Positions 1 through 64,000 of a DNA stretch of 64,000 nt are shown one piece after another. The stretch is from Actinomyces qiguomingii. Lineage in GTDB: Bacteria > Actinomycetota > Actinomycetes > Actinomycetales > Actinomycetaceae. The stretch is from positions 1,736,001 through 1,800,000 of the forward strand of contig NZ_CP025228.1 in assembly GCF_004102025.1 (NCBI RefSeq), read 5' to 3'. Numbering within the stretch: position 1 is the first letter of the stretch; the number at the start of each line of letters is the position of its first letter. The notes under the pieces were generated by a model, which saw nothing but the letters and a program-made list of their open reading frames with translations, ran no database searches and was not told the origin of the DNA. A program made the position numbers and the translations under genes.

Positions 1-465
1 ATTCGACACCCCCACATAGCGGGTGCGACCGGTGACAACTGCGGCGCGCAGCGCGTGGGCGGTCTCCTCCAGGGGGGTGGTGGGATCCGGAACCTGCACC
101 AGCCACAGGTCCAGGTGATCGGTGCTCAAACGGGCCAGTGACTCGTCCAAAGTGTCCAGTAAGGTCCCGCGGGAGGCATCGGCCACGGTAGAGCGCGCCC
201 CGGTGCGCCAAGTGCGCACGCCCGCCTTGGATACCAGCACCAAATCGCGACGATCCACCGTCCCGGTCAGCAGATGGCCGATGACCTCCTCCGAGGCGCC
301 CTCACAGTAGGAGGCGGCCGTGTCCACCAGGGTGCCTCCGGCGTCGAGGAAGATCTCCAACTGGTCCTTGGCTTCGATCTCATCGGTGTCCCGCCCCCAG
401 GTCATAGTGCCGAGCCCGACCGAAGAGACGCGCAACCCGGTGCGTCCGAGCCTCCTGTGTTCCAT
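1..465 (-). CDS. Aldo/keto reductase, C-terminally truncated by window edge
   Basis: The first 155 residues of an NAD(P)H-dependent aldo/keto reductase are visible; the rest lies outside the window. The N-terminus MEHRRLGRTGLRVSSVGLGT, then a DTAASY segment carrying the catalytic Asp and Tyr of the family, an internal KAG segment near residue 80 that fits the catalytic lysine region, and a DLWLVQ strand match the AKR beta/alpha barrel. The ATG at 463-465 has no Shine-Dalgarno; a TACGGT element (472-477) ends exactly 6 nt upstream, which fits leaderless transcription. It is therefore probably transcribed separately from the sulfur genes behind it. The substrate cannot be inferred. Confidence 0.85.
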   Translation of the reverse strand, partial: MEHRRLGRTGLRVSSVGLGTMTWGRDTDEIEAKDQLEIFLDAGGTLVDTAASYCEGASEEVIGHLLTGTVDRRDLVLVSKAGVRTWRTGARSTVADASRGTLLDTLDESLARLSTDHLDLWLVQVPDPTTPLEETAHALRAAVVTGRTRYVGVSN

Positions 466-471
466 GTGCCA

Positions 472-477
472 ACCGTA
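472..477 (-). promoter_or_regulatory. Candidate -10 element for leaderless aldo/keto reductase mRNA
   Basis: TACGGT on the minus strand, followed by 6 nt and then the ATG. The geometry is the same as at polA, pyk, pdtaR and other genes in this window. Confidence 0.45.
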
Positions 478-567
478 TGGTTAACGCCGTGCCGAAGCGT
501 GCAGGTCGCCGACGGCGCGCCCCGCCCGCCGCTCATCGGATGGGACGGCGAACGGGGCGCAGGTCGG

Positions 568-789
568 CTACTTGCGGACGGTGATGGTCCAGGAGGCCTC
601 ACCGGTCTTGGCGAACTCTGTGACCGTGTAGCCGTTGTCGGCCGCCCAGGCTGGCAGCGACTGGGTGCCCTGAGTGCAGTCGAAGGCGATGACAAGCTCA
701 TCTCCGGTGGTCAGATCGGCCATCGCCTCCTCAGCCTCCATCACGGGGAACGGGCAGACCAGGCCCTCGGTTTCCAGTACTGTACGCAT
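568..789 (-). CDS. tusA: TusA/SirA-family sulfur carrier-like protein
   Basis: A 73-residue protein of the TusA (SirA/YedF/YeeD) family. Residues 9-15 read GLVCPFP, the family's CPxP motif, with the reactive cysteine at position 12. Members pass a persulfide sulfur between enzymes or work with YeeE/YedE-type carriers. The gene lies 54 bp downstream of a YeeE/TsuA-like carrier on the same strand, the pairing of E. coli yeeE-yeeD (tsuA-tsuB), so a role in handling imported thiosulfate is the best inference. An AAAGGA ribosome binding site precedes the ATG. The symbol marks the family; functionally it may be closer to TsuB/YeeD. Confidence 0.9.
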   Translation of the reverse strand: MRTVLETEGLVCPFPVMEAEEAMADLTTGDELVIAFDCTQGTQSLPAWAADNGYTVTEFAKTGEASWTITVRK

Positions 790-843
790 TGTCGGATCCT
801 TTCAGTGTGTCGGGAGTGCTGGGACCAGATGACAGGGGGCGGG

Positions 844-1962
844 TCAGCGGGTCGCCACGACTGCGCTCGCCGCCTTGGAGTTCTCCAGGTGCTCAGTTGG
901 GCGTGATGCCCCTGCTGCGCGGGCGGCACGCCGCTGGTTGCGTGGGCGAATCAGGGTGAAGTAGGCGGTGGCGCCCACGCCCAGCACCTGGAAGACCAGC
1001 GCGGTCCAGCCCTGCCAGGACAGCAGGGAGGTTTGCACCAGGGCGTTGCCGATGGAGCAGCCGCCAGCCCAGGCGGCGCCCACGCCCATGAGTAGCCCGC
1101 CTGCGATTGAGCGCCGAATCACGGTGGCGGAGGGGACGCGCACACGGAACTCGCCCGAGGCGCGCGCGCTGAGATGCGCCCCAATGAGAATGCCGAGCAC
1201 CAGCAGCACACCCCAGTCGAGTCGGCTCTCGTCGCCGGTCACCAACCAGCCGACGAGGTTCGACGAGGGCGTGGTGATTCCCAGTCCGTCGTGGCGCCCG
1301 GAGGCCCAGGACGCTGGCCAGGCGATGATCGCCACCAGACCGACGAGCACGCCCGTGAGCAGCGGATTCCAGGCACGCTCGAACAGCAGGTGGTTCAGGC
1401 CGGTGCGCTGAGGGGCCAGCTGCAAAGTCACCGGCCTGTTGGCGGCAAGACGGCGTTGCCACCGCACGAGAAGGGCGACCCCTGCCGACAGTGCGAGCAC
1501 ACCGACCCAGTCGGGCAGGCTGAAGGCGGCGGGGATCGTGGTCAGCTGCGTGGTCCACAGACCCTTGACCCACGTGGTTACCGGAGCCAGGACACCGGTT
1601 TTTGATGCGGCCGCGGTGCCTGCGTAGGCGATGAGGGCGAACCATGAGCCCACTAGGCCCTCGCCGGCGCGGTAGTACGTGCCGGTGGCGCATCCTCCGG
1701 CCAGCACAATACCGACGCCGAACAGCAGGGAACCGGCCGCGGTGGCCACCACCGAAAGCGTGGGCACCTCAGGGGTGATGGCGCCGGTGGCCGTGAGTAG
1801 GGCGACGCCGACGGCCTGCACGGCGACGGCCAGCAGGAAGGCGGTCATCCACCGCCAGGAGCCGGAGACCCACAGGTCTCGGAAGGCGCCGGTGATGCAG
1901 AAGCGGCCGCGTTGGAGTACAAGTCCGAGTACGCCGCCAACGAGTAGTCCGGTGAATATCAA
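844..1962 (-). CDS. tsuA: YeeE/YedE-family thiosulfate uptake protein (TsuA-like)
   Basis: A polytopic membrane protein of the YeeE/YedE family, which imports thiosulfate. I place the start at TTG 1962-1960, not at an upstream in-frame ATG (2127), because GAAGGA lies just before the TTG and the protein then opens directly with a membrane helix. With this start, three conserved cysteines fall at residues 22 (GRFCITG), 91 (GGCATG) and 302 (GGCSIG). In characterised YeeE the transport cysteines are near 22, 91 and 293, so this numbering supports the start. Length is 372 residues. It is followed by a TusA-like gene and preceded by a poly-cysteine leader ORF, so cysteine-responsive control is likely. 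Confidence 0.88.
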   Translation of the reverse strand: MIFTGLLVGGVLGLVLQRGRFCITGAFRDLWVSGSWRWMTAFLLAVAVQAVGVALLTATGAITPEVPTLSVVATAAGSLLFGVGIVLAGGCATGTYYRAGEGLVGSWFALIAYAGTAAASKTGVLAPVTTWVKGLWTTQLTTIPAAFSLPDWVGVLALSAGVALLVRWQRRLAANRPVTLQLAPQRTGLNHLLFERAWNPLLTGVLVGLVAIIAWPASWASGRHDGLGITTPSSNLVGWLVTGDESRLDWGVLLVLGILIGAHLSARASGEFRVRVPSATVIRRSIAGGLLMGVGAAWAGGCSIGNALVQTSLLSWQGWTALVFQVLGVGATAYFTLIRPRNQRRAARAAGASRPTEHLENSKAASAVVATR

Positions 1963-1989
1963 TGGTGGTCCTTCGGTTGACTTCACCAA

Positions 1990-2004
1990 CCGCTGTGACA
2001 GCGG
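1990..2004 (-). promoter_or_regulatory. Short hairpin in the tsuA leader region
   Basis: A perfect 6-bp stem (CCGCTG / CAGCGG) with a 3-nt loop lies about 27 nt upstream of the tsuA start codon, between the leader peptide and the carrier gene. It could be part of an attenuation or translational control structure, but it is small and no alternative pairing was proven. Confidence 0.3.
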
Positions 2005-2200
2005 CTGTGTGGTTGAGGACGCGGGTGAGAGACTGCTTCGGCGCGTTGGCGCCGTCGGCCGCAGACACGGCCCACCCGCGACTGGAGGGGGTGGCCATGA
2101 CCTGACCAGGGCTGCCTGTCGGTGCATGCCGTTGCAGCGGCAGGCGGGGGAAGAAGCAGGGAATGAGTAGTCTGACTAATAGTACTCGGGTGCTGCTGCC

Positions 2201-2284
2201 TCACTGAGCCCTGGCCAGGTCGAGCATGCAGCAACACTCTCCGCGGTGTGCGCGGGGGCTGCGGGCTGCGATCTGGGAGCTCAT
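2201..2284 (-). CDS. Poly-cysteine leader peptide upstream of the thiosulfate uptake genes
   Basis: A 27-codon ORF starting ATG at 2284 and ending TGA at 2201-2203. Residues 17-19 are Cys-Cys-Cys, encoded TGT TGC TGC. GGAAG lies 8 nt before the ATG. The ORF is on the same strand as tsuA and ends about 240 nt upstream of it. Short upstream ORFs with polycysteine tracts are known cysteine-responsive attenuators of sulfur operons in mycobacteria. Here the position, strand and downstream function agree with that model. No Ribo-seq or homologue comparison was available, so expression is inferred. Confidence 0.65.
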   Translation of the reverse strand: MSSQIAARSPRAHRGECCCMLDLARAQ

Positions 2285-2381
2285 GAGTGCGTCTTCCGTA
2301 CAGGGTGAGGGTATTGCTAGAGGCCATCGACCGCGGTCGGCGACCATGGCCATGATGCTAGGCGCGGCCGAGTAGTCTGCG

Positions 2382-3344
2382 TCAACGGGATACCACTTCG
2401 TGAGACGGTCCGGTGACCCGTGCCTGTCCTGCTGTTGCGGGCCGGGCGGTGAGCAGCCGCTCTACGCCATCGGCCGGCAGCTCGGGGGTGGTTCCGCCGA
2501 ACAGCGGACAAAGCGCCTGAAATGCGCACCAATCGCACAGGCGGGAGGCGTGGGGAGCAAAGTCGCCGGCGGCGGCGCAGTCCTCCACCTCATCCCAGAT
2601 GCGGGCGAGCCTGGCCTCAGTCGCCTCCAGTTCCGGCAACCGCGGATCGTGGGTGAGGATGCGCCCATCCTTGAGATAGACGATCTGCAGGCGCGCCGGG
2701 GCGCGGCCGCGCAGGCGCCACAGCACCAGTGCGTAGAAGCGCATCTGGAACAGCGCCTCCTCCTGGAAGCGTGGGCCGGGGGAGCGTCCGGTCTTGTAGT
2801 CGACCACGCGCATGGCGCCGTCGGGGGCGATGTCCAACCGATCGATGAAGCCGCGCAGCAACAGCCCGTCGCGCGTGTGCGTCTGGACGAATAGTTCGCG
2901 CTCGGCCGGTTCTAGTCGTCTGGGGTTCTCCAGCCGGAAATAGGCGCTGATCAGTTCCTCGGCCTGCTGAAGCCACGGGCCGACCTGGGTGGGATCATCG
3001 AACAGCTCCATCACCGTCGGGTTGTTGGCCCTATGCGCCTCCCACTGTCCGGGCAGCAGGTCCAGGGCGGCCTGGCTAGTGCGGTCTTGGGCCGGCAGAT
3101 CGTAGAGCCGCTCCAACACCGCATGCACGAGGGTTCCCTTATGGGTGGCCAGGGAGCCCGGCTCCGGTAGGCGGTCAACCGTGCGCAGGCGGAACAGCAG
3201 TGGGCACTGCATGAAGTCCTTCGCCCGCGACGGAGACAGCGCCATACGTCCCGAGCCGCCGCGGCTTGCGCCGCCCCCGGGGCCCGTAGTGCGGGCGGCG
3301 CTGGGAACCGGAGAGGCGGCGGGGCGATTGGGTTGCTCACTCAC
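2382..3344 (-). CDS. RecB-family PD-(D/E)XK nuclease with probable Fe-S cluster
   Basis: A single-domain exonuclease of the RecB/Cas4/AddB C-terminal type, about 320 residues. Visible motifs are ALSPSRAKDFMQCP at the front, RGFIDRLD followed by VVDYKTG (the catalytic Asp and D-Y-K of PD-(D/E)XK nucleases), QMRFYALVL (the QxxxY motif), and the C-terminal CDWCAFQALCP. The N-terminal cysteine plus the three C-terminal cysteines fit a 4Fe-4S cluster as in AddB and Cas4. An in-frame start at 3422 gives a Pro/Gly-rich N-terminus; I prefer GTG 3344 because TAGGTT lies 7 nt upstream, as in other leaderless genes here. It precedes no nuclease partner, so it probably acts alone in DNA repair or processing. 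Confidence 0.82.
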   Translation of the reverse strand: MSEQPNRPAASPVPSAARTTGPGGGASRGGSGRMALSPSRAKDFMQCPLLFRLRTVDRLPEPGSLATHKGTLVHAVLERLYDLPAQDRTSQAALDLLPGQWEAHRANNPTVMELFDDPTQVGPWLQQAEELISAYFRLENPRRLEPAERELFVQTHTRDGLLLRGFIDRLDIAPDGAMRVVDYKTGRSPGPRFQEEALFQMRFYALVLWRLRGRAPARLQIVYLKDGRILTHDPRLPELEATEARLARIWDEVEDCAAAGDFAPHASRLCDWCAFQALCPLFGGTTPELPADGVERLLTARPATAGQARVTGPSHEVVSR

Positions 3345-3471
3345 ATGGGTGAACCTACCGCCGCCCGGTGGTGTGACGGGGGATGGTCCGCCCGGGGATC
3401 CACATCCCGGCGCCGTAGCCATGCACGAACGCTCCCTGTGGACGGCGGTGAGCTGAGTCTATGAAAATCTA

Positions 3472-3500
3472 TTGACAGGACAATAATGTCGTCCTAGGCT
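3472..3500 (+). promoter_or_regulatory. Strong sigma70-type promoter with an operator-like palindrome in the spacer
   Basis: TTGACA (3472-3477), a 17-bp spacer and TAGGCT (3495-3500). The spacer holds an interrupted palindrome, AGGAC...GTCCT, with a nested GACA-ATAA-TGTC repeat. A regulator bound there would block the promoter. AAGGAG (3525-3530) then precedes the ABC gene ATG at 3536. Confidence 0.7.
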
Positions 3501-3535
3501 TCAGGTCACAGAATCGTCTACGCAAAGGAGCGGTT

Positions 3536-5029
3536 ATGGGCGAGGTGGCGCTTCAGGCGCGTGCAATAGCGAAGTCCTTCACAGGCGTGCAAGTGCTCGA
3601 CGACGTGTCACTGGATGTGCGCGGTGGTGAGGTGCACGCCCTGATGGGGGAGAACGGGGCTGGCAAATCCACGCTCATGCGGATCCTCATCGGTGCCCTG
3701 CACGCAGACGGCGGGCAGGTACTGATCGACGGGCGCCCGACCCGGATCGATTCGCCCCGCCGGGCAATGGATCACGGCATCTCCATGATTCACCAGGAGC
3801 TCAACCCGGTGCTGGACATGCGCGTGTACGAGAACATCTTCATCGGCCGCGAACCGCGTGACCGCCTGGGACTGGCGGACCTGCGGCGCATGCGCCGGGA
3901 GGCCATCGGCCTACTGGACTCTTTGGACGTGAAACTGTCCGCGGACGCCTACATGCGGGACCTGTCCGTCGCCCAGTGCCAACAGGTCGAGATCGCCAAG
4001 GCGCTGTCCGTGGACGCCCGCATCATCATCATGGACGAGCCGACCTCCGCGATCGCCGACGACGACGTGGACAAGCTGTTCGCGCAGATCCGGAGCCTAC
4101 GCGAAGCGGGGGTGGGCATCATCTACATCTCCCACAAGATGGAGGAGATCTTCCGCATAGCCGATCGCATAACGGTGCTTCGGGATGGCAAGAACGTGGT
4201 CAGCGGACCGGCGGCCGACTTCGACGAGCCGGCGCTGATCAAGGCCATGGTCGGCAGGAGCATAGACGACGTCTTCCCCAAACGGCAGGTGCCATTGGGT
4301 GAACCCGCCTTCGAAGTGCGGCACTGGAGCGTTCCCGAACATGTTGAAGACATCAGCCTGACACTGCGGCGCGGAGAGATCCTCGGCATCGGCGGGCTGG
4401 TCGGCGCGGGCAGATCCGAGCTGGTCCAGTCGCTGTTCGGATTCGGCACTCATACCGCGGGCGCGGTGCGGCGCGACGGCATTGAGGTGCGACTGCGGCG
4501 GCCCGCCGACGCCATTGCCCATGGGATCGCCTTGATCACGGAGGACCGCAAGCGCACCGGCCTCAATCTCGCCGGTACGGTGCTGGAGAACATGACCCTG
4601 CCCTCCCTGGGTCGACTGTTCAGTGGCGGACTCATAGCACCGCGCAAGGAGCGGCGCACCGTCACTGACTACATGCAATCACTGCGGGTTAGGGCCACCT
4701 CTCCGAACCAGTACGTCGCCGAGCTGTCCGGTGGCAATCAGCAGAAGGTCGTGCTGGCCAAGTGGATGCTGACCGAGCCCGATGTCGTCGTCTTCGACGA
4801 GCCGACCCGCGGAATCGACGTCGGCGCCAAACGCGATATCTACGAACTCATCGGCGACCTGGTGGAGCGGGGGAAGGCCGTCATCCTCATCTCCTCGGAG
4901 ATGGGGGAGCTGATCGGTCTCAGTGATCGAATAATGGTTCTGGCCGGGGGCCGCTGCACCGGGACGCTGGAACGTTCCGAATTCTCCCAGGAGGCGATCA
5001 TGGAGCTCGCCTCGCGATTCGAAGGATGA
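3536..5029 (+). CDS. Sugar ABC transporter ATP-binding protein (RbsA/MglA type)
   Basis: A 497-residue protein with two fused ABC domains, the layout of carbohydrate importers of the CUT2 class. The first domain has Walker A GENGAGKST (residues 38-46), an LSVAQCQQ signature and IIMDEPTSA. The second has the degenerate P-loop GLVGAGRSEL typical of RbsA-type proteins, then LSGGNQQK and VVFDEPTRG. The permease gene starts 3 nt downstream and a lipoprotein binding subunit follows, giving the order A-C-B. No sugar kinase, isomerase or regulator is linked, so the substrate is open; ribose, galactose or another monosaccharide are all possible. Confidence 0.93.
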   Translation: MGEVALQARAIAKSFTGVQVLDDVSLDVRGGEVHALMGENGAGKSTLMRILIGALHADGGQVLIDGRPTRIDSPRRAMDHGISMIHQELNPVLDMRVYENIFIGREPRDRLGLADLRRMRREAIGLLDSLDVKLSADAYMRDLSVAQCQQVEIAKALSVDARIIIMDEPTSAIADDDVDKLFAQIRSLREAGVGIIYISHKMEEIFRIADRITVLRDGKNVVSGPAADFDEPALIKAMVGRSIDDVFPKRQVPLGEPAFEVRHWSVPEHVEDISLTLRRGEILGIGGLVGAGRSELVQSLFGFGTHTAGAVRRDGIEVRLRRPADAIAHGIALITEDRKRTGLNLAGTVLENMTLPSLGRLFSGGLIAPRKERRTVTDYMQSLRVRATSPNQYVAELSGGNQQKVVLAKWMLTEPDVVVFDEPTRGIDVGAKRDIYELIGDLVERGKAVILISSEMGELIGLSDRIMVLAGGRCTGTLERSEFSQEAIMELASRFEG

Positions 5030-5032
5030 ATC

Positions 5033-5992
5033 ATGAATGCTGTCATACAGAGGGTAAGAGGATGGTCGATCCGCGATGCGGGGATTCTGCTGGTATTTCT
5101 CGCGCTTGTGTTCGGCCTGTGGCTGGTGTCGCCCGGCCATCACTTCCTCAGCGTGAACAATGTGCTACTGATACTGGTCCAGACCACGATCAACGGAATC
5201 CTCGCGATGGGCATGATGTTCGTCATCATCTCCGGGGAGATAGACCTGTCCGTGGGCTCAACCATCGGCCTGGCGGGCGTGGTTGCCGCCATGCTCGCCC
5301 ATCCCGGCGAGTACCCGGTTATCGTGCCGATTCTGGCGGCGCTTCTGGTCGGTGCGCTGGTGGGCCTGCTCAACGGAATCGGCGTCGCCTACGGAGCGAT
5401 ACCATCTTTCATCGTCACCCTGGGCACGATGACAGCGGTGCGCGGGCTGGCCCTGATCGTCTCCGGCGGAGCCCCGATCTTCAACGTCTCAGAGACCTTC
5501 GAGGCCGTTGCCAGCGCCAGAATAGGGCGTTTCCCCGTGATGGCGATATACCTGCTGGTCATCTTCCTGGTCTGCGCCTTCGTGCTGCGCCGCACGGTAT
5601 ACGGCCGACGAGTGTACGCCGTCGGGGGCAATCCCGTGGCGGCCGAGGTTTCCGGCGTCAACGTGAAGCGCTCGAAAGTCTCGGTCTTCGTGATCGCGGG
5701 CCTGCTGGCTGGATTTTGCGGGGTGCTGTTGGCCTCTCGTACGATCAGCGGTGCCCCCACCGCCGGCGAGTCCTACGAACTGGATGCGATCGCAGCGGTG
5801 GTAATTGGCGGCGTGTCCATGTCGGGAGGAAGAGGAAGGGCCTCAGGCGTGCTTATCGGCGCGCTGATGATCGCGGTGATCGCCAACGGGCTCGACATCC
5901 TGGGAATAGACGCCAACTTCCAGCGGGTCGTCAAGGGCGCGATCATCGTGACGGCGGTGCTCCTGGATGTCAAGGCGCGGCGGCGGAAATGA
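5033..5992 (+). CDS. Sugar ABC transporter permease (RbsC type)
   Basis: A 319-residue permease of the BPD_transp_2 family, with about 8-10 hydrophobic segments. The motif GMMFVIISGEIDLSVGS near residues 55-75 is the signature region of RbsC/XylH/MglC permeases, and the C-terminal GGVSMSGGRGR segment matches the family too. It starts 3 nt after the ATP-binding gene and is followed 34 nt later by the binding protein gene, so the three are one operon. Confidence 0.93.
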   Translation: MNAVIQRVRGWSIRDAGILLVFLALVFGLWLVSPGHHFLSVNNVLLILVQTTINGILAMGMMFVIISGEIDLSVGSTIGLAGVVAAMLAHPGEYPVIVPILAALLVGALVGLLNGIGVAYGAIPSFIVTLGTMTAVRGLALIVSGGAPIFNVSETFEAVASARIGRFPVMAIYLLVIFLVCAFVLRRTVYGRRVYAVGGNPVAAEVSGVNVKRSKVSVFVIAGLLAGFCGVLLASRTISGAPTAGESYELDAIAAVVIGGVSMSGGRGRASGVLIGALMIAVIANGLDILGIDANFQRVVKGAIIVTAVLLDVKARRRK

Positions 5993-6026
5993 CATGCGTA
6001 AGCGCTATTTCGAAGGGAGAGGAAAC

Positions 6027-6962
6027 ATGAGGCGTTTACTCGCAGCGGTTGGCGTCATGCTTGTTGCCGCGTCCCTGGTCACGGCCTGCACGGTCGGTGA
6101 CTTTGACGGGAAAACGCGGATCGCGCTGGTCATGAGTCACATGACCAACTCGTTCACGACCACGGTGGCCAATGCCGCTGTCGCCGAGGGCCGGGAACTC
6201 GGCCTGGAAGTAACCGTGTTCGACGGTAACAGTGACGCCGCCACGCAGATCAGTCAGATCGAGTCCGCGGTCGCGCAGGCGTATGACGGCATCCTGGTCG
6301 AGCCCGTCTCGAAGGAGGGCATCGCTCCGGGCCTCAAGGCGGCCAATGAGGCGCAGATCCCGATCGCCACCATCGTGCAGCAGGCCGAGCAGCAGGAACG
6401 GGCCGCCTCCTATATCGGAGGCGATGACACCGCCGCGGGCGAACTGCAAATGACGCAGGTCGTCGAGGCGATAGGTGAACAGGGCGCGGTCGCCGTCCTG
6501 TACGGCCCTATGGGCTCCGACGGACAGCTACAGCGCAAGGCGGGCTACGACGCGGTACTGGCGGAGCACCCGGGGGTCAGCATCGTCCTCGAGCAGACCG
6601 CTAACTGGGATACGGCCGAAGCCCTGACCGTCACCGAGAACTGGCTGTCCACCGGAACGCATATAGACGCGATTGTCGCCCAGAACGATTCGATGGCGCT
6701 GGGGGCAATGAAGGCACTGAGCAATGCCGGTCGGGATAAGCAGGTGCATGTGTCGGGTGTAGATGCCACCGACGACGGCGTCGCCTCCATCCGCGACGGA
6801 GGCATGGCGGGAACGGTCTCGCAAGACACCGCCGGCATCGGCGCGCTGGCAGTCGACACCATGGACAAGCTCATCAGGGGCGAGGAAGTGGATGCCGTCA
6901 ACTACACCCAAGCGGTGTGGATCACGATCGACAACGTGGACGCATTGGATTCCGACGGTTGA
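6027..6962 (+). CDS. Sugar ABC transporter substrate-binding lipoprotein (RbsB type)
   Basis: A 311-residue periplasmic-binding-protein-like domain (family 4, as in RbsB). The start is ATG 6027, preceded by AGGGAGAGG; ATG 5994 is in frame but lacks a good ribosome site. The N-terminus is a lipoprotein signal ending LVTAC, so the mature protein should be lipid-anchored at Cys 21. The body has the typical opening IALVMSHMTNSFTTTVANAA, and IDAIVAQNDSMALGAMKAL in the C-terminal lobe. It is the last gene of the sugar ABC operon. Confidence 0.92.
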   Translation: MRRLLAAVGVMLVAASLVTACTVGDFDGKTRIALVMSHMTNSFTTTVANAAVAEGRELGLEVTVFDGNSDAATQISQIESAVAQAYDGILVEPVSKEGIAPGLKAANEAQIPIATIVQQAEQQERAASYIGGDDTAAGELQMTQVVEAIGEQGAVAVLYGPMGSDGQLQRKAGYDAVLAEHPGVSIVLEQTANWDTAEALTVTENWLSTGTHIDAIVAQNDSMALGAMKALSNAGRDKQVHVSGVDATDDGVASIRDGGMAGTVSQDTAGIGALAVDTMDKLIRGEEVDAVNYTQAVWITIDNVDALDSDG

Positions 6963-6999
6963 ATGCCGGCGCCTTCAAGGCGAGTGGAGCCTGCGCCAC

Positions 7000-7005
7000 T
7001 AAGGT
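7000..7005 (+). promoter_or_regulatory. Candidate -10 element for leaderless M50 protease mRNA
   Basis: TAAGGT is followed by 6 nt and the ATG at 7012. The sequence between the preceding stop codon and this gene is only 49 nt. Confidence 0.4.
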
Positions 7006-7011
7006 CGGGGC

Positions 7012-8130
7012 ATGACCGCCTCTGCCGCCCGACGCCGATCGGACTCCTGGACGCTGTTCACACTGGGCGGCGCGCCCGTCGTCGTCGCCCCCACCTCGCT
7101 ACTACTGGGCCTGCTCATCGCTGGCAGCTGGTACCCCGTGTTGCATGCGCTGCTTGACGGCCAGAGCCTCTTGACCGTACTGGGCACTGTTGTAACCGTG
7201 GTGCTCGGAGTCGGCGTGAGTATCCTCATTCATGAGCTCGCCCATGGCCTGGCAGGTACGTTGCTGGGACGAAAGCCGGTGCTCTACGAGCTGTACCTGT
7301 GGGGTGGGCGCACCAGCTTCGGCCCCGCAGAGCAATGGCGGCCCTGGAAGGATGTAATCACCTCCCTGGCCGGCCCGGCCGCGAACCTGATCCTGTGGGC
7401 GCTCGGGCGCACCCTGTTGGACACCCGGGTGGGCCCCGCACCCGTGTTCGTGGCCGTGTGGACCCTGACCTGGGTCAACCTCGCCCTGGCGATCTTCAAC
7501 GCCCTGCCGGCCCTGCCGCTGGACGGCGGACACGCGCTCAGCGCCCTGATCGAGCAGCTCACCGGCAGGCGCCGACTGGGCCGGCGGGTGGCGGCCGTGG
7601 GCGGACTGGTTGTGGTGGCGGGCATCGCCTGGCGCTGGATCCTGACCCCGCTGCTCGCCGGCGCACGACCCGACTCCTTCAGTCTCATCCTCTCCGTCAT
7701 GGTCGGCTGGCCGATCGCCACCACGTCCTGGCGCGTTCTCGGCCTGGGGCGTGGCGGTCGCGCCGCCGCCAGGCTCGATCTGCGCACCCTGGCCCGACCG
7801 GTCGCCGTCGTGACTGCGGACACGTCGCTCGCCGTCGCGCGCGGACGGATGGAGGCGGGGGCGGCGCTCGTACTGGTCGCCGAATCCGTACGGCTGCAGG
7901 GCGTGCTCGACGCCGCGGCCCTGGCGGAGCTGGAGCGTTCCGGACTGCCCGATGACGGCGCCGTGACTGTTGGCCAGGTGTGCACCGTGCTGCCGGCGTC
8001 GGCCGTCACCACCCAGATGACCGGGCAGGGCGCGGCCGACGCCCTGGCCCGGGCGCGCACGGTCTCCCGCTGGCTGGTGCTGGTGGAAGGCAGCCGTGTC
8101 ACCGGCGCCGTCCCCACCGGGGCCCGCTGA
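7012..8130 (+). CDS. Site-2-type (M50) metalloprotease with C-terminal CBS-like region
   Basis: A 372-residue integral membrane zinc protease. HELAHG (His74, Glu75, His78) supplies the zinc ligands and catalytic Glu, and PLDGGH near residue 168 matches the second metal-ligand motif. About six hydrophobic segments surround these. After about residue 255 there is a soluble region beginning LARPVAVVTADTSLAVARGR that resembles a pair of CBS modules, as in SpoIVFB-like and Mycobacterium S2P relatives. It probably cleaves membrane substrates; no anti-sigma factor or sigma factor is adjacent, so its target is unknown. Confidence 0.85.
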   Translation: MTASAARRRSDSWTLFTLGGAPVVVAPTSLLLGLLIAGSWYPVLHALLDGQSLLTVLGTVVTVVLGVGVSILIHELAHGLAGTLLGRKPVLYELYLWGGRTSFGPAEQWRPWKDVITSLAGPAANLILWALGRTLLDTRVGPAPVFVAVWTLTWVNLALAIFNALPALPLDGGHALSALIEQLTGRRRLGRRVAAVGGLVVVAGIAWRWILTPLLAGARPDSFSLILSVMVGWPIATTSWRVLGLGRGGRAAARLDLRTLARPVAVVTADTSLAVARGRMEAGAALVLVAESVRLQGVLDAAALAELERSGLPDDGAVTVGQVCTVLPASAVTTQMTGQGAADALARARTVSRWLVLVEGSRVTGAVPTGAR

Positions 8131-8196
8131 GACCGCCGCCCCGACCCAGTAACCCAGTCTCTGTCCCGGTGTCTATCTCAATATCTAGGAGTGTCC

Positions 8197-9423
8197 TTGT
8201 CTCGGAATCGGCCGCAGCCCGCCACCGTGACCGTTGGTCTTGTCATTGCGCTGGCGGTGCAGAACGCCGTTCCGCCCTTCGCCACCGACATGTACTCCCC
8301 GGCCTTCCCCCGCATCACGGTGGATCTGGGTACCAGCTCGACCGCCGTCGGACTGACCCTGACCGCCTTCTTCATCGGCATGGCTCTGGGGCAGGTGGTC
8401 GGCGGAACCGCCTCGGACCGCTACGGGCGGCGTCGTCCCATGCTTCTGGGCGGGGCGGTGTGCACGCTCGGTGCGGTGGTGTGCGCCTTCGCGCCCGGCA
8501 TCGCAGTGCTGCTGGCGGGTCGGTTCCTGCAGGGGCTCGGCGGCGGCACCGCCGCCGTGGTGGGACGCGCGGTGCTCGTGGACGTTGCCCACGGCCCACG
8601 CCTGGCCTCTACCATGTCGATCCTCATGGCGGTTGGAGCCCTCGCCCCCATGATCGCCCCGGTGGCCGGCGGCGCCGTACTGACCGTCGCCTCGTGGCGC
8701 GCCGTCTTCTGGTGCCTGGTCGGCTTCGGATTGTTCATGACCGTCATGGCCGCCGTCTTCGTGCCCGAGACCCTGCCGGAGCAGCGGCGGCTGCACGGCA
8801 ACGGATTACGGCGCTTCCTTGAAGGCGCCGGGGAGCTGCTCCGCCACCGCCGCTACCTGGGCTACATGCTCACCTCCGCCTGCTCCGGGTTCGCCATGTT
8901 CGCCTACATCTCCTCCTCATCATTCGTGCTGCAGGAGATCAAGGGGCTGAGCGCGCTGACGTTCTCGGTGTTCTTCGCCGCCACGGCGGGCAGCCAGATG
9001 CTGCTGAGTCTCCTGAACGCCCGCCTAGTGCAGCACGCGGGCATTCGCCGCCTCATCGGGCTGGGGCTGAGCATCTCCGCCGTGGGCATCGGCGCCGTCG
9101 CGGTGAGCGTGCTGCTGCTCGATGTGGCCCTCGTGCCGCTGTGTGCCGGATTCCTACTGGTGATGTCCGCCCAGGCATTCATCTTCGGCAACTCCAGCGC
9201 CCTGGCCCTGGGGGAGGCACCGCATGTTGCCGGCGTGGCCAGCGCACTGCTCGGCGTGGCGCAGGCGGCCGCGAACGGCACCTCCGCGCCCCTGGCCTCC
9301 TCCGGCGGCGGTCAGAGCGCAGTGCCGATGGTCGCCGTCATGCTGGTCGGCATTGTCGGCGCCTGGTGCGCCTACCTGCTGGTCGGCCGCATCGGTGACG
9401 CGCGCCGCCTGCCGACGGACTGA
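8197..9423 (+). CDS. MFS drug-resistance transporter of the Bcr/CflA family
   Basis: About 408 residues with 12 predicted membrane segments. ATDMYSPAFPRI in the first loop, GGTASDRYGRRRPML between helices 2 and 3, and GRFLQGLGGG are characteristic of the DHA1/Bcr-CflA exporters. I choose TTG 8197 because AGGAG (8187-8191) sits 5 nt upstream; the GTG at 8191 overlaps that site. The gene stands alone between the M50 protease and a methyltransferase on the same strand. The exported compound cannot be deduced. Confidence 0.88.
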   Translation: MSRNRPQPATVTVGLVIALAVQNAVPPFATDMYSPAFPRITVDLGTSSTAVGLTLTAFFIGMALGQVVGGTASDRYGRRRPMLLGGAVCTLGAVVCAFAPGIAVLLAGRFLQGLGGGTAAVVGRAVLVDVAHGPRLASTMSILMAVGALAPMIAPVAGGAVLTVASWRAVFWCLVGFGLFMTVMAAVFVPETLPEQRRLHGNGLRRFLEGAGELLRHRRYLGYMLTSACSGFAMFAYISSSSFVLQEIKGLSALTFSVFFAATAGSQMLLSLLNARLVQHAGIRRLIGLGLSISAVGIGAVAVSVLLLDVALVPLCAGFLLVMSAQAFIFGNSSALALGEAPHVAGVASALLGVAQAAANGTSAPLASSGGGQSAVPMVAVMLVGIVGAWCAYLLVGRIGDARRLPTD

Positions 9424-9473
9424 ACCACGCCCCGGGGCGGTGCCGCCGGCGCAGGCTGTGGAACACTGACGCC

Positions 9474-10346
9474 GTGAGTTCCGCCGACCCGCCCCGCCGC
9501 GCCGCCTACTTCGCCGACAACCGGGCCAACTGGGACGATCGCGCCGCACTGCACGAGGCCAGTGGCTACGGCATCGAGGCGCTGCTCGCCTCCCCGACCG
9601 CCATCACCGCCGAGATCGCCCCGGACCGCAAGCGCCTGGGCGACCTGAGCGGATTGGACGTTGTGCACCTTCAATGCCACCTCGGCCTGGACACGGTGAG
9701 CCTGGCACGCCTGGGCGCCCGCCGTGTGGTGGGGCTGGACCTGTCGGGCGGGTCCCTGCGCCGCGCCAGGTCCATCGCCGCGCGTGCCGGCGCCGACATC
9801 GAGTTCGTGCGGGCCAATGTCTACGACGCCCGTCAGGCGCTGGTGGGGGACTTCGACCTCGTCTACACGTCTCTGGGGGTACTGTGCTGGCTGCCCGACG
9901 TGGCGGCATGGGCCCGCGTGGTCGTCTCGCTGCTGCGGCCCGGGGGCCGTCTGGTGTTGCGCGATGATCATCCCCTCTTCCAGGCGGTGGGCGACGACGT
10001 CAGTCGCGGCCTGATGCTCCACGAGCCCTACTTCCAATGCGCCGACCCCATGACCTGGGAGGATGCGGGCTCCTACGTCGCCGCCGCCGACGGGGCGCCC
10101 GCCATCACTCATACGGTCAGCCACCAGTGGAACCACGGCGTCGGCGAGATCCTCACCGCCCTGCTCGCTGCCGGGCTGGTGCTCGACGAGGTGACCGAGA
10201 CCCGCTACTCCGCCTGGTGCCGTTGGCCCGAACTCATGGAACGCTGTGCGGAGGGTTTCCGCTTCGCCGACCCGGCCCTGCGCGACCGGCTTCCGCTTCA
10301 GCTCGCGGTGGTGGCCCACCTGCCGGAGCAAGTCGGAGGTCAGTGA
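9474..10346 (+). CDS. Class I SAM-dependent methyltransferase
   Basis: A 290-residue methyltransferase of the family in which motif I reads LQCHLGLDTVSLARLGA instead of GxGxG. Further signs are VVGLDLSGGSLRRAR (acidic residue binding the SAM ribose) and FDLVYTSLGVLCWLPD (motif IV region). The GTG start at 9474 has AACACT 6 nt upstream, in line with the leaderless pattern, and no clear Shine-Dalgarno. The substrate is unknown. Confidence 0.83.
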   Translation: MSSADPPRRAAYFADNRANWDDRAALHEASGYGIEALLASPTAITAEIAPDRKRLGDLSGLDVVHLQCHLGLDTVSLARLGARRVVGLDLSGGSLRRARSIAARAGADIEFVRANVYDARQALVGDFDLVYTSLGVLCWLPDVAAWARVVVSLLRPGGRLVLRDDHPLFQAVGDDVSRGLMLHEPYFQCADPMTWEDAGSYVAAADGAPAITHTVSHQWNHGVGEILTALLAAGLVLDEVTETRYSAWCRWPELMERCAEGFRFADPALRDRLPLQLAVVAHLPEQVGGQ

Positions 10347-10485
10347 CCCCGGTGGCGGCGTTTTGCCCTTTCCCGGCGTTGCTCGTGGCGCTCACGCTGA
10401 AGCCGTTCTCGTTCCGCTGCCTACGCGCGTGCGCGGGCATACCGCGTAATGCCGACGTACCCGGGGATCACTAGACTCGGGGCCG

Positions 10486-11553
10486 ATGAGCGAGCAGACC
10501 ACTCCCGCCGTGCAGCCACGCGTGGCCACCCAGCAGGTGCTGGGGCAGGCCGGGCGCCGTGGCCCCTTCCGCTACGGCGAACGCGTGCAGGTCACCGACT
10601 CCAAGGGCCGCAAGCACACTTTCGTGCTCGACCCCGGCGGCTACTTCCAGTCCCAGCGCGGCAGTTTCTACCACCGCGACGTGGTCGGCCGCGACGAGGG
10701 CACGGTGATCACCACCGAATCCGGGCATGAACTGCTGCTGCTGCGCCCGCTGCTGGCCGACTACGTGCTGTCCATGCCGCGCGGCGCCCAGGTCGTCTAC
10801 ACCAAGGACGCCGCCCAGGTGATCGCCTTCGCCGACATCTTCCCCGGTGCTCGCGTGCTGGAGGCCGGGGTCGGTTCCGGTGCCCTGACCATGAGCCTGC
10901 TGTCCGCGATCGGGGAGGGCGGCCACCTGCTTTCCATCGAGCGACGCCACGACTTCGCGGCGATCGCCGCCTCCAACGTCGATTCCTGGTTCGGCCGTCA
11001 CCACCCCGCCTGGGAGCTGCGCACCGGCGACTTCGCCGACGTGGTCCCCACCCACGTCGCCGACGCGAGTGTGGACCGCGTAGTGCTGGACATGCTCGCC
11101 CCCTGGGAGAACATCGACGCCGCCGCCCGCGCGCTGGTGCCCGGCGGCGTGTTCCTCGCCTACGTCGCCACGGTTCCGCAGCTGTCGCGCACGGTGGAGG
11201 CACTGCGCCGCTCCAGGCGTTTCACCGAGCCCGAGTCCTGGGAGTCGATGGTGCGCAGTTGGCACGTGGACGGCCTGGCCGTGCGCCCCGACCACCGCAT
11301 GGTCGCCCACACCGGCTTCCTGGTCTCCGCCCGCCGCCTCGCCGCGGACTGCGCCCCGCTGACCCGTAAGCGCCCGCCCGCCCGCGGCGCCTACGACGAC
11401 GCCGGCTACTGGACCATCGAGGATGTGGGGGAGCGCACCAGCACCGACCGCAAGGTTCGCCGGGTATTGCGCGACTGCCGGGCCAAGCAGCCCGAGGACG
11501 CCACCCCGGTACAGCCGGGCCTGCCCGGGCCGCAGGAGTCGGAACATGAGTGA
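10486..11553 (+). CDS. trmI: tRNA (adenine-58-N1)-methyltransferase TrmI
   Basis: A 355-residue enzyme that methylates A58 in the T-loop of tRNA. Motif I is VLEAGVGSGALT, and the catalytic region is VVLDMLAPWEN, as in TrmI/Trm61. The N-terminal domain contains the family's YFQSQRGSFYHRDVVG segment. The gene has TAGACT 8 nt before the ATG. Its 3' end overlaps the start of the proteasome-type ATPase by 8 nt; trmI upstream of mpa is the usual actinobacterial arrangement, and the operon probably starts here. Confidence 0.93.
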   Translation: MSEQTTPAVQPRVATQQVLGQAGRRGPFRYGERVQVTDSKGRKHTFVLDPGGYFQSQRGSFYHRDVVGRDEGTVITTESGHELLLLRPLLADYVLSMPRGAQVVYTKDAAQVIAFADIFPGARVLEAGVGSGALTMSLLSAIGEGGHLLSIERRHDFAAIAASNVDSWFGRHHPAWELRTGDFADVVPTHVADASVDRVVLDMLAPWENIDAAARALVPGGVFLAYVATVPQLSRTVEALRRSRRFTEPESWESMVRSWHVDGLAVRPDHRMVAHTGFLVSARRLAADCAPLTRKRPPARGAYDDAGYWTIEDVGERTSTDRKVRRVLRDCRAKQPEDATPVQPGLPGPQESEHE

Positions 11554-13183
11554 GTCCCAGCCCTTGGGCATGCCGGCGCGCGACTTCACCAGCCATCAGC
11601 TGCGTGAGGCCCGCGCGGAGGCCATCAGCCTGTCCGCGAAGAACGAGCGCCTCGTGACGGCCCTGAACGCCGCCCGCGAGCGCATCGCCGAGCTCGGCGC
11701 CCAGCTCGACGCCGTCACCCGCCCACCCGTCACCCTGGGACTGCTCACCGGCCTACCCGGCTCCGCCGAGGCCGACGTGTCCCTGGGCGGACGTCACCTG
11801 CGGCTGGGGCTGCACCCCGATCTGGATACGGCCGAGCTGGAAGTGGGGCAGCGCGTGGCCGTCAACGACCAGATGCTTGTGGTTGACGCCCTGCCCGCAC
11901 CCGACACCGGGGAGGCGGTCACCCTGGATGAGGTGCTGGCCGACGTCGACGACGCCGCGACCGCTGGCGAGCGCACGGCGGTGTCCGCGGCCCGCGCCCT
12001 GGTCACCACCGGCTCTGGCGCCACCCGCGTGGTGCGGCTGGCCGGGCACCTCGACGCCGACACGCTGCGGCCCGGCGACACACTCGCCACCGACCTGCGC
12101 GCCGACCTGGTAACCGCCCGCATCGCCCGCACCAGCGTCCAGCAGCTGGTGGTCGCCGAGACCCCGGACGTGTCCTGGGACGACATCGGCGGCCTGGGCC
12201 CGCAGATTCAGCAGATCCGTGACTCCCTCGAACTGCCCTTCGCCCACCCCGACCTGTTCCGCGCCTACGGGCTGCAGGCCCCCAAGGGCATGCTGCTGTA
12301 CGGCCCGCCCGGCTGCGGCAAGACCCTGATCGCCAAGGCGGTCGCCACCTCCCTGGCCCGCTCCACGGGCGCCGGCGTCCAGGACGCCGCCTTCCTGAAT
12401 ATCAAGGGCCCGGAACTGCTTAGTAAGTTCGTCGGCGAGACGGAGCGGCAGATACGCGCCATCTTTGACCAGGCCCGCAAGGTCGCTGCCGAGGACCGGC
12501 CGGTGGTGATCTTCTTCGACGAGATGGAGGCCCTGTTCCGCACCCGCGGCAGCGGCGTCTCCTCCGACGTGGAGACCATGATCGTGCCGCAGGTCCTCAC
12601 CGAGATCGACGGTGTGGAGTCGCTGAACAACGTGGTCATCATCGGCGCCTCCAACCGGGAGGACATGATCGACCCGGCGATCCTGCGGCCCGGCCGTTTC
12701 GACGTGAAGATCCGCATCGACCGCCCCGACGCCGCCGGTGCGCAGGAGATCCTCGCCAAGCACCTGCGTGCCGACCTACCCCTGGACCCGGCGGCGCTGG
12801 CCGCGGTCGGAGGCGACCGGGAGGCCGCTGCCGCCGCCATGCGCCGGGCCGTGGTCGCCGACCTTTACGCCCGTGACCCGGCCAACGCGGTACTGGAGAT
12901 CATGTACGCCTCCGGGCGGCGCGAGACCCTGTACCTGGCCGACTTCGTCTCCGGCGCCATGCTCGCCGCCATCGTCGCCCGCGCCAAGACCTCCGCCATT
13001 AAGGATGAGCTGGCCGGCGGGGACGGCGGGTTGTCCACTGAGCGGCTGCGCGCGGCGGTCGCCGTTGAGGCCCGGCAGAATGAGGAGATCACCGCCGCCG
13101 CGGCCCCGGAGTCCGCGGGCCGCTTCATAGGCCACAGCAGCGGGCCCATCCACGCGGTACGCCGTATTCAGGAGGGGGACTGA
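11546..13183 (+). CDS. mpa: Proteasome-associated ATPase ARC/Mpa
   Basis: A 545-residue AAA ATPase that recruits and unfolds pupylated proteins. Layout: N-terminal coiled coil (about residues 15-60) that binds Pup, two OB-fold segments, then the AAA module with Walker A GPPGCGKT (about 252-259), Walker B VIFFDEME and sensor region IIGASNREDMIDPAILRPGRFD. The start is ATG 11546, overlapping trmI. The C-terminus ends RRIQEGD. It lacks the terminal Gln-Tyr-Leu that docks Mycobacterium Mpa into the 20S core, which agrees with the absence of 20S genes in this cluster. Confidence 0.95.
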   Translation: MSESQPLGMPARDFTSHQLREARAEAISLSAKNERLVTALNAARERIAELGAQLDAVTRPPVTLGLLTGLPGSAEADVSLGGRHLRLGLHPDLDTAELEVGQRVAVNDQMLVVDALPAPDTGEAVTLDEVLADVDDAATAGERTAVSAARALVTTGSGATRVVRLAGHLDADTLRPGDTLATDLRADLVTARIARTSVQQLVVAETPDVSWDDIGGLGPQIQQIRDSLELPFAHPDLFRAYGLQAPKGMLLYGPPGCGKTLIAKAVATSLARSTGAGVQDAAFLNIKGPELLSKFVGETERQIRAIFDQARKVAAEDRPVVIFFDEMEALFRTRGSGVSSDVETMIVPQVLTEIDGVESLNNVVIIGASNREDMIDPAILRPGRFDVKIRIDRPDAAGAQEILAKHLRADLPLDPAALAAVGGDREAAAAAMRRAVVADLYARDPANAVLEIMYASGRRETLYLADFVSGAMLAAIVARAKTSAIKDELAGGDGGLSTERLRAAVAVEARQNEEITAAAAPESAGRFIGHSSGPIHAVRRIQEGD

Positions 13184-13189
13184 GCACAT

Positions 13190-14905
13190 ATGAATACAAC
13201 AGGCAGCACTGATCGCACTGACTTCGGGCCGGTGCACCGTCCCGTGGGCCTGGAGACGGAGTTTGGAGTAATCGAGCCGGGCAACCCCCGCGCCAACTCG
13301 GTGGTAATGGCCAGCCGGATCGTGGCCGCCTACGGCGGCGTCTCGCGTCCCGACACCGGTGCGCGTGAGGCCGTCCACTGGGACTATGAGGGGGAGGATC
13401 CGCTCGCCGACCTGCGCGGGGGCCGCCTGGAGCGTGCCACCGCCCACCCCAGTCAGCTCACCGATGACCCGGACCGCCCCGCCCCCTCTGGCGACCTCCC
13501 CCCGGCCCCGTGGGGCACGCGCCCGCGCCCTGGCGCTGCCGAGGCTGCCCTGCCGCAGGCCACCACCGCGGTGCTCGCCAACGGTGCTCGTCTGTACGTG
13601 GACCATGCCCACCCCGAGTACTCCTCCCCGGAGGTGCTCACCCCCCGCGATGCGCTGGTGTGGGACCGCGCCGGGGAGGTGATCGCCCGCCGCGCCATGG
13701 CTGCCCTGGACCCGCGCGACGGCAAGGTCGTGCTGTACAAGAACAACGTTGACGGCAAGGGTGCCGCCTACGGCTCGCACGAGAATTACCTGGTGCGCCG
13801 TGACCTGCCCTTCGACACGCTGGCCGCTGCCCTGATCCCCTTCCTTGTTACCCGGCCCGTATTCGCCGGTGCCGGCCGGATCGGTATTGGGCAGCGCAGC
13901 GAGACGCCCGGCTTCCAGATCAGCCAACGCGCCGACTATGTGGGCACCGACATTGCCCTGCAAACCACCTTCAACCGGCCCATCGTCAACACCCGCGACG
14001 AGCCGCACGCCGACGCCGTCCGCTTCCGCCGCCTGCACATCATCAACGGTGACGCCAACCGCTTCGACGTGCCCACCTATCTGAAGGTCGCCACCACCGA
14101 CCTGCTGCTGTGGTACCTGGAGCGCGCCCACGATCGCGGTCAGGGGCTGGGGGTGCTGGCCGACTTGCGTATCACCGCCGACCCGGTGGAGGAGCACTGG
14201 GCGCTGTCCCACGATCCGACGCTCACCTATGCGCTGGCCACCGCCCGCGGCCCGCTGACCGCACTGGAGATCCAGCGCGCCCACCTCGATGCGATTACTG
14301 CCGCACTGGGCGAGGACTACGGCGGCATCGACGCCGAACACGTTGGCACAGAAACCGCCCAGGCACTCGGCCTTTGGGGGCAGACCCTGGACGCGCTCGC
14401 CGCTTACGCCGCCTCCCTGGGCACCCCCGAGCAGGGCGCGGCCACCGATCGTGCCGCCGAGCTGGTCGAATGGGTTGCCAAACTGCAACTGTGCGAGGGG
14501 CTGCGTGCGCGCTCCGGAACCGGCTGGGACGACCCGCGCCTGGCCGCCGCCGACATCCAGTGGGCCGACCTGCGCGCCGGCTGCGGCCTGGCCGAAAGGC
14601 TCATTGCCGCTGGCCGCACCCGCCGCCTGGTCACCGAGGCCGAGGCGGAAGCCGCAGCTGACCGGCCGCCCGCAGGCACGCGCGCCGCAGTCCGCGGCGC
14701 GGCGGTAGCCAACCACGGGGCCGTCGTCGCCGCCTCCTGGACCAGCCTGGTGCTGGACGTGCCCGGGCGAGCCGAGCTGCTGCGCCTGCCACTACCCGAC
14801 GCCGTGGCCGTCTCGGACGCCGAGTCGGCACGTATCCTGGGCGCCGTCCAAGCCGCCGTCACCCCCGCAGAGCCGGAAGAATCAGAAAGTCAATCACGCG
14901 CATGA
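13190..14905 (+). CDS. dop: Pup deamidase/depupylase Dop
   Basis: A 571-residue member of the carboxylate-amine ligase fold that deamidates the C-terminal Gln of Pup and removes Pup from proteins. The nucleotide-binding opening VGLETEFGVIEPG and the catalytic-Asp strand ARLYVDHAHPEYSSPE are clear. The insertion GGRLERATAHPSQLTDDP lies in the Dop-specific loop region that separates Dop from PafA. It is located 6 nt after mpa and overlaps pup by 4 nt (ATGA). Confidence 0.95.
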   Translation: MNTTGSTDRTDFGPVHRPVGLETEFGVIEPGNPRANSVVMASRIVAAYGGVSRPDTGAREAVHWDYEGEDPLADLRGGRLERATAHPSQLTDDPDRPAPSGDLPPAPWGTRPRPGAAEAALPQATTAVLANGARLYVDHAHPEYSSPEVLTPRDALVWDRAGEVIARRAMAALDPRDGKVVLYKNNVDGKGAAYGSHENYLVRRDLPFDTLAAALIPFLVTRPVFAGAGRIGIGQRSETPGFQISQRADYVGTDIALQTTFNRPIVNTRDEPHADAVRFRRLHIINGDANRFDVPTYLKVATTDLLLWYLERAHDRGQGLGVLADLRITADPVEEHWALSHDPTLTYALATARGPLTALEIQRAHLDAITAALGEDYGGIDAEHVGTETAQALGLWGQTLDALAAYAASLGTPEQGAATDRAAELVEWVAKLQLCEGLRARSGTGWDDPRLAAADIQWADLRAGCGLAERLIAAGRTRRLVTEAEAEAAADRPPAGTRAAVRGAAVANHGAVVAASWTSLVLDVPGRAELLRLPLPDAVAVSDAESARILGAVQAAVTPAEPEESESQSRA

Positions 14906-15084
14906 GCCTGAACGAGCAGATCCAGCCCAACCCCGAGCCCGCCGCCCCCAACCCGGAACCGGCCGCCGGCTCCGGGCAGATGCAGGCCGCGGCAGTCGAC
15001 GACATCCTTGATGAAATCGACACCGTCCTGGAGACCAATGCTGCCGCCTTCGTCCAGGGCTTCGTCCAGAAGGGCGGGCAGTGA
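14902..15084 (+). CDS. pup: Prokaryotic ubiquitin-like protein Pup
   Basis: A 60-residue, largely disordered tag ending Lys-Gly-Gly-Gln. Dop must convert the terminal Gln to Glu before PafA can attach it to lysines. The conserved helix region is DDILDEIDTVLETNAAAFV, which contacts the Mpa coiled coil. The N-terminal part contains a direct repeat, PNPEPAA twice, and is Pro/Ala-rich with no charged Gly/Asp tract. The only lysine is in the C-terminal QKGGQ. It overlaps dop upstream and pafA downstream by 4 nt each. Confidence 0.97.
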   Translation: MSLNEQIQPNPEPAAPNPEPAAGSGQMQAAAVDDILDEIDTVLETNAAAFVQGFVQKGGQ

Positions 15085-16547
15085 CGGTGACGGCGCCCGC
15101 GGACGCCCCCCGCACTCGGCGCGCGCCCGCCCGTCGGATCTTCGGCGTCGAAACCGAGTACGGCATCACCTGTGCCTCCACGGTTGGCGGAACCCCGCCG
15201 CTGGACGCCGACCACGCCGCCCGTGAACTATTCGCCCCCCTGATCGACCGGGGCCGCTCCTCCAACGTGTTCACCCGTGGCGGCGCGCGCCTGTACCTGG
15301 ATGTGGGCTCCCACCCCGAGTTCGCCACCGCCGAATGCGATAACCTCATCGACCTGCTGGCCCAGGACCGGGCAGGCGAACTGACCATGGCCGACCTGGC
15401 CGCACAGGCCAACGCTCGCCTGGCTGCGCAGGAGGTGCCCGGCCGCATCCACCTGCTGAAGAACAACCTTGACGCCCAGGGCACTGGCTTCGGCTGTCAC
15501 GAGAACTACCTGGTGCGCCGCCGCGGGGACTTCTGGAATGACGCCCGCACCCTGGTGCCCCACCTGGTTACTCGACAGATCCTGGTCGGCGCCGGGCACA
15601 TCCTCACCGACCCAACAGGCTCGCGCCCCGCCCGCTACGTCTTCTCCCAGCGCGCCGACCAGATGGAGGACGCCGTCTCCTCGGCCACCACCCGCGCCCG
15701 GCCCCTGATAAACACCCGCGACGAGCCGCACGCCGACGCCGAGAAGTACCGGCGCATGCATGTGATCGTCGGGGACTCCAACATCGCCCAGGGCTCCACC
15801 CTGCTCAAGGTCGGCGCCATGGACCTGCTGCTGGACTACCTGGAGGCCGGCGGCGACCTGTCCGACCTGCGCCTGGCCGATCCCATGCGTGCCATCCGCG
15901 ACACCTGCCACGACCTGAGCGGCACCGTGCTGCTCGAGCTGGCGGACGGACGCACCATCACCCCCGTAGAGCTGCAGACTGAACACCTGGTGCGCGTGCG
16001 CGCACACGCCGACGCCGAGCTCGACCTGACCGACGCACACCGGTGTGTGCTGGACCTGTGGGAGCGCGGCCTGGAAGCGGTGCGCACGGGTAATCCCACG
16101 CTGGTGGCCACAGAACTGGACTGGGCGGCCAAGCAGCAGCTGTTGACCCGCTACGCGCAGCGTGCCGACACCGCCCTGGACGACCCGCGCGTGGCCCGCC
16201 TGGCCCTGGCCTACCATGACGTCGACCCCAGCGACGGGCTGCGACCCCGGCTGGAGGCGGCCGGGTTGTTGACCCGCATCGTTGCTGACGACGCCTGCCG
16301 TGCCGCCGTCGACACGCCCCCGGCCACCACCCGCGCCCACCTGCGCGGTGCCGCCATCGCCCGCGCCGAGGACCTGCGCCGGGACCTGTCCGTAGACTGG
16401 GTCAACCTCAAGTTGGACGACGGCCATTCCCGCTCGGTGGCTCTGCGTGACCCCTTTGCCGCCGTTGATACGCGTGTGGACGCACTGCTGGCCGCCATAG
16501 ATACGCCTGAACCGCCTCGCTCTGGCATACTCGTGACCGGCCCATGA
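15081..16547 (+). CDS. pafA: Pup--protein ligase PafA
   Basis: A 488-residue ligase that uses ATP to join the C-terminal Glu of Pup to substrate lysines. IFGVETEYGITCAS is the N-terminal nucleotide-binding strand, and ARLYLDVGSHPEFATAECD carries the catalytic Asp. LLKNNLDAQGTGFGCHENYL matches the family. The GTG start at 15081 overlaps the pup stop. In organisms with a 20S core, prcB and prcA usually sit between pup and pafA; here no space exists for them. Confidence 0.95.
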   Translation: MTVTAPADAPRTRRAPARRIFGVETEYGITCASTVGGTPPLDADHAARELFAPLIDRGRSSNVFTRGGARLYLDVGSHPEFATAECDNLIDLLAQDRAGELTMADLAAQANARLAAQEVPGRIHLLKNNLDAQGTGFGCHENYLVRRRGDFWNDARTLVPHLVTRQILVGAGHILTDPTGSRPARYVFSQRADQMEDAVSSATTRARPLINTRDEPHADAEKYRRMHVIVGDSNIAQGSTLLKVGAMDLLLDYLEAGGDLSDLRLADPMRAIRDTCHDLSGTVLLELADGRTITPVELQTEHLVRVRAHADAELDLTDAHRCVLDLWERGLEAVRTGNPTLVATELDWAAKQQLLTRYAQRADTALDDPRVARLALAYHDVDPSDGLRPRLEAAGLLTRIVADDACRAAVDTPPATTRAHLRGAAIARAEDLRRDLSVDWVNLKLDDGHSRSVALRDPFAAVDTRVDALLAAIDTPEPPRSGILVTGP

Positions 16548-17833
16548 TTTCTTACGACGACAAGACCACGCCGCTGCCCCTACGCGGGCCCGACGGCAAA
16601 CCGCTGACTCGCCGCCAGTTGCGCGAGCTTGAGCGGGAGATGGAGCGCGCCCGCCTGCGGGAGGAGGAGTCCCATGGCATGCCGGGCGCCGCGCCGGCGG
16701 CGCTTAAGTCGCTATCCGCCGCGGCGGAGCCCCCCGCTGTCACCGGGGCCCAACGAGCCATTGGCGCCGCCTTGGGGCGGCCTCGTCCCAAGGGACGCGT
16801 CGCCGTTGTGCTGGCGGTGCTGATCGTCGCCGCGATCGTGCTGGTGCCCGTGGTCGTGTCCCGGATGGGACACGGCGACGAGGTGGCTGAGGCGGCTACC
16901 GAGCAGGCAATCGCCGCCGACGCCCCAATCGAAACGGTGGTGGAGGTGGCCGGGCGGGTCGGGTCCGTTCCCGTGGTGTCGCTGCTGTCGCCGCTTGCGC
17001 CGGCAACCGCCGTCACCACGGACACGTTGATCACCGGTGAGGGCCGCGCCCTGTCCGAGGGCGACGCCGTCCTGCTGTCCGTATCCACTTTCTCTGGAAC
17101 CAGCGGGGCGAACACCACGGGAACCTCCAGCGGTGTGCGCGTATACCGCGGCACCGTTGACCAAACCGCGCTCGGCGAAGTACTGGCTGATACGGTCACC
17201 GGCGTCACCGAGGGCTCCCGCCTGGTGCTGCGCGCTCCCGTGTCTGGGCAGGACGGCGCCGTGGCCACCGAGATAACCGTCGTCGACGTGCTGCCCACCA
17301 CCGCCTCCGGGCAGGAGCGGGCACCTGTGGACGGCATGCCCACCGTCACCTTCAGCGCCGACGGCACCGTGGCTCTATCCGTTGAGGGGTTGAGCGCGCC
17401 CACCCGGGCCGCAGCCTCCGTGCTTGTGGCAGGAGCTGGAAGGCAGATCGACTCCGGCGACGTGATCATCGCACGTTACGCCTTCGTCAACTGGTCCGAT
17501 TCCGAGCTGCGCACCTCCAGTTACGGTGCCACAACCGTCCCCGGCACCATCAACATGTCCGATACCATGGCTGGTATTGCGCAGCAGCTGGTGGACTCCA
17601 CCGTGGGCAGCCGCATCGTGCTGGCGCTACCGGCCGATCAGGCGGCCGGTGACGATGCGCTGGCGGTGGTCATAGACATACTCGCCGTCGCCGCCGGTGA
17701 CTCCCTGACCGACGCCACCGCCGCGCCCACCACGCAGGGCCCCGAGGACAAGGGTGTAGTGCGTGTCACTCCAGGTCCCGAAACGGGCTTGCGATCCGCC
17801 GTCGGCCCACCGGCGGGCAGGGAGGAGCAGTAG
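16544..17833 (+). CDS. Membrane-anchored FKBP-like protein downstream of pafA
   Basis: A 429-residue protein with a charged N-terminal cytoplasmic region (Arg/Glu-rich, residues about 22-42), one membrane helix at about 86-106, and an extracytoplasmic part that seems to contain two FKBP-like domains. The second domain reads like a degenerate FKBP-type prolyl isomerase: [14 protein letters not shown], then [13 protein letters not shown], then [10 protein letters not shown]. Classic active-site aromatic residues are not obvious, so isomerase activity is uncertain. It overlaps pafA by 4 nt (ATGA) and ends 2 nt before hisF. FKBP-like genes after pafA are seen in other actinobacteria. This assignment is based on pattern, not on alignment. 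Confidence 0.6.
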
Positions 17834-17835
17834 AC

Positions 17836-18609
17836 ATGAGTGTCGCCGTGCGTGTCATCCCGTGCCTGGACGTCAAGGACGGCCGCGTGGTCAAGGGGGT
17901 GAACTTCAAGGGTCTGCGCGATGCCGGAGATCCGGTGGAGCTGGCTGCGCGCTACGACGCCCAGGGGGCCGACGAGATCACCTTCCTGGACGTCTCGGCC
18001 TCTTCCGAGGGCCGTGCCACCATGCTGGAGGTGGTGGCCGCCACCGCCGAGCAGGTTTTCGTGCCGCTGACCGTCGGCGGTGGGGTGCGCAGCGTGGAGG
18101 ACGTCGACCGGCTGTTGCGGGCCGGCGCCGACAAGGTCGGCATCAACACCGCCGCCATCAACCGTCCGGAACTGCTGGCCGAGGTCGCCTCCCGCTTCGG
18201 CAACCAGGTGGTGGTGCTCTCCGTGGATGCCCGTCGCTGCCCGGAAGGGGTGAGCACGCCCTCCGGCTACGAGGTCACCACCCACGGCGGCACCCGCTCC
18301 ACCGGCATCGACGCCGTGGAATGGGCGGGGCGCGCCGCCCAACTGGGTGCCGGTGAGATCCTGCTGAACTCCATGGACGCCGACGGCGTCACCGACGGGT
18401 TCGACCTGGAAATGCTTGACGCTGTGCGCAACGCCGTGCACATTCCGCTGATTGCCTCCGGCGGCGCCGGCCGACCCGAGGACTTCTCCGCCGCCGCCGA
18501 CCACGGCGCCGATGCCGTCCTGGCCGCCAGCGTCTTCCATTACGGCACCATGACCATCGCGCAGGCCAAGGATGCGTTGCGGGCGGCCGGACACCCTGTG
18601 CGCGGTTGA
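17836..18609 (+). CDS. hisF: Imidazole glycerol phosphate synthase subunit HisF
   Basis: The 257-residue cyclase subunit of IGP synthase in histidine biosynthesis, a beta/alpha barrel. [18 protein letters not shown] contains the first catalytic Asp and VVLSVDARR the second. A GGGVRS phosphate-binding loop and [12 protein letters not shown] are present. GGGAGGAGC before the ATG gives a good ribosome site. It is followed by hisI; hisH and the other his genes are not in the window. Confidence 0.95.
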
Positions 18610-18662
18610 TCGTCCCGGATTCGATGAGCGGGACGAGCCCGCAGTCGTGCGAGAATTCAGGG

Positions 18663-19088
18663 GTGACAGCTTCACCCGAGTCCCTGCCCGCCGAGCTGGC
18701 CGACCGCCTAAAGCGGGACGCGAACGGCCTGGTGGCCGCCGTCGTCCAGCAGTACGACACCCGTGAGGTGCTCATGGTCGGCTGGATGAACGACGAGGCC
18801 CTGCGTCGCACCCTCACCGAGGGACGGGTGACCTACTGGTCGCGGTCCCGGCAGGAGTACTGGCGCAAGGGTGATGCCTCCGGACACCACCAGTACGTCA
18901 AGGCCGTATCCCTGGACTGTGACGGCGACGCCCTGCTGGTGGAGGTGGACCAGGTAGGCCCCGCCTGCCACACCGGCGCGCGCACCTGCTTCCTGGCCGG
19001 CGGCGATCTGGGTGCCAGCGTGGGGGAGCGTCCCTCCAGCCGGGATGGATTTGCCTCCAAGGCTCCCTCCGGGAACCATGTGGGCTGA
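18663..19088 (+). CDS. hisI: Phosphoribosyl-AMP cyclohydrolase HisI
   Basis: A 141-residue cyclohydrolase of histidine biosynthesis without the pyrophosphohydrolase (HisE) domain. [23 protein letters not shown] and the metal-binding DCDGDALL...[12 protein letters not shown] are all present. I use GTG 18663, since the frame before it looks non-coding, the protein then begins at the usual point, and a GAGAAT element lies 6 nt upstream. Longer in-frame starts at 18606 and 18624 cannot be excluded. Confidence 0.92.
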
Positions 19089-19112
19089 GAATCGTAAGGG
19101 GGTGATCGACGG

Positions 19113-19934
19113 GTGGACACCTTCGGAGAGCTCGCCGGCACGGCGCGGGCCTGTGTGGCCGAACGCGAACGGCGGGTCCCGCTGGCGCAGCTGAAGGAGG
19201 CGGTACGCGGCGCCCCGGCCTGCCGTGACGCCGCCGCCGCACTGCGCAGTGAGGGCCGGGCTGTCACTGTGATCGCCGAGGTCAAGCGCGCAACTGCAAC
19301 CTTCGCGGACCTGTCCGGTGTCGGGGACGTGGCCATACTCGCCGGCTTCTACGCCGCCGGTGGTGCCGCCTGTGTATCGGTGGTCACCGAGCCGGTCCGC
19401 TCCAACGGGCGACTGGCGGACCTGGACGCCGTGCGTGCCGCGGTGGACGTGCCCGTGCTTGTCAATGACATCGTGGTCACTCCCTACCAGGTGCATGAGG
19501 CCCGCGCCCACGGTGCCGACCTGCTCATGCTGGACGCCCGTCTGCGTCCCCTCATCCTGGAATCGCTGATTGAACGCACTCACTCCCTGGGCATGGCCGC
19601 CGTCGTCCAGGCGCACTCGCAAGGTGAGGCCGTGACCGCCGTACAGACCGGAGCGCGCTATGTCGCGGTTGACGCTCGTGATCCGGAGACCCGACAGGTG
19701 GACCGCTCCCGCTTCGAACAGGTCGCGCAGGTGCTGCCGCCCACCGTGACCCGTATCGCCACCGGGGGTGTGCGCGGCCCCCATGATGTGATGAGTTATG
19801 CCCGCGCCGGTGCCGATGTCGTGCTCGTGGGTGAGGCCGTCATCCGCTCCGTCGACCCCCAGCAGTTCGTCGCCGAGTTGGTCGCCGCCGGCAGTCACCC
19901 GGCGCTCCATCCCACAACCTACCGAGAGGGGTAG
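19113..19934 (+). CDS. TrpC-like barrel protein with dismantled IGPS active site
   Basis: A 273-residue homologue of indole-3-glycerol-phosphate synthase. VIAEVKR keeps Glu56 and Lys58, and the barrel strands are easily followed. The other catalytic positions have changed. The general-acid Lys of RKDF is Asn118 (VLVND), the second catalytic Glu is Gln166 (VVQAHSQ), the Asn of INNRD is Asp187 (VDARD), and the phosphate-site Glu-Ser of AESGI is Thr217-Gly218 (ATGGV). The usual ASPSKG after VKR is ATATFA. It is probably not a working IGPS and may have a new function. It lies between hisI and lgt, where actinobacteria such as Streptomyces carry a trp cluster; trpE, trpB and trpA are missing here. 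Confidence 0.75.
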   Translation: MDTFGELAGTARACVAERERRVPLAQLKEAVRGAPACRDAAAALRSEGRAVTVIAEVKRATATFADLSGVGDVAILAGFYAAGGAACVSVVTEPVRSNGRLADLDAVRAAVDVPVLVNDIVVTPYQVHEARAHGADLLMLDARLRPLILESLIERTHSLGMAAVVQAHSQGEAVTAVQTGARYVAVDARDPETRQVDRSRFEQVAQVLPPTVTRIATGGVRGPHDVMSYARAGADVVLVGEAVIRSVDPQQFVAELVAAGSHPALHPTTYREG

Positions 19935-19937
19935 TAA

Positions 19938-20804
19938 TTGCCCGCAACCCTGTTCGGCCCGACCGTAGTGTCGGCGGCATACATCCCCAGCCCCGCCCAG
20001 GGGGTGTGGCATCTGGGCCCGTTCCCCCTGCGAGCCTACGCATTGTGCATTCTGGCCGGAGTGTTCGTCGCCGTGTGGTGGACCGACCGCCGCTACCGTG
20101 CCGCCGGCGGGGACAAGGACCAGGTTCTGGACGTGGCCCTGCTGGCGGTGCCTGCCGGCATCGTTGGCGCACGCCTGTACCACGTGGTCACCTCCCCGGA
20201 CGCCTACTTCGGCGCCGCCGGCGACCCGGCGCTGATCCCGCAGATCTGGCGCGGCGGCCTGGGAGTCTGGGGAGGAATATTCTTCGGTGCGCTTGCCGCG
20301 GCCTGGATGCTGCGACGCCGGGGGCTGCGGTGGGCGCCCTTCGCCGACGCCGTCGCCCCCGCCCTGCTGGTGGCACAGGCCATCGGGCGCCTGGGCAACT
20401 GGTTCAATCAGGAACTCTTCGGCTCCCCGACCACCCTGCCCTGGGGCTTGCAGATAGACGACGCCCACCTGCCGGCCGGTTACGCCTCCGGCACCCTGTT
20501 TCACCCCACCTTCCTTTACGAGGCGCTTTGGAACCTGGCCGGCGCCGCCTTCCTCATCTGGCTGGAGCGGTGGCTACGGCGGCGTGACGGGGCTGTGGGC
20601 GGACGCCTGCTGTGGGCCTACCTGATGGTGTACACGGCCGGACGAGTGTGGATCGAGTCCCTGCGCATTGACGACGCCCAGCTGATCGCCGGGCTGCGGT
20701 TGAACGTGTGGACCTCCATCCTGATCTTCCTGGTGGGGCTAGCCTGCTTCATCTGGGCCTCGCGCCGGTCTGTGCGCGATGACGTCAATCGCGAGCAGCG
20801 GTGA
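19938..20804 (+). CDS. lgt: Prolipoprotein diacylglyceryl transferase Lgt
   Basis: A 288-residue membrane enzyme that attaches diacylglycerol to the lipobox cysteine of lipoproteins, such as the two binding proteins in this window. The signature GRLGNWFNQELFG includes the conserved Arg and Asn residues. Seven hydrophobic segments are visible. The start is TTG 19938, preceded by GAGGGG. It begins 3 nt after the TrpC-like gene, so translation is probably coupled. Confidence 0.95.
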   Translation: MPATLFGPTVVSAAYIPSPAQGVWHLGPFPLRAYALCILAGVFVAVWWTDRRYRAAGGDKDQVLDVALLAVPAGIVGARLYHVVTSPDAYFGAAGDPALIPQIWRGGLGVWGGIFFGALAAAWMLRRRGLRWAPFADAVAPALLVAQAIGRLGNWFNQELFGSPTTLPWGLQIDDAHLPAGYASGTLFHPTFLYEALWNLAGAAFLIWLERWLRRRDGAVGGRLLWAYLMVYTAGRVWIESLRIDDAQLIAGLRLNVWTSILIFLVGLACFIWASRRSVRDDVNREQR

Positions 20805-20864
20805 CGAAGGTCCCAACCCGCTAGTGAGCGCGTGAGAGTGCTCGTAGTCGGGGCGCGAGTCATT

Positions 20865-20870
20865 TACTCT
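20865..20870 (+). promoter_or_regulatory. Candidate -10 element for leaderless pyk mRNA
   Basis: TACTCT followed by 6 nt (TGCCCT) and the ATG at 20877. No Shine-Dalgarno is present. Confidence 0.45.
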
Positions 20871-20876
20871 TGCCCT

Positions 20877-22328
20877 ATGCGCAGAGCGAAGATCGTATGC
20901 ACCCTGGGGCCCGCCACCGACTCACCCGAGCAGGTGCAGGCGCTCGTGGACGCCGGCATGAACGTGTGCCGCATAAACCGCTCCCACGGGCGCGCCGAAG
21001 ACCAGGAAGAGGTCATCGCCCGCGTCCGGGCCGCCGCAGAGGCCTCCGGTCGAGCGGTGGCGATCCTGGTGGATCTGCAGGGCCCTAAGATCCGCCTGGG
21101 CAACTTCGTGGATGACCAGAAGGTCATGCTCAACAAAGGCGACGAATTCACCATCACCACCGACGATGTCCTGGGCACCGTCAAGCGCGTGTCCACCACC
21201 TTCAAGGGCCTGCCCGGTGACTGCCGGCCCGGGGACCGGCTGCTGATCGACGACGGCAATGTGGCCGTGCGGGTCACCGCTGTCACCGACACCGATGTGG
21301 TCACCCGGGTGGAGGTGCCCGGCTATGTCTCCAACCACAAGGGCATCAACCTGCCCGGCGTAGCCGTGTCCGTGCCCGCTCTGAGCGAGAAGGATCGGGA
21401 GGACCTGCGCTGGGCCCTCAAGATCGGCGCCGACCTGATCGCCCTGTCCTTCGTGCGCAACGCCGAGGACATCAAGGACGTGCACGAGATCATGGATGAG
21501 ACCGGCGTGCGCATCCCGGTGATCGCCAAGATCGAGAAGCCGCAGGCGGTGGAGAACCTGCTGGACATTGTCTCCGCCTTCGACGGCATCATGGTGGCCC
21601 GCGGCGACCTCGGCGTGGAGATGCCGCTGGAGGCGGTGCCACTGGTGCAGAAGCGCGCCATCGAACTGGCCCGCCGCCAGGCCAAGCCGGTCATTGTTGC
21701 CACCCAGGTGCTGGAGTCAATGATCCAGAACCCGCGCCCCACCCGCGCCGAGGCCTCCGACTGCGCCAACGCCATCCTTGACGGTGCCGACGCCGTCATG
21801 CTCTCCGGTGAGACCTCCGTGGGGGCCTACCCGATCGAGGCGGTGCGCACCATGGCCAATATCATTGAGAACGTGGAGGAGAACGGCGGCGAGCGTATCG
21901 CCCCGCTGGGCTCCTACCCGCAGACCCGCGGCGGTGCTATCACCCGGGCGGCCGCAGACATGGGTGAGCAGCTTGACGCCACCTACCTGGTCACTTTCAC
22001 CCAGTCCGGGGACACCGCCCGCAGACTGTCCCGCCTGCGTTCAACCATCCCGCTGCTGGCCTTCACGCCGCTGCGCTCCACCCGCAACCAGCTGTCCGTC
22101 TCCTGGGGCGTGCAGACCTACGAGGTCCCCGAGGTCAAACACACCGATGACATGGTTGATCAGGTGGATGAGGTGTTGCAGGCCAAGCACCTGGCCCAGC
22201 CGGGCGACGAGGTGATCATCGTGGCCGGCATGCCTCCGGGCACGCCCGGATCAACCAACTCTATCCGCGTGCACACCGTGGGGGAGCGCAGCGACTACCG
22301 GGTGCCGGCCCAGCGCAGCACGCAGTAG
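20877..22328 (+). CDS. pyk: Pyruvate kinase
   Basis: The glycolytic enzyme that makes pyruvate and ATP from phosphoenolpyruvate, 483 residues. The start MRRAKIVCTLGPAT is the normal N-terminus; an upstream in-frame GTG at 20832 is less likely. NRSHG, AKIEKPQAVENL (catalytic Lys), MVARGDLGVEMP and VIVATQVLESM are diagnostic. The C-terminal domain ends with the usual TNSIRVHTVG. Its last 34 nt overlap the convergent amidotransferase-like gene on the minus strand. Confidence 0.96.
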   Translation: MRRAKIVCTLGPATDSPEQVQALVDAGMNVCRINRSHGRAEDQEEVIARVRAAAEASGRAVAILVDLQGPKIRLGNFVDDQKVMLNKGDEFTITTDDVLGTVKRVSTTFKGLPGDCRPGDRLLIDDGNVAVRVTAVTDTDVVTRVEVPGYVSNHKGINLPGVAVSVPALSEKDREDLRWALKIGADLIALSFVRNAEDIKDVHEIMDETGVRIPVIAKIEKPQAVENLLDIVSAFDGIMVARGDLGVEMPLEAVPLVQKRAIELARRQAKPVIVATQVLESMIQNPRPTRAEASDCANAILDGADAVMLSGETSVGAYPIEAVRTMANIIENVEENGGERIAPLGSYPQTRGGAITRAAADMGEQLDATYLVTFTQSGDTARRLSRLRSTIPLLAFTPLRSTRNQLSVSWGVQTYEVPEVKHTDDMVDQVDEVLQAKHLAQPGDEVIIVAGMPPGTPGSTNSIRVHTVGERSDYRVPAQRSTQ

Positions 22329-22921
22329 AGCAGCTGGGTTGCGCCCGGCATGAAGCCCGCCCCGTGGTGGTAGCAGGGGTCCATGGTCGTGACCAGGATC
22401 GCGCCGGGCGTGCTGGACTCGTCCAGGAAGGTCGTCACGCCCGCCTCGGCACCGTCCTCCTCCAGCGCAACCAGTGGGACCGCGCCGTCGGGTAGCCGGA
22501 AGATCCCGTGGTGGTGCCAGATTACCGAGCGCTCGGACAGATAGTCCCAGATGGGGTGCTCCGGGCTGCGGCGTCGCATGCCGGAGTCCTCTCCGGTGCG
22601 CCACCACCAGAAGTTGGTGGGGCGCGGCTGCCATTGCAGCCCCGGAAGCCATTCGTGGGCGGAGTTCTCCCCGAAGACGACCAGGGTTCCGCCGCGCTCG
22701 GCGACGGCGTGCATGGCGGCGGCGTGGCGCATGAGCAGCCGGGGGTGCGAGCGGTCCGCGACTATCAGAGCATCAAGGTCGGCGAAGTCGGCCGTTGTCG
22801 CGTCGGGCAGGTACAGGTCCACCGGGCGGTAGGGGCGCAGGGCGGGGTCGGCAAGGGTCCGCAGCTGCGATCCGGTTCCGGTGTGGGCCAAACCGATGTT
22901 CGGTGTGGATGTGGGGGTCAT
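22295..22921 (-). CDS. Amidotransferase-fold (ThuA-like) protein of unknown function, copy 1
   Basis: A 208-residue protein, last gene of the iron-regulated ABC operon. It starts with an ATGA overlap on the preceding gene. The order of elements resembles class I glutamine amidotransferase/ThuA folds: an N-terminal strand LDALIVADRS, GGTLVVFGENSAHEWLPGL, HPIWDYL, and a closing GAILVTTMDPCYHHGAGF before a C-terminal helix. No nucleophilic Cys is in the expected elbow, so it is unlikely to be a glutaminase. It is a distant paralogue of the upstream gene: both share GG-x-VV-x-G, W-x-P/D-x-L-x-W and HP(I/V)W. Function unknown. Confidence 0.65.
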   Translation of the reverse strand: MTPTSTPNIGLAHTGTGSQLRTLADPALRPYRPVDLYLPDATTADFADLDALIVADRSHPRLLMRHAAAMHAVAERGGTLVVFGENSAHEWLPGLQWQPRPTNFWWWRTGEDSGMRRRSPEHPIWDYLSERSVIWHHHGIFRLPDGAVPLVALEEDGAEAGVTTFLDESSTPGAILVTTMDPCYHHGAGFMPGATQLLYCVLRWAGTR

Positions 22922-23571
22922 GCTGCGCCTCCAAGCCAGTTGCGGATGTTGTCGGTGAATCGAGTGAGGGTGGTGCCCGGGGTGCGGGCGAAGATGGCCA
23001 GGTCCAGGCCGGCATGAACCACCACACGGCCCTCACCCATCGGGATCTCTACGTCGATCGGCGCTTCCAACGGACCCAGGCCGTTGATGGTGGTGCTGCC
23101 CTCCGGCAGGTCCAACAGGTAACCTCGGCCATAGAAGCCGGCTACACCGAACCGTTCCAGGTTCTCCCGGGTGCGGGGCGTATACGGCCCGGTCCGGTAC
23201 AGCAGCTCCTTAACGTCGATGCCGTGCCACACCGGGTGCGGGGCCAGGCGGGTGATGCCCAGATCGCGTGGACCGTGGTACTCCAGTAGCCGCCACTTGG
23301 GCAGGTCAGTCACCCAGGGCTCGACCACATGACCGTTGACCAGCATGCGTCCGCCAGCGCGCAGGAACGCGTCGAACAGCTCGCGGTGGCGGGCCAGGTG
23401 CCGCTGGTCGCACATGCCGGAGACAAGGATGCCGGGCGCGCACATGATTGCGCGGGTGTCCAGATCGTAAGGGTCGAGGGGCCGAAACCCCTCCGGTACA
23501 GTGACGGCCCCCATGGTGGGGGAGCCACCAGTGGGCACCGGCGTGAGCCAGAGCGGTTGGTCAGTTGCCAT
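22918..23571 (-). CDS. Amidotransferase-fold (ThuA-like) protein of unknown function, copy 2
   Basis: A 217-residue protein located between the ABC ATPase gene (14 nt upstream) and its own paralogue. Elements in order are IMCAPGILVSGMCDQRHL, GGRMLVNGHVVEPWVTDLPKW, HPVWHGID, and a C-terminal EGRVVVHAGLDLAIF that leads into a final helix, as in ThuA-like and beta-galactosidase trimerisation folds. A catalytic triad is not evident. Genetic context suggests work in metallophore uptake or processing, but no known family was recognised with confidence. Confidence 0.65.
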   Translation of the reverse strand: MATDQPLWLTPVPTGGSPTMGAVTVPEGFRPLDPYDLDTRAIMCAPGILVSGMCDQRHLARHRELFDAFLRAGGRMLVNGHVVEPWVTDLPKWRLLEYHGPRDLGITRLAPHPVWHGIDVKELLYRTGPYTPRTRENLERFGVAGFYGRGYLLDLPEGSTTINGLGPLEAPIDVEIPMGEGRVVVHAGLDLAIFARTPGTTLTRFTDNIRNWLGGAA

Positions 23572-23585
23572 GAGTGTGCTCCGTT

Positions 23586-24437
23586 CTACTTGGAATGGCG
23601 GGTGTTGGCGGCAGAGGTCTGCGCGGCGGGAGGTCTGCGGATGCCGTAGTCCGCAACGACGACGCGCTGCGGCAGGCCGCCGACGTTCACCTCGGGGGTA
23701 GTAACCGGCAGGCCGTACAAGGAGGACAGGGTGGTGCCGGTCAGCAGCTTGGCGGTGGCGTCTATGCGAATGTCCGTGGCATCCACGATCAGCAGCGTTA
23801 GGTCGGCGATCCGCAGGGCGTGCTCCGGGTGGTGACTGGTCATCACCACGGCCATGCCGTCCTTCGCCAGGGCATGCAGAACGCCCAGCACACGGGCCTG
23901 GTTACGCAGGTCCAATGCGGAGGCGGGCTCGTCCAGTACTAGGACGCGGCAACCGGTGGCCAGTGCCCGGGCAATGAGCACTAGTTGACGTTCACCGCCG
24001 GAAAGCGCCTGGTAGTTGCGGTCGCGCAGGTGACTGATACCGACTCGGTCCATTGCCGCTAGCGCGGCCTCGTGGTCGGCGCGGCCCGGGCTGGAGTAGG
24101 CGCGTATGAATCGGGCCCGCCCCATCAGCACCATATTGAGCACGGAGAAGGCTGCGGCAGCGCCGTGGGACTGTGGAACATAGCCGACAACCGCACGCCG
24201 GGTCACCTCACCCTCGGTGGGTCCGCGCAGCCCGGCCAGACAAGTGACCAGCGTGGTCTTACCGCGGGCATTGGGGCCCAGCACCGCCAGCACCTGTCCC
24301 GTCTCCACTCGCAGATCCACGCCGCGGAAGATCCATCCGCCGCGCCCGTAGCGGAAGCCGAGGCCGGTGGCGTCCAGCAACGCCCCTGAGCGCTTGGGAG
24401 GGGGTGAATCGGTTGTTTTGCCGAGCGTATTAGTCAC
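23586..24437 (-). CDS. Iron/siderophore-type ABC transporter ATP-binding protein
   Basis: A 283-residue ATPase of the FecE/FepC type. Walker A is GPNARGKTT, with Ala where FecE usually has Gly; the essential Gly-Lys-Thr is kept. The Q-loop region is VGYVPQSHG, the signature LSGGERQLVLIARAL, and Walker B VLVLDEPASALD. I start it at GTG 24437, which overlaps the permease stop codon by 8 nt; upstream in-frame sequence lies inside the permease gene. It energises the FecCD-type permease encoded just upstream. Confidence 0.9.
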   Translation of the reverse strand: MTNTLGKTTDSPPPKRSGALLDATGLGFRYGRGGWIFRGVDLRVETGQVLAVLGPNARGKTTLVTCLAGLRGPTEGEVTRRAVVGYVPQSHGAAAAFSVLNMVLMGRARFIRAYSSPGRADHEAALAAMDRVGISHLRDRNYQALSGGERQLVLIARALATGCRVLVLDEPASALDLRNQARVLGVLHALAKDGMAVVMTSHHPEHALRIADLTLLIVDATDIRIDATAKLLTGTTLSSLYGLPVTTPEVNVGGLPQRVVVADYGIRRPPAAQTSAANTRHSK

Positions 24438-25488
24438 TGAGCCACACCCGCCTTCTGAATCGCGCCAGTAGGACCACGAAGAATGGGGCGCCGATGATCG
24501 CGGTGAGAATGCCCAGCGGCACCTCAACCGAGGCGATGGAGCGGGCAAGCGTGTCCACCGCCGTGAGGTAGCCGCCGCCCAGCAGGAAGGAGGCGGGGAG
24601 CAACACGCGGTTGTCGGCTCCCACCAGCAGACGGGCCAGGTGGGGAACGAGCAACCCTACCCAGCCGATGACTCCGGATACGGAGATGGCGGCGGCCGTC
24701 AGCAGCGCCACTGCCAGTAGCGCCGCATTGCGGTAGGGGGCGGGCGGCACGCCCAACGCACGGGCGTCGTCGTCGCCCAGAGACAGGATGTTGAGTCGCC
24801 AGCGCAACAGCAGGACCGTGACGGCGCCCACCAGTATTGGCGGAAGTGCCGTTAACACGCCGCCCCAGCCGGCCGTTGCCAGGGAGCCGAGCAGCCAGAA
24901 GGTGATCGCGGGAAGATCCCGGTATGGGTCGGCAATATAGGTGAGCAGGGAGGTCAGTGCGCTGAACAGGGCGCTGATGACCACACCGCCCAATACGATC
25001 ATCAGCAGCGGCGCGCTGGAGACGATGCGGCTGAAGGCCACCACGCAGCCGAGCGCCCCAAGCCCGAACAGGAAGGCGCCGCCCACCAGCCAGGACGAGC
25101 CCAGTCCGGCCACCATGCTCAACACTCCGCCGAAGGACGCTCCGGCGGAAACGCCGAGCACCTGCGGGCTGACCAGGGGGTTGCGGAACACCGATTGCAG
25201 CACGGCTCCCGAGGTCGCCAGGGCTGCACCGACCAGGAATGACAGGATCACCCGCGGTAATCTCACTTCGAAGACGATGCTCGCCTCTTGGGCGTACCAG
25301 GTGCGCTCCAGCGGAAACACGCGGGCAAGCAGCATGCGGGCCACCTCCACCACCGGGATGCTGAAGCGGCCCGCCGCCAGCGCCAGCAGGCACACGGCTG
25401 CCGAGACCATCCCGATCATGCCTACGGTCAGCCACGGTCTGTTGCGCCAGGGCTGTCCGCGGGAGGCGTCAGCGGGAGAACTGCTCAT
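24430..25488 (-). CDS. FecCD-family ABC transporter permease
   Basis: A 352-residue permease with about nine to ten membrane segments. RLPRVILSFLVGAALATSGAV and NPLVSPQVLGVSAGASFG are strong FecCD/BtuC signatures, as is GVIGWVGLLVPHLARLLVG near the C-terminus. The likely start is ATG 25488, which overlaps the last 20 nt of the binding-protein gene. Only one permease gene is present, so it would act as a homodimer. The substrate is an iron chelate or haem by regulation (see the iron box at 26684). Confidence 0.92.
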   Translation of the reverse strand: MSSSPADASRGQPWRNRPWLTVGMIGMVSAAVCLLALAAGRFSIPVVEVARMLLARVFPLERTWYAQEASIVFEVRLPRVILSFLVGAALATSGAVLQSVFRNPLVSPQVLGVSAGASFGGVLSMVAGLGSSWLVGGAFLFGLGALGCVVAFSRIVSSAPLLMIVLGGVVISALFSALTSLLTYIADPYRDLPAITFWLLGSLATAGWGGVLTALPPILVGAVTVLLLRWRLNILSLGDDDARALGVPPAPYRNAALLAVALLTAAAISVSGVIGWVGLLVPHLARLLVGADNRVLLPASFLLGGGYLTAVDTLARSIASVEVPLGILTAIIGAPFFVVLLARFRRRVWLSD

Positions 25489-26623
25489 AGCCCTGCGCCT
25501 CGGTGTTGTCATCGAACCGCAGGATCTGGTCGATCTCGTCCTCCGAAAGCGAGTAGCCGTACAGGAAGTCGTAGTTGTCCCGCAGCTGCTCACGCAGGTC
25601 AAAGGCGGCGGTGTCCGGGTAGGCGATCTGGGCTGCCCACATCATCATCAGATGCGATTCGGCGCTGGGCGGATCCCACCAGAAACCGCCGGATGGAACC
25701 GCGTAAACCCTGTGATTCCTCACGGCTTGCAACTCCGACAGGGCGGAGTCGGCATATAGATCTGCGGGCGTCAGGGCCGTCATGGAGGAGACGAAGATGA
25801 TCTGCGGATCCCACGCCAGCAGTTGCTCCACGCTGGTGGCGTTGGAGGTCGAGTAGTCGACGTCGGCGCCGATATTCGTGGCCCCGCATAGTGTCATCCA
25901 GGTGTTCATGTACCCGCGGGTGGAGCTCATGCCGGCGTTATAGCCGGAGTCGCCGGCCGAGCGCAGGAATAGCACCGTGGGGGAGGCGTTCTGTTCGGCG
26001 GCGAAGGCTTTCAAGGAGGCGATGGTCTGGTGCATGCGCCGGAGGATCTGCTGGCCGCGCTCCTGGCGTTGCAGCAGGGTCGCGAATATCTGGATCCACT
26101 GTTCCAGATACTCCTGGGTGCCGTAGCGCAGGCCGATCACCGGGTAACCTGCGGCCTCAATGGGGTCGATATAGGTGGCGGAGTCCCCCTGATCGGCCCA
26201 CTGGATGACCACGTCGGGGTTGATGCGGGTGATCTCCTCGACGTTGGGGATGAAGTCGGAGTTGGCGACGGTGTCGTTCGAGACGGCCTGAGGGAACATC
26301 GTCTCGAACACCGAGCCCCGGTCGCGCTTGACGGTGGACTCGTTGACGCCGTCTATGCGGTCGTAGCTCTGGTCGATCGCGGTGAGGATCGATGGGGAGG
26401 GGATCACCGTGGTGACGATGCTTGTGATCGGTCGGGTGAAGGTGTGGGTCTTGTCGCGCTGATCGGTGATAACGATCGGTTCGGTTAGCGTGGCGCTGTT
26501 CTCGGCCACGTCCTGGCCGGAGCGGGAGGAACAGGCCCCGACGGCGAGGATGGCGGGCAGTGCCGTGGTGATGCCGGCGGCTGCCCGAAGGACGGTGCGC
26601 CGAGGACAGGAATGGGCGCGCAT
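25469..26623 (-). CDS. Iron-type ABC transporter substrate-binding lipoprotein (FecB/FepB family)
   Basis: A 384-residue binding protein with the helical-backbone fold of periplasmic binding proteins for siderophores, haem or cobalamin. The N-terminus has a twin-Arg pair (PRRTVLRAA) and a lipobox ending VGAC, so export followed by lipidation is expected. Internal markers are PDVVIQWADQGD and LLAWDPQIIFVSS, plus DEIDQIL near the end. GAAGGAG lies before the ATG. It is the first gene of a five-gene minus-strand operon under a DtxR/IdeR-type box. Confidence 0.9.
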   Translation of the reverse strand: MRAHSCPRRTVLRAAAGITTALPAILAVGACSSRSGQDVAENSATLTEPIVITDQRDKTHTFTRPITSIVTTVIPSPSILTAIDQSYDRIDGVNESTVKRDRGSVFETMFPQAVSNDTVANSDFIPNVEEITRINPDVVIQWADQGDSATYIDPIEAAGYPVIGLRYGTQEYLEQWIQIFATLLQRQERGQQILRRMHQTIASLKAFAAEQNASPTVLFLRSAGDSGYNAGMSSTRGYMNTWMTLCGATNIGADVDYSTSNATSVEQLLAWDPQIIFVSSMTALTPADLYADSALSELQAVRNHRVYAVPSGGFWWDPPSAESHLMMMWAAQIAYPDTAAFDLREQLRDNYDFLYGYSLSEDEIDQILRFDDNTEAQGYEQFSR

Positions 26624-26683
26624 GTGGCTCCTTCAGAACGTAGGACGGCCCGTCCCTCGGTTGTTACCCTCGGAACGGATGAC

Positions 26684-26702
26684 TTAGTTCTGCCTACCCT
26701 AA
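26684..26702 (-). promoter_or_regulatory. DtxR/IdeR-type iron box
   Basis: TTAGTTCTGCCTACCCTAA on the plus strand matches the consensus TTAGGTTAGGCTAACCTAA at 14 of 19 positions by eye. It lies 61 nt upstream of the binding-protein ATG and covers the predicted -10 element. Iron-loaded DtxR/IdeR would repress the operon. Confidence 0.72.
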
Positions 26703-26724
26703 ATTGTCGTGACTGTTTTGTGAA
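26696..26724 (-). promoter_or_regulatory. Promoter of the iron uptake operon
   Basis: On the minus strand, TTCACA (26724-26719), a 17-bp spacer and TAGGGT (26701-26696). The -10 hexamer lies inside the iron box. Confidence 0.5.
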
Positions 26725-26815
26725 CCTCTGACGGTTCGTCAGATAGTTGGGATGCCGCGGGGCGGCCGCGCTCCGCTGCCGCAGGGCTGTTGGTGGGAGT
26801 TGGTGGGGCATGCCT

Positions 26816-26852
26816 TTCGCCCGGAGCCGCTTTCGTTGCGGTTCCGGGCGAA
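26816..26852 (-). terminator. Hairpin downstream of the tRNA gene
   Basis: A 15-bp imperfect inverted repeat (arms 26816-26830 and 26838-26852, one mismatch or wobble) with a 7-nt loop, 11 nt beyond the tRNA 3' end on the minus strand. There is no U-tract, so it is a terminator candidate of the non-canonical type. Confidence 0.5.
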
Positions 26853-26863
26853 TCTGTGCCTGT

Positions 26864-26940
26864 TGGTACCTCCGGTGGGATTCGAACCCACAACACTCCG
26901 ATTTTGAGTCGGATGCCTCTGCCAATTGGGCTACGGAGGC
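26864..26940 (-). tRNA. tRNA with anticodon CAA (Leu codon) but a short variable loop; CCA encoded
   Basis: A complete cloverleaf of 74 nt plus an encoded CCA (26864-26866). The acceptor stem is GCCTCCG/CGGAGGT with a G1-U72 wobble, D-arm GCCC...AGGC, anticodon stem TCCGA/TCGGA with loop CTCAAAA (anticodon CAA), a 5-nt variable region GTGTT, and T-arm GTGGG-TTCGAAT-CCCAC. Anticodon CAA reads UUG (Leu), yet bacterial tRNA-Leu normally has a long class II variable arm, which is missing here. It lies divergently next to pdtaR. It may be a non-standard leucine tRNA or have a non-decoding role. Confidence 0.85.
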
Positions 26941-26949
26941 GTGCGTGCC

Positions 26950-26979
26950 AGCGTACTCGGCGGCGCGCGGACCTCGCAA
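26950..26979 (-). promoter_or_regulatory. Promoter of the CAA tRNA
   Basis: TTGCGA, an 18-bp spacer and TACGCT on the minus strand, ending about 10 nt before the tRNA 5' end. It sits back to back with the pdtaR -10 element at 26995-27000. Confidence 0.5.
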
Positions 26980-26994
26980 CGCGGGAGATCATAC

Positions 26995-27000
26995 TAGGAT
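26995..27000 (+). promoter_or_regulatory. Candidate -10 element for leaderless pdtaR mRNA
   Basis: TAGGAT followed by 6 nt and GTG 27007. It shares a 60-bp intergenic region with the divergent tRNA promoter. Confidence 0.45.
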
Positions 27001-27006
27001 CGAGGC

Positions 27007-27618
27007 GTGAGCAACGAGTCGACTTCCTCCCGAACCCGCAGAGTCCTTGTCGCCGAGGACGAGACCCTCATCCGCCTGGACATCGTCGAGACGCTGAACG
27101 ATGCCGGCTACGAGGTGGTCGCCGAGGCCGCCGACGGGGAGGAGGCGATCCGCCTTGCCGGCGAGCACGAGCCGGACCTGTGTGTCATGGACGTGAAGAT
27201 GCCCGTGTTGGACGGCATTACCGCGGCTGAACGCATTATCGAAGCGCACGGCTGCGCCGTGGTGATGCTGACGGCCTTCTCGCAAACCGAACTGGTGGAG
27301 CGCGCCGGTGCCGCAGGGGCCATGGCCTACGTGGTCAAGCCCTTCACCCCGGCAGACCTGATCCCCGCTATCGAGGTGGCCATGTCCCGCCATGAGGAGA
27401 TTCGCTCCCTGGAGTCGGAGATCTCCGACCTGCAGGAGCGCTTCGAAACCCGCAAGCGTGTTGACCGCGCCAAAGGCCTGCTGATGGAGCGGATGGGGCT
27501 TAGTGAGCCCGAAGCCTTCCGCTGGTTGCAGAAGACCTCCATGAACCGCCGCCTGACCATGCGTGAGGTGGCCGACGCCGTCATCGAACAGGTCGGCGGG
27601 GCCAAGAAGGAGTCTTGA
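27007..27618 (+). CDS. pdtaR: ANTAR-domain response regulator PdtaR
   Basis: A 203-residue two-domain regulator. The receiver domain (about 12-130) has the acidic pair in VAEDETLIRLDI, the phosphorylatable Asp in LCVMDVKMP, and Lys in VVKPFTPADL. The C-terminal ANTAR domain (about 145-200) carries RAKGLLMERMGLSEPEAFRWLQ, an RNA-binding helical bundle that acts by antitermination on dual hexaloop hairpins. Its kinase PdtaS is not in the window. The neighbourhood tRNA-pdtaR-thioesterase-polA-rpsA resembles that of other actinobacteria. Confidence 0.93.
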   Translation: MSNESTSSRTRRVLVAEDETLIRLDIVETLNDAGYEVVAEAADGEEAIRLAGEHEPDLCVMDVKMPVLDGITAAERIIEAHGCAVVMLTAFSQTELVERAGAAGAMAYVVKPFTPADLIPAIEVAMSRHEEIRSLESEISDLQERFETRKRVDRAKGLLMERMGLSEPEAFRWLQKTSMNRRLTMREVADAVIEQVGGAKKES

Positions 27619-27638
27619 ACAGCTCGGGCAAGGGTCAC

Positions 27639-28163
27639 TCAGGACCCGTCGACCTCGACATACAGGCAGCGCAAGCTGCCGTGGGCAACGACGTTTCCGT
27701 CCTCGTCGCTGATCTCCACCTGGTAGACGGCGCTGCGACCGCCCCGGTGCAGGGGTGTGGCCACGGCTGTGACCCAGCCGCGCCGGGCTGGCCTGAGATG
27801 ACTTACCTGGAGTTCGGCACCGACCGGGACCGTGCCAGCAGGACCGCCCTCCCGCGCCGCCACGGACGCAGCCGTCTCCACCAGTGCCGCACTGGCACCG
27901 CCGTGTAGCGTCCCCGTCACCTGCCGGGCCCCGTCCACAGGCATGCGCACTACCGTGCGTTCGGCAGAACGGTCTTGCAGCTCCATGCGCAGTGTCGCCA
28001 TCAGCGTATCGCCCTCGGTGCTCGCCAATCCGGAGGTTCCCAGGGCGCTGGTGGCTGATACTGCGGAGCCGGCGGGCCGCGGCACCGGGAAAGGGCGGGC
28101 CGACTTGGCCGGGAAGGCCACGGGCACATCTGCATTGCGGGATACGGGGTCCTTGTCGCTCAT
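27639..28163 (-). CDS. PaaI-family hotdog thioesterase
   Basis: A 174-residue protein whose C-terminal 120 residues form a 4HBT/PaaI-type hotdog fold. TGTLHGGASAALVETAASVAA is the diagnostic helix with HGG, followed by HLRPARRG and VYQVEISDEDGNVVAHGSLRCLY strands. The first 50 residues are Pro/Ala-rich and probably disordered. It would hydrolyse acyl-CoA thioesters. It is divergent from polA, with the two starts 17 nt apart, and convergent with pdtaR. Confidence 0.85.
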   Translation of the reverse strand: MSDKDPVSRNADVPVAFPAKSARPFPVPRPAGSAVSATSALGTSGLASTEGDTLMATLRMELQDRSAERTVVRMPVDGARQVTGTLHGGASAALVETAASVAAREGGPAGTVPVGAELQVSHLRPARRGWVTAVATPLHRGGRSAVYQVEISDEDGNVVAHGSLRCLYVEVDGS

Positions 28164-28168
28164 GCCCT

Positions 28169-28174
28169 TAGGCT
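28169..28174 (+). promoter_or_regulatory. Candidate -10 element for leaderless polA mRNA
   Basis: TAGGCT followed by 6 nt and GTG 28181. The thioesterase gene starts in the other direction at 28163, so both promoters must overlap physically. Confidence 0.5.
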
Positions 28175-28180
28175 GTCACG

Positions 28181-30961
28181 GTGAGCACCACCGAGACCAG
28201 CCCTGCCGACCCGGATGTTTCCGGTCGTCTTCTCCTGATAGACGGCCACTCCATGGCGTTCCGCGCCTTTTACGCGCTGCCCGCTGAGAACTTCACCACC
28301 AGCACCGGGCAGTCCACCAACGCGGTTTACGGCTTCGTGTCCATGTTCCTGTCCCTGCTGGAGCAGGAGCGCCCCACGCATGTGGCCGTCGCCTTCGATC
28401 TGCCCGGCGGCACCTTCCGCACGCAGGAGTACGCCGACTACAAGAGCACCCGCGAGGAGACGCCGCCGGCCTTCGTCGGTCAGGTGGAACTGCTCCAAGA
28501 GGTGCTGGGGGCCATGAGAGTTCCTGCCATAACCTCATCGGGCTACGAGGCGGACGACATTCTGGCCACTGTCGCCTCTCAGGCTCAGCGCGCGGGCATG
28601 GAGGTGCTCATATGCTCCGGGGACCGCGACTCCTTTCAGACAGTGACCGAGAACTGCACTGTGCTCTACCCCATCAAGGGCGTGTCCACCCTGCGGCGCA
28701 TGACCCCGGCGGAGGTCGAGGACCGCTACGGCGTGTCTCCCGAGCGTTACCCGCATCTGGCTGCGCTGGTGGGTGAGACCTCGGATAATCTGCCAGGCGT
28801 GCCTGGGGTTGGCCCCAAAACCGCTGCCAAGTGGATCCGCCTGTACGACGGGCTTGACGGCATCATCGCCCACGCCGACCAGATCAAGGGCAAGGCCGGC
28901 CAGTCCTTGCGCGACCACCTCGACGACGTGCTGCGCAACCGCCGCCTGAACCACCTGCTCACCGACCTGGATCTGGGACTCGATCCCGTCGTCGACCTGA
29001 AGCTGAGCGGCGCCGACCGGGAGGAACTCGCCCGCATCATGGACGCCCTGGAGTTCCGCACCCTCAAGCGGCGCTCCGAACGCATCCTGCCCTTCGCCGA
29101 TGGGACCGTCGCGGCCCAGGCGACTGCCGCGGATTCGCCCGCGGACGGACTGGAGACCGTAGCCATTGCCGTGGTGGGATACGACGTCGATCCCGGTGGC
29201 GTGGCCACCTGGCTCGAGGCCAGGCTGCCCCGGCGCGAGCAGGTCCCGCTCGGACTCGACGTCGGCGGGGTTCTGCGCCCTGGTCAGGGGGATGCGACCA
29301 TGATCGCGCTGTCCGACGGCGAGGCGGCGCTGGTGGCCGACCTGTCGCTGCTCGACCCGGCCGACGAACAGGCGCTGTCCGCCCTGCTGGCCGACGCCGA
29401 CCGGCCCAAGATCGTCGCTGACGCCAAGGGGTCCTGGCATGCCCTGCGTGCCCGCGGAATCCACCTGGACGGGGTGGTGGCCGACCCGTCGCTGGCCGGG
29501 TACCTGTGCCGTCCCGAGCAGCGCTCATACGACGTCGCCTCACTGGCGCAGCGGTGGCTCGGCGTCGACCTGGAGGCGCTTGCCACACCACAGAGCGACC
29601 AGGCGCAAAGTTCCTTCGACCTGGAATCCCTCGTCGACGACGCCCCCGCGGCTACCGCGCTCGCCGCTGCCCACCGGGCGACTGTGCTACTGCCCTTGCA
29701 ACGGGCTCTGGAGGAGCAGATGCGCCAGCGCGGAGTCCTGGACCTGTACCTGGACCTGGAGATGCCGGTGTCGGCGACGCTGACGCAGATGGAGGACGCC
29801 GGCATCGCGGTCAACGACCGTGTCCTGGCAGCGCGGCAGACCGAGTTGGACGCGCGCGTGACTCACGCCGCCGAGGGTGCCTTCGCCGCCGCCGGGCACG
29901 AGCTCAACCTGTCAAGCCCCAAGCAACTGCAGACGGTGCTCTTCGACGAGCTGAAGATGCCCAAGACCCGCCGCACAAAGACCGGCTATACCACCGACGC
30001 TGATGCGCTGGCCTCCCTGTATATCAAGACCAGTCACCCCTTCCTGGAGCACCTGCTTGAGCACCGCGACGCCATCAAACTGCGGCAGACCGTGGAGGGG
30101 CTGCGCAAGGCGATCATGCCCGACGGCCGTGTCCACACCACCTTCCAACAGACCATCGCGGCCACGGGACGACTGTCATCCACTGAACCCAACCTGCAGA
30201 ACATCCCCGCCCGCACCCAGGAGGGCATGCGCATTCGCGAGGCTTTCACCGTCGGAGACGGGTACGAGTGCCTGCTGACCGCAGACTACTCCCAGATCGA
30301 AATGCGGATCATGGCGCACCTGTCCGCGGATGAGGCGCTGATCGAGGCCTTCCGCTCCGGAGAGGATCTGCACCGCTACGTCGCCGCCATGGTCAACGGC
30401 ATAGATGTCGCCGAAGTCACCTCCGAACAGCGCAGTCACGTCAAGGCCATGAGTTATGGGCTGGCCTACGGACTGTCCACCTTTGGATTGGCGCGCCAGC
30501 TCGGAGTCGAAACCGCCGATGCCGCCGCCCTGCGCGAGGCCTACTTCGCCCGCTTCGGACGGGTGCGCGAGTACCTGGAACATGTGGTGGAACAGGCCCG
30601 TCGCGACGGTTGGACCCAGACCATGTTCGGGCGCCGCCGCTACCTGCCCGATCTGAACAGCGACAACCGCCAGCGCCGGGAAATGGCCGAGCGCGCCGCC
30701 CTGAACGCCCCCATCCAGGGAAGCGCCGCCGACATCGTCAAACAGGCGATGGTCGATGTCGCCGAGGCGCTTGCCGCCGCGGATCTGCGTTCGCGCATCC
30801 TGCTGCAGATTCATGACGAACTGCTGCTGGAGGTTGCCCCGGGGGAAGTCGATGCCGTAGAGGAACTGGTGCGTGCGCAAATGAGCGGGGCGGCGGAGTT
30901 GTCGGTGCCGCTGGAGGTGTCCGTCGGTCGCGGATCCACCTGGCGCGACGCCGCCCACTGA
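28181..30961 (+). CDS. polA: DNA polymerase I
   Basis: A 926-residue polymerase for Okazaki fragment processing and repair. The N-terminal 5'-3' exonuclease (about 1-310) has LLLIDGHSMAFRAFYAL and YEADDILATVA. The middle 3'-5' exonuclease-like region (about 325-510) lacks the acidic motifs, so proofreading is probably absent, as in other actinobacteria. The polymerase domain carries TGRLSSTEPNLQNIP, DYSQIEMRIMAHLS (motif A) and QIHDELLLEV (motif C). The GTG start is leaderless by its -10 spacing. Confidence 0.96.
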   Translation: MSTTETSPADPDVSGRLLLIDGHSMAFRAFYALPAENFTTSTGQSTNAVYGFVSMFLSLLEQERPTHVAVAFDLPGGTFRTQEYADYKSTREETPPAFVGQVELLQEVLGAMRVPAITSSGYEADDILATVASQAQRAGMEVLICSGDRDSFQTVTENCTVLYPIKGVSTLRRMTPAEVEDRYGVSPERYPHLAALVGETSDNLPGVPGVGPKTAAKWIRLYDGLDGIIAHADQIKGKAGQSLRDHLDDVLRNRRLNHLLTDLDLGLDPVVDLKLSGADREELARIMDALEFRTLKRRSERILPFADGTVAAQATAADSPADGLETVAIAVVGYDVDPGGVATWLEARLPRREQVPLGLDVGGVLRPGQGDATMIALSDGEAALVADLSLLDPADEQALSALLADADRPKIVADAKGSWHALRARGIHLDGVVADPSLAGYLCRPEQRSYDVASLAQRWLGVDLEALATPQSDQAQSSFDLESLVDDAPAATALAAAHRATVLLPLQRALEEQMRQRGVLDLYLDLEMPVSATLTQMEDAGIAVNDRVLAARQTELDARVTHAAEGAFAAAGHELNLSSPKQLQTVLFDELKMPKTRRTKTGYTTDADALASLYIKTSHPFLEHLLEHRDAIKLRQTVEGLRKAIMPDGRVHTTFQQTIAATGRLSSTEPNLQNIPARTQEGMRIREAFTVGDGYECLLTADYSQIEMRIMAHLSADEALIEAFRSGEDLHRYVAAMVNGIDVAEVTSEQRSHVKAMSYGLAYGLSTFGLARQLGVETADAAALREAYFARFGRVREYLEHVVEQARRDGWTQTMFGRRRYLPDLNSDNRQRREMAERAALNAPIQGSAADIVKQAMVDVAEALAAADLRSRILLQIHDELLLEVAPGEVDAVEELVRAQMSGAAELSVPLEVSVGRGSTWRDAAH

Positions 30962-31061
30962 CCCCTCCAAAGAGCGACACCGAGGCTAGCGTGAGGAATT
31001 GCACGTAAATACGGGCCGTCTTTGTGACACGCCCACAAGTCACGGATTGGGAACGTGCTGG

Positions 31062-31067
31062 TATGGT
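31062..31067 (+). promoter_or_regulatory. Candidate -10 element for rpsA
   Basis: TATGGT in the 241-bp region between polA and rpsA. No convincing -35 was found. The rest of this gap shows no gene; a GGAG ribosome site lies before the rpsA ATG. Confidence 0.35.
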
Positions 31068-31202
31068 TCCACACGCACGCCCCTGGGTGCCGTTCACGGC
31101 ATCCAACCGCGGTGCGGCGTCGGTCCGGGCCGGCACGCGCGGCGGGGGACGTGTGGAATCTATTGACCCGACCCTTCTGTCCATATTCGGAGCAACCACT
31201 CA

Positions 31203-32657
31203 ATGACCACCACTACGCCCAGCCCCGCCCCGGTCGCCGTCAACGACATCGGCTCGACCGAGGAGATCCTCGCCGCCGTCGACGAGACCATCAAGTACTT
31301 CGACGACGGCGACATCGTCGAGGGCACCGTTGTCAAGGTCGACCGCGATGAGGTCCTCCTCGACATCGGCTACAAGACCGAGGGCGTCATCCTCGCTCGC
31401 GAACTGTCGATCAAGCACGATGTCGACCCCGAGGAGATCGTCTCCGTCGGTGACGAAATCGAGGCCCTAGTCCTTCAGAAGGAGGACAAGGAGGGCCGTC
31501 TGCTGCTGAGCAAGAAGCGCGCCCAGTACGAGCGCGCCTGGGGCACCATCGAACGCATCAAGGAGGAGGACGGCGTCGTCTCCGGCACCGTCATCGAGGT
31601 TGTCAAGGGCGGCCTGATCCTCGACGTCGGCCTGCGCGGCTTCCTGCCCGCCTCGCTGGTGGAGATGCGCCGGGTGCGCGACCTGCAGCCCTACGTCGGC
31701 CGTGAGCTCGAGGCCAAGATCATCGAACTGGACAAGAACCGCAACAACGTGGTCCTCTCCCGTCGCGCCTGGCTCGAGCAGACCCAGTCCGAGGTTCGCA
31801 CCAACTTCCTGCAAACCCTGCAGAAGGGCCAGGTCCGCACGGGCGTGGTCTCTTCCATCGTCAACTTCGGTGCCTTCGTGGACCTGGGTGGTGTGGACGG
31901 CCTGGTCCACGTCTCCGAGCTGTCCTGGAAGCACATCGATCACCCCTCCGAGGTCGTCGAGGTCGGCCAGGAGGTCACCGTCGAGGTGCTCGACGTCGAC
32001 TTCGACCGCGAGCGCGTCTCCCTGTCGCTTAAGGCGACGCAGGAGGATCCGTGGCAGGCCTTCGCCCGCACTCACGCCATCGGTCAGGTTGTGCCCGGCA
32101 AGGTCACTAAGCTGGTCCCCTTCGGCGCGTTCGTGCGTGTGGAGGACGGCATCGAGGGCCTGGTGCACATCTCCGAGCTGGCCCAGCGTCACGTGGAGCT
32201 GCCCGAGCAGGTCGTCAAGGTTGGTGACGAGGTCTTCGTCAAGGTTATCGACATCGACCTGGACCGCCGCCGTATCTCCCTGTCGCTTAAGCAGGCCAAC
32301 GACGGTGTGGACCCCAACTCTGACGACTTCGACCCGTCGCTGTACGGCATGGCCGCGGAGTACGACGAGAACGGCAACTACAAGTACCCCGAGGGCTTCG
32401 ACCCGGAGACCAACGAGTGGCTGGAGGGCTACGAGGCCCAGCGGGAGGCCTGGGAGGCCGAGTACGCGGCCGCACAGGCACGCTGGGAGGCCCACAAGGC
32501 TCAGGTCGCCCGCGCCCTGGAGGAGGACCAGGAGGAGGGCGAGGCCGCCCCGGCCGAGACCGCCACATCCTTCTCCACCGCGCAGTCCGAGGCCACCGGC
32601 ACTCTCGCCTCCGATGAGGCGCTCGCCGCGCTGCGCGAGAAGCTGACCGGCAACTGA
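31203..32657 (+). CDS. rpsA: 30S ribosomal protein S1
   Basis: A 484-residue RNA-binding protein that helps load structured mRNAs on the ribosome. Four S1 domains are visible at about residues 35-105, 120-190, 208-276 and 293-365. The last two show the clear [27 protein letters not shown] and [32 protein letters not shown] repeats. Residues after 370 are acidic and low-complexity. Four domains is the usual number in actinobacteria. Leaderless genes are common in this genome and do not need S1. Confidence 0.96.
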
Positions 32658-32714
32658 TTCCGGCTGCAGGCGGCCGTCGGCGTCGGTCTCCACGGCCGGC
32701 GTGACGAGTATCCA

Positions 32715-32756
32715 CGATCGAGGCCCGCCCACCATCAGGTGGACGGGCCTCGATCG
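32715..32756 (+). terminator. Hairpin downstream of rpsA
   Basis: A long GC-rich hairpin with arms that pair CGATCGAGGCCCG with CGGGCCTCGATCG, plus CCACC with GGTGG, around an ATCA loop. It follows the rpsA stop by about 60 nt. There is no U-tract. Confidence 0.7.
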
Positions 32757-32791
32757 GCAAGTCCGCGAATCCACCGAGTACGGGAGTGATA

Positions 32792-34504
32792 ATGACGACC
32801 TGGGATGAGCTCGCCCCGCTGATCCGGGACGCCGGTGATCCGCGCAGCCCGCAAACGCAGCAGCGGCTGTATCGGCTCATTGTCGCCGATCCGCCCGCAG
32901 GCGAGCCGTCGGCGGGAGCGGCGGAGGAATTCGCCGGGGCGCTGTCGGCCGTGGACCGAATCTGGTTGGCCGGGCTGGGAGAAGATCCTGATCGGCCCAG
33001 CGACGACATCGACGCGGCCCTTGCCTCCTGCACCGCCGCGCGCCGCGGTGCGGGCCTGTCAGTGCTGCCGCTGCGCTATGCGCAGGTAGAGCTGTGCACC
33101 TACTACGGTCGCAGCGCCGACGCCCTGGAGAACCTGCGTGTGGCTCGCCTGTTCTCCTTCGACACGGTCGATCTGGGCGCCACCCTGGCGACGGCGCGCA
33201 TGCACGACGACTACTCCGGCGTCATCCGCACTACGACGGCGGTGCCCACCCGGCCCGAGGCCGACCCGGCGGGCACCGCCCTGAGACTGTCGGCCGGCCT
33301 GCTGCCCTATCTAGCCCAGCACCGGCGGGTGGAGGCGGAGGACGCCCTGGCTTCACTGACGCTGCTCAAGGCACCCGTTCCATTGCGACTGCGGCTGCTC
33401 GGGGATGAGTTGGAGTACCTGGGACTGTCGGGGCAGTGGGAGCGGGGACTCGCCCGGCTGCGCCACACGGATCTCACCGGTGAGGAGTCAAGTGCCTGGA
33501 GCCTGCTCAATGCCGCCGTGGGCACCAGCCTGGTCCTGCGCGAGGCCAATCGGGCGGGATACGGAGCCAACGCCATTGGCTCGACCCTGAACTGGCCCAA
33601 CCAGTGGGTTGAGTCGCCGGCAGTGACCGGCTGGGACACCGTCGTCCACGCCTACGACGCGGTCACCGCCTTCGCCCGCGCATTGGCGGCCTGCTTCGAC
33701 AGGCGCAACGGCAACAACACCATCTCCTACCGGGCGGAGTCCCGCATGGCGGCGGAGGCGGCCGGATTGGCAAGCCGCTCCTATGGCACCGTTACCGGTC
33801 CTGCCGTCCCCGCGCCCAGACTCACGGATCGTCGCGCCCTGCTGGCGGAGGTCGACCAGCTGTTAGTGCTAGCCCGCGGTTACGGTCTTCAGTCCGTTCA
33901 CGAGCGAGCCATCACCACCGCGGAGGTCGTCGGCCAGTCCCTTGCCGAAGTGGTCGACGACTCCCAGCTGGAGGCGGTCGTTGACCTGCGCATTGCCTTT
34001 GCGCGCCTACTGTTGGAGCTGGGTGCCGATGAGCGCGCCGAGAAGGAGGCGCTGGACACCACCGAGCTGTGCCTGTCACAGGGGTGGGTGGAGCTGGCCT
34101 GTGCCAGTTTGGCCACGGCCGCTCGCGGCACCCACGCGCGCGCGGATCGGGACGCCACGCAGACGCATTGGACCCGGATGGGTGAACTGATGGATACCTG
34201 GCCGATGGGGCGTCTCGGTGAGCGGATCGGGACGTTAGTGGAGGCGGTCGGGAATCCCGAGACAAGCGCCCTGGCCCTGATTGCCCTGGCCGAACGAATG
34301 GCTGAGGGCGTGTCGGAGGACCATACGCGGGCGTCGGCGGCCCGGGAGGCGTGCAAGCGCTGCCGTGAGCAGCTCGAACGCAGCAAGACACCACCGCCAG
34401 GGGTCACCGACCGCATCCTGGCGGTGGAGCAGACCATCGCCCCCTACGGCCGTGGTCGGGGCGGCCGCCATCGAGCCGAGGAGCAGGCGGAGGAAGAAGA
34501 ATAA
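32792..34504 (+). CDS. Large helical repeat protein of unknown function
   Basis: A 570-residue protein without signal peptide or membrane helix. The composition is rich in Ala, Leu and Glu, with repeated helical pairs such as YYGRSADALENLRVARLF and WVELACASLATAARG that suggest TPR-like packing. The C-terminus ends in a Glu-rich tail. ATG 32792 has GGGAG 5 nt upstream. It stands between rpsA and the guanidine riboswitch and shares no obvious function with either. I do not recognise a family. Confidence 0.75.
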   Translation: MTTWDELAPLIRDAGDPRSPQTQQRLYRLIVADPPAGEPSAGAAEEFAGALSAVDRIWLAGLGEDPDRPSDDIDAALASCTAARRGAGLSVLPLRYAQVELCTYYGRSADALENLRVARLFSFDTVDLGATLATARMHDDYSGVIRTTTAVPTRPEADPAGTALRLSAGLLPYLAQHRRVEAEDALASLTLLKAPVPLRLRLLGDELEYLGLSGQWERGLARLRHTDLTGEESSAWSLLNAAVGTSLVLREANRAGYGANAIGSTLNWPNQWVESPAVTGWDTVVHAYDAVTAFARALAACFDRRNGNNTISYRAESRMAAEAAGLASRSYGTVTGPAVPAPRLTDRRALLAEVDQLLVLARGYGLQSVHERAITTAEVVGQSLAEVVDDSQLEAVVDLRIAFARLLLELGADERAEKEALDTTELCLSQGWVELACASLATAARGTHARADRDATQTHWTRMGELMDTWPMGRLGERIGTLVEAVGNPETSALALIALAERMAEGVSEDHTRASAAREACKRCREQLERSKTPPPGVTDRILAVEQTIAPYGRGRGGRHRAEEQAEEEE

Positions 34505-34557
34505 TCCGCGTGGATGCCAGAGGCTCGGCCCGCGGGAAGCTGCTAGCCTAGCCCCAC

Positions 34558-34601
34558 CCGGGACGACCCGGAGTCCACGGATCACACTTGGGGACGGCCC
34601 C
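34558..34601 (+). promoter_or_regulatory. Guanidine-II (mini-ykkC) riboswitch
   Basis: Two short hairpins with the diagnostic ACGR tetraloops. Hairpin 1 is CCGGG-ACGA-CCCGG (34558-34571); hairpin 2 is GGGG-ACGG-CCCC (34590-34601). They are joined by an 18-nt linker. GGAAGG (34604-34609), the ribosome site of the exporter gene, follows hairpin 2 at once. This fits the known architecture in which guanidinium joins the two loops and exposes the ribosome site. Confidence 0.88.
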
Positions 34602-34616
34602 GCGGAAGGTGCGTGC

Positions 34617-34934
34617 ATGTCCTGGCTGATATTGGTCGGCTCCGGCCTTTTCGAGGCTGTCTGGGCCACCGCACTGAGCCGGTCCGAGGGATTCACACGG
34701 TTGATGCCCACGGTTGTGTTCCTACTGGCCTGCCTGACCTCGATGACTGGGCTGGCCTATGCGCTGCGGGAGATTCCTGTTGGCACGGGATACGCGGTTT
34801 GGACCGCGGTGGGGGCGGCCACAACCGCAGTATGGGCGATGTCCACTGGCGCCGAGCCGGTGTCCCTGGTGCGGGTGCTGCTGCTAACGGGGCTGATCGC
34901 GTGCGTGGCCGGGTTGAAGCTGACCGAGGGGTGA
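34617..34934 (+). CDS. gdx: Small multidrug resistance-type guanidinium exporter (Gdx/SugE)
   Basis: A 105-residue SMR protein with four membrane helices, working as a dual-topology dimer. The conserved transport Glu13 sits in GLFEAVWATALSRSEGF, which is the Gdx subtype pattern rather than EmrE. The subtype is backed by the guanidine-II riboswitch just upstream. ATG 34617 lies 7 nt after GGAAGG. It should export guanidinium in exchange for protons. Confidence 0.92.
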   Translation: MSWLILVGSGLFEAVWATALSRSEGFTRLMPTVVFLLACLTSMTGLAYALREIPVGTGYAVWTAVGAATTAVWAMSTGAEPVSLVRVLLLTGLIACVAGLKLTEG

Positions 34935-34952
34935 AGCGGGCATGATGGTGCC

Positions 34953-35600
34953 ATGAGCACTGCCATGTTCAAGGCCTCCACCCGCATCCCGCGCCCTCGG
35001 CGCACCGGGCGCGCCCTGTATGTGGGGCTGACCGGCGGTATCGGCGCCGGCAAGTCGGAAGTCGCCCGCCTGCTGGCGGCCCGCGGAGCGGAGGTCGTGT
35101 CCGCCGACGCCATTGCCCGTGAGGTGGTGGCCCCCGGCAGCGAGGGCCTCACGGCGGTTGTCGCCGAGTTCGGGGAACGGGTCCTGGGGGCGGACGGAGC
35201 CCTGGATCGGTCCGCACTCGGCCGCATTGTCTTCGCCGATCCGCTGCGCCGCGCCCGCCTGGAGGAGATCATCCTGCCGCTTGTGGCCGCGGAGGCCTGG
35301 GCGCGCCTGGAGGCTGCGCCGGTGGACGCGGTGGCGGTCTATGACGTCCCTCTGCTCGTGGAGGGGCAGATGGAGGGCATGTTCGACGTCGTCGTGGTGG
35401 TGGAGGCGGAGTTGGAGACCCGGTTGGCGCGTCTGGAGCGCCGCGGCCTGGAGCGGGAACAAGCCCTGGCGCGCATCGCCTCCCAGGTCACCGACGCCGA
35501 GCGGCGCGCCGTCGCCGACGTCGTGCTGACGAACTCCGGATCCTTGGAGGAGTTGGCGCGCTCCGTTGAGGAGCTCTGGCAGCGGCTTTCCGCCATGTAG
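34953..35600 (+). CDS. coaE: Dephospho-CoA kinase
   Basis: A 215-residue kinase for the last step of coenzyme A synthesis. The P-loop is GLTGGIGAGKS (about residues 25-35), followed by VVSADAIAREVV and VAVYDVPLLVE, all typical of CoaE. The N-terminal 22 residues are a short basic extension. CATGAT lies 6 nt before the ATG; a ribosome site is not obvious. The rpsA-coaE-uvrB order is common in actinobacteria, here interrupted by the helical protein, Gdx and a small peptide gene. Confidence 0.95.
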   Translation: MSTAMFKASTRIPRPRRTGRALYVGLTGGIGAGKSEVARLLAARGAEVVSADAIAREVVAPGSEGLTAVVAEFGERVLGADGALDRSALGRIVFADPLRRARLEEIILPLVAAEAWARLEAAPVDAVAVYDVPLLVEGQMEGMFDVVVVVEAELETRLARLERRGLEREQALARIASQVTDAERRAVADVVLTNSGSLEELARSVEELWQRLSAM

Positions 35601-35717
35601 GCGGGATGCGGGTCGGGCAGGAAGCGCTCCCCATAGGAACACCAGCGCGGGCGCAATAGCCTCATTGCCAGGACCCGACCGACCCTGCCGGTAATGGACC
35701 AAGGAAGGAACTACACC

Positions 35718-35873
35718 ATGCGTGCCCCGCTTCTGACCCCAAGAGCTGCCCTCGCGCTGACCTCAGCGACCCTCATCGGCGGTCTGGCGGCCGGTGCCAC
35801 CGACGCCCAGGCGCGCAGCTATCCCTACCTGTTCTGGGAGGGCGGCTGCGATCAGCGCACAATGACCTCCTGA
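35718..35873 (+). CDS. 51-residue secreted peptide precursor
   Basis: A small ORF with a good ribosome site (GGAAGGAA, 35703-35710) ahead of ATG 35718. Residues 1-32 look like a signal peptide: Arg near the start, the core AALALTSATLIGGLAAG, and a DAQA cleavage motif. The predicted mature part begins RSYPYLFWEGG and is only about 19 residues, aromatic-rich, with a single Cys (CDQRTMTS-stop). It lies alone between coaE and uvrB. It could be a signalling peptide, a bacteriocin-like product or the remnant of a longer secreted protein. No processing or export partner is adjacent. Confidence 0.55.
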   Translation: MRAPLLTPRAALALTSATLIGGLAAGATDAQARSYPYLFWEGGCDQRTMTS

Positions 35874-35917
35874 GGCACGCGTAGAAGGTGTCGTGGGTGG
35901 CGCGTAGCCTTGGAGCC

Positions 35918-38014
<2,097 letters not shown>

Positions 38015-38128
38015 GGTGGTATCGACCGGCGTTGGGGAGCACGTCGGCGTCGGCAACCCCACACCGCGTGGGACCGCCCCGGGTAGCGGGTCCGCCGGGC
38101 CACGGCGATAGACTCGGGGCATAAGCCC

Positions 38129-38273
38129 ATACGGAGGGGAGTACTCCCAGCAACAGCGACGTCGTCATCACGGCAGGCCGGACCGGCACCGCACCGCGGC
38201 AGCCCCGGCCCCCGGCGTCGCAGGCCAGAAGACGGGTGCCGTCCGCGCCCCTGGCGGGAGGAGACCTCCGGTA
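38129..38273 (+). promoter_or_regulatory. yybP-ykoY (manganese) riboswitch aptamer
   Basis: The 5' core GGGGAGTA (38136-38143) and the 3' core GAGACC (38261-38266) are diagnostic of this class. P1 pairs ACGGAGG (38131-38137) with CCTCCGGT (38265-38272). Between them lies GTCATCACGG, another conserved element. It controls a TerC-family gene, one of the classic target families. A TAGACT element at 38109-38114 may be its -10. Confidence 0.88.
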
Positions 38274-38292
38274 CCACAACCGTACCGGAGGT
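38264..38292 (+). promoter_or_regulatory. Alternative hairpin sequestering the terC ribosome site
   Basis: ACCTCCGGTAC (38264-38274) is perfectly complementary to GTACCGGAGGT (38282-38292), giving an 11-bp stem with a 7-nt loop. The 5' arm is the 3' strand of aptamer P1; the 3' arm holds the GGAGG ribosome site (38287-38291). The two folds exclude each other. Confidence 0.82.
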
Positions 38293-38299
38293 ACATGTA

Positions 38300-39364
38300 G
38301 TGGATGTCCACGCCCTCGGCTGGCTCGCCCTGGCCGCCGTCATCGTCACGATGATCACGATCGACATCGTCGGTCACGTCCGCACCCCGCATGAGCCCAC
38401 CCTGAAGGAAGCCGCCCAGTGGTCCATCGGCTACATCGCCATGGCGGTGGCGTTCGGCGGCATCGTGTGGGCGATCTGGGGCGGTACCTACGGTCAGGAG
38501 TACTTCGCTGGCTACATCACCGAGAAGGCGCTGAGCATAGACAACCTGTTCGTGTTCGTCATTATGATTGCCGCCTTCCGGGTGCCTCGGAAGTATCAGC
38601 AGGAGGTGCTGCTGGCTGGCATCATCATCTCCCTGTTCCTGCGGCTGGCCTTCATTCTGGCGGGCGCCGCCCTGATCGAGAACTTCTCCTGGATCTTCTA
38701 CCTCTTCGGTGCCTGGCTGGCGTGGACGGCCGTGTCTCAGGCGCTTGAAGGTGTGGAGGAGCCCGACGCGCACGACGACGAGGAGTACCGGCCCACAGGT
38801 TTGGTGCGTCTGGTGGCCAAGGTGGTGCCCATGACCGACGGATTCGTCGGCGGCAAACTCATTCACCGGCACGCCGGCCGCACCATGATCACTCCCATGC
38901 TGCTGTGCGTGATTGCCATCGGCACCGCCGACGTGATGTTCGCCGTGGACTCCATCCCGGCGATCTACTCCCTGACCAGCGAGCCCTACCTGGTGTTCGC
39001 GGCCAATGCCTTCTCCCTGCTGGGGCTGCGGCAGTTGTACTTCCTGATCGACGGGCTGCTGGACCGACTGGTCTTCCTGCACTACGGGCTGGCTGCAATC
39101 CTGGGGTTCATTGGATTCAAGCTGATCAACCACGCCCTGCACACCAATGAGGTGCCCTTCATTAACGGCGGCGAGCCCTGGCAGGTCATTCCCGAACCCG
39201 ACATCGGCGTCTCCCTCGGATTCATAGTGGTGGTGATTCTCATCACCGTGGTGGCCTCGGTGCTCGTCTCACGCCGACGCGCCCGGCGGGACGAGAGCGA
39301 GGCGGCGGACGGCGGTATCGGCCAGTCCACGCATGCGACCGTCACGGCACAGTCCGGCGCCTGA
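38300..39364 (+). CDS. TerC/Alx-family manganese exporter
   Basis: A 354-residue membrane protein with about nine helices. The two TerC signatures with acidic residues are present: KALSIDNLFVFVIM near residue 75 and DVMFAVDSIPAIYSL near 212. Characterised members such as Alx and MeeF-type proteins export Mn(II), and the manganese riboswitch upstream supports this. The GTG start at 38300 follows GGAGG by 8 nt; an ATG at 38295 is stopped at once by TAG. An ATPase exporter follows on the same strand. Confidence 0.92.
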   Translation: MDVHALGWLALAAVIVTMITIDIVGHVRTPHEPTLKEAAQWSIGYIAMAVAFGGIVWAIWGGTYGQEYFAGYITEKALSIDNLFVFVIMIAAFRVPRKYQQEVLLAGIIISLFLRLAFILAGAALIENFSWIFYLFGAWLAWTAVSQALEGVEEPDAHDDEEYRPTGLVRLVAKVVPMTDGFVGGKLIHRHAGRTMITPMLLCVIAIGTADVMFAVDSIPAIYSLTSEPYLVFAANAFSLLGLRQLYFLIDGLLDRLVFLHYGLAAILGFIGFKLINHALHTNEVPFINGGEPWQVIPEPDIGVSLGFIVVVILITVVASVLVSRRRARRDESEAADGGIGQSTHATVTAQSGA

Positions 39365-39424
39365 ATCGCCAACACGCTGAGACCTTCTCAGGAAGTTCCG
39401 GGCAGGAAAGTACATGCTGACCCC

Positions 39425-41914
39425 GTGACCACGACACCCGCCACAACCGCCCTGGCCACCATGCCGGATACGACCGGGCTGACGAGCCATGAGGTCGCCC
39501 AGCGCGTCGAGGCCGGGAAAACCAATGCCTACCGGGACCGCAGCTCTCGCTCCGCCGCCGCGATCCTGCGCGCCAATGTCTTCACCGTATTCAATGCGAT
39601 CCTCGGCACCGCGCTGGTGCTGATTCTCCTGTTTGGCTCCTGGAAGGACGCCCTGTTCGGCTTCGTGCTGCTGCTGAATACGGCCACCGGCACCATTGCG
39701 GAAGTACGCGCCAAGCGGGCCCTGGATCGCCTGTCCGTCCTGGAGGCCCCACGTGCCCACGTGCTGCGCGACGGAGTCGAGCAGCAGGTGGATGTGGCCG
39801 AGGTGGTGCTCGACGACGTGCTGCGGCTGCGCAGCGGCGAACAGGTCCCCGCCGACGCGGTGGTGCTGACCAGCGACAACCTGGAACTGGACGAATCGAT
39901 ACTCACCGGTGAGTCGGCCCCGGTGCGGCCCACGCCGGGGGACCGGGTCATGTCCGGCACCACCGTCACCGCGGGCACGGCCCTGGTGCGTACCACGGCG
40001 GTCGGCGCCGACGCCTACGCCCACCGGCTGGCCCGTGAGGCCCGCCGCTACTCGGTGGTCAGCTCCGAGCTGCAGGAGGGCACCAACCGGGTGCTGCGCT
40101 GGATCTCCTGGGTGATTGTGCCCGTGGCCCTGTTGCTGGTTTGGTCGCAGCTGCGGCAGAACGGCGGCGTGACGCAGGCCCTGACCTCCGGGCAGTGGCG
40201 CTTCGCGCTGGTGGCCGGGATCGCCGGCGTGATCGGCATGGTGCCGCAGGGGCTGGTGCTGCTCACCTCCGTCAACTTCGCCACCGCCTCCCTGGCGCTG
40301 GCGCGCCGAAACGTGCTGGTGCAGGAGCTGCCCGCCGTCGAGGTCCTGGCCCGGGTGGACACCCTGTGCCTGGACAAGACCGGCACGATCACCACCGGCG
40401 CGATCCGCCTGGAGGAGGTCACCGCCCCCGACGGCGGCGCCCCGGGGCGGGAGGTGCTGGAGGCGCTGGCCGTCGTGAGCGGCGGCGAGGACCCCAATGC
40501 GACCGCCGTCGCCGTCGCCCGCGGGCTCGCCGGGGCGGACTACCTGGGGGAGAGGGCCGCCGCGGTCGGCTCCCGCTCGGTGGAGGTCGCCGTACCCTTC
40601 TCCTCACGACGCAAGTGGTCGGCCGTACGCTACGACGCCACCACTTGGGTTCTGGGTGCGCCGGAGATCGTGCTGGGAGGCGTTCAGGGCGGCGAGGAAG
40701 TGTTGGTACGGGCGCGCGAGCGTGCCGCCGACGGCGCCCGAGTGGTGGCGCTGGCCCGCTCGAGCGAGCCCTGCGGGGAGGGCGCCGAGGATCATCTGCT
40801 GCCCGGTGGTCTGGAGGCGGTGGCGCTGGTGGTGTTGGCCGAGGAGGTCCGCCCCGATGCCGCCCAGACCCTGGACTACTTCCGGGGGCAGGGCGTGGAA
40901 GTGAAGGTGATCTCCGGGGACAACCCGGACACGGTTGCCGCCGTGGCCCGCCGCGCGGGCGTGACCGGGCCGGATGGTGGAGAGCCGGTCGCCGTCGACG
41001 CCCGCACCCTGCCGCAGGAGGCGGAGCCGGACGGACCGGAGGCCGAGCGCCTGGCCGACGCGCTGGAGGGGGCGAGCGTGCTGGGGCGGGTCACCCCCGA
41101 GCAGAAGCGCGCCTTCGTGCGGGCGCTCAAGTCGCGGGGCCGGGTGGTGGCCATGACCGGCGATGGCGTCAACGACGCCCTGGCCCTGAAGGACGCCGAC
41201 CTGGGCATAGCCATGGGCAACGGGGCGCCCGCCACCAAGGCGGTGGCCCGACTGGTGCTGCTGAAGGGGGAGTTCTCCGCCCTGCCGGGCGTGGTGGCGC
41301 AGGGCAGGCGGGTCATGGCCAATACCGAGCGCATCGCCTCGCTGTTCCTGGCGAAGACCGTTTACGCCTCGCTGATCGCCGTGGTGGTGTCCATGACCGC
41401 CATCGCCTATCCGTTCCTGCCGCGGCAGCTGACCATCGTGTCGTCCCTGACCATTGGCGTCCCGGCCTTCATTCTCGCTCTGGCCCCCAACTCCCGCCGC
41501 TACCGGGCCGGCTTCCTGGGCCGGGTGCTGACCCTGGCGGTTCCGGCGGGACTAGTGGCCGGCTGCGCCACCCTAGCGGCCCGCACCTGGCTGGTCGCCT
41601 CCGGGGCGGCACAGGCGCAGGTGACTACCGGCGCCACCCTGGTGCTGGTGTGCGCCGGACTGTGGCTACTGACGCTGACGGCCCGGCCGCTGCTGGGCTG
41701 GCGGCTCGGCCTGGTGGCGGCGATGGCCGGAATCGCGGTGCTGGGCGTGTTCGTGCCTGCGGTGCGCGACTTCTTCCTGCTGGCCTGGCCCGCGGCGGGC
41801 ACCTGGTTGGTGATCCTGATCGTCTCCGCCGCCGCGGTGGCGGGCATTGAGGCGGTCTACCTGCTGCGCCCCCGCCTGGTGGACCACCTACGCGGCCGTG
41901 GCCTGGTGAACTGA
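39425..41914 (+). CDS. Cation-transporting P-type ATPase
   Basis: An 829-residue pump. The phosphorylation motif LDKTGTITTG is at about residue 318, TGES at about 161 and TGDGVNDALALKDADLG near 578. The fourth helix reads GMVPQGLVLL, i.e. Pro-Gln-Gly-Leu, not the CPx of heavy-metal pumps nor the PEGL of classic calcium pumps; it resembles the actinobacterial CtpE-like branch. The substrate is probably a divalent cation such as Ca(II) or Mn(II), the latter suggested by the riboswitch-controlled TerC gene 60 nt upstream. The GTG start has CATGCT 6 nt before it. Confidence 0.92.
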   Translation: MTTTPATTALATMPDTTGLTSHEVAQRVEAGKTNAYRDRSSRSAAAILRANVFTVFNAILGTALVLILLFGSWKDALFGFVLLLNTATGTIAEVRAKRALDRLSVLEAPRAHVLRDGVEQQVDVAEVVLDDVLRLRSGEQVPADAVVLTSDNLELDESILTGESAPVRPTPGDRVMSGTTVTAGTALVRTTAVGADAYAHRLAREARRYSVVSSELQEGTNRVLRWISWVIVPVALLLVWSQLRQNGGVTQALTSGQWRFALVAGIAGVIGMVPQGLVLLTSVNFATASLALARRNVLVQELPAVEVLARVDTLCLDKTGTITTGAIRLEEVTAPDGGAPGREVLEALAVVSGGEDPNATAVAVARGLAGADYLGERAAAVGSRSVEVAVPFSSRRKWSAVRYDATTWVLGAPEIVLGGVQGGEEVLVRARERAADGARVVALARSSEPCGEGAEDHLLPGGLEAVALVVLAEEVRPDAAQTLDYFRGQGVEVKVISGDNPDTVAAVARRAGVTGPDGGEPVAVDARTLPQEAEPDGPEAERLADALEGASVLGRVTPEQKRAFVRALKSRGRVVAMTGDGVNDALALKDADLGIAMGNGAPATKAVARLVLLKGEFSALPGVVAQGRRVMANTERIASLFLAKTVYASLIAVVVSMTAIAYPFLPRQLTIVSSLTIGVPAFILALAPNSRRYRAGFLGRVLTLAVPAGLVAGCATLAARTWLVASGAAQAQVTTGATLVLVCAGLWLLTLTARPLLGWRLGLVAAMAGIAVLGVFVPAVRDFFLLAWPAAGTWLVILIVSAAAVAGIEAVYLLRPRLVDHLRGRGLVN

Positions 41915-41940
41915 CCTGATTATCGGCGGGCGGCGGGGTC

Positions 41941-42225
41941 TCAGGCCAGGACGCCGATCACCGGGTTCCACTCGTGGGGGATGCGCTCGGCGATGAAGCC
42001 AGCCTGGTTGAAGGGGTCCTCCTCCAGCAGGGCCAGGGCTCCGGCGGCGTCGTCGGCGCGCACCACGATGAGCGCGTCATGCGTGCCCACGTAGGGGCCG
42101 GCGGCGAGCAGCCGGTCCTGCTCGGCCAGCGCGGCGTTGAAGGCGCGGTGGGTGGGGCGGAGGGCGGCCATGGCCTCGTCCTGGTCGGTGACGTAGTGGT
42201 ACTCGACGGCGAAGATCTTGCTCAT
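41941..42225 (-). CDS. YciI-like protein
   Basis: A 94-residue YciI-family protein with a dimeric alpha/beta (ferredoxin-like) barrel. FAVEYHYVTD, RPTHRAFNAALAEQDRLLAAGPY and the closing DPFNQAGFIAERIPHEWNPVIG are typical, including the His that is often the active-site residue. Function in general is not settled. TAGGCT lies 6 nt upstream of the ATG, so it is a leaderless gene. It is divergent from the next gene, with the starts 75 bp apart. Confidence 0.85.
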   Translation of the reverse strand: MSKIFAVEYHYVTDQDEAMAALRPTHRAFNAALAEQDRLLAAGPYVGTHDALIVVRADDAAGALALLEEDPFNQAGFIAERIPHEWNPVIGVLA

Positions 42226-42231
42226 GCCGCC

Positions 42232-42237
42232 AGCCTA
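42232..42237 (-). promoter_or_regulatory. Candidate -10 element for the leaderless YciI-like gene
   Basis: TAGGCT on the minus strand, 6 nt from the ATG at 42225. Confidence 0.45.
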
Positions 42238-42288
42238 GCCATCCTCCGGCCCGGCCGTCTGCCTCCGGGATGCGCGTCCTTGATCGGC

Positions 42289-42294
42289 TACGCT
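42289..42294 (+). promoter_or_regulatory. Candidate -10 element for the leaderless gene at 42301
   Basis: TACGCT followed by 6 nt and the ATG. There is no Shine-Dalgarno. Confidence 0.45.
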
Positions 42295-42300
42295 CGCGCC

Positions 42301-43098
42301 ATGCTGTGCCGTATTCCCGAGTGGACGATCCGGGCGCCGCAGTCCCCGATTCCCCGCGAGGTCGTGAAGGTGGGCGGTCTTCCGCTCGGGTGGCCCGTCG
42401 ACAGGGGCTGGCCTCTATGCGCCGAGTGTGGCCTGCCGATGTCCTTCCTCCTCCAGGCCGGGGAGTCCGCGCAGCTGCCTCACACGCCTGCGGGTCAGGT
42501 CATGTTCGTGTTCAAGTGCGAGCGTTACAGCATCTGCTCCTTTTGGGAGCCGGCCACGGGCCGCAACCGCGTTGAGCTGGTTGGCTTCGGTGAACTGGGT
42601 GATATGGCAGTAGCTGCGCCAGAGGGCACACCGGTGCTGCTCGAGCTGTGGGCGCTGCGGTGGCGCGTGCACGACGACGGCGTGGATGCATCCCTGGAGC
42701 CCGCGTTCTTCGATGCCCGACATGCCGCTTTGCCGGAGAGTATTGCGTACCCGCACGACTTCGATTTCACGCTCCAGACCAAGGTCGGCGGCCTTCCCTA
42801 CTGGACGGTGAACGGGACCGAGGCTTTCCGGTACTCCGGCGGCACGGTTCTCACCGAAGGAGGAGACTGGCACTTGGTACTCCAGCTCGACACCGCGCTG
42901 AAGGTGGTTGACCCCATCGATGCAGTGCAGGCCTACGCAGACTCCCACCCCGTGGGGCCGGCGCGCGAGGGCGCCGCGGAGGTCTATCCGGAGGACGGAA
43001 GTGTTGGAATCGCGAACTTCTGCCTGGACGGGACCGGCTATGTGCTCGTCGATGAATCATCGCAGTCTCCGGAGCCGGTGTTCCTGATCAGCCGCTGA
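42301..43098 (+). CDS. Uncharacterised protein, possibly DUF1963-like
   Basis: A 265-residue soluble protein. The N-terminal part contains PLCAECGLPMSFLLQ and later FKCERYSICSFW, two Cys pairs that could bind zinc. The pattern of an aromatic-rich beta protein with PMSFLLQ and a C-terminal GDWHLVLQLD strand resembles DUF1963/YwqG proteins, which bind phosphate-like ligands. I could not confirm this by alignment. The leaderless ATG at 42301 agrees with the promoter spacing. It is convergent with the ABC permease gene across a long inverted repeat. Confidence 0.7.
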   Translation: MLCRIPEWTIRAPQSPIPREVVKVGGLPLGWPVDRGWPLCAECGLPMSFLLQAGESAQLPHTPAGQVMFVFKCERYSICSFWEPATGRNRVELVGFGELGDMAVAAPEGTPVLLELWALRWRVHDDGVDASLEPAFFDARHAALPESIAYPHDFDFTLQTKVGGLPYWTVNGTEAFRYSGGTVLTEGGDWHLVLQLDTALKVVDPIDAVQAYADSHPVGPAREGAAEVYPEDGSVGIANFCLDGTGYVLVDESSQSPEPVFLISR

Positions 43099-43201
43099 CG
43101 GGGCCGGCTTATGGAGACGCCCGAGCCGCCACATGGCGGGGGCGATCCGGACCTTGTCCGTGGCCGCGGCGGATGCCTGTCGCGGCCATCTCTCGCAATT
43201 C

Positions 43202-43263
43202 ACGACCTTGGGGTGTGGTTTACGACCTTGGGGTGGTCGTGAAACGCACCCCAAGGTCGTAAA
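43202..43263. repeat. Triple ACGACCTTGGGGTG repeat forming a 17-bp hairpin
   Basis: Copy 1 is at 43202-43215, copy 2 (TTTACGACCTTGGGGTG) at 43219-43235, and an inverted copy at 43247-43263. Copies 2 and 3 form a perfect 17-bp stem with an 11-nt loop. The 259-bp region lies between two convergent genes, so a bidirectional terminator is likely; the direct copy 1 is unexplained. I see no gene in the rest of this gap. Confidence 0.8.
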
Positions 43264-43357
43264 ACGTATGCCCGCCGCCCAGGAAGAGGCGGGAGCAGCG
43301 GCTCAGGAGCCTTGGCGGTGGTGCCGGGTGAGGGACCGGTGAGACGCGTACGGGCGG

Positions 43358-45574
43358 TCAGGGGCGCCAACGGCGGGTGGCACGTCCAGTGGCGCGCGCC
43401 GCGCTGATGCTGGCAATGGCTGCTACCAGCACCGTGATCGCCAAGCAGACGGCAACGTACGCGCTGCTGGGCTGCCATGTGGCGATGTCGTTGTCCGTGG
43501 AGATTCGGGCCATGCCGATCGGCAAAACGCGGTAGAGGACCGTTGCGGTCAGCCCGGCTGCGAGCACGATCACGCCGGTGCGCCAGCGGGCCGTCGAGGC
43601 TGCGCATGACACCGAACCGGACAGAGCGCCCACAGGCGCCAGGTTGCGGGCGGCACGCGCGGAGTCATGCGCCAGTGCCAGCCCGAGCACGATCGCCAGC
43701 ACCGACAGTCCGACGGCGCCCAGGGTCACGGTCCAGCGGGCGCGGATGTACTGCACCTGACCGGCGGTAATCCACTCCTGCGGCTGGGTGATGATCTGCA
43801 CACCAGGGGCATTTGCATGCAGCATCCGCTCGATCCCGCGCATATCGAGATCCGCGCCGTTCACCGACATGAGGTAAACGCCGCTGCCGGTCTCGTAACC
43901 GCGCATGATCTGGGCGGGGTCGGTCGTTGGAGTGATCTCAATGTCGGTTGCGCCGGCGAGTTCGTACACCTGCCCGAGGACGGGAACGTTCGTCAACAGT
44001 TCGGTGGCCGCGACCTGCTGTTGGGCGCAGTCCAGCCCCCAGGAGGACAGCAGCTCGCAGCCGGCTTCGATATGGGGCACCGGTTCGGCGTCGGCCGCAT
44101 CCGACTCGTCGAAGTCGGTTCCGGCAGAGAATGCCCCAACCTCATTGGGCAAGAGCGCAACCAGATCCTCGGAAGCAGCGGCCGCATCCAGATGGTCAAG
44201 GACGGCGACCTTCTCACCCCACCTGTTCAGGGTTTCTACTGACTCGAAGTACTGCGGGGACATGGAACTCGCCCACAGCTGGATCTGGCCTCCGGCCAGC
44301 AGCGCCAGCGTCATCGCCAGTGCCAGATGGCTACTGGCCTTGGACAAGGACACCAACTGGCGGCCTGCGATCAGGCGCCCGGCGTGACTGCGACGGTAGC
44401 CCCAGCGGGCCAGCATCCGCCCACACCAGGCGGACAACGCCGTCACGACTCCGGGCAGCGCCAGCACTGTGAGCACCACGCCGATTGCATAGGCGAACTG
44501 CTTGAACACGGAGGAGGGATTCCACAGCGGGAACCAAATCGCCAGAAGCAAACCGCAGATGAGCAGCAGCGACGGGCTGGCTTTCTGCCAGCGGCGGTGA
44601 TGCCGCCGGGGAACGGCGACGTGGCGGCCGCGCCCGCGGCCGAGCAGCACAATGGCGACGGTAAGCACCGCGCCGATCAGCAGGGCGGCAACAATGGGGC
44701 AGGCCAACCGGCGCGTATCCGCGGCCGGGAACCAGGCGTCCACCCACGGAACGCGCACATCCATGTACATGGCAACGCCGGTGAGCGCCCCCGCGAGCAC
44801 AAAACCGCCGAGGATTCCCGGCCAGGTCTCCGCCAGGTCGATGACCGCCAGGTCGCGGCGGCGCAGACCGGAGGTCACCAGGGCGGTGATACGCCGCCGG
44901 TTCTCCTCCCCACGCAGCGAGGAGGCGGAGGCGGTGGCTCCGAGGGCGGGGAGCAGCAGCACCCCGGCCACCAGCAGCAGTACCTCCGCCACGGGCGAGG
45001 CGTTCAGTGAGCCGGAGCCGGCGTAGGCGCCGCCCTCAACCACTGCACCGAAGCCGCAGATCGACTCCATCCCATCCGCGTTGAGTGCCTGTTCGGTTGG
45101 GCGCAGGTACACGCGCCGCTCCTGTGGCACCTCCAGGCCGTCCAGGCCGATCTCGGCGGAGATGGGGCCGAACAGCCCCTCCAACTGCCCGGTCAGGTCT
45201 CGGGCGAGGGCGGGGGAGACCACGGCCTCGCCGGGCTCGGGCCACTGGTCCACGCCCGGGGGCAACGGGGCGTCGTCGCTCAGTGGGGAGAGGACGATGA
45301 CGGTGACCGGGCGGTTGTTCACCTGGGTAAAGCCGCCGAAGCGGTACAGGACGGTGGCCTCCTGCGCGTCGCACAGCTGCGGAGCAATGGACTCGGCGCG
45401 CTCCCGGTGCAGGGCATCCCCGAACCAGGTCAGTGCGAGGCCGGCCAGGCTCAGGCACAGCAGACACGTCCCCAGGAACAAGGCCACGGTCTGGGTGCGC
45501 GCGAGCAGCCGGGACTCCGAGTGCCGCAGGCTGGTGCCGATGCGCAGCAGACCGGACAGCAGACGACGGTTCAT
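43358..45574 (-). CDS. Large ABC transporter permease (FtsX/MacB-like), bacteriocin-locus type
   Basis: A 738-residue membrane protein. An N-terminal helix (about 28-52) is followed by an extracytoplasmic domain with four cysteines' worth of structure (for example QLCDAQEATV and GMESICGFG). Then come about four helices at 195-215, 250-275, 300-320 and 345-395, a second outer domain, and three helices at the C-terminus. This double FtsX-like layout fits the permeases of antimicrobial-peptide efflux or bacteriocin immunity systems. Its ATG overlaps the ATPase stop codon by 4 nt. A small secreted protein is encoded just upstream. Confidence 0.8.
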   Translation of the reverse strand: MNRRLLSGLLRIGTSLRHSESRLLARTQTVALFLGTCLLCLSLAGLALTWFGDALHRERAESIAPQLCDAQEATVLYRFGGFTQVNNRPVTVIVLSPLSDDAPLPPGVDQWPEPGEAVVSPALARDLTGQLEGLFGPISAEIGLDGLEVPQERRVYLRPTEQALNADGMESICGFGAVVEGGAYAGSGSLNASPVAEVLLLVAGVLLLPALGATASASSLRGEENRRRITALVTSGLRRRDLAVIDLAETWPGILGGFVLAGALTGVAMYMDVRVPWVDAWFPAADTRRLACPIVAALLIGAVLTVAIVLLGRGRGRHVAVPRRHHRRWQKASPSLLLICGLLLAIWFPLWNPSSVFKQFAYAIGVVLTVLALPGVVTALSAWCGRMLARWGYRRSHAGRLIAGRQLVSLSKASSHLALAMTLALLAGGQIQLWASSMSPQYFESVETLNRWGEKVAVLDHLDAAAASEDLVALLPNEVGAFSAGTDFDESDAADAEPVPHIEAGCELLSSWGLDCAQQQVAATELLTNVPVLGQVYELAGATDIEITPTTDPAQIMRGYETGSGVYLMSVNGADLDMRGIERMLHANAPGVQIITQPQEWITAGQVQYIRARWTVTLGAVGLSVLAIVLGLALAHDSARAARNLAPVGALSGSVSCAASTARWRTGVIVLAAGLTATVLYRVLPIGMARISTDNDIATWQPSSAYVAVCLAITVLVAAIASISAARATGRATRRWRP

Positions 45575-46308
45575 CGGCCCGCCGCCAGCCCGGATTGGTG
45601 ATCCGTCGCCGTCAGTTTCCCGTCGGTCAGCGCCATGACGTGATCTGCGCGCTGTGCAACCATGGGGTCGTGGGTGACCAGCAGGATGGCGCAGCCCAGC
45701 TGATGCGGTAGGGCCACCAACGTGTCCATGACGCGGTCGCGGTTGGCGGGGTCCAGTGAACCGGTGGGCTCGTCGGCGATGAGCAGTTGTGGGGAGTTGA
45801 TGAGTGCGCGGGCGATGGCGATGCGCTGGCGCTCACCACCGGAGAAGGAGGACGTGGCCCGTTCCTGCACGGTCAGTCCCAGCTCGGCCAGGATCGCGCG
45901 GGCGCGCTCCTCGGCTTCGGTGGCGGGCACGCCCGCCACCAGCGCCGGCACGATGATGTTCTCCACGGGGGTCAGCTCATCGATGAGGTAGCCGTCCTGG
46001 AAGACCATGCCGATGTGCTCGCGGCGAATGCGGGCGATGCTGGCACTGTTGCCGGCCTGCATGGCCTCGCCGCAGATGGTGATGGAGCCGGCGTCGGCAC
46101 GCAGCAGTCCGAGGATGGCGGACAGCAGAGTGCTCTTGCCGGAGCCGGAGGGGCCGATGAGCGCGGTGGTGGTGCTTGCCTGCAGAGTCAGATCCAGGGT
46201 GTCCAGGACGGTGCGCTCCCCGAAGGAGACGGTGAGGCCTTGAACGGTCAGCACTTCCTCAGGCTTATCATGAAGAAGGGCTGACCGTTGCTGCGGCGTG
46301 GGACTCAT
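45571..46308 (-). CDS. ABC transporter ATP-binding protein (MacB/LolD type)
   Basis: A 245-residue ATPase with Walker A GPSGSGKST, the signature FSGGERQRIAIARALI and Walker B LLIADEPTGSLD, all in the LolD/MacB pattern. The start is ATG 46308: TACTGT (46320-46315) ends exactly 6 nt upstream, with no ribosome site. A GTG two codons earlier is in frame. It pairs with the large permease downstream and lies 24 nt after the two-cysteine secreted protein gene. Confidence 0.92.
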   Translation of the reverse strand: MSPTPQQRSALLHDKPEEVLTVQGLTVSFGERTVLDTLDLTLQASTTTALIGPSGSGKSTLLSAILGLLRADAGSITICGEAMQAGNSASIARIRREHIGMVFQDGYLIDELTPVENIIVPALVAGVPATEAEERARAILAELGLTVQERATSSFSGGERQRIAIARALINSPQLLIADEPTGSLDPANRDRVMDTLVALPHQLGCAILLVTHDPMVAQRADHVMALTDGKLTATDHQSGLAAGR

Positions 46309-46332
46309 ACGCACACAGTATGCGATTGTTCG

Positions 46333-46647
46333 TCAGCGCCAGGCACTGCACCTGTCGGATTGCAGTTGAAGATTGACGCAGGCTCGGACTGCAGTCACCT
46401 TGAAGTTGTACGTCTTGGAGACGGTCGATCCGTAGCCGGAGTGGTTGTTCAGGCGGTTGCCGGTGTGGTTGGCGTTGCCATAGACGGCGTGGTCATCCCC
46501 CTTCGTGTCCGTGACGTAGAGCGTGTTACCAGAGTTCCACGCCTTGGCGGCTCCGTCGCTAGTGACGGCTGTTCCTGCCAGTGCGGGCGGCGTTGCAATG
46601 AGGGAGGTCGGAAGCGCTGCGACTGCAAGGGATCGGCGGATTTGCAT
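46333..46647 (-). CDS. Small secreted two-cysteine protein, bacteriocin-like context
   Basis: A 104-residue precursor. The signal peptide ends at PALA (residue 24), leaving an 80-residue mature protein. It is rich in Asn, Gly, Ser and Thr, with AKAWNSGNTLYVTDTKGDDH and a C-terminal block VRACVNLQLQSDRCSAW whose Cys90 and Cys100 probably form a disulfide. Proteins with this ending are widespread in actinobacteria without a known function. Followed by an ABC ATPase and a large permease, it resembles lactococcin-972-type loci, although the sequence itself is not that family. Confidence 0.72.
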   Translation of the reverse strand: MQIRRSLAVAALPTSLIATPPALAGTAVTSDGAAKAWNSGNTLYVTDTKGDDHAVYGNANHTGNRLNNHSGYGSTVSKTYNFKVTAVRACVNLQLQSDRCSAWR

Positions 46648-46997
46648 GTCAGTATCCGTTCAGGGGAAGGGACATGAAGACCTTTTGCCTTCCGCTAACA
46701 GCCTGCATGTGTGGTCTGCTGTACGCAACCCTGCGTGCTAGCGTGCGCCAAATCGATGTCTAGCGGGCACTGCGGTATCTTGCATTACGCGATGTCAGCG
46801 TCGTGTGTGTTGTTGCTTGTTTGCGGGTGCTTTTGTTTATCGATTGGTCGAAATGACCTCTGACCTGGAGATATGTCGTGACGCTTCTTTCGTGTCGCGT
46901 CGTGCGTCGCCATGTGCTGCATGGTTGGTGAGTCTGGCGGCTGACGAGCGTGGGTGAATTGTTATGCGAAGGTGTAGCTGGATGGCTGGGCGCACAG
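46648..46997. other. Intergenic region between the secreted protein and uvrA
   Basis: About 350 bp without a credible ORF. It is noticeably AT-richer than its neighbours (for example runs such as TTGTTGCTTGTTTG) and holds the divergent promoters of the secreted-protein locus and uvrA. Nothing else was recognised. Confidence 0.5.
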
Positions 46998-47013
46998 TCG
47001 AACGGGTGTACGA
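46998..47013 (+). promoter_or_regulatory. LexA (SOS) box upstream of uvrA
   Basis: TCGAACGGGTGTACGA matches the actinobacterial consensus TCGAAC-N4-GTTCGA with one mismatch in the right half. It lies 17 bp before the -10 element TACACT (47031-47036), i.e. over the -35 region. Confidence 0.8.
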
Positions 47014-47030
47014 AGGTGGGGCCTTGGCCC

Positions 47031-47036
47031 TACACT
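47031..47036 (+). promoter_or_regulatory. -10 element of uvrA
   Basis: TACACT followed by 8 nt and GTG 47045, so the mRNA has almost no leader. Confidence 0.5.
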
Positions 47037-47044
47037 CTGACCCC

Positions 47045-49897
47045 GTGAACGACTCCCTCATCATCCGTGGCGCCCGCGAGCACAACCTGCAGGGCATCGG
47101 CATCGACCTCCCGCGGGACAAGATGATCGTCTTCACCGGCCTGTCCGGCTCGGGCAAGTCCTCCCTCGCCTTCGACACGATCTTCGCCGAGGGGCAGCGC
47201 CGCTATGTGGAGTCGCTGTCCTCCTACGCCCGCCAGTTCCTCGGTCAGATGGACAAGCCCGACGTCGACTTCATCGAGGGCCTGTCCCCGGCCGTGTCCA
47301 TCGACCAGAAGTCCACCTCCCGCAACCCCCGCTCCACGGTGGGCACCGTCACCGAGGTCTACGACTACCTGCGCCTGCTGTACGCGCGCGCCGGCATCCA
47401 GCACTGCCCCGTCTGCGACGCCGTCATCTCCTCCCAGACGCCCCAGCAGATCGTCGACCACATCCGGGAGCTGGGGGACGGCACCCGCTTCCAGGTGCTC
47501 GCCCCCGTGATCCGCGGCCGCAAGGGCGAGTACACCGAGCTGTTCACCGAGCTGCAGGGCCGCGGCTTCTCCCGCGTGCGCGTCGACGGCGCCACCCACC
47601 GGCTGGGGGAGGTGCCCGCCCTGAACAAGAAGCTCAAGCACAACATTGAGGTGGTGGTCGACCGGCTGGTGGTGCGCGAGGGCATCCGCCAGCGTCTGAC
47701 CGACTCGGTGGAGACCGCCCTGGGCCTGGCCGACGGCCTGGTCATCATCGACCTGGTGGATCTGGCCGAGGACGACCCCGGCCGCACCCGCCGCTACTCC
47801 GAGAAGCGCGCCTGCCCCAACGAGCATCCGATCCAACTGGATGAGATGGAGCCGCGCACCTTCTCCTTCAACGCCCCCTACGGCGCCTGCCCGGCCTGCA
47901 CCGGCATCGGCACCCGCCTGGAGGTCGACCCCGAACTCGTCGTCCCCGACGAGGAACTCACCCTGGCCGAGGGCGCCGTCGCCCCCTGGGCCGGCCACCA
48001 GAAGTACTTCACCCGCCAGCTCCAGGCACTGGGCGAGGAGCTCTCCTTCGACGTCGACACCCCCTGGCGGGCCCTGCCTGAGCGCGCCAAGGATGCGATC
48101 CTGCGCGGCAAGGACTTCGAAGTCAAGGTCCGCTACCGCAACCGCTGGGGCCGGGAGCGCATCTACTCCACGGGCTTCGAGGGCGCCCTCAACTACGTCA
48201 TGCGCAAGCATGACGAGACCGAGTCCGAATGGTCCAAGGAGCGCTACGAGGGGTACATGCGGGAGATCCCCTGCCCCGTATGTAACGGCACCCGGCTCAA
48301 GCCGGAGGTGCTGGCGGTGCGCGTGGGAGACAAGTCCATCGCCCAGCTGTGCGACCTGTCCATCAGCGAGTGCCGCGACTTCTTGGCCGGGCTGGAGCTG
48401 ACCGGCCAGGCCGCCCAGATCGCCGGCAGCGTCCTGAACGAGATAGCCGCCCGCCTGGGCTTCCTCGTCGACGTCGGCCTGGACTACCTGAGCCTGTCCC
48501 GCGGTGCCGCCACCCTGTCCGGCGGGGAGGCGCAGCGCATCCGCCTGGCCACCCAGATCGGCTCCGGGCTGGTCGGCGTGCTGTACGTGCTGGACGAGCC
48601 CAGCATCGGACTGCACCAGCGCGACAACACCCGTCTGATCGAGACTCTGGAGCGTCTGCGGGACCTGGGCAATACGCTGATCGTCGTCGAGCACGACGAG
48701 GAGACCATCCGCTCTGCCGACTGGGTGGTGGACATCGGCCCCGGGGCGGGGGAGCGGGGCGGCCAGGTCGTCTACACCGGTGAGGTTGCCGGCCTGCTGC
48801 AGGCCGACGCCTCGATCACCGGCGACTACCTGTCCGGCCGTCGTGCTATTGAGATGCCAGCCAGCCGCCGCAAGCCAGTCAAGGGAAGATCCGTTACCGT
48901 AGTTGGCGCCCGGGAAAACAATCTCAAGGACGTCACCGTCACCTTCCCGCTGGGCGTATTCACCGCCGTCACCGGCGTGTCCGGCTCCGGCAAGTCCTCC
49001 CTGGTCAACTCGATCCTGTACCAGGCGCTGGCTAATCGCCTCAACCGCGCCCGAGGCGTGCCCGGGCGGCACAAGACTGTGCGCGGCTTGGACAACCTGG
49101 ACAAGGTCGTGCACGTGGACCAGTCGCCCATCGGCCGCACCCCGCGCTCCAACCCCGCCACCTACACGGGCGTGTGGGACCACATCCGCAAGATCTTCGC
49201 GTCCGTACCCGAGTCTAAGGTGCGTGGTTACGGCCCCGGCCGCTTCTCCTTCAACGTCAAGGGTGGGCGCTGCGAGGCCTGCAAGGGTGACGGCACCCTT
49301 AAAATCGAGATGAACTTCCTGCCGGATGTGTACGTGCCCTGCGAGGTGTGCGGCGGCGCCCGCTACAACCGGGAGACCCTGGAGATCCGCTACAAGGACG
49401 CCACCGTCGCCGACGTTCTGGACATGACCATCAGCCAGGCGGCCGACTTCTTCGCCGCCACCCCCATCATCGCCCGGCACCTGAACACGCTGGTGGAGGT
49501 CGGCCTCGGCTATGTGCGCCTGGGGCAGGCCGCCACCACCCTGTCTGGCGGTGAGGCCCAGCGCGTCAAGCTCGCCACGGAGCTGCAGCGCCGCTCCACG
49601 GGACGCACCATCTACGTGCTGGACGAGCCCACCACCGGCCTGCACTTCGAGGACATCCGCAAACTGCTGGGCGTGCTGCAGGGACTGGTGGACAAGGGCA
49701 ACTCCGTGGTGGTGATCGAACACAACCTGGATGTGATCGCTAATGCCGACTGGATCATCGACATGGGTCCAGAGGGCGGCAAGGGGGGCGGCACCGTCGT
49801 CGCCACCGGCACCCCGGAGCAGGTCGCCGGTGTTGAGGGCTCCTGGACGGGGCGCTACCTCAGACAGATGATGGAGCAACGGCGGGCGGCGAGCTGA
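47045..49897 (+). CDS. uvrA: Excinuclease ABC subunit A
   Basis: The 950-residue damage-recognition ATPase of nucleotide excision repair. It has two ABC modules with [14 protein letters not shown] and [13 protein letters not shown], two LSGGEAQR signatures, and the zinc-binding CPVCNGTR and CEACKGDG...CEVCGG motifs. The start is GTG 47045 ([15 protein letters not shown]). Upstream in-frame codons cover the promoter and LexA box and are not used. The last 38 nt overlap the convergent pdxR-like gene. Confidence 0.97.
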
Positions 49898-51302
49898 CCG
49901 GCTCCGCCGCGGGCGGGCAGAAGCCCTGGCAGGCCCGCTCCGGAGGAGATTGAAGGCAAAAGGGAACGAGCACCTTCCGCAGCCGCAACAGCAACTCCTG
50001 CAGGTATGCGGGTGTGCGGGCGCCGAGTCCCAGCACCACGCCCGGGCCGACCGGCGCCCCCGGGGAGGCCCAATAGGTCGATATTGCGGCCACGCCCAGG
50101 CCCGCGCGGTGACAGGCTGCCACGGCATCCGCCTCATCCGCCTGCGGCGCCAGCAGGACTACGGCGTGAAGGCCGCCCTCCATCGGGACACCCTCGGGGA
50201 AGACCTCGGTGAACAATTCCCGCCGCTTTCGTTCGATCCGACGTGCCTGGGCCACATGGCGGCGCAGGCCGTCCTGGGACAGGAAGCGCGTCATCGCATC
50301 CTGCACGATCCCAGACACGGGCACACACAATGGGCGCATCCGCGTCGTCACATCTTCCGGGGCCACCAGGTAGCCCAGGCCGACGGCGGGGCTGAGTGTC
50401 TTGGCGAAGGAACCCAGCATGACCACGCGTTCGCGAGGATCAAGAGACAGCAGGGGTGCGGGTGCGCTGCGCAGCTCGGCGTCATAGTCGTCCTCAATGA
50501 TCATGGCCCCCGCCCGGCGTGCCGCCGCCAGCAGGGACAGGCGCTGCCCGGCGGGCATGCGCTCACCCCACGGGAACTGATGATTCGGCGTGACCAGCAC
50601 CGCCTGCGTCCCGGTGGGAAGCTCAGGGGACCCCTGTACGTCCCGGAAGGCCGTGGTGTCGACCGGGACCGTGCGCCAGCCCAGTGCCCGGGCAATCCCG
50701 ATCAGCGAGGGATAGCCGGGCTCTTCAATCGCCAGTGCCCCTGCACTCAGGTCTCCTTCACAGCCACCGATCGCGGACAGGGCCAACCGCAGGCCGTCGC
50801 GTGCCCCGGCAGTGACCAGGATGTGCGCCGGATCTACATCGACCTGCCGGGTGCGTCGAATATGTGTGGCCAGCAGTTCGCGCAGCTCGGCTGAGCCGGA
50901 GGCGGGGTGTGGCCGGGGATCGGCGGCGGCGGCCCGCCAGGCGGAGCGCCACAGTCCGGTGGTGAGCACCCCGGTTACGGGTGCCCCCGGCTTGAGCTCG
51001 GTGGGTGGAGAGGTCTTAGTCGCCGCCCGGGCGACGGCGCGTCTGCGCGGCTGGGGTCCGGGCAGTTTCGGATTGACACGGGTGCCGCCGTGGGTGGCGA
51101 TGAGAAAACCTTCGGCGACGAGCTGGTCGTAGGCGGCCACGACACTGCCACGTGAGATGCCGAGATCGCGCGCGAGTACCCGGGTGGCCGGCAGCGGATC
51201 CCCGGGGGCGAGGCCGCCGCGGGCGATGCGGTCGCGAATGTCCACCACCACCTGCTGGGGAATCGGCTGCCTGCGGTCAATGATTAGCACACTGCCTCCC
51301 AT
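49860..51302 (-). CDS. pdxR: MocR/PdxR-type transcriptional regulator
   Basis: A 480-residue fusion of a GntR winged helix (about 5-75; [24 protein letters not shown]) and an aminotransferase-I fold (about 115-455). The PLP lysine is in [18 protein letters not shown]. PdxR proteins sense PLP and activate pdxS/pdxT while repressing themselves. The divergent pdxS start is 140 bp away, which fits exactly. TAGCCA lies 6 nt before ATG 51302; a GTG four codons in follows a GGGAGG, so the start is not certain. Confidence 0.9.
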
Positions 51303-51318
51303 GCCTGTTGGCTATCTG

Positions 51319-51406
51319 TTGGACCGGCTGCGCCACGCGCCGACTCCTAGGCTCATTTAGGCTCTAGGGTATCCGGTGGTCCAAAGAAGTCGCCTCAAAG
51401 TGGACC
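51319..51406. promoter_or_regulatory. pdxR-pdxS divergent promoter with repeated TGGACC sites
   Basis: TTGGACC at 51319-51325, the inverted GGTCCAA at 51378-51384 and TGGACC at 51401-51406. TAGGGT (51365-51370) is a likely -10 for pdxS. Repeated short sites are expected for a MocR-type dimer. Confidence 0.5.
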
Positions 51407-51441
51407 TGACAATGAGCCACGGGTGTCGCGAGCATGACGCC

Positions 51442-52374
51442 ATGAGCGCACACGAAACTCCTGTCGTCCCGGATTCCGCCACCTCCTCCCCCTCGGCTGC
51501 TGGCTCGTCCCTGGTCAAGCGGGGTCTGGCCGATAGGTTCAAGGGTGGGGTGATCATGGATGTGGTCACCCCGGAGCAGGCCCGCATCGCCGAGGACGCC
51601 GGCGCCGTGGCCGTCATGGCGCTTGAGCGCGTCCCTGCGGATATCCGTGCTCAGGGCGGCGTGGCCCGCATGTCCGACCCCGACTTGATCACCGCCATCA
51701 TCGACGCGGTCTCCATCCCCGTGATGGCCAAGGCCCGAATCGGCCACTTCGTGGAGGCCCAGGTCCTGGAGCACCTGGGGATCGACTATATCGACGAATC
51801 CGAGGTCCTCTCGCCGGCGGATTACGCCCATCACATCGACAAGCATCGTTTCAACGTGCCTTTTGTCTGCGGTGCCACGAATCTGGGTGAGGCACTGCGC
51901 CGCATCGCAGAGGGCGCCGCCATGATCCGCTCCAAGGGCGAGGCCGGCACCGGCGACGTGTCGGAGGCCACGCGCCACATCCGCACCATCAGGGAGGAGA
52001 TCGCCCGGCTGCACGGCCTGCGGGAGGACGAGCTCTACGTCGCCGCGAAGGAACTGGCCGCGCCCTACGAGCTGGTGGCCGAAGTCGCCCGCACCGGCAG
52101 TCTGCCGGTGCCACTGCTCACCGCCGGTGGTATCGCCACGCCGGCCGATGCCGCCATGATGATGCAGCTCGGGGCCGATGGCGTATTCGTCGGTTCCGGC
52201 ATCTTCAAGTCCGGTGATCCTGCCGCCCGCGCGGCCGCGATTGTGCGGGCCACCGCCGCCTACGACGACCCGGCCGTGATCGCGGAGGTGTCCCGGGGAC
52301 TGGGAGAGGCGATGGTGGGCATCAACGTGGCGGATCTGCCCGCCCCCCACCGGCTGGCGGAGCGCGGCTGGTGA
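51442..52374 (+). CDS. pdxS: Pyridoxal 5'-phosphate synthase subunit PdxS
   Basis: The lyase subunit that makes PLP from ribose 5-phosphate, glyceraldehyde 3-phosphate and ammonia, 310 residues. [38 protein letters not shown] (Schiff-base Lys) and [11 protein letters not shown] (second Lys) are all kept. I take ATG 51442; in-frame starts at 51376 and 51412 would add residues that look non-coding. The amidase partner pdxT does not follow; a membrane protein on the other strand does. Confidence 0.95.
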
Positions 52375-52440
52375 CCGGCCGCAGCGTCGGACAGGGCGGC
52401 GAGGAGCGGCGGAGTCTCAGCCTTTCCGCTCATCCCGAGC

Positions 52441-54873
52441 TCACCGAGAATACGGTGCTCCACCGCGGCCCGCTGGACTGCGCTGGTCGGCGGGGCTGGT
52501 TCCGATCGTGCCTTGGTCAGCCTGCTCCTGTGCTAAGTGGTTGTACGCGAGCGATAGACCGAAGCACACGACGCCGGCGACCATGAGCGCCAGGATCCGC
52601 GTGAGCGAGTTCTGTCCGGCCAGATCCACCAACGCCAGTTTGAATACCACCAGCAGTACCAGGGTGAGCCCGTAGTGGCGCAGCGTGGTGGCGCGCAGCC
52701 GGAATCCGATGACGATGCACGCGGCGCCGGTCGCCAGCACCACACCGGTGACCAGCAGGGAGGAGGCGGAGGCGCCGGTGAGGATAATCACCGACCACCA
52801 CAGGGCCAGGCTCTGCGAGAGCGCAATGGTCAGCGTCACGGTGGGCGACACCACGGAGTGCCGCAGCCAGGGCAGCAGCATCCGCCCGCCGACCACCACG
52901 AGGGCCAGCGCCAGGGCGACCAACGGCGCCGCCAGCAGCGGGAAGTCCAGGGAGTCGGCGCGCACCAGCACCGCGACGGCCAGCGCCGTCAACAGCGCTT
53001 CGCCCAGCCATGCCAGGGGCGGCGCCGTGGGTACGAGCGGGGTGTGCAGGTCGTTAGCGCCTGCCAGCTGCCCCGCGCGCCGACCCGAGACGAGCATGCG
53101 CGGGCTGCACCGGGACGTGAATGCTCCCATGCCGGCCAGCGCCAACGCCAGGGCGCCCGCCAGCAGCGGCGCCATGATCCGGCCCGCTCCGCCGAGGTCG
53201 TCTGCGGGAACCAGCCGGTCCAGCAACCGGGGGATGGTCAGTACCAACTGACCGGCCGCGACCCACATCCCCGCGGACAGCCACAGGTGCCGGTTCGCGT
53301 GCTCCTCGGAATGCGGGGGCGGTGGCGCCAGCAGCGCCTCAAGAGAAGCGGTCGGGAGCACGCCGATGAGTACGGCCAGAACACCCAGCATCACGGTGCT
53401 GCGATCGGGGGAGAGCCCCACCACCAGCGCGGCCGCGCTGAACAGGGGGAGCACCAGCACGGGGGCGCTGTAACCGACACGCACCACAGGTACGGCGGCC
53501 AGCACCACCGCCGCCACCGCAGGCGGCAGCAGCGCGATATTCAAAGCGAAGACGGCCGCCGCGACGCAGAGCACCGTCCCCAGGTTCACCGGCGCGACGA
53601 CGCGCAGCCACGGGGAGGCGGCCTGCTGCGGGAGCAGGGCGGCCGTGGCCAGACAGGCCAGGACCAGGAACGCCATGGACATGCCGTTGCGCGTGGATGA
53701 CGCCACGCCGTTAGCGGATGCGAGCATCAGCAACGCCAACGCCTGGATGATGCCGGTACCGGCCCACTCGTATCCGGCGGCCTCCTTCGCTCCAGCTCCG
53801 GCCAGTAGACGTGTGGAGTGATACGCCTGCGCCAGGAGCACCGCGCAGGGCGCGGCGAGCAGCACGATGCCGGTGAGCGGCTGCGTCACCAGCAGCCGGG
53901 AGGGACCGGTCAGCAGTACGGTGCCGGTGACCACCATGGAGGTGGTCGGCAGCCAGGGCGCCAGGCGCATGCGCGGCGTGAAGCGCGGCAGTATCGCGGC
54001 CACCGCGGCCAGGGCGACGGTGTAGATATCGATCAGGGACCAGGCCAGGATCGCCTGTTCCGGGTGCGTTGCCACCTGCCAGGTGGTGAAGCCGACGGTC
54101 ACCAGAGCCCCCAGCATGGAGATGACGGCCGTGAAGAACTGCGCGGTGACACAAGACACCAGCAGCAGCACGAAGGCCCAGGCCACCATCAGTCCCAGGG
54201 CGGCGACCGGCGTCAACCCGGCGATCAGCGTGGCACCAATGACGGCGACGAAGCCGAGCGCACCGCCCGTGCCCGTGAGGGTGGCAGCCGCCACCTGCAG
54301 CCGCTCCCGCGTCTGGTTGACAATCGTGCCCGCGGCGACCAGGGCGACGGCGACGACACCCAGCGCCCCCACTTTCACGCCGTCGGGAATCTGGTCCCAG
54401 ACCAGGGCTATGAGGCTGACTGCCGCGGACACGATCAGGAACGCGGCCGCTCCGGACAGGACGTATCTGCCGATATTGCCCTCGTTGCGCTTCTGCCGTA
54501 TGGGCCGCGTGGAGAACGGGTCGTTGGCGGCGGCGCCAGTGGAGCCGCTCGGCGCCACTGCTGCCGGGGCGTTGTGCGATGGGGCGGCGGGGGCCTTTTG
54601 AACGGGCTTGGCCGGCGGGTACGTGGCCAGGGCCGGGGTCCGGGGTGGTTGCGCCGTGGGGGGCGCGGCCGGTGAGGAGGACGATGTCGGTAAAGTCGTC
54701 GGCCGGTCGGGTTGGGAGGCGACCGGCGCGGAGCGTGGCTGCGGACGCTCCGCAGAACCGAGCGCGGGGTACCCATCACGGGAGATCCTTTTGGCCACCC
54801 AGTCGAGCTTGCGTTCGAGGGTTGTCAAGCGCTCGATGATCTCTTCGAGCTGCTCACTGTTGACCGTATCCAT
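52441..54873 (-). CDS. DUF2339-type polytopic membrane protein, copy 1
   Basis: An 810-residue protein. The N-terminus is a short coiled coil (EQLEEIIERLTTLERKLDWV), followed by a Pro/Ala/Ser-rich linker up to about residue 130, then some 20 or more closely packed hydrophobic segments. Such architecture is that of DUF2339 proteins. The last segments, FRLRATTLRHYGLTLVLLVV and DLAGQNSLTRILALMVAGV, are shared almost word for word with the neighbouring copy. Function is unknown; cell-envelope transport or assembly is a guess. Confidence 0.85.
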   Translation of the reverse strand: MDTVNSEQLEEIIERLTTLERKLDWVAKRISRDGYPALGSAERPQPRSAPVASQPDRPTTLPTSSSSPAAPPTAQPPRTPALATYPPAKPVQKAPAAPSHNAPAAVAPSGSTGAAANDPFSTRPIRQKRNEGNIGRYVLSGAAAFLIVSAAVSLIALVWDQIPDGVKVGALGVVAVALVAAGTIVNQTRERLQVAAATLTGTGGALGFVAVIGATLIAGLTPVAALGLMVAWAFVLLLVSCVTAQFFTAVISMLGALVTVGFTTWQVATHPEQAILAWSLIDIYTVALAAVAAILPRFTPRMRLAPWLPTTSMVVTGTVLLTGPSRLLVTQPLTGIVLLAAPCAVLLAQAYHSTRLLAGAGAKEAAGYEWAGTGIIQALALLMLASANGVASSTRNGMSMAFLVLACLATAALLPQQAASPWLRVVAPVNLGTVLCVAAAVFALNIALLPPAVAAVVLAAVPVVRVGYSAPVLVLPLFSAAALVVGLSPDRSTVMLGVLAVLIGVLPTASLEALLAPPPPHSEEHANRHLWLSAGMWVAAGQLVLTIPRLLDRLVPADDLGGAGRIMAPLLAGALALALAGMGAFTSRCSPRMLVSGRRAGQLAGANDLHTPLVPTAPPLAWLGEALLTALAVAVLVRADSLDFPLLAAPLVALALALVVVGGRMLLPWLRHSVVSPTVTLTIALSQSLALWWSVIILTGASASSLLVTGVVLATGAACIVIGFRLRATTLRHYGLTLVLLVVFKLALVDLAGQNSLTRILALMVAGVVCFGLSLAYNHLAQEQADQGTIGTSPADQRSPAGRGGAPYSR

Positions 54874-55004
54874 GCCTCAAGGATCCGGTCGTGGCGGGCC
54901 GAAGTCACGCCGCTGCGGCGGGGAGAACTCCCCACGGCCCGGATTGTGATGGCATATGGCGGGAACGCCGGGTACATAAAACATTCAAAGAACAGCCGAT
55001 GCAT

Positions 55005-57368
55005 TCACGCGTGCGGCGGCGCCTGGTGATCCTCCGGTCCGGTCGTTGCCGCACCCGTTGCGGTGGCATGGCGTGATTGCTCATTGGCGAAACGGTTGTA
55101 TGCCAAAGACAGGCAGAAGCACACCAGTCCCGCCACCAGCAGCGCCAGGATCTGGGTGAGCGAGTTGCCGTCGGAAAGATCCAGAACCGCCAACTTAACC
55201 ACCACAGCCATAACTAGCGTGAGCCCGTAGTGGCGCAATGCAACCGCCCTGGCCCTGAAACCGACCACGATGCAAACCGCTCCGGTTACGAGCACCAATG
55301 CTGTGATGAACATGGAGGTTGGCGATGCGCCGGTGAGAATCGCGGCCGACCACCACAGTGCCAGGCTCAAGGAGACCGCGATCGCTACGGTCGGGGCAGT
55401 GCGGCCGAGCCAGGGCAGCAATAGTCGTGTACCGGCCACCATCAGTGCCGGGCCCAGCAGCAACAGGGGTGTGGCGGTCAACACGCCGGAGGTGGCGCGG
55501 GTCGCATCGGCCGCCATGAGGGTCACCGCTGCTTGCAGGGACAGCAGCCCGAAACCGAGCCGGGACAAGGTCGGGACGTGCTGCGACAGGGGAGTGCGCA
55601 GACTGCGCGCGCCCTCCAAGGCGCCGGCTCGCGCGCCCGAAACCAGCGCCATCGGGGTGCATCCGCGCGTGAACAGGCCCAGCCCCGACACCGCCAAGGC
55701 GCAGGAGGCCGCCAAAAGCGCTGCGGTGGTAGTTCCCGGCACCAATGCGTCAACCAGTGCGGGCAGAACCACCACCAGGTCGGCGGCGATTAACCAGGCG
55801 GCAGCGGTCAACTGGGCTGCGTGCGTATTGGAGCGTGCAGTGCCGGGAGGTCCGTCGGGGGCCGGGGTCAGGCGGCTCTCCAGCAGCACGCCAAGTCCCA
55901 CTGCGATGATCACCGTGACAATCGCCAGGCCCACGACAACCGGCTGGGGCCGGTGGGTGACGGCGAATGCCAGGGCTGCCAGGCCGGTCCCCGGCAGCAT
56001 CGGCACGGGTGTGGCGCCACCACCGCCCACCACCGGCACGGATGCCAGAGCCAGTGCCAGTACCGCTGGGAGCAGCAGGCGTTTGTCAACGGCGAAGGCA
56101 GCGCCGCCGACTGCCAGCATCACCCAAAGATTCACGCCGACCACGCTTCGCGGCCAGCTGTTTCCGGTCCCGCCGTAGGTGAGCAGGGCGGCAGTGGATG
56201 CGGTCACGGCGGCCAGTATCAAAGTCGTACTGAGGCCGGGCTGTGCCTCGACAACGGCAGACATCAGTCCAAAGCGCAGCACCGCAAGGGTCAGAGCGGC
56301 ACCCATCCCCGCCCATTCCCAGGCGGCCGCCTGAGGCGCGGACGCCAGGGACAACAAGCGCCCGGAGTGGTGCGTCTGAGCCAACAGCACCACGGCCGGC
56401 AGGCACAGCAACATGGTCCCTGCTGGCGGCCTGTCCGACAGCAGACCCAAGGGACCGATCAAAAGCGCCGTCGCGGTAACCACTATTGAGGTGGTCGGGA
56501 ACCACTGCACCAGACGCATGCGCGGCGTGTAGTGCGGCAGCAGCGCGCACACCGCCGCCAGAACGATTACGTACCCGTTTACCAGCGTCCACAGCAGCGT
56601 CGCCTGCCCGGGCTGGGCATTGGCCTGGGCACAGGCGAAGAGCACGGTCACCAGGGCCCCTACGGCGGAGATTACGGCCGTGAAGAACTGTTGGGTCGTC
56701 CAGGACACCAGCAGCAGCACGAATCCCCACGCAGCCATCAGGGGCAGAGCCGTGATTGCCTGCACGCCCAGCATCTGCACGGCGCCGATGATGGTCACGA
56801 ATCCCAGTGCTCCGCCCGTGCCCGTGACGGTGGCGGCCGCTACTTGTAGGCGCGGCTTATTCTCCGCCAGCGTGGTTCCCGCCGTGGTCATGCCGATGGC
56901 CAGCAGCCCCAGGCCGCCTACCTTCCAGGTGTCGGGAATCTGCTCCCAAACCAGCGCGATGAGGCTGACAGCCGCCAGCACTACCAGGAGCCCGGCGGCA
57001 CCTGAAAGCAGATAAGAGCCCACAGGGCCCTCACGCCGCGGCGGCGCAGGCGGTCTGTGTTCGGCGCGACTCGATCCGACGGCGGTCGGGTGTACTGCCG
57101 TCGGTGAAGGGACGGGCGACCGCCTCGACCGGGGGCCGGGGGCGAGGAAGGGATCGAAGTCGTCATATAGCGCCTCCGCTGCAGGACCCTTGCGTGCCGC
57201 CGGCGGTGACGCGGTAGTTGCTTGTGGCTGGGTGGGAGCAGTGTCTCGGGGCTTGACGGAGCCGGTGGGCGTATGGGCGAGTTGACTCTCCAGCCGATCT
57301 ACCTTGTGTTCAAGGGCGGCCAGGCGGGTGATCAGATCATCGAGTTGCGCACTGTCGTAGTGCTCCAT
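55005..57368 (-). CDS. DUF2339-type polytopic membrane protein, copy 2
   Basis: A 787-residue paralogue of the gene just downstream, on the same strand, 131 bp apart. It begins with a coiled coil (AQLDDLITRLAALEHKVDRL), a low-complexity linker, and the same array of membrane segments, ending AVALRHYGLTLVMAVVVKLA. ATG 57368 is preferred over a start at 57458, because the coiled coil begins there as in copy 1. Both copies have GATCCTTG about 6-12 nt before the ATG. The start is 80 bp from the divergent UDP-glucose pyrophosphorylase gene. Confidence 0.85.
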   Translation of the reverse strand: MEHYDSAQLDDLITRLAALEHKVDRLESQLAHTPTGSVKPRDTAPTQPQATTASPPAARKGPAAEALYDDFDPFLAPGPRSRRSPVPSPTAVHPTAVGSSRAEHRPPAPPRREGPVGSYLLSGAAGLLVVLAAVSLIALVWEQIPDTWKVGGLGLLAIGMTTAGTTLAENKPRLQVAAATVTGTGGALGFVTIIGAVQMLGVQAITALPLMAAWGFVLLLVSWTTQQFFTAVISAVGALVTVLFACAQANAQPGQATLLWTLVNGYVIVLAAVCALLPHYTPRMRLVQWFPTTSIVVTATALLIGPLGLLSDRPPAGTMLLCLPAVVLLAQTHHSGRLLSLASAPQAAAWEWAGMGAALTLAVLRFGLMSAVVEAQPGLSTTLILAAVTASTAALLTYGGTGNSWPRSVVGVNLWVMLAVGGAAFAVDKRLLLPAVLALALASVPVVGGGGATPVPMLPGTGLAALAFAVTHRPQPVVVGLAIVTVIIAVGLGVLLESRLTPAPDGPPGTARSNTHAAQLTAAAWLIAADLVVVLPALVDALVPGTTTAALLAASCALAVSGLGLFTRGCTPMALVSGARAGALEGARSLRTPLSQHVPTLSRLGFGLLSLQAAVTLMAADATRATSGVLTATPLLLLGPALMVAGTRLLLPWLGRTAPTVAIAVSLSLALWWSAAILTGASPTSMFITALVLVTGAVCIVVGFRARAVALRHYGLTLVMAVVVKLAVLDLSDGNSLTQILALLVAGLVCFCLSLAYNRFANEQSRHATATGAATTGPEDHQAPPHA

Positions 57369-57435
57369 GGGACAAGGATCGGGTAAAGCGCGGGCCTTGT
57401 CACGACTTTGATGAGGGCAGTTCCACGCGGTGGGA

Positions 57436-57441
57436 TAGCCT
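57436..57441 (+). promoter_or_regulatory. Candidate -10 element for the leaderless UDPGP gene
   Basis: TAGCCT followed by 6 nt and ATG 57448. Confidence 0.45.
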
Positions 57442-57447
57442 TTGCCC

Positions 57448-58827
57448 ATGAGCACCACAGGATTGGCCGCTGCCCAGGCAAAGATGCGCGACGCCGGCGT
57501 CGCCGAGCAGGCAATCGATGTTTTCAGCCATTACTACCGTGAGCTTGAGGAGGGAGCCACCGGACTCCTCCCCGAGGACACCATTGAACCGCTCACGCAG
57601 ATCGACTCCATTGACGACGTCGCTGTAGACGAGGCCGCCGCCCGCAAGGCGCTGGGCAAGACCGTACTCATCAAGCTCAACGGCGGGCTCGGCACCTCCA
57701 TGGGTATGGACCGGGCCAAGTCGCTGCTGCCGGTACGCGATGGCAAGACCTTCCTGGACCTGCTGGTAGACCAGGTCATGGCCGCCCGCGCCCGCTATGA
57801 CGTCACCCTGCCGCTGATCTTCATGGACTCCTTCCGCACTCGCCAGGACACGCTCGCGGCCCTGGCCGCCCACCCGGGCATCAAGGTGGAGGGAATTCCG
57901 TTGGACTTTCTGCAGAACCGGGAGCCGAAGCTGCGCGCCGACGATCTCACCCCGGTGGAGTGGGAGGCGGATCCGTCCCTGGAGTGGTGCCCGCCTGGAC
58001 ACGGCGACATCTACACCGCCCTGGTCGCCTCCGGCGTGCTGGAAACGCTCCTGGAGCGCGGCTACAAGTACGCGATGACATCCAACTCCGATAACCTGGG
58101 CGCCGCGCCCTCTGCCCGCATAGCCGGCTGGTTCGCCGCCTCCGGCGCGCCCTACGCGCCGGAGATGTGTCGCCGCACCCCCGCCGACGTCAAGGGCGGG
58201 CACCTGGCCGTGCGCAAGGCGGACGGCCGCATCATCCTGCGGGACACCGCGCAGACGCCGCCGGAGGAGATGCACTACTTCACCGACCAGTTCCGCCACC
58301 CCTTCTTCCACACCAACAACCTGTGGTTCGACCTGGAGGTGCTGCGGGACACCCTCGTCGAGCGTCGTGGCATCCTGGGACTGCCGTTGATCCGCAATGA
58401 CAAGACCGTGGACCCGGCGGACCCCGCCTCGACACCGGTCATTCAGCTGGAGACCGCCATGGGGGCGGCCGTGGAGGCCTTCGACGGCGCCACCGCCGTG
58501 GAGGTGCCGCGTAGCCGCTTCCTGCCGGTCAAGACCACCAATGATCTGCTGTTGGTGCGTTCGGATGTGTATGAGGTCGACGCCGACGGGCTGCTGCAGC
58601 AGGTGCCAGAGCAGGCCTGTGTGGTGGACCTCGACCCGCGCTACTACAAGCGGATCGCCGACTTCGAGGCCCGCTTCCCGCACGGGGTCCCCTCCATCCG
58701 CGACGCACGCAGCCTGACAGTGCGGGGCGACTGGACCTTCGGGACCGAGGTCGTCGCCACCGGGGATGCGGTTGTCTGCGAGCAGGACGCGCCTGGGGTG
58801 CTGGCCGACGGCGCTCGGCTGGGCTGA
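57448..58827 (+). CDS. UTP--glucose-1-phosphate uridylyltransferase (UDPGP family)
   Basis: A 459-residue enzyme that forms UDP-glucose from UTP and glucose 1-phosphate. It belongs to the UDPGP (eukaryote-like) family and not to GalU: KLNGGLGTSMGMDRAKSLLPV is the nucleotide-binding loop with the key Lys, and PPGHGDIYTAL and TSNSDNLGAAPS are further family motifs. UDP-glucose serves envelope polysaccharides and galactose metabolism. The gene is followed by a very strong hairpin terminator. Confidence 0.93.
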   Translation: MSTTGLAAAQAKMRDAGVAEQAIDVFSHYYRELEEGATGLLPEDTIEPLTQIDSIDDVAVDEAAARKALGKTVLIKLNGGLGTSMGMDRAKSLLPVRDGKTFLDLLVDQVMAARARYDVTLPLIFMDSFRTRQDTLAALAAHPGIKVEGIPLDFLQNREPKLRADDLTPVEWEADPSLEWCPPGHGDIYTALVASGVLETLLERGYKYAMTSNSDNLGAAPSARIAGWFAASGAPYAPEMCRRTPADVKGGHLAVRKADGRIILRDTAQTPPEEMHYFTDQFRHPFFHTNNLWFDLEVLRDTLVERRGILGLPLIRNDKTVDPADPASTPVIQLETAMGAAVEAFDGATAVEVPRSRFLPVKTTNDLLLVRSDVYEVDADGLLQQVPEQACVVDLDPRYYKRIADFEARFPHGVPSIRDARSLTVRGDWTFGTEVVATGDAVVCEQDAPGVLADGARLG

Positions 58828-58868
58828 GTGCTCGCAGGCGGGGCGGCGTCGTTTCAAGCGGTGGATGC

Positions 58869-58904
58869 GTGAGGCCCCGGACCAGACGGTCCGGGGCCTC
58901 ACGT
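58869..58904 (+). terminator. Terminator hairpin after the UDPGP gene
   Basis: A perfect 16-bp stem (arms 58869-58884 and 58889-58904; GTGAGGCCCCGGACC and its complement) with an AGAC loop. It also faces the 3' end of the minus-strand tRNA-Val and may end both transcripts. Confidence 0.85.
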
Positions 58905-58913
58905 GCTTCCGGT

Positions 58914-58986
58914 GGGCGATACTGGAATCGAACCAGTGACCTCCTCGGTGTGAACGAGGCGCTCTAACCCCTGAGCCAATCGCCCG
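58914..58986 (-). tRNA. tRNA-Val(CAC)
   Basis: A 73-nt cloverleaf with acceptor GGGCGAT/ATCGCCC, D-arm GCTC...GAGC, anticodon loop TTCACAC (CAC, reads GUG), and T-arm ACTGG-TTCGATT-CCAGT. The CCA end is not fully encoded (ACC then G). Confidence 0.95.
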
Positions 58987-59063
58987 GTGCGGTGCAGACA
59001 TTAGCGGTGCAAGGGCCGTTCCGGCAAATGGAGTGCCGGTGAGGTGGATCACCGTGTTTGTAT

Positions 59064-59094
59064 TTGCCTGACGGGCCGGGTCGGGTGTTATGGT
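59064..59094 (+). promoter_or_regulatory. Candidate promoter of the Gly-Cys-Val tRNA cluster
   Basis: TTGCCT (59064-59069) and TATGGT (59089-59094), spacer 19 bp, 46 bp before the first tRNA. The spacer is longer than ideal. Confidence 0.4.
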
Positions 59095-59140
59095 TCAGCC
59101 GCGCTCACGGGTTCAGATGAGCCTGACGAGCGTTGCGCAT

Positions 59141-59213
59141 GCGGATGTGGCTCAGTTGGTAGAGCATCACCTTGCCAAGGTGAGGGTCGCGGGTTCGAGT
59201 CCCGTCATCCGCT
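59141..59213 (+). tRNA. tRNA-Gly(GCC)
   Basis: A 73-nt cloverleaf with acceptor GCGGATG/CATCCGC, D-arm GCTC...GAGC, anticodon loop TTGCCAA (GCC) and T-arm CGGG-TTCGAGT-CCCG. The discriminator is T, and CC follows without A. Confidence 0.95.
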
Positions 59214-59245
59214 CCGAGGAGCCGGGTTCCTCCCAGCATCTCACT

Positions 59246-59316
59246 GGTGGGTTGGCCGAGAGGTTAGGCACCGGCCTGCAAAGCCGTTTACACCGGTTCG
59301 AATCCGGTACCCACCT
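59246..59316 (+). tRNA. tRNA-Cys(GCA)
   Basis: A 71-nt cloverleaf with acceptor GGTGGGT/ACCCACC, anticodon loop CTGCAAA (GCA) and T-arm ACCGG-TTCGAAT-CCGGT. The discriminator T is usual for Cys. CCA is not encoded. Confidence 0.95.
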
Positions 59317-59317
59317 C

Positions 59318-59392
59318 GGGCGATTGGCGCAGCGGTAGCGCGCTTCCCTGACACGGAAGAGGTCACTGGTTCGATCCCAGTATCGCCCACCA
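59318..59392 (+). tRNA. tRNA-Val(GAC)
   Basis: A 72-nt cloverleaf plus encoded CCA (59390-59392), with acceptor GGGCGAT/ATCGCCC, anticodon loop CTGACAC (GAC) and T-arm ACTGG-TTCGATC-CCAGT. It begins 1 nt after the tRNA-Cys discriminator, so both are cut from one precursor. Its acceptor stem is the same as that of the minus-strand tRNA-Val. Confidence 0.95.
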
Positions 59393-59413
59393 CCGCCTTG
59401 CTTCTCCCGCCAG

Positions 59414-60286
59414 TCAGTCGGCCGGGAACCAGGCGTCCAAGACCTGTAGCACGCCGTCGTCGTCATTGGCGGGCGCAGTGAAGCGGGCGCCCCGCCGGGC
59501 GGCCGGTGAAGCGTTACCCATGGCGATGCCGTAGCCGACGCCGGCCAGCATCTCCGTGTCATTGCCGGAGTCCCCGAAGGCGGCGGCCTGACCACGTGTG
59601 AGGCCCCAGTGGTCCAGCAGCACGTCCAGCCCGGAGGCCTTGTGCCGCCCGGGCACGATCAGGTCCACGCTGTCATGCCCGGACACCACCGGCACCATGG
59701 CTCCTTCCAGCGCCGCGGACAACCGGTCCAGGAAGACCTGCGTGAAGCCGCGCTTGTCCACTAGCGCGATCTTGGATACCCGGTGGCCGTTGATGTCGGC
59801 GGTGTGCGTGACGTACTGGTACTGCGGGTGGTAGAAGGTCAGTAGCTCCCGCATCTGCGGCGTCTCCGACTCGCGCAGGTAGGCGCCGTCCGGGCCGGAG
59901 GCGATGAAGGCGAGCCCGGCGTCCTCGTCGAGCACCGCCAGCACCCGGGCCAGCGCATCCATGGGCACGTGCGTCTCCAGCAGCCGGACACCATCGGCCA
60001 GCACGATCGCCCCGTTGTCGGACACCACGCCGTCGGGAGCCGGGCCCTCAGCGGCCGGGAAGAAGCCGAGCAACTGCGCCTCCTGATTGCCGGAGGCGAC
60101 CACGAAGCGCACCCCGGCCTTGCTCATGCGGCGGCGCAGCGGCGCGAAGCGGCCCCGGTTGTAGGTGGACCCGGCGCGCAGGAAGGTGCCATCCATGTCC
60201 ACCGCCACTACGCGCAGACCCGGCGGCCGGCAGGCCGGGGGAGCAGGCGGCGCCGCGGCGCCTTCCCTTTCCGGTGCTTGGCTCAT
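59414..60286 (-). CDS. Cof-type HAD phosphatase, copy 1
   Basis: A 290-residue HAD hydrolase (Cof/YidA class, C2B cap). The nucleophile Asp lies in VVAVDMDGTFL, motif II in VASGNQ, the motif III Lys around VDKRG, and motif IV is FGDSGNDTEMLAGVGYGIAMGNA. It probably dephosphorylates sugar phosphates or flavin nucleotides. GAGGAG lies 7 nt before the ATG. Its gene starts 1 nt after the stop of the second HAD gene, so the two are co-translated. Confidence 0.92.
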   Translation of the reverse strand: MSQAPEREGAAAPPAPPACRPPGLRVVAVDMDGTFLRAGSTYNRGRFAPLRRRMSKAGVRFVVASGNQEAQLLGFFPAAEGPAPDGVVSDNGAIVLADGVRLLETHVPMDALARVLAVLDEDAGLAFIASGPDGAYLRESETPQMRELLTFYHPQYQYVTHTADINGHRVSKIALVDKRGFTQVFLDRLSAALEGAMVPVVSGHDSVDLIVPGRHKASGLDVLLDHWGLTRGQAAAFGDSGNDTEMLAGVGYGIAMGNASPAARRGARFTAPANDDDGVLQVLDAWFPAD

Positions 60287-60287
60287 C

Positions 60288-61202
60288 TCAGAGCTCCTCG
60301 ATCAGGCCGAGGTGGGTGAAGGCCCTGGCCAGGCCGTCGTCCTCGACGTCGTCGGTCACCAGGTCGGCGGCCGCCTTCACCTCCGGGGCGGCATTCCCCA
60401 TCGCCACGCCCACCCCGCAGTACTCCAGCATGCCCAGGTCCACCGCGCCATCCCCAAAAGCCACGGCCTCGGCGGGAGACACTCCCAGGTGGCGCAGCAG
60501 CACGTCTATGGCCTCCACCTTGTTGGCCGCGGGCAGGGCGACGTCTCCGAACAGGGCGTCGTGCCCGCGGCCGCCCCAGGTACCGACGAGCAGCCCGGGG
60601 AAGGCGTGCCGCGCGGCCTCGACATCCTGCGGGCCGGACAGCACGAAGCTGATCTTGTTGACGTCCTCGCGCATCAGCTGCTCGGTGAGTATTAGATCCG
60701 GCAGTGCGTCCGCCACCTCCAGCGACGCGGCGTCATCGCGCCCCCTGCCGGCGGCATAGGCACGAATCGCATCGCGAGCGGTATCGGGGAACGACCCCGG
60801 CGCGTACAGGCCCGAGTTCGACTCCAGGTAGAAGGTTAGCCCGCGCGCCCGCAGCCACGCCACGATCCGGGCGCAGTCGTCACGAGACAGGTGACGGTGC
60901 AGTAGCACCTCGCCGTCATCCTCCACGTAGGCGCCGTTGCCGCCGATCATGCCGTCCAAGCCGATGTTCCAGATGCGTGCAGGCACCTCCGCTCGGGAAC
61001 GCCCGGTAGTCACATAGACGCGATGCCCGGTGGCCCGGGCCCGCCGGACCGCGCTGACGGCCGAGTCGGGCAGCACGTTCGTGTAGGTCACCAAGGTGCC
61101 GTCCACATCCATCAGGATGATGCGGGGCCGAGCCGATGCCGTGGCCGACGCGGGTGCGCGCCGTTCCGGCAGATCCGGCGGGGCGGGCGGAGAACTGGAC
61201 AC
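60288..61202 (-). CDS. Cof-type HAD phosphatase, copy 2
   Basis: A 304-residue HAD hydrolase of the same class as the next gene. Motifs: ILMDVDGTLV (nucleophile Asp), VYVTTGRSRAEV, and FGDGAVDLGMLEYCGVGVAMGNA. In the last, the usual GDxxND is GDGAVD, a slight change that keeps the acidic ends. GTG 61202 is chosen because AGGAG lies 6 nt upstream; a longer in-frame ORF begins at 61262 without support. The first gene of a two-gene operon. Confidence 0.9.
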   Translation of the reverse strand: MSSSPPAPPDLPERRAPASATASARPRIILMDVDGTLVTYTNVLPDSAVSAVRRARATGHRVYVTTGRSRAEVPARIWNIGLDGMIGGNGAYVEDDGEVLLHRHLSRDDCARIVAWLRARGLTFYLESNSGLYAPGSFPDTARDAIRAYAAGRGRDDAASLEVADALPDLILTEQLMREDVNKISFVLSGPQDVEAARHAFPGLLVGTWGGRGHDALFGDVALPAANKVEAIDVLLRHLGVSPAEAVAFGDGAVDLGMLEYCGVGVAMGNAAPEVKAAADLVTDDVEDDGLARAFTHLGLIEEL

Positions 61203-61324
61203 GGGTGACTCCTGGACGGTGTTGGCCCTGGCCGAACAGGCGCATGTGGCGAGCCGAGACAATGATCACAGCATAGGTGGCGACCCGGTGCCGGGCCAGG
61301 ACCACGCAGGCCGGAAGCGATTCC

Positions 61325-61380
61325 ACCGAGGTCGGTAGACGTTACCGCCGAGGTCGGTAGCAATAACCGCCGAGATCGGT
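61325..61380. repeat. Three palindromic CCGAGGTCGGT repeats at 22-bp spacing
   Basis: CCGAGGTCGGT at 61326-61336 and 61348-61358, and CCGAGATCGGT at 61370-61380, exactly 22 bp apart. Each is a near-palindrome (ACCGA..TCGGT). They lie in the 376-bp gap between the divergent HAD operon and uvrC. The rest of the gap (61381-61566) shows no gene I would support. Confidence 0.8.
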
Positions 61381-61566
61381 TGATATGGCGAATGGGCTCC
61401 CGTCGGCCTGCCGGGCCATGCACCATCCGCACGCCCTTAGGGCACGCCACCAATCGTCAGGCCAACGCGCGGCACCACGTGGGGAGGCGCCGAAGGCCCG
61501 GGAGCCGGCCGCCGGGCCACCGCCCCGATGCTCCTGGCGATCTTCGCGGGTAGGAAAGCGATCGCA

Positions 61567-61572
61567 TAATCT
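61567..61572 (+). promoter_or_regulatory. Candidate -10 element for leaderless uvrC mRNA
   Basis: TAATCT (overlapping CATAAT at 61565-61570) followed by 6 nt and ATG 61579. No Shine-Dalgarno or LexA box was seen. Confidence 0.45.
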
Positions 61573-61578
61573 CCTGCC

Positions 61579-63876
61579 ATGGCCGACCCGTCGACATACC
61601 GTCCCGCTCCCGGCGACATCCCTACCTCGCCGGGCGTGTATCGGTTCCTTGACGCCGAGGGGCGCGTCATCTACGTCGGCAAGGCCAAGAACCTGCGCGC
61701 CCGCCTGAGCAACTACTTCCAGGACCTGGCCGCTCTGCATCCGCGCACCCAGAGGATGGTGACCACGGCCTGCGCGGTGGAGTGGACGGTGGTGTCCACC
61801 GAGGTGGAGTCCCTGGCCCTGGAGTACTCCTGGATCAAGGAGTTCAACCCGCGCTTCAATGTCAAGTACAAGGATGACAAGTCCTACCCGTATCTTGCGG
61901 TCACCATGCAGGAGACCTATCCGCGGGCGCAGATCGTGCGCGGCGCCCGCCGCCCCGGCGTGCGGTACTTCGGGCCCTTCGTGCAGGTGTGGTCCATCCG
62001 GGAGACCCTTGACCAGCTGCTGCGCGTCTTCCCCATCCGCTCTTGCTCGGCGGGGGTGTTCAAGCGCGCCCACGCCTCCGGTCGCCCGTGCCTGCTGGGC
62101 TACATAGACAAGTGCTCCGCACCCTGCGTGGGACGCATCAGCCCCGCCGACCACCGGGCGTTGGCCGAGGACTTCTGCGCCTTCATGGCTGGCCGCACCG
62201 GTCCCTACCTGCGCGAGGTCGAGGCGCAGATGCGGGCTGCCGCCCAAGCGCTCGACTTCGAGAAGGCGGCCCGCCTGCGCGACGACGCCGAGGCTCTGCG
62301 CAAGGTCATTGAGCAGAACACGGTGGTGTTGCCTGAGGCCACCGACGCCGACGTGTTCGCCCTGACACGCGATGAGCTTACTGCCGCCGTGCAGGTCTTC
62401 CACGTGCGCGGCGGGCGGGTGCGCGGCCAGCGCGGCTGGGTTATAGACCTGGTGGAGGAGGCCACCGACGCTGAACTCATTGAGCGGCTCCTCCAGCAGG
62501 TCTACTCCGACCTGCTCGAACCCGCCGACGCCGCTCCTGTCGGCACAGACGTCGGCGCCCCCGAACGCTCCGGGCCCACCACCTCCCTAGGCGTGGGCGA
62601 CCGGGCCCCCGCTGCGCCCCAGGAACGCACCGCCCCCGAGAATGGCAGCCGTACGGGCAGGCGCGAGCGGAGCGCAACCAGCGTCGACGATGTCACTCAC
62701 ACCGCCACCACCGCGGTGCCGCGGGAGATCCTGGTGCCCGCCCTGCCGTCCGATGCCGAGGCCGTGCGCGACTGGCTGACCGGTCTGCGCGGCGCCAGGG
62801 TGGAGCTGCGCGTGCCCCTGCGGGGGGACAAGGCCGCCCTAATGGACAACGTGCGCAAGAACGCCGAGGAGGCGCTGCGCCAGCACAAGACCCGCCGTGC
62901 CGGCGACCTCACCCAGCGCTCCCAGGCGCTGGAGGAACTGGCCGAGGCCCTGGACCTGCCGGAGGCCCCGCTGCGGGTGGAGTGCTACGACATCTCCCAC
63001 ACGCAGGGCAGCTACCAGGTCGGCTCCATGGTCGTCTTCGAGGACGGTGCCCCCAAGAAGTCCGACTACCGGCGCTTCGTTATCCGCGGTCGGGACGGAT
63101 CCGGCGCCGCCGACGACACCGCCGCCATGCATGAGGTACTCACCCGTCGCTTCAAGCGGCTGCTGGCTGAGCGCAGCACCCCCGGTCCGGTGTCCGGCTC
63201 CGTACCGGCGAGTCTCGGCGGGCAGTACGTGGAGGATATGGCCGACGACGTCGTACCGGCGGCAGTCGACGGCGAGCCTGTGGGGACGGTGGTGGCCGCG
63301 GACAGCGCCGGCGTAACTCCCGCCTCCGGCCCCGTAGACCCCGACACCGGCCGCCCGCGCCGCTTCTCCTACACGCCCGGGCTCGTCGTCGTCGACGGCG
63401 GCCTGCCGCAGGTAAATGCCGCCCAGGCCGTGCTCGACGAACTCGGCGTGGAGGTGCCCCTAGTGGGCCTGGCCAAGCGCCTGGAGGAGGTGTGGGTGCC
63501 GGGTGAAGAGTTCCCAATAGTTCTGCCACGCACCTCACCCGCCCTATACCTGCTGCAGTACCTGCGCGACGAGTCCCACCGCTTCGCCATCACGCACCAC
63601 CGTAAGAAGCGTTCGGCGGGAATGACCCGATCCGTGCTCGACTCGATCCCCGGGCTCGGCCCGGCCCGACAGGCGGCGTTGCTTAAGGAGTTCGGCTCGG
63701 TCAAGCGCCTGCGGGCCGCCACCCCCGAGCAGATCGCCGCCGTGAAGGGCATCGGCCCGACCCTGGCCGCAACCATTCAACGGCGGCTGGCCGATGGGGG
63801 AAGGGCTAGGACGGCCACCGGGGCGGAGGTGGACTCGGCGGAGTCGACGCCTGCTGCGGTGTCATCGGATCGATGA
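61579..63876 (+). CDS. uvrC: Excinuclease ABC subunit C
   Basis: A 765-residue dual-incision nuclease, longer than the usual 600-650. The N-terminal GIY-YIG domain ([22 protein letters not shown]) makes the 3' cut. A UVR motif ([17 protein letters not shown]) binds UvrB. The RNase H-like domain ([11 protein letters not shown]) makes the 5' cut, and tandem helix-hairpin-helix motifs end the protein. Two low-complexity insertions explain the length: about residues 312-381 and 533-595, both Pro/Ala/Asp-rich and outside core motifs. Confidence 0.96.
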
Positions 63877-63889
63877 CACAATCCAGCGG

Positions 63890-64000
63890 GTGGAGATCCT
63901 GCGGGTGTTCAACAACAATGTGATCCTGGCGCGCGACGAGCTGGGGCGCGAAACGGTGCTGACCGGTCGCGGACTCGGCTTCCAATGCAAACCGGGTCAG
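63890..64000 (+). CDS. BglG/LicT-type transcriptional antiterminator, N-terminal fragment
   Basis: The first 37 residues of a CAT (co-antiterminator) RNA-binding domain, cut by the window edge. EILRVFNNNVILARDELGRE and TGRGLGFQCKPG match the opening of BglG/SacY/LicT proteins. Such proteins bind RNA antiterminator hairpins and respond to the phosphotransferase system through PRD domains, so a sugar PTS operon probably follows. The GTG start at 63890 lies 13 nt after the uvrC stop codon. Confidence 0.75.
   Translation, partial: MEILRVFNNNVILARDELGRETVLTGRGLGFQCKPGQ

Follow-up and report, generated by a model that had tools for sequence, protein, structure and literature searches.

A short open reading frame (ORF) upstream of the genes tsuA and tsuB in Actinomyces qiguomingii is probably the leader of a ribosome-mediated attenuator of thiosulfate uptake, at which ribosomes would stall for want of cysteine. 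The ORF occupies positions 2201..2284 (minus strand) of the 64,000-nucleotide stretch of DNA that was analyzed, hereafter the window. Its counterparts are conserved in front of tsuA across the genus, keep a cysteine codon within a run of cysteine and methionine codons, and contribute one arm of a predicted long-range RNA helix; a second leader rich in both residues precedes cysK. More tentatively, we propose a new family of attenuators led by a Shine-Dalgarno sequence (SD), in which mixed Cys/Met tracts would co-ordinate tsuA and cysK in Actinomyces and tracts of other sequence would serve elsewhere in actinobacteria, a proposal that we rate slightly below an even prospect.

The thiosulfate uptake genes and the leader ORF

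The product of tsuA (844..1962, minus strand, with a TTG start at 1962) is a YeeE-type thiosulfate transporter according to NCBIfam, Pfam and a solved homologue, and that of tsuB (568..789, minus strand), the next gene, is a YeeD/TusA-like sulfurtransferase according to NCBIfam and Pfam. TsuA scores 352 bits against the NCBIfam TsuA model, which is below the cut-off of 645, 314 bits against Pfam Sulf_transp, and 144 bits against the solved TsuA-TsuB of Spirochaeta; TsuB scores 105 bits against YeeD/TsuB, again below the cut-off (147.5), and 59 bits against Pfam TusA. The assignment to the TsuA/YeeE class is based on this similarity, including that to the solved TsuA, and on the adjoining TsuB-like gene, with both proteins under the curated NCBIfam cut-offs. 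An SD, GAAGGA (1969..1974, minus strand), precedes tsuA, and AAGGA-type sites are found in relatives. The function of TsuA and TsuB is addressed in the available part of PMC11073785; among the literature matches listed, judged by titles and abstract openings, none dealt with their regulation in Gram-positive bacteria.

The leader ORF consists of 27 codons and a TGA stop (MSSQIAARSPRAHRGECCCMLDLARAQ), and its stop lies 238 nt from the TTG start of tsuA, on the same strand. Its ATG, at 2284, is preceded at a distance of 7 nt by the SD GGAAGA (2292..2297, minus strand), and sites of the GGAGAA/GGAAGA type occur in relatives. Codons 17 to 20, TGT TGC TGC ATG (2225..2236, minus strand), form a run of sulfur amino-acid codons, Cys17-Cys18-Cys19-Met20. 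The architecture is that described in an earlier note on this DNA, namely, a 27-codon ORF with a ribosome site and cysteines at residues 17-19, located about 240 nt upstream of YeeE/TsuA-like and TusA-like genes of the same strand.

A promoter-like sequence, TTGACG (2385-2380) and TAGCAT (2360-2355) with a 19 nt spacing, was read by eye at 2355..2385 (minus strand), that is, 71-101 nt 5' of the leader ORF. Its -35 hexamer overlaps the stop codon of the upstream gene, and similar TTGnnn and TAnnnT hexamers occupy the same place in many, not all, of the aligned relatives; a scan for strict consensus promoters returned 0. Judging from this sequence, the leader mRNA would start some 60-70 nt upstream of the ORF, and because an SD and a promoter-like sequence are both present, the ORF is probably not leaderless. 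An alternative in-frame ATG at 2353 would give an ORF of 50 aa, and in two relatives (L004 and L006) no start of the frame is listed ahead of the counterpart of the ATG at 2284. The gene directly upstream (2382-3422, same strand) encodes a RecB-family PD-(D/E)XK nuclease with weak similarity to Cas4, below the cut-offs.

Rfam searches detected no element at gathering score in the leader region; the sole weak match there, with an E value of 4.8 and on the opposite strand, is at chance level and was rejected. Elsewhere in the window, a Guanidine-II riboswitch (34557-34602, plus strand, 36 bits in Rfam) is followed by an ORF running to 34934, the later part of which resembles, by eye, a small multidrug-resistance-type membrane protein, an expected pairing.

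The window contains 157 SD-preceded ORFs of 12-45 aa, with nested starts counted. Among these, the leader is the only one with three consecutive cysteine codons, for which 20 shuffles give a mean of 0.30, and the only one with four consecutive Cys/Met codons (shuffle mean 0.00); runs of three Cys/Met codons including a cysteine occur in 3 of the 157. Across the 4.0-Mb genome, the pattern TGYTGYTGY is found 631 times, against 773 for the reversed pattern. Because the cysteine triplet is close to its chance frequency in the shuffles and its codon pattern is not enriched in the genome, the triplet by itself is weak evidence, and the decisive evidence is conservation.

Conservation of the leader in Actinomyces

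Matches to tsuA were detected in 30 of the 49 Actinomyces genomes, and the leader ORF could be read in 27 of 28 scanned loci (L029 and L030 excluded). At the 28th locus, L009, the cysteine codons are the same and the frame runs on because of a 1-nt deletion in the leader tail. A profile built from 17 leader peptides (A1) identified, among the matches listed, 31 of the 49 genomes at E<1e-8, at one place per genome and with no second copy in any of them, and none of 164 genomes from the other 35 genera of the family at E<=0.001. Twenty-nine of the 31 places are just upstream of a tsuA match. In G022 the leader is kept in front of a tsuA deletion remnant, with its Cys-Met now Cys-Ile, and in G011, the remaining place, it lies at a contig end. 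G038 is the only genome of the genus that has a tsuA match (partial, 53%, near a contig end) and no leader. Conservation of the leader is, in this genus, tied to tsuA. At the G022 locus (L062, 3000-3900), which holds the tsuA remnant, the frame of tsuB also appears to be shifted.

Exactly 27 codons are present in 24 leaders, all of which retain the ATG start, Cys19, Leu23 and the TGA stop. The codon for Cys19 is TGT in 18 and TGC in 6 of these, changes that are synonymous only. Met20 is found in 22 of the 24, with Thr in L011 and L020, and position 18 is more variable (Met in 13, Cys in 9, Val in 1 and Leu in 1). Three consecutive cysteines occur in 6 of the 27 loci scanned, all from the window's own clade, and in L109 of the same clade as well; the other leaders contain from one cysteine codon (L008, L027) to four (L011), mostly next to methionine, for example, in GMCM, AACCM and GMCCM. 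Because the triplet is confined to one clade and Cys19 alone is invariant, the conserved feature is a cysteine codon inside a run of Cys/Met codons, not poly-cysteine. The expectation in the earlier note that alignment of relatives would reveal a conserved short ORF keeping its cysteine tract was thus borne out for the ORF (29 of 31 before tsuA) and failed for the tract.

Differences among the leaders are distributed over the three codon positions in proportions of.33/.38/.30, with no third-position signature for the whole peptide, so that ordinary protein selection does not act on the peptide as a whole. Within the ORF, pairwise differences total 7308, about half of the 13146-15299 in the neighboring 84-nt blocks, which were compared ungapped, so that their counts are inflated. 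The lack of a third-position signal, together with the near-chance frequency of the triplet, would be compatible with a chance ORF, the conserved element being only RNA structure or promoter sequence. We regard such an explanation as highly improbable, given that the SD, the start, the 27-codon length, the stop and Cys19 are all kept, with only synonymous variation at Cys19, and that other genera carry different cysteine leaders in front of tsuA. The locus presents one of the features expected of ribosome-mediated amino-acid attenuators, namely, a conserved short ORF with cognate codons in front of a gene for amino-acid supply.

Leaders upstream of tsuA in other genera

Outside Actinomyces, tsuA matches were found in 19 further genomes of the Actinomycetaceae, and the upstream regions were inspected in 18 of these (all except G139), two of which (L083, L084) belong to distant paralogues with 33% identity. 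Among the 16 close homologues, 11, from six genera, are preceded by a different SD-led leader ORF that contains cysteine and is mostly Met-rich too, for example, MVSFLRIHAAAAAEQAACMCCSICCRMI and MTFLHMHRTYATNHSAHAMCCSMRSRMC; these leaders were picked by eye, for an SD and cysteine, from the candidates listed. At the other five close loci (L078-L082), no cysteine leader was seen by eye. Two of these 11 leaders, L070 and L072, both from a single genus, match the NCBIfam family NF042934 above its cut-off, with 32.9 and 31.5 versus 27 bits. Leaders of that type were found in 0 of the 49 Actinomyces genomes, a count that says nothing in itself, as the control genomes were equally silent, and NCBIfam gave no match for the window's leader, one clade-B tsuA leader or three cysK leaders.

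Among 394 genomes drawn evenly from the class, a search for tsuA at E<=1e-60 yielded four carriers besides our own, two of them with such a leader ORF; at L113 and L116, no cysteine leader was judged clear, nor was one at 15 named tsuA loci from Corynebacterium, Kocuria and others. The leader at L114 is MFRLHLFSRRVIDLMYVCTCGCCS, with a weak match to Ms4527A (17.5 bits, cut-off 45), and that at L115 ends in MMMCSMCRQCC. The latter, from another family of the class, is started by GTG, extends from about -255 to -162 before tsuA and ends in SSTMMMCSMCRQCC, an extreme Met/Cys tract.

Methionine makes up 28 of the 156 residues in the last 12 positions of the 13 tsuA leaders from outside the genus. 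With two tails from the genus added, cysteine accounts for 41 and methionine for 31 of 179 residues, compared with 4 methionines among 192 residues in cysteine-selected short ORFs of the window. The binomial probability of 4e-15 for this methionine enrichment overstates the case because several tails come from close relatives and were selected by eye.

A second leader upstream of cysK

In the genome of A. qiguomingii itself, cysK is preceded by a Met/Cys-rich leader (L124 / L129), MTVNGVMRVMFSCCCRCR followed by a stop codon, with the SD GAGGAGGA, at about 1123902-1123958 of G000:C1 (minus strand, outside the window). CysK matches are present in 48 of the 49 genomes of the genus, and 28 of the 30 cysK loci examined have a leader by a scan for an SD plus CC or C.C near the end; L155 and L156 show none by the same scan. 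Together, the 28 leaders comprise 599 residues, of which 124 are cysteines and 97 are non-start methionines. These leaders were found via their cysteine codons, and the observation of their methionine content is therefore independent. Alignment of 16 cysK leaders shows Met7, Met10, Cys15 and Cys17 to be invariant. A profile of these leaders gave 30 matches at E<=0.02, in 29 genomes; 29 of the matches are located 150-400 nt upstream of cysK, 15 of these 29 being in genomes outside the profile set, and the remaining match (G027:C27, E 0.003) is at another place. No match to the profile was obtained in twenty genomes, and several of them have longer leaders by the SD/Cys scan. Directly 3' of the cysK leader stop, RNAalifold predicts a strong hairpin in both clades (7 and 12 loci). 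Other candidate sulfur genes of this genome (PF01053 at L117/L118, PF00291 at L123/L125/L126 and PF03180 at L128) have no clear leader. A GTG-started ORF lacking an SD, MCCLSHLMLR, is found in front of L117.

Joint sensing of cysteine and methionine is a likely reading of these tracts, to which we assign not quite an even chance. The alternative is a sensor of cysteine only, the methionine codons being incidental or serving RNA structure, internal starts or re-initiation. It agrees with the characterization of actinobacterial leaders by cysteine runs in the available part of PMC1262725, and with the status of Cys19 as the sole invariant sulfur codon of the tsuA leaders besides the start, Met20 giving way to Thr in L011 and L020. 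The enrichment of methionine in leaders before tsuA outside the genus and likewise in the cysteine-selected cysK leaders, and the invariance of Met7 and Met10 in the latter, speak against it. A cysteine-only sensor nonetheless has appreciable plausibility, at a level that we place distinctly below even.

Peptides rich in cysteine and methionine often bind copper, and the ORFs could, in principle, encode a small peptide that binds metal (for example, copper) or senses redox state, whether as a protein or through sensing by the nascent chain. The chances of this appear very slim: the peptide sequence varies among genera as the Cys/Met codons persist, third-position conservation is absent, and both downstream genes serve sulfur supply.

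RNA structure and a proposed mechanism

In RNAalifold predictions for four clades (6, 10, 4 and 2 loci), the tail of the leader pairs with a downstream segment, D1. In the window, the 5' arm of this long-range helix, GACCTGGCCAGGGCT, spans codons 22-26 (2207..2221, minus strand), and the 3' arm, D1, is AGCCCTGGTCAGGTC (2099..2113, minus strand), both assigned by RNA folding and covariation; the D1 motif starts 68-112 nt after the leader stop. D1 was located via a CAGG-type motif, so that simple shuffles are biased. When the long duplex was shuffled species by species, the z-scores were mostly weak, and swap and slide tests across species took the place of these shuffles. For 10 representatives, the duplex energy sum is -282.8 versus a mean of -243.4 upon exchange of D1 (sd 12.0, p=0.0016); exchange of the arm among nine representatives gives p=0.011 on pairs. 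Of the 104 cells at positions +5 to +8, which lie outside the motif, 86 hold standard pairs, compared with 13-54 when slid by 1-3 bases. Pairs +5 and +6 are kept in 26 of 26 loci, with compensatory C-G/T-A changes, and pair +7 in 12 of 26 only. For L019 and L026, the native arm gives no improvement over the swap mean, all 25 swaps being equal or better in L026, and L024 is without the D1 motif. Overall, the predicted helix is conserved, covaries and sits in a place that fits an attenuator.

We infer that the leader is translated from its own SD and that scarcity of cysteinyl-tRNA, and probably of methionyl-tRNA too, would stall the ribosome at codons 17-20. With Cys19 in the A site, the ribosome would reach to about codon 22, and codons 23-27 would be available for pairing with the segment located about 87 nt after the stop. 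Under good supply, the ribosome would run on to the stop and cover the tail arm. The helix would mark starvation and should, therefore, be the ON state; formed upon stalling, it would favor expression, most simply by keeping Rho from terminating transcription within the 238-nt spacer, which is rich in C; the output could be transcriptional, through Rho, or else translational. Intrinsic terminators were detected neither in the leader region nor after the 13 leaders from outside the genus. C exceeds G in 27 of 27 spacers examined, the C excess in our own case being reached by 7% of windows in the 64 kb, and such C-rich spacers are suggestive of, and compatible with, the action of Rho.

Ribosome masking was modeled by folding at 26 loci, with the ribosome placed either at Cys19 or at the stop codon. 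In 13 of the 26, formation of the helix clearly gains from the placement at Cys19, its absence with the ribosome at the stop being imposed by the masking itself. Accessibility of the tsuA SD hardly changes between the two states (mean -0.006; up in 5 and down in 7 of the 26 loci), and the leader stop is 206-380 nt away from tsuA (27 loci). Both observations argue against translational attenuation of the Mycobacterium type, in which the stalled ribosome would open a structure hiding the ribosome-binding site of tsuA. That mechanism has a precedent in the poly-cysteine leaderless short ORFs (sORFs) of M. smegmatis, which have the same kind of codon and class of downstream gene, but we consider it unlikely here. 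Like the cysteine-only sensor, it is a variant of the main reading, and the likelihoods given for the three are therefore not mutually exclusive. The extension of the mycobacterial mechanism suggested in the earlier note accordingly holds in part: a conserved cysteine leader does precede tsuA, but it comes with an SD and a promoter-like sequence, and the folding model gives no sign that the ribosome controls access to the tsuA SD.

Comparison with known systems

The poly-cysteine leaderless sORFs of M. smegmatis, the subject of work by Canestrari in 2020, reportedly mediate attenuation. Cysteine-rich leaderless upstream ORFs in mycobacteria also figure in the available part of Shell 2015 (PMC4633059), attenuation by poly-cysteine sORFs is summarized in that of PMC9031893, and the accessible portions of PMC9094748 and PMC13236596 likewise comment on the 2020 study. 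As far as these partial sources go, the mycobacterial sORFs, located before cysA2, nirA and others, resemble the Actinomyces leader in having cysteine codons near the end of a short ORF, sulfur genes downstream and a proposed pausing at cysteine codons. Unlike these leaderless sORFs, the Actinomyces ORF is preceded by an SD and, probably, by a 5' leader, as far as sequence can tell. It further differs in its peptide family, its mixed Cys/Met codons, its thiosulfate-importer target and the absence of predicted SD gating. A conserved run of cysteine codons, as expected of that class, is not found in Actinomyces, where the neighbors of the invariant codon are Cys or Met. Cysteine-rich leader families are represented in NCBIfam by NF042934 (cis_reg_atten), NF042936 (Ms4527A) and NF042933 (Ms5788A), none of which the window's leader matches.

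The available part of Seliverstov 2005 (PMC1262725) describes candidate cysteine leaders for cbs of B. longum and for cys operons in Mycobacterium and P. acnes. As in our case, they carry cysteine runs near the stop and lack intrinsic terminators, and Rho was suggested; that part of the article includes no tsuA, no Actinomyces, no methionine codons and no conserved terminator-like hairpin, whereas a conserved helix is predicted here. The upstream ORF uORFC-8-2, found before cysS in Rhodobacterales (PMC8632094, available part), shares tandem cysteine codons and an overlap of the ORF with RNA stems, but belongs to Alphaproteobacteria, precedes a tRNA synthetase gene and is accompanied by an intrinsic terminator.

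If the proposed mechanism is correct, joint reading of cysteine and methionine codons would make the leader a sensor of the total supply of sulfur amino acids rather than of a single one, and cysteine attenuation in Actinobacteria would be possible without leaderless mRNA. Oral and rumen bacteria are among the members of the genus, whose tsuA and cysK leaders offer two readily testable reporters. Among the literature matches listed, judged by titles and abstract openings and with thin coverage of subscription journals, none dealt with such leaders for Actinomyces, for tsuA or for cysK. Because cysteine leaders have been described elsewhere and none such is among these matches, the kind of element is known, and the Actinomyces leader is a distinct variant of it, which is SD-led, has its own peptide family, combines cysteine with methionine codons, serves new targets and includes a predicted, covarying long-range helix.
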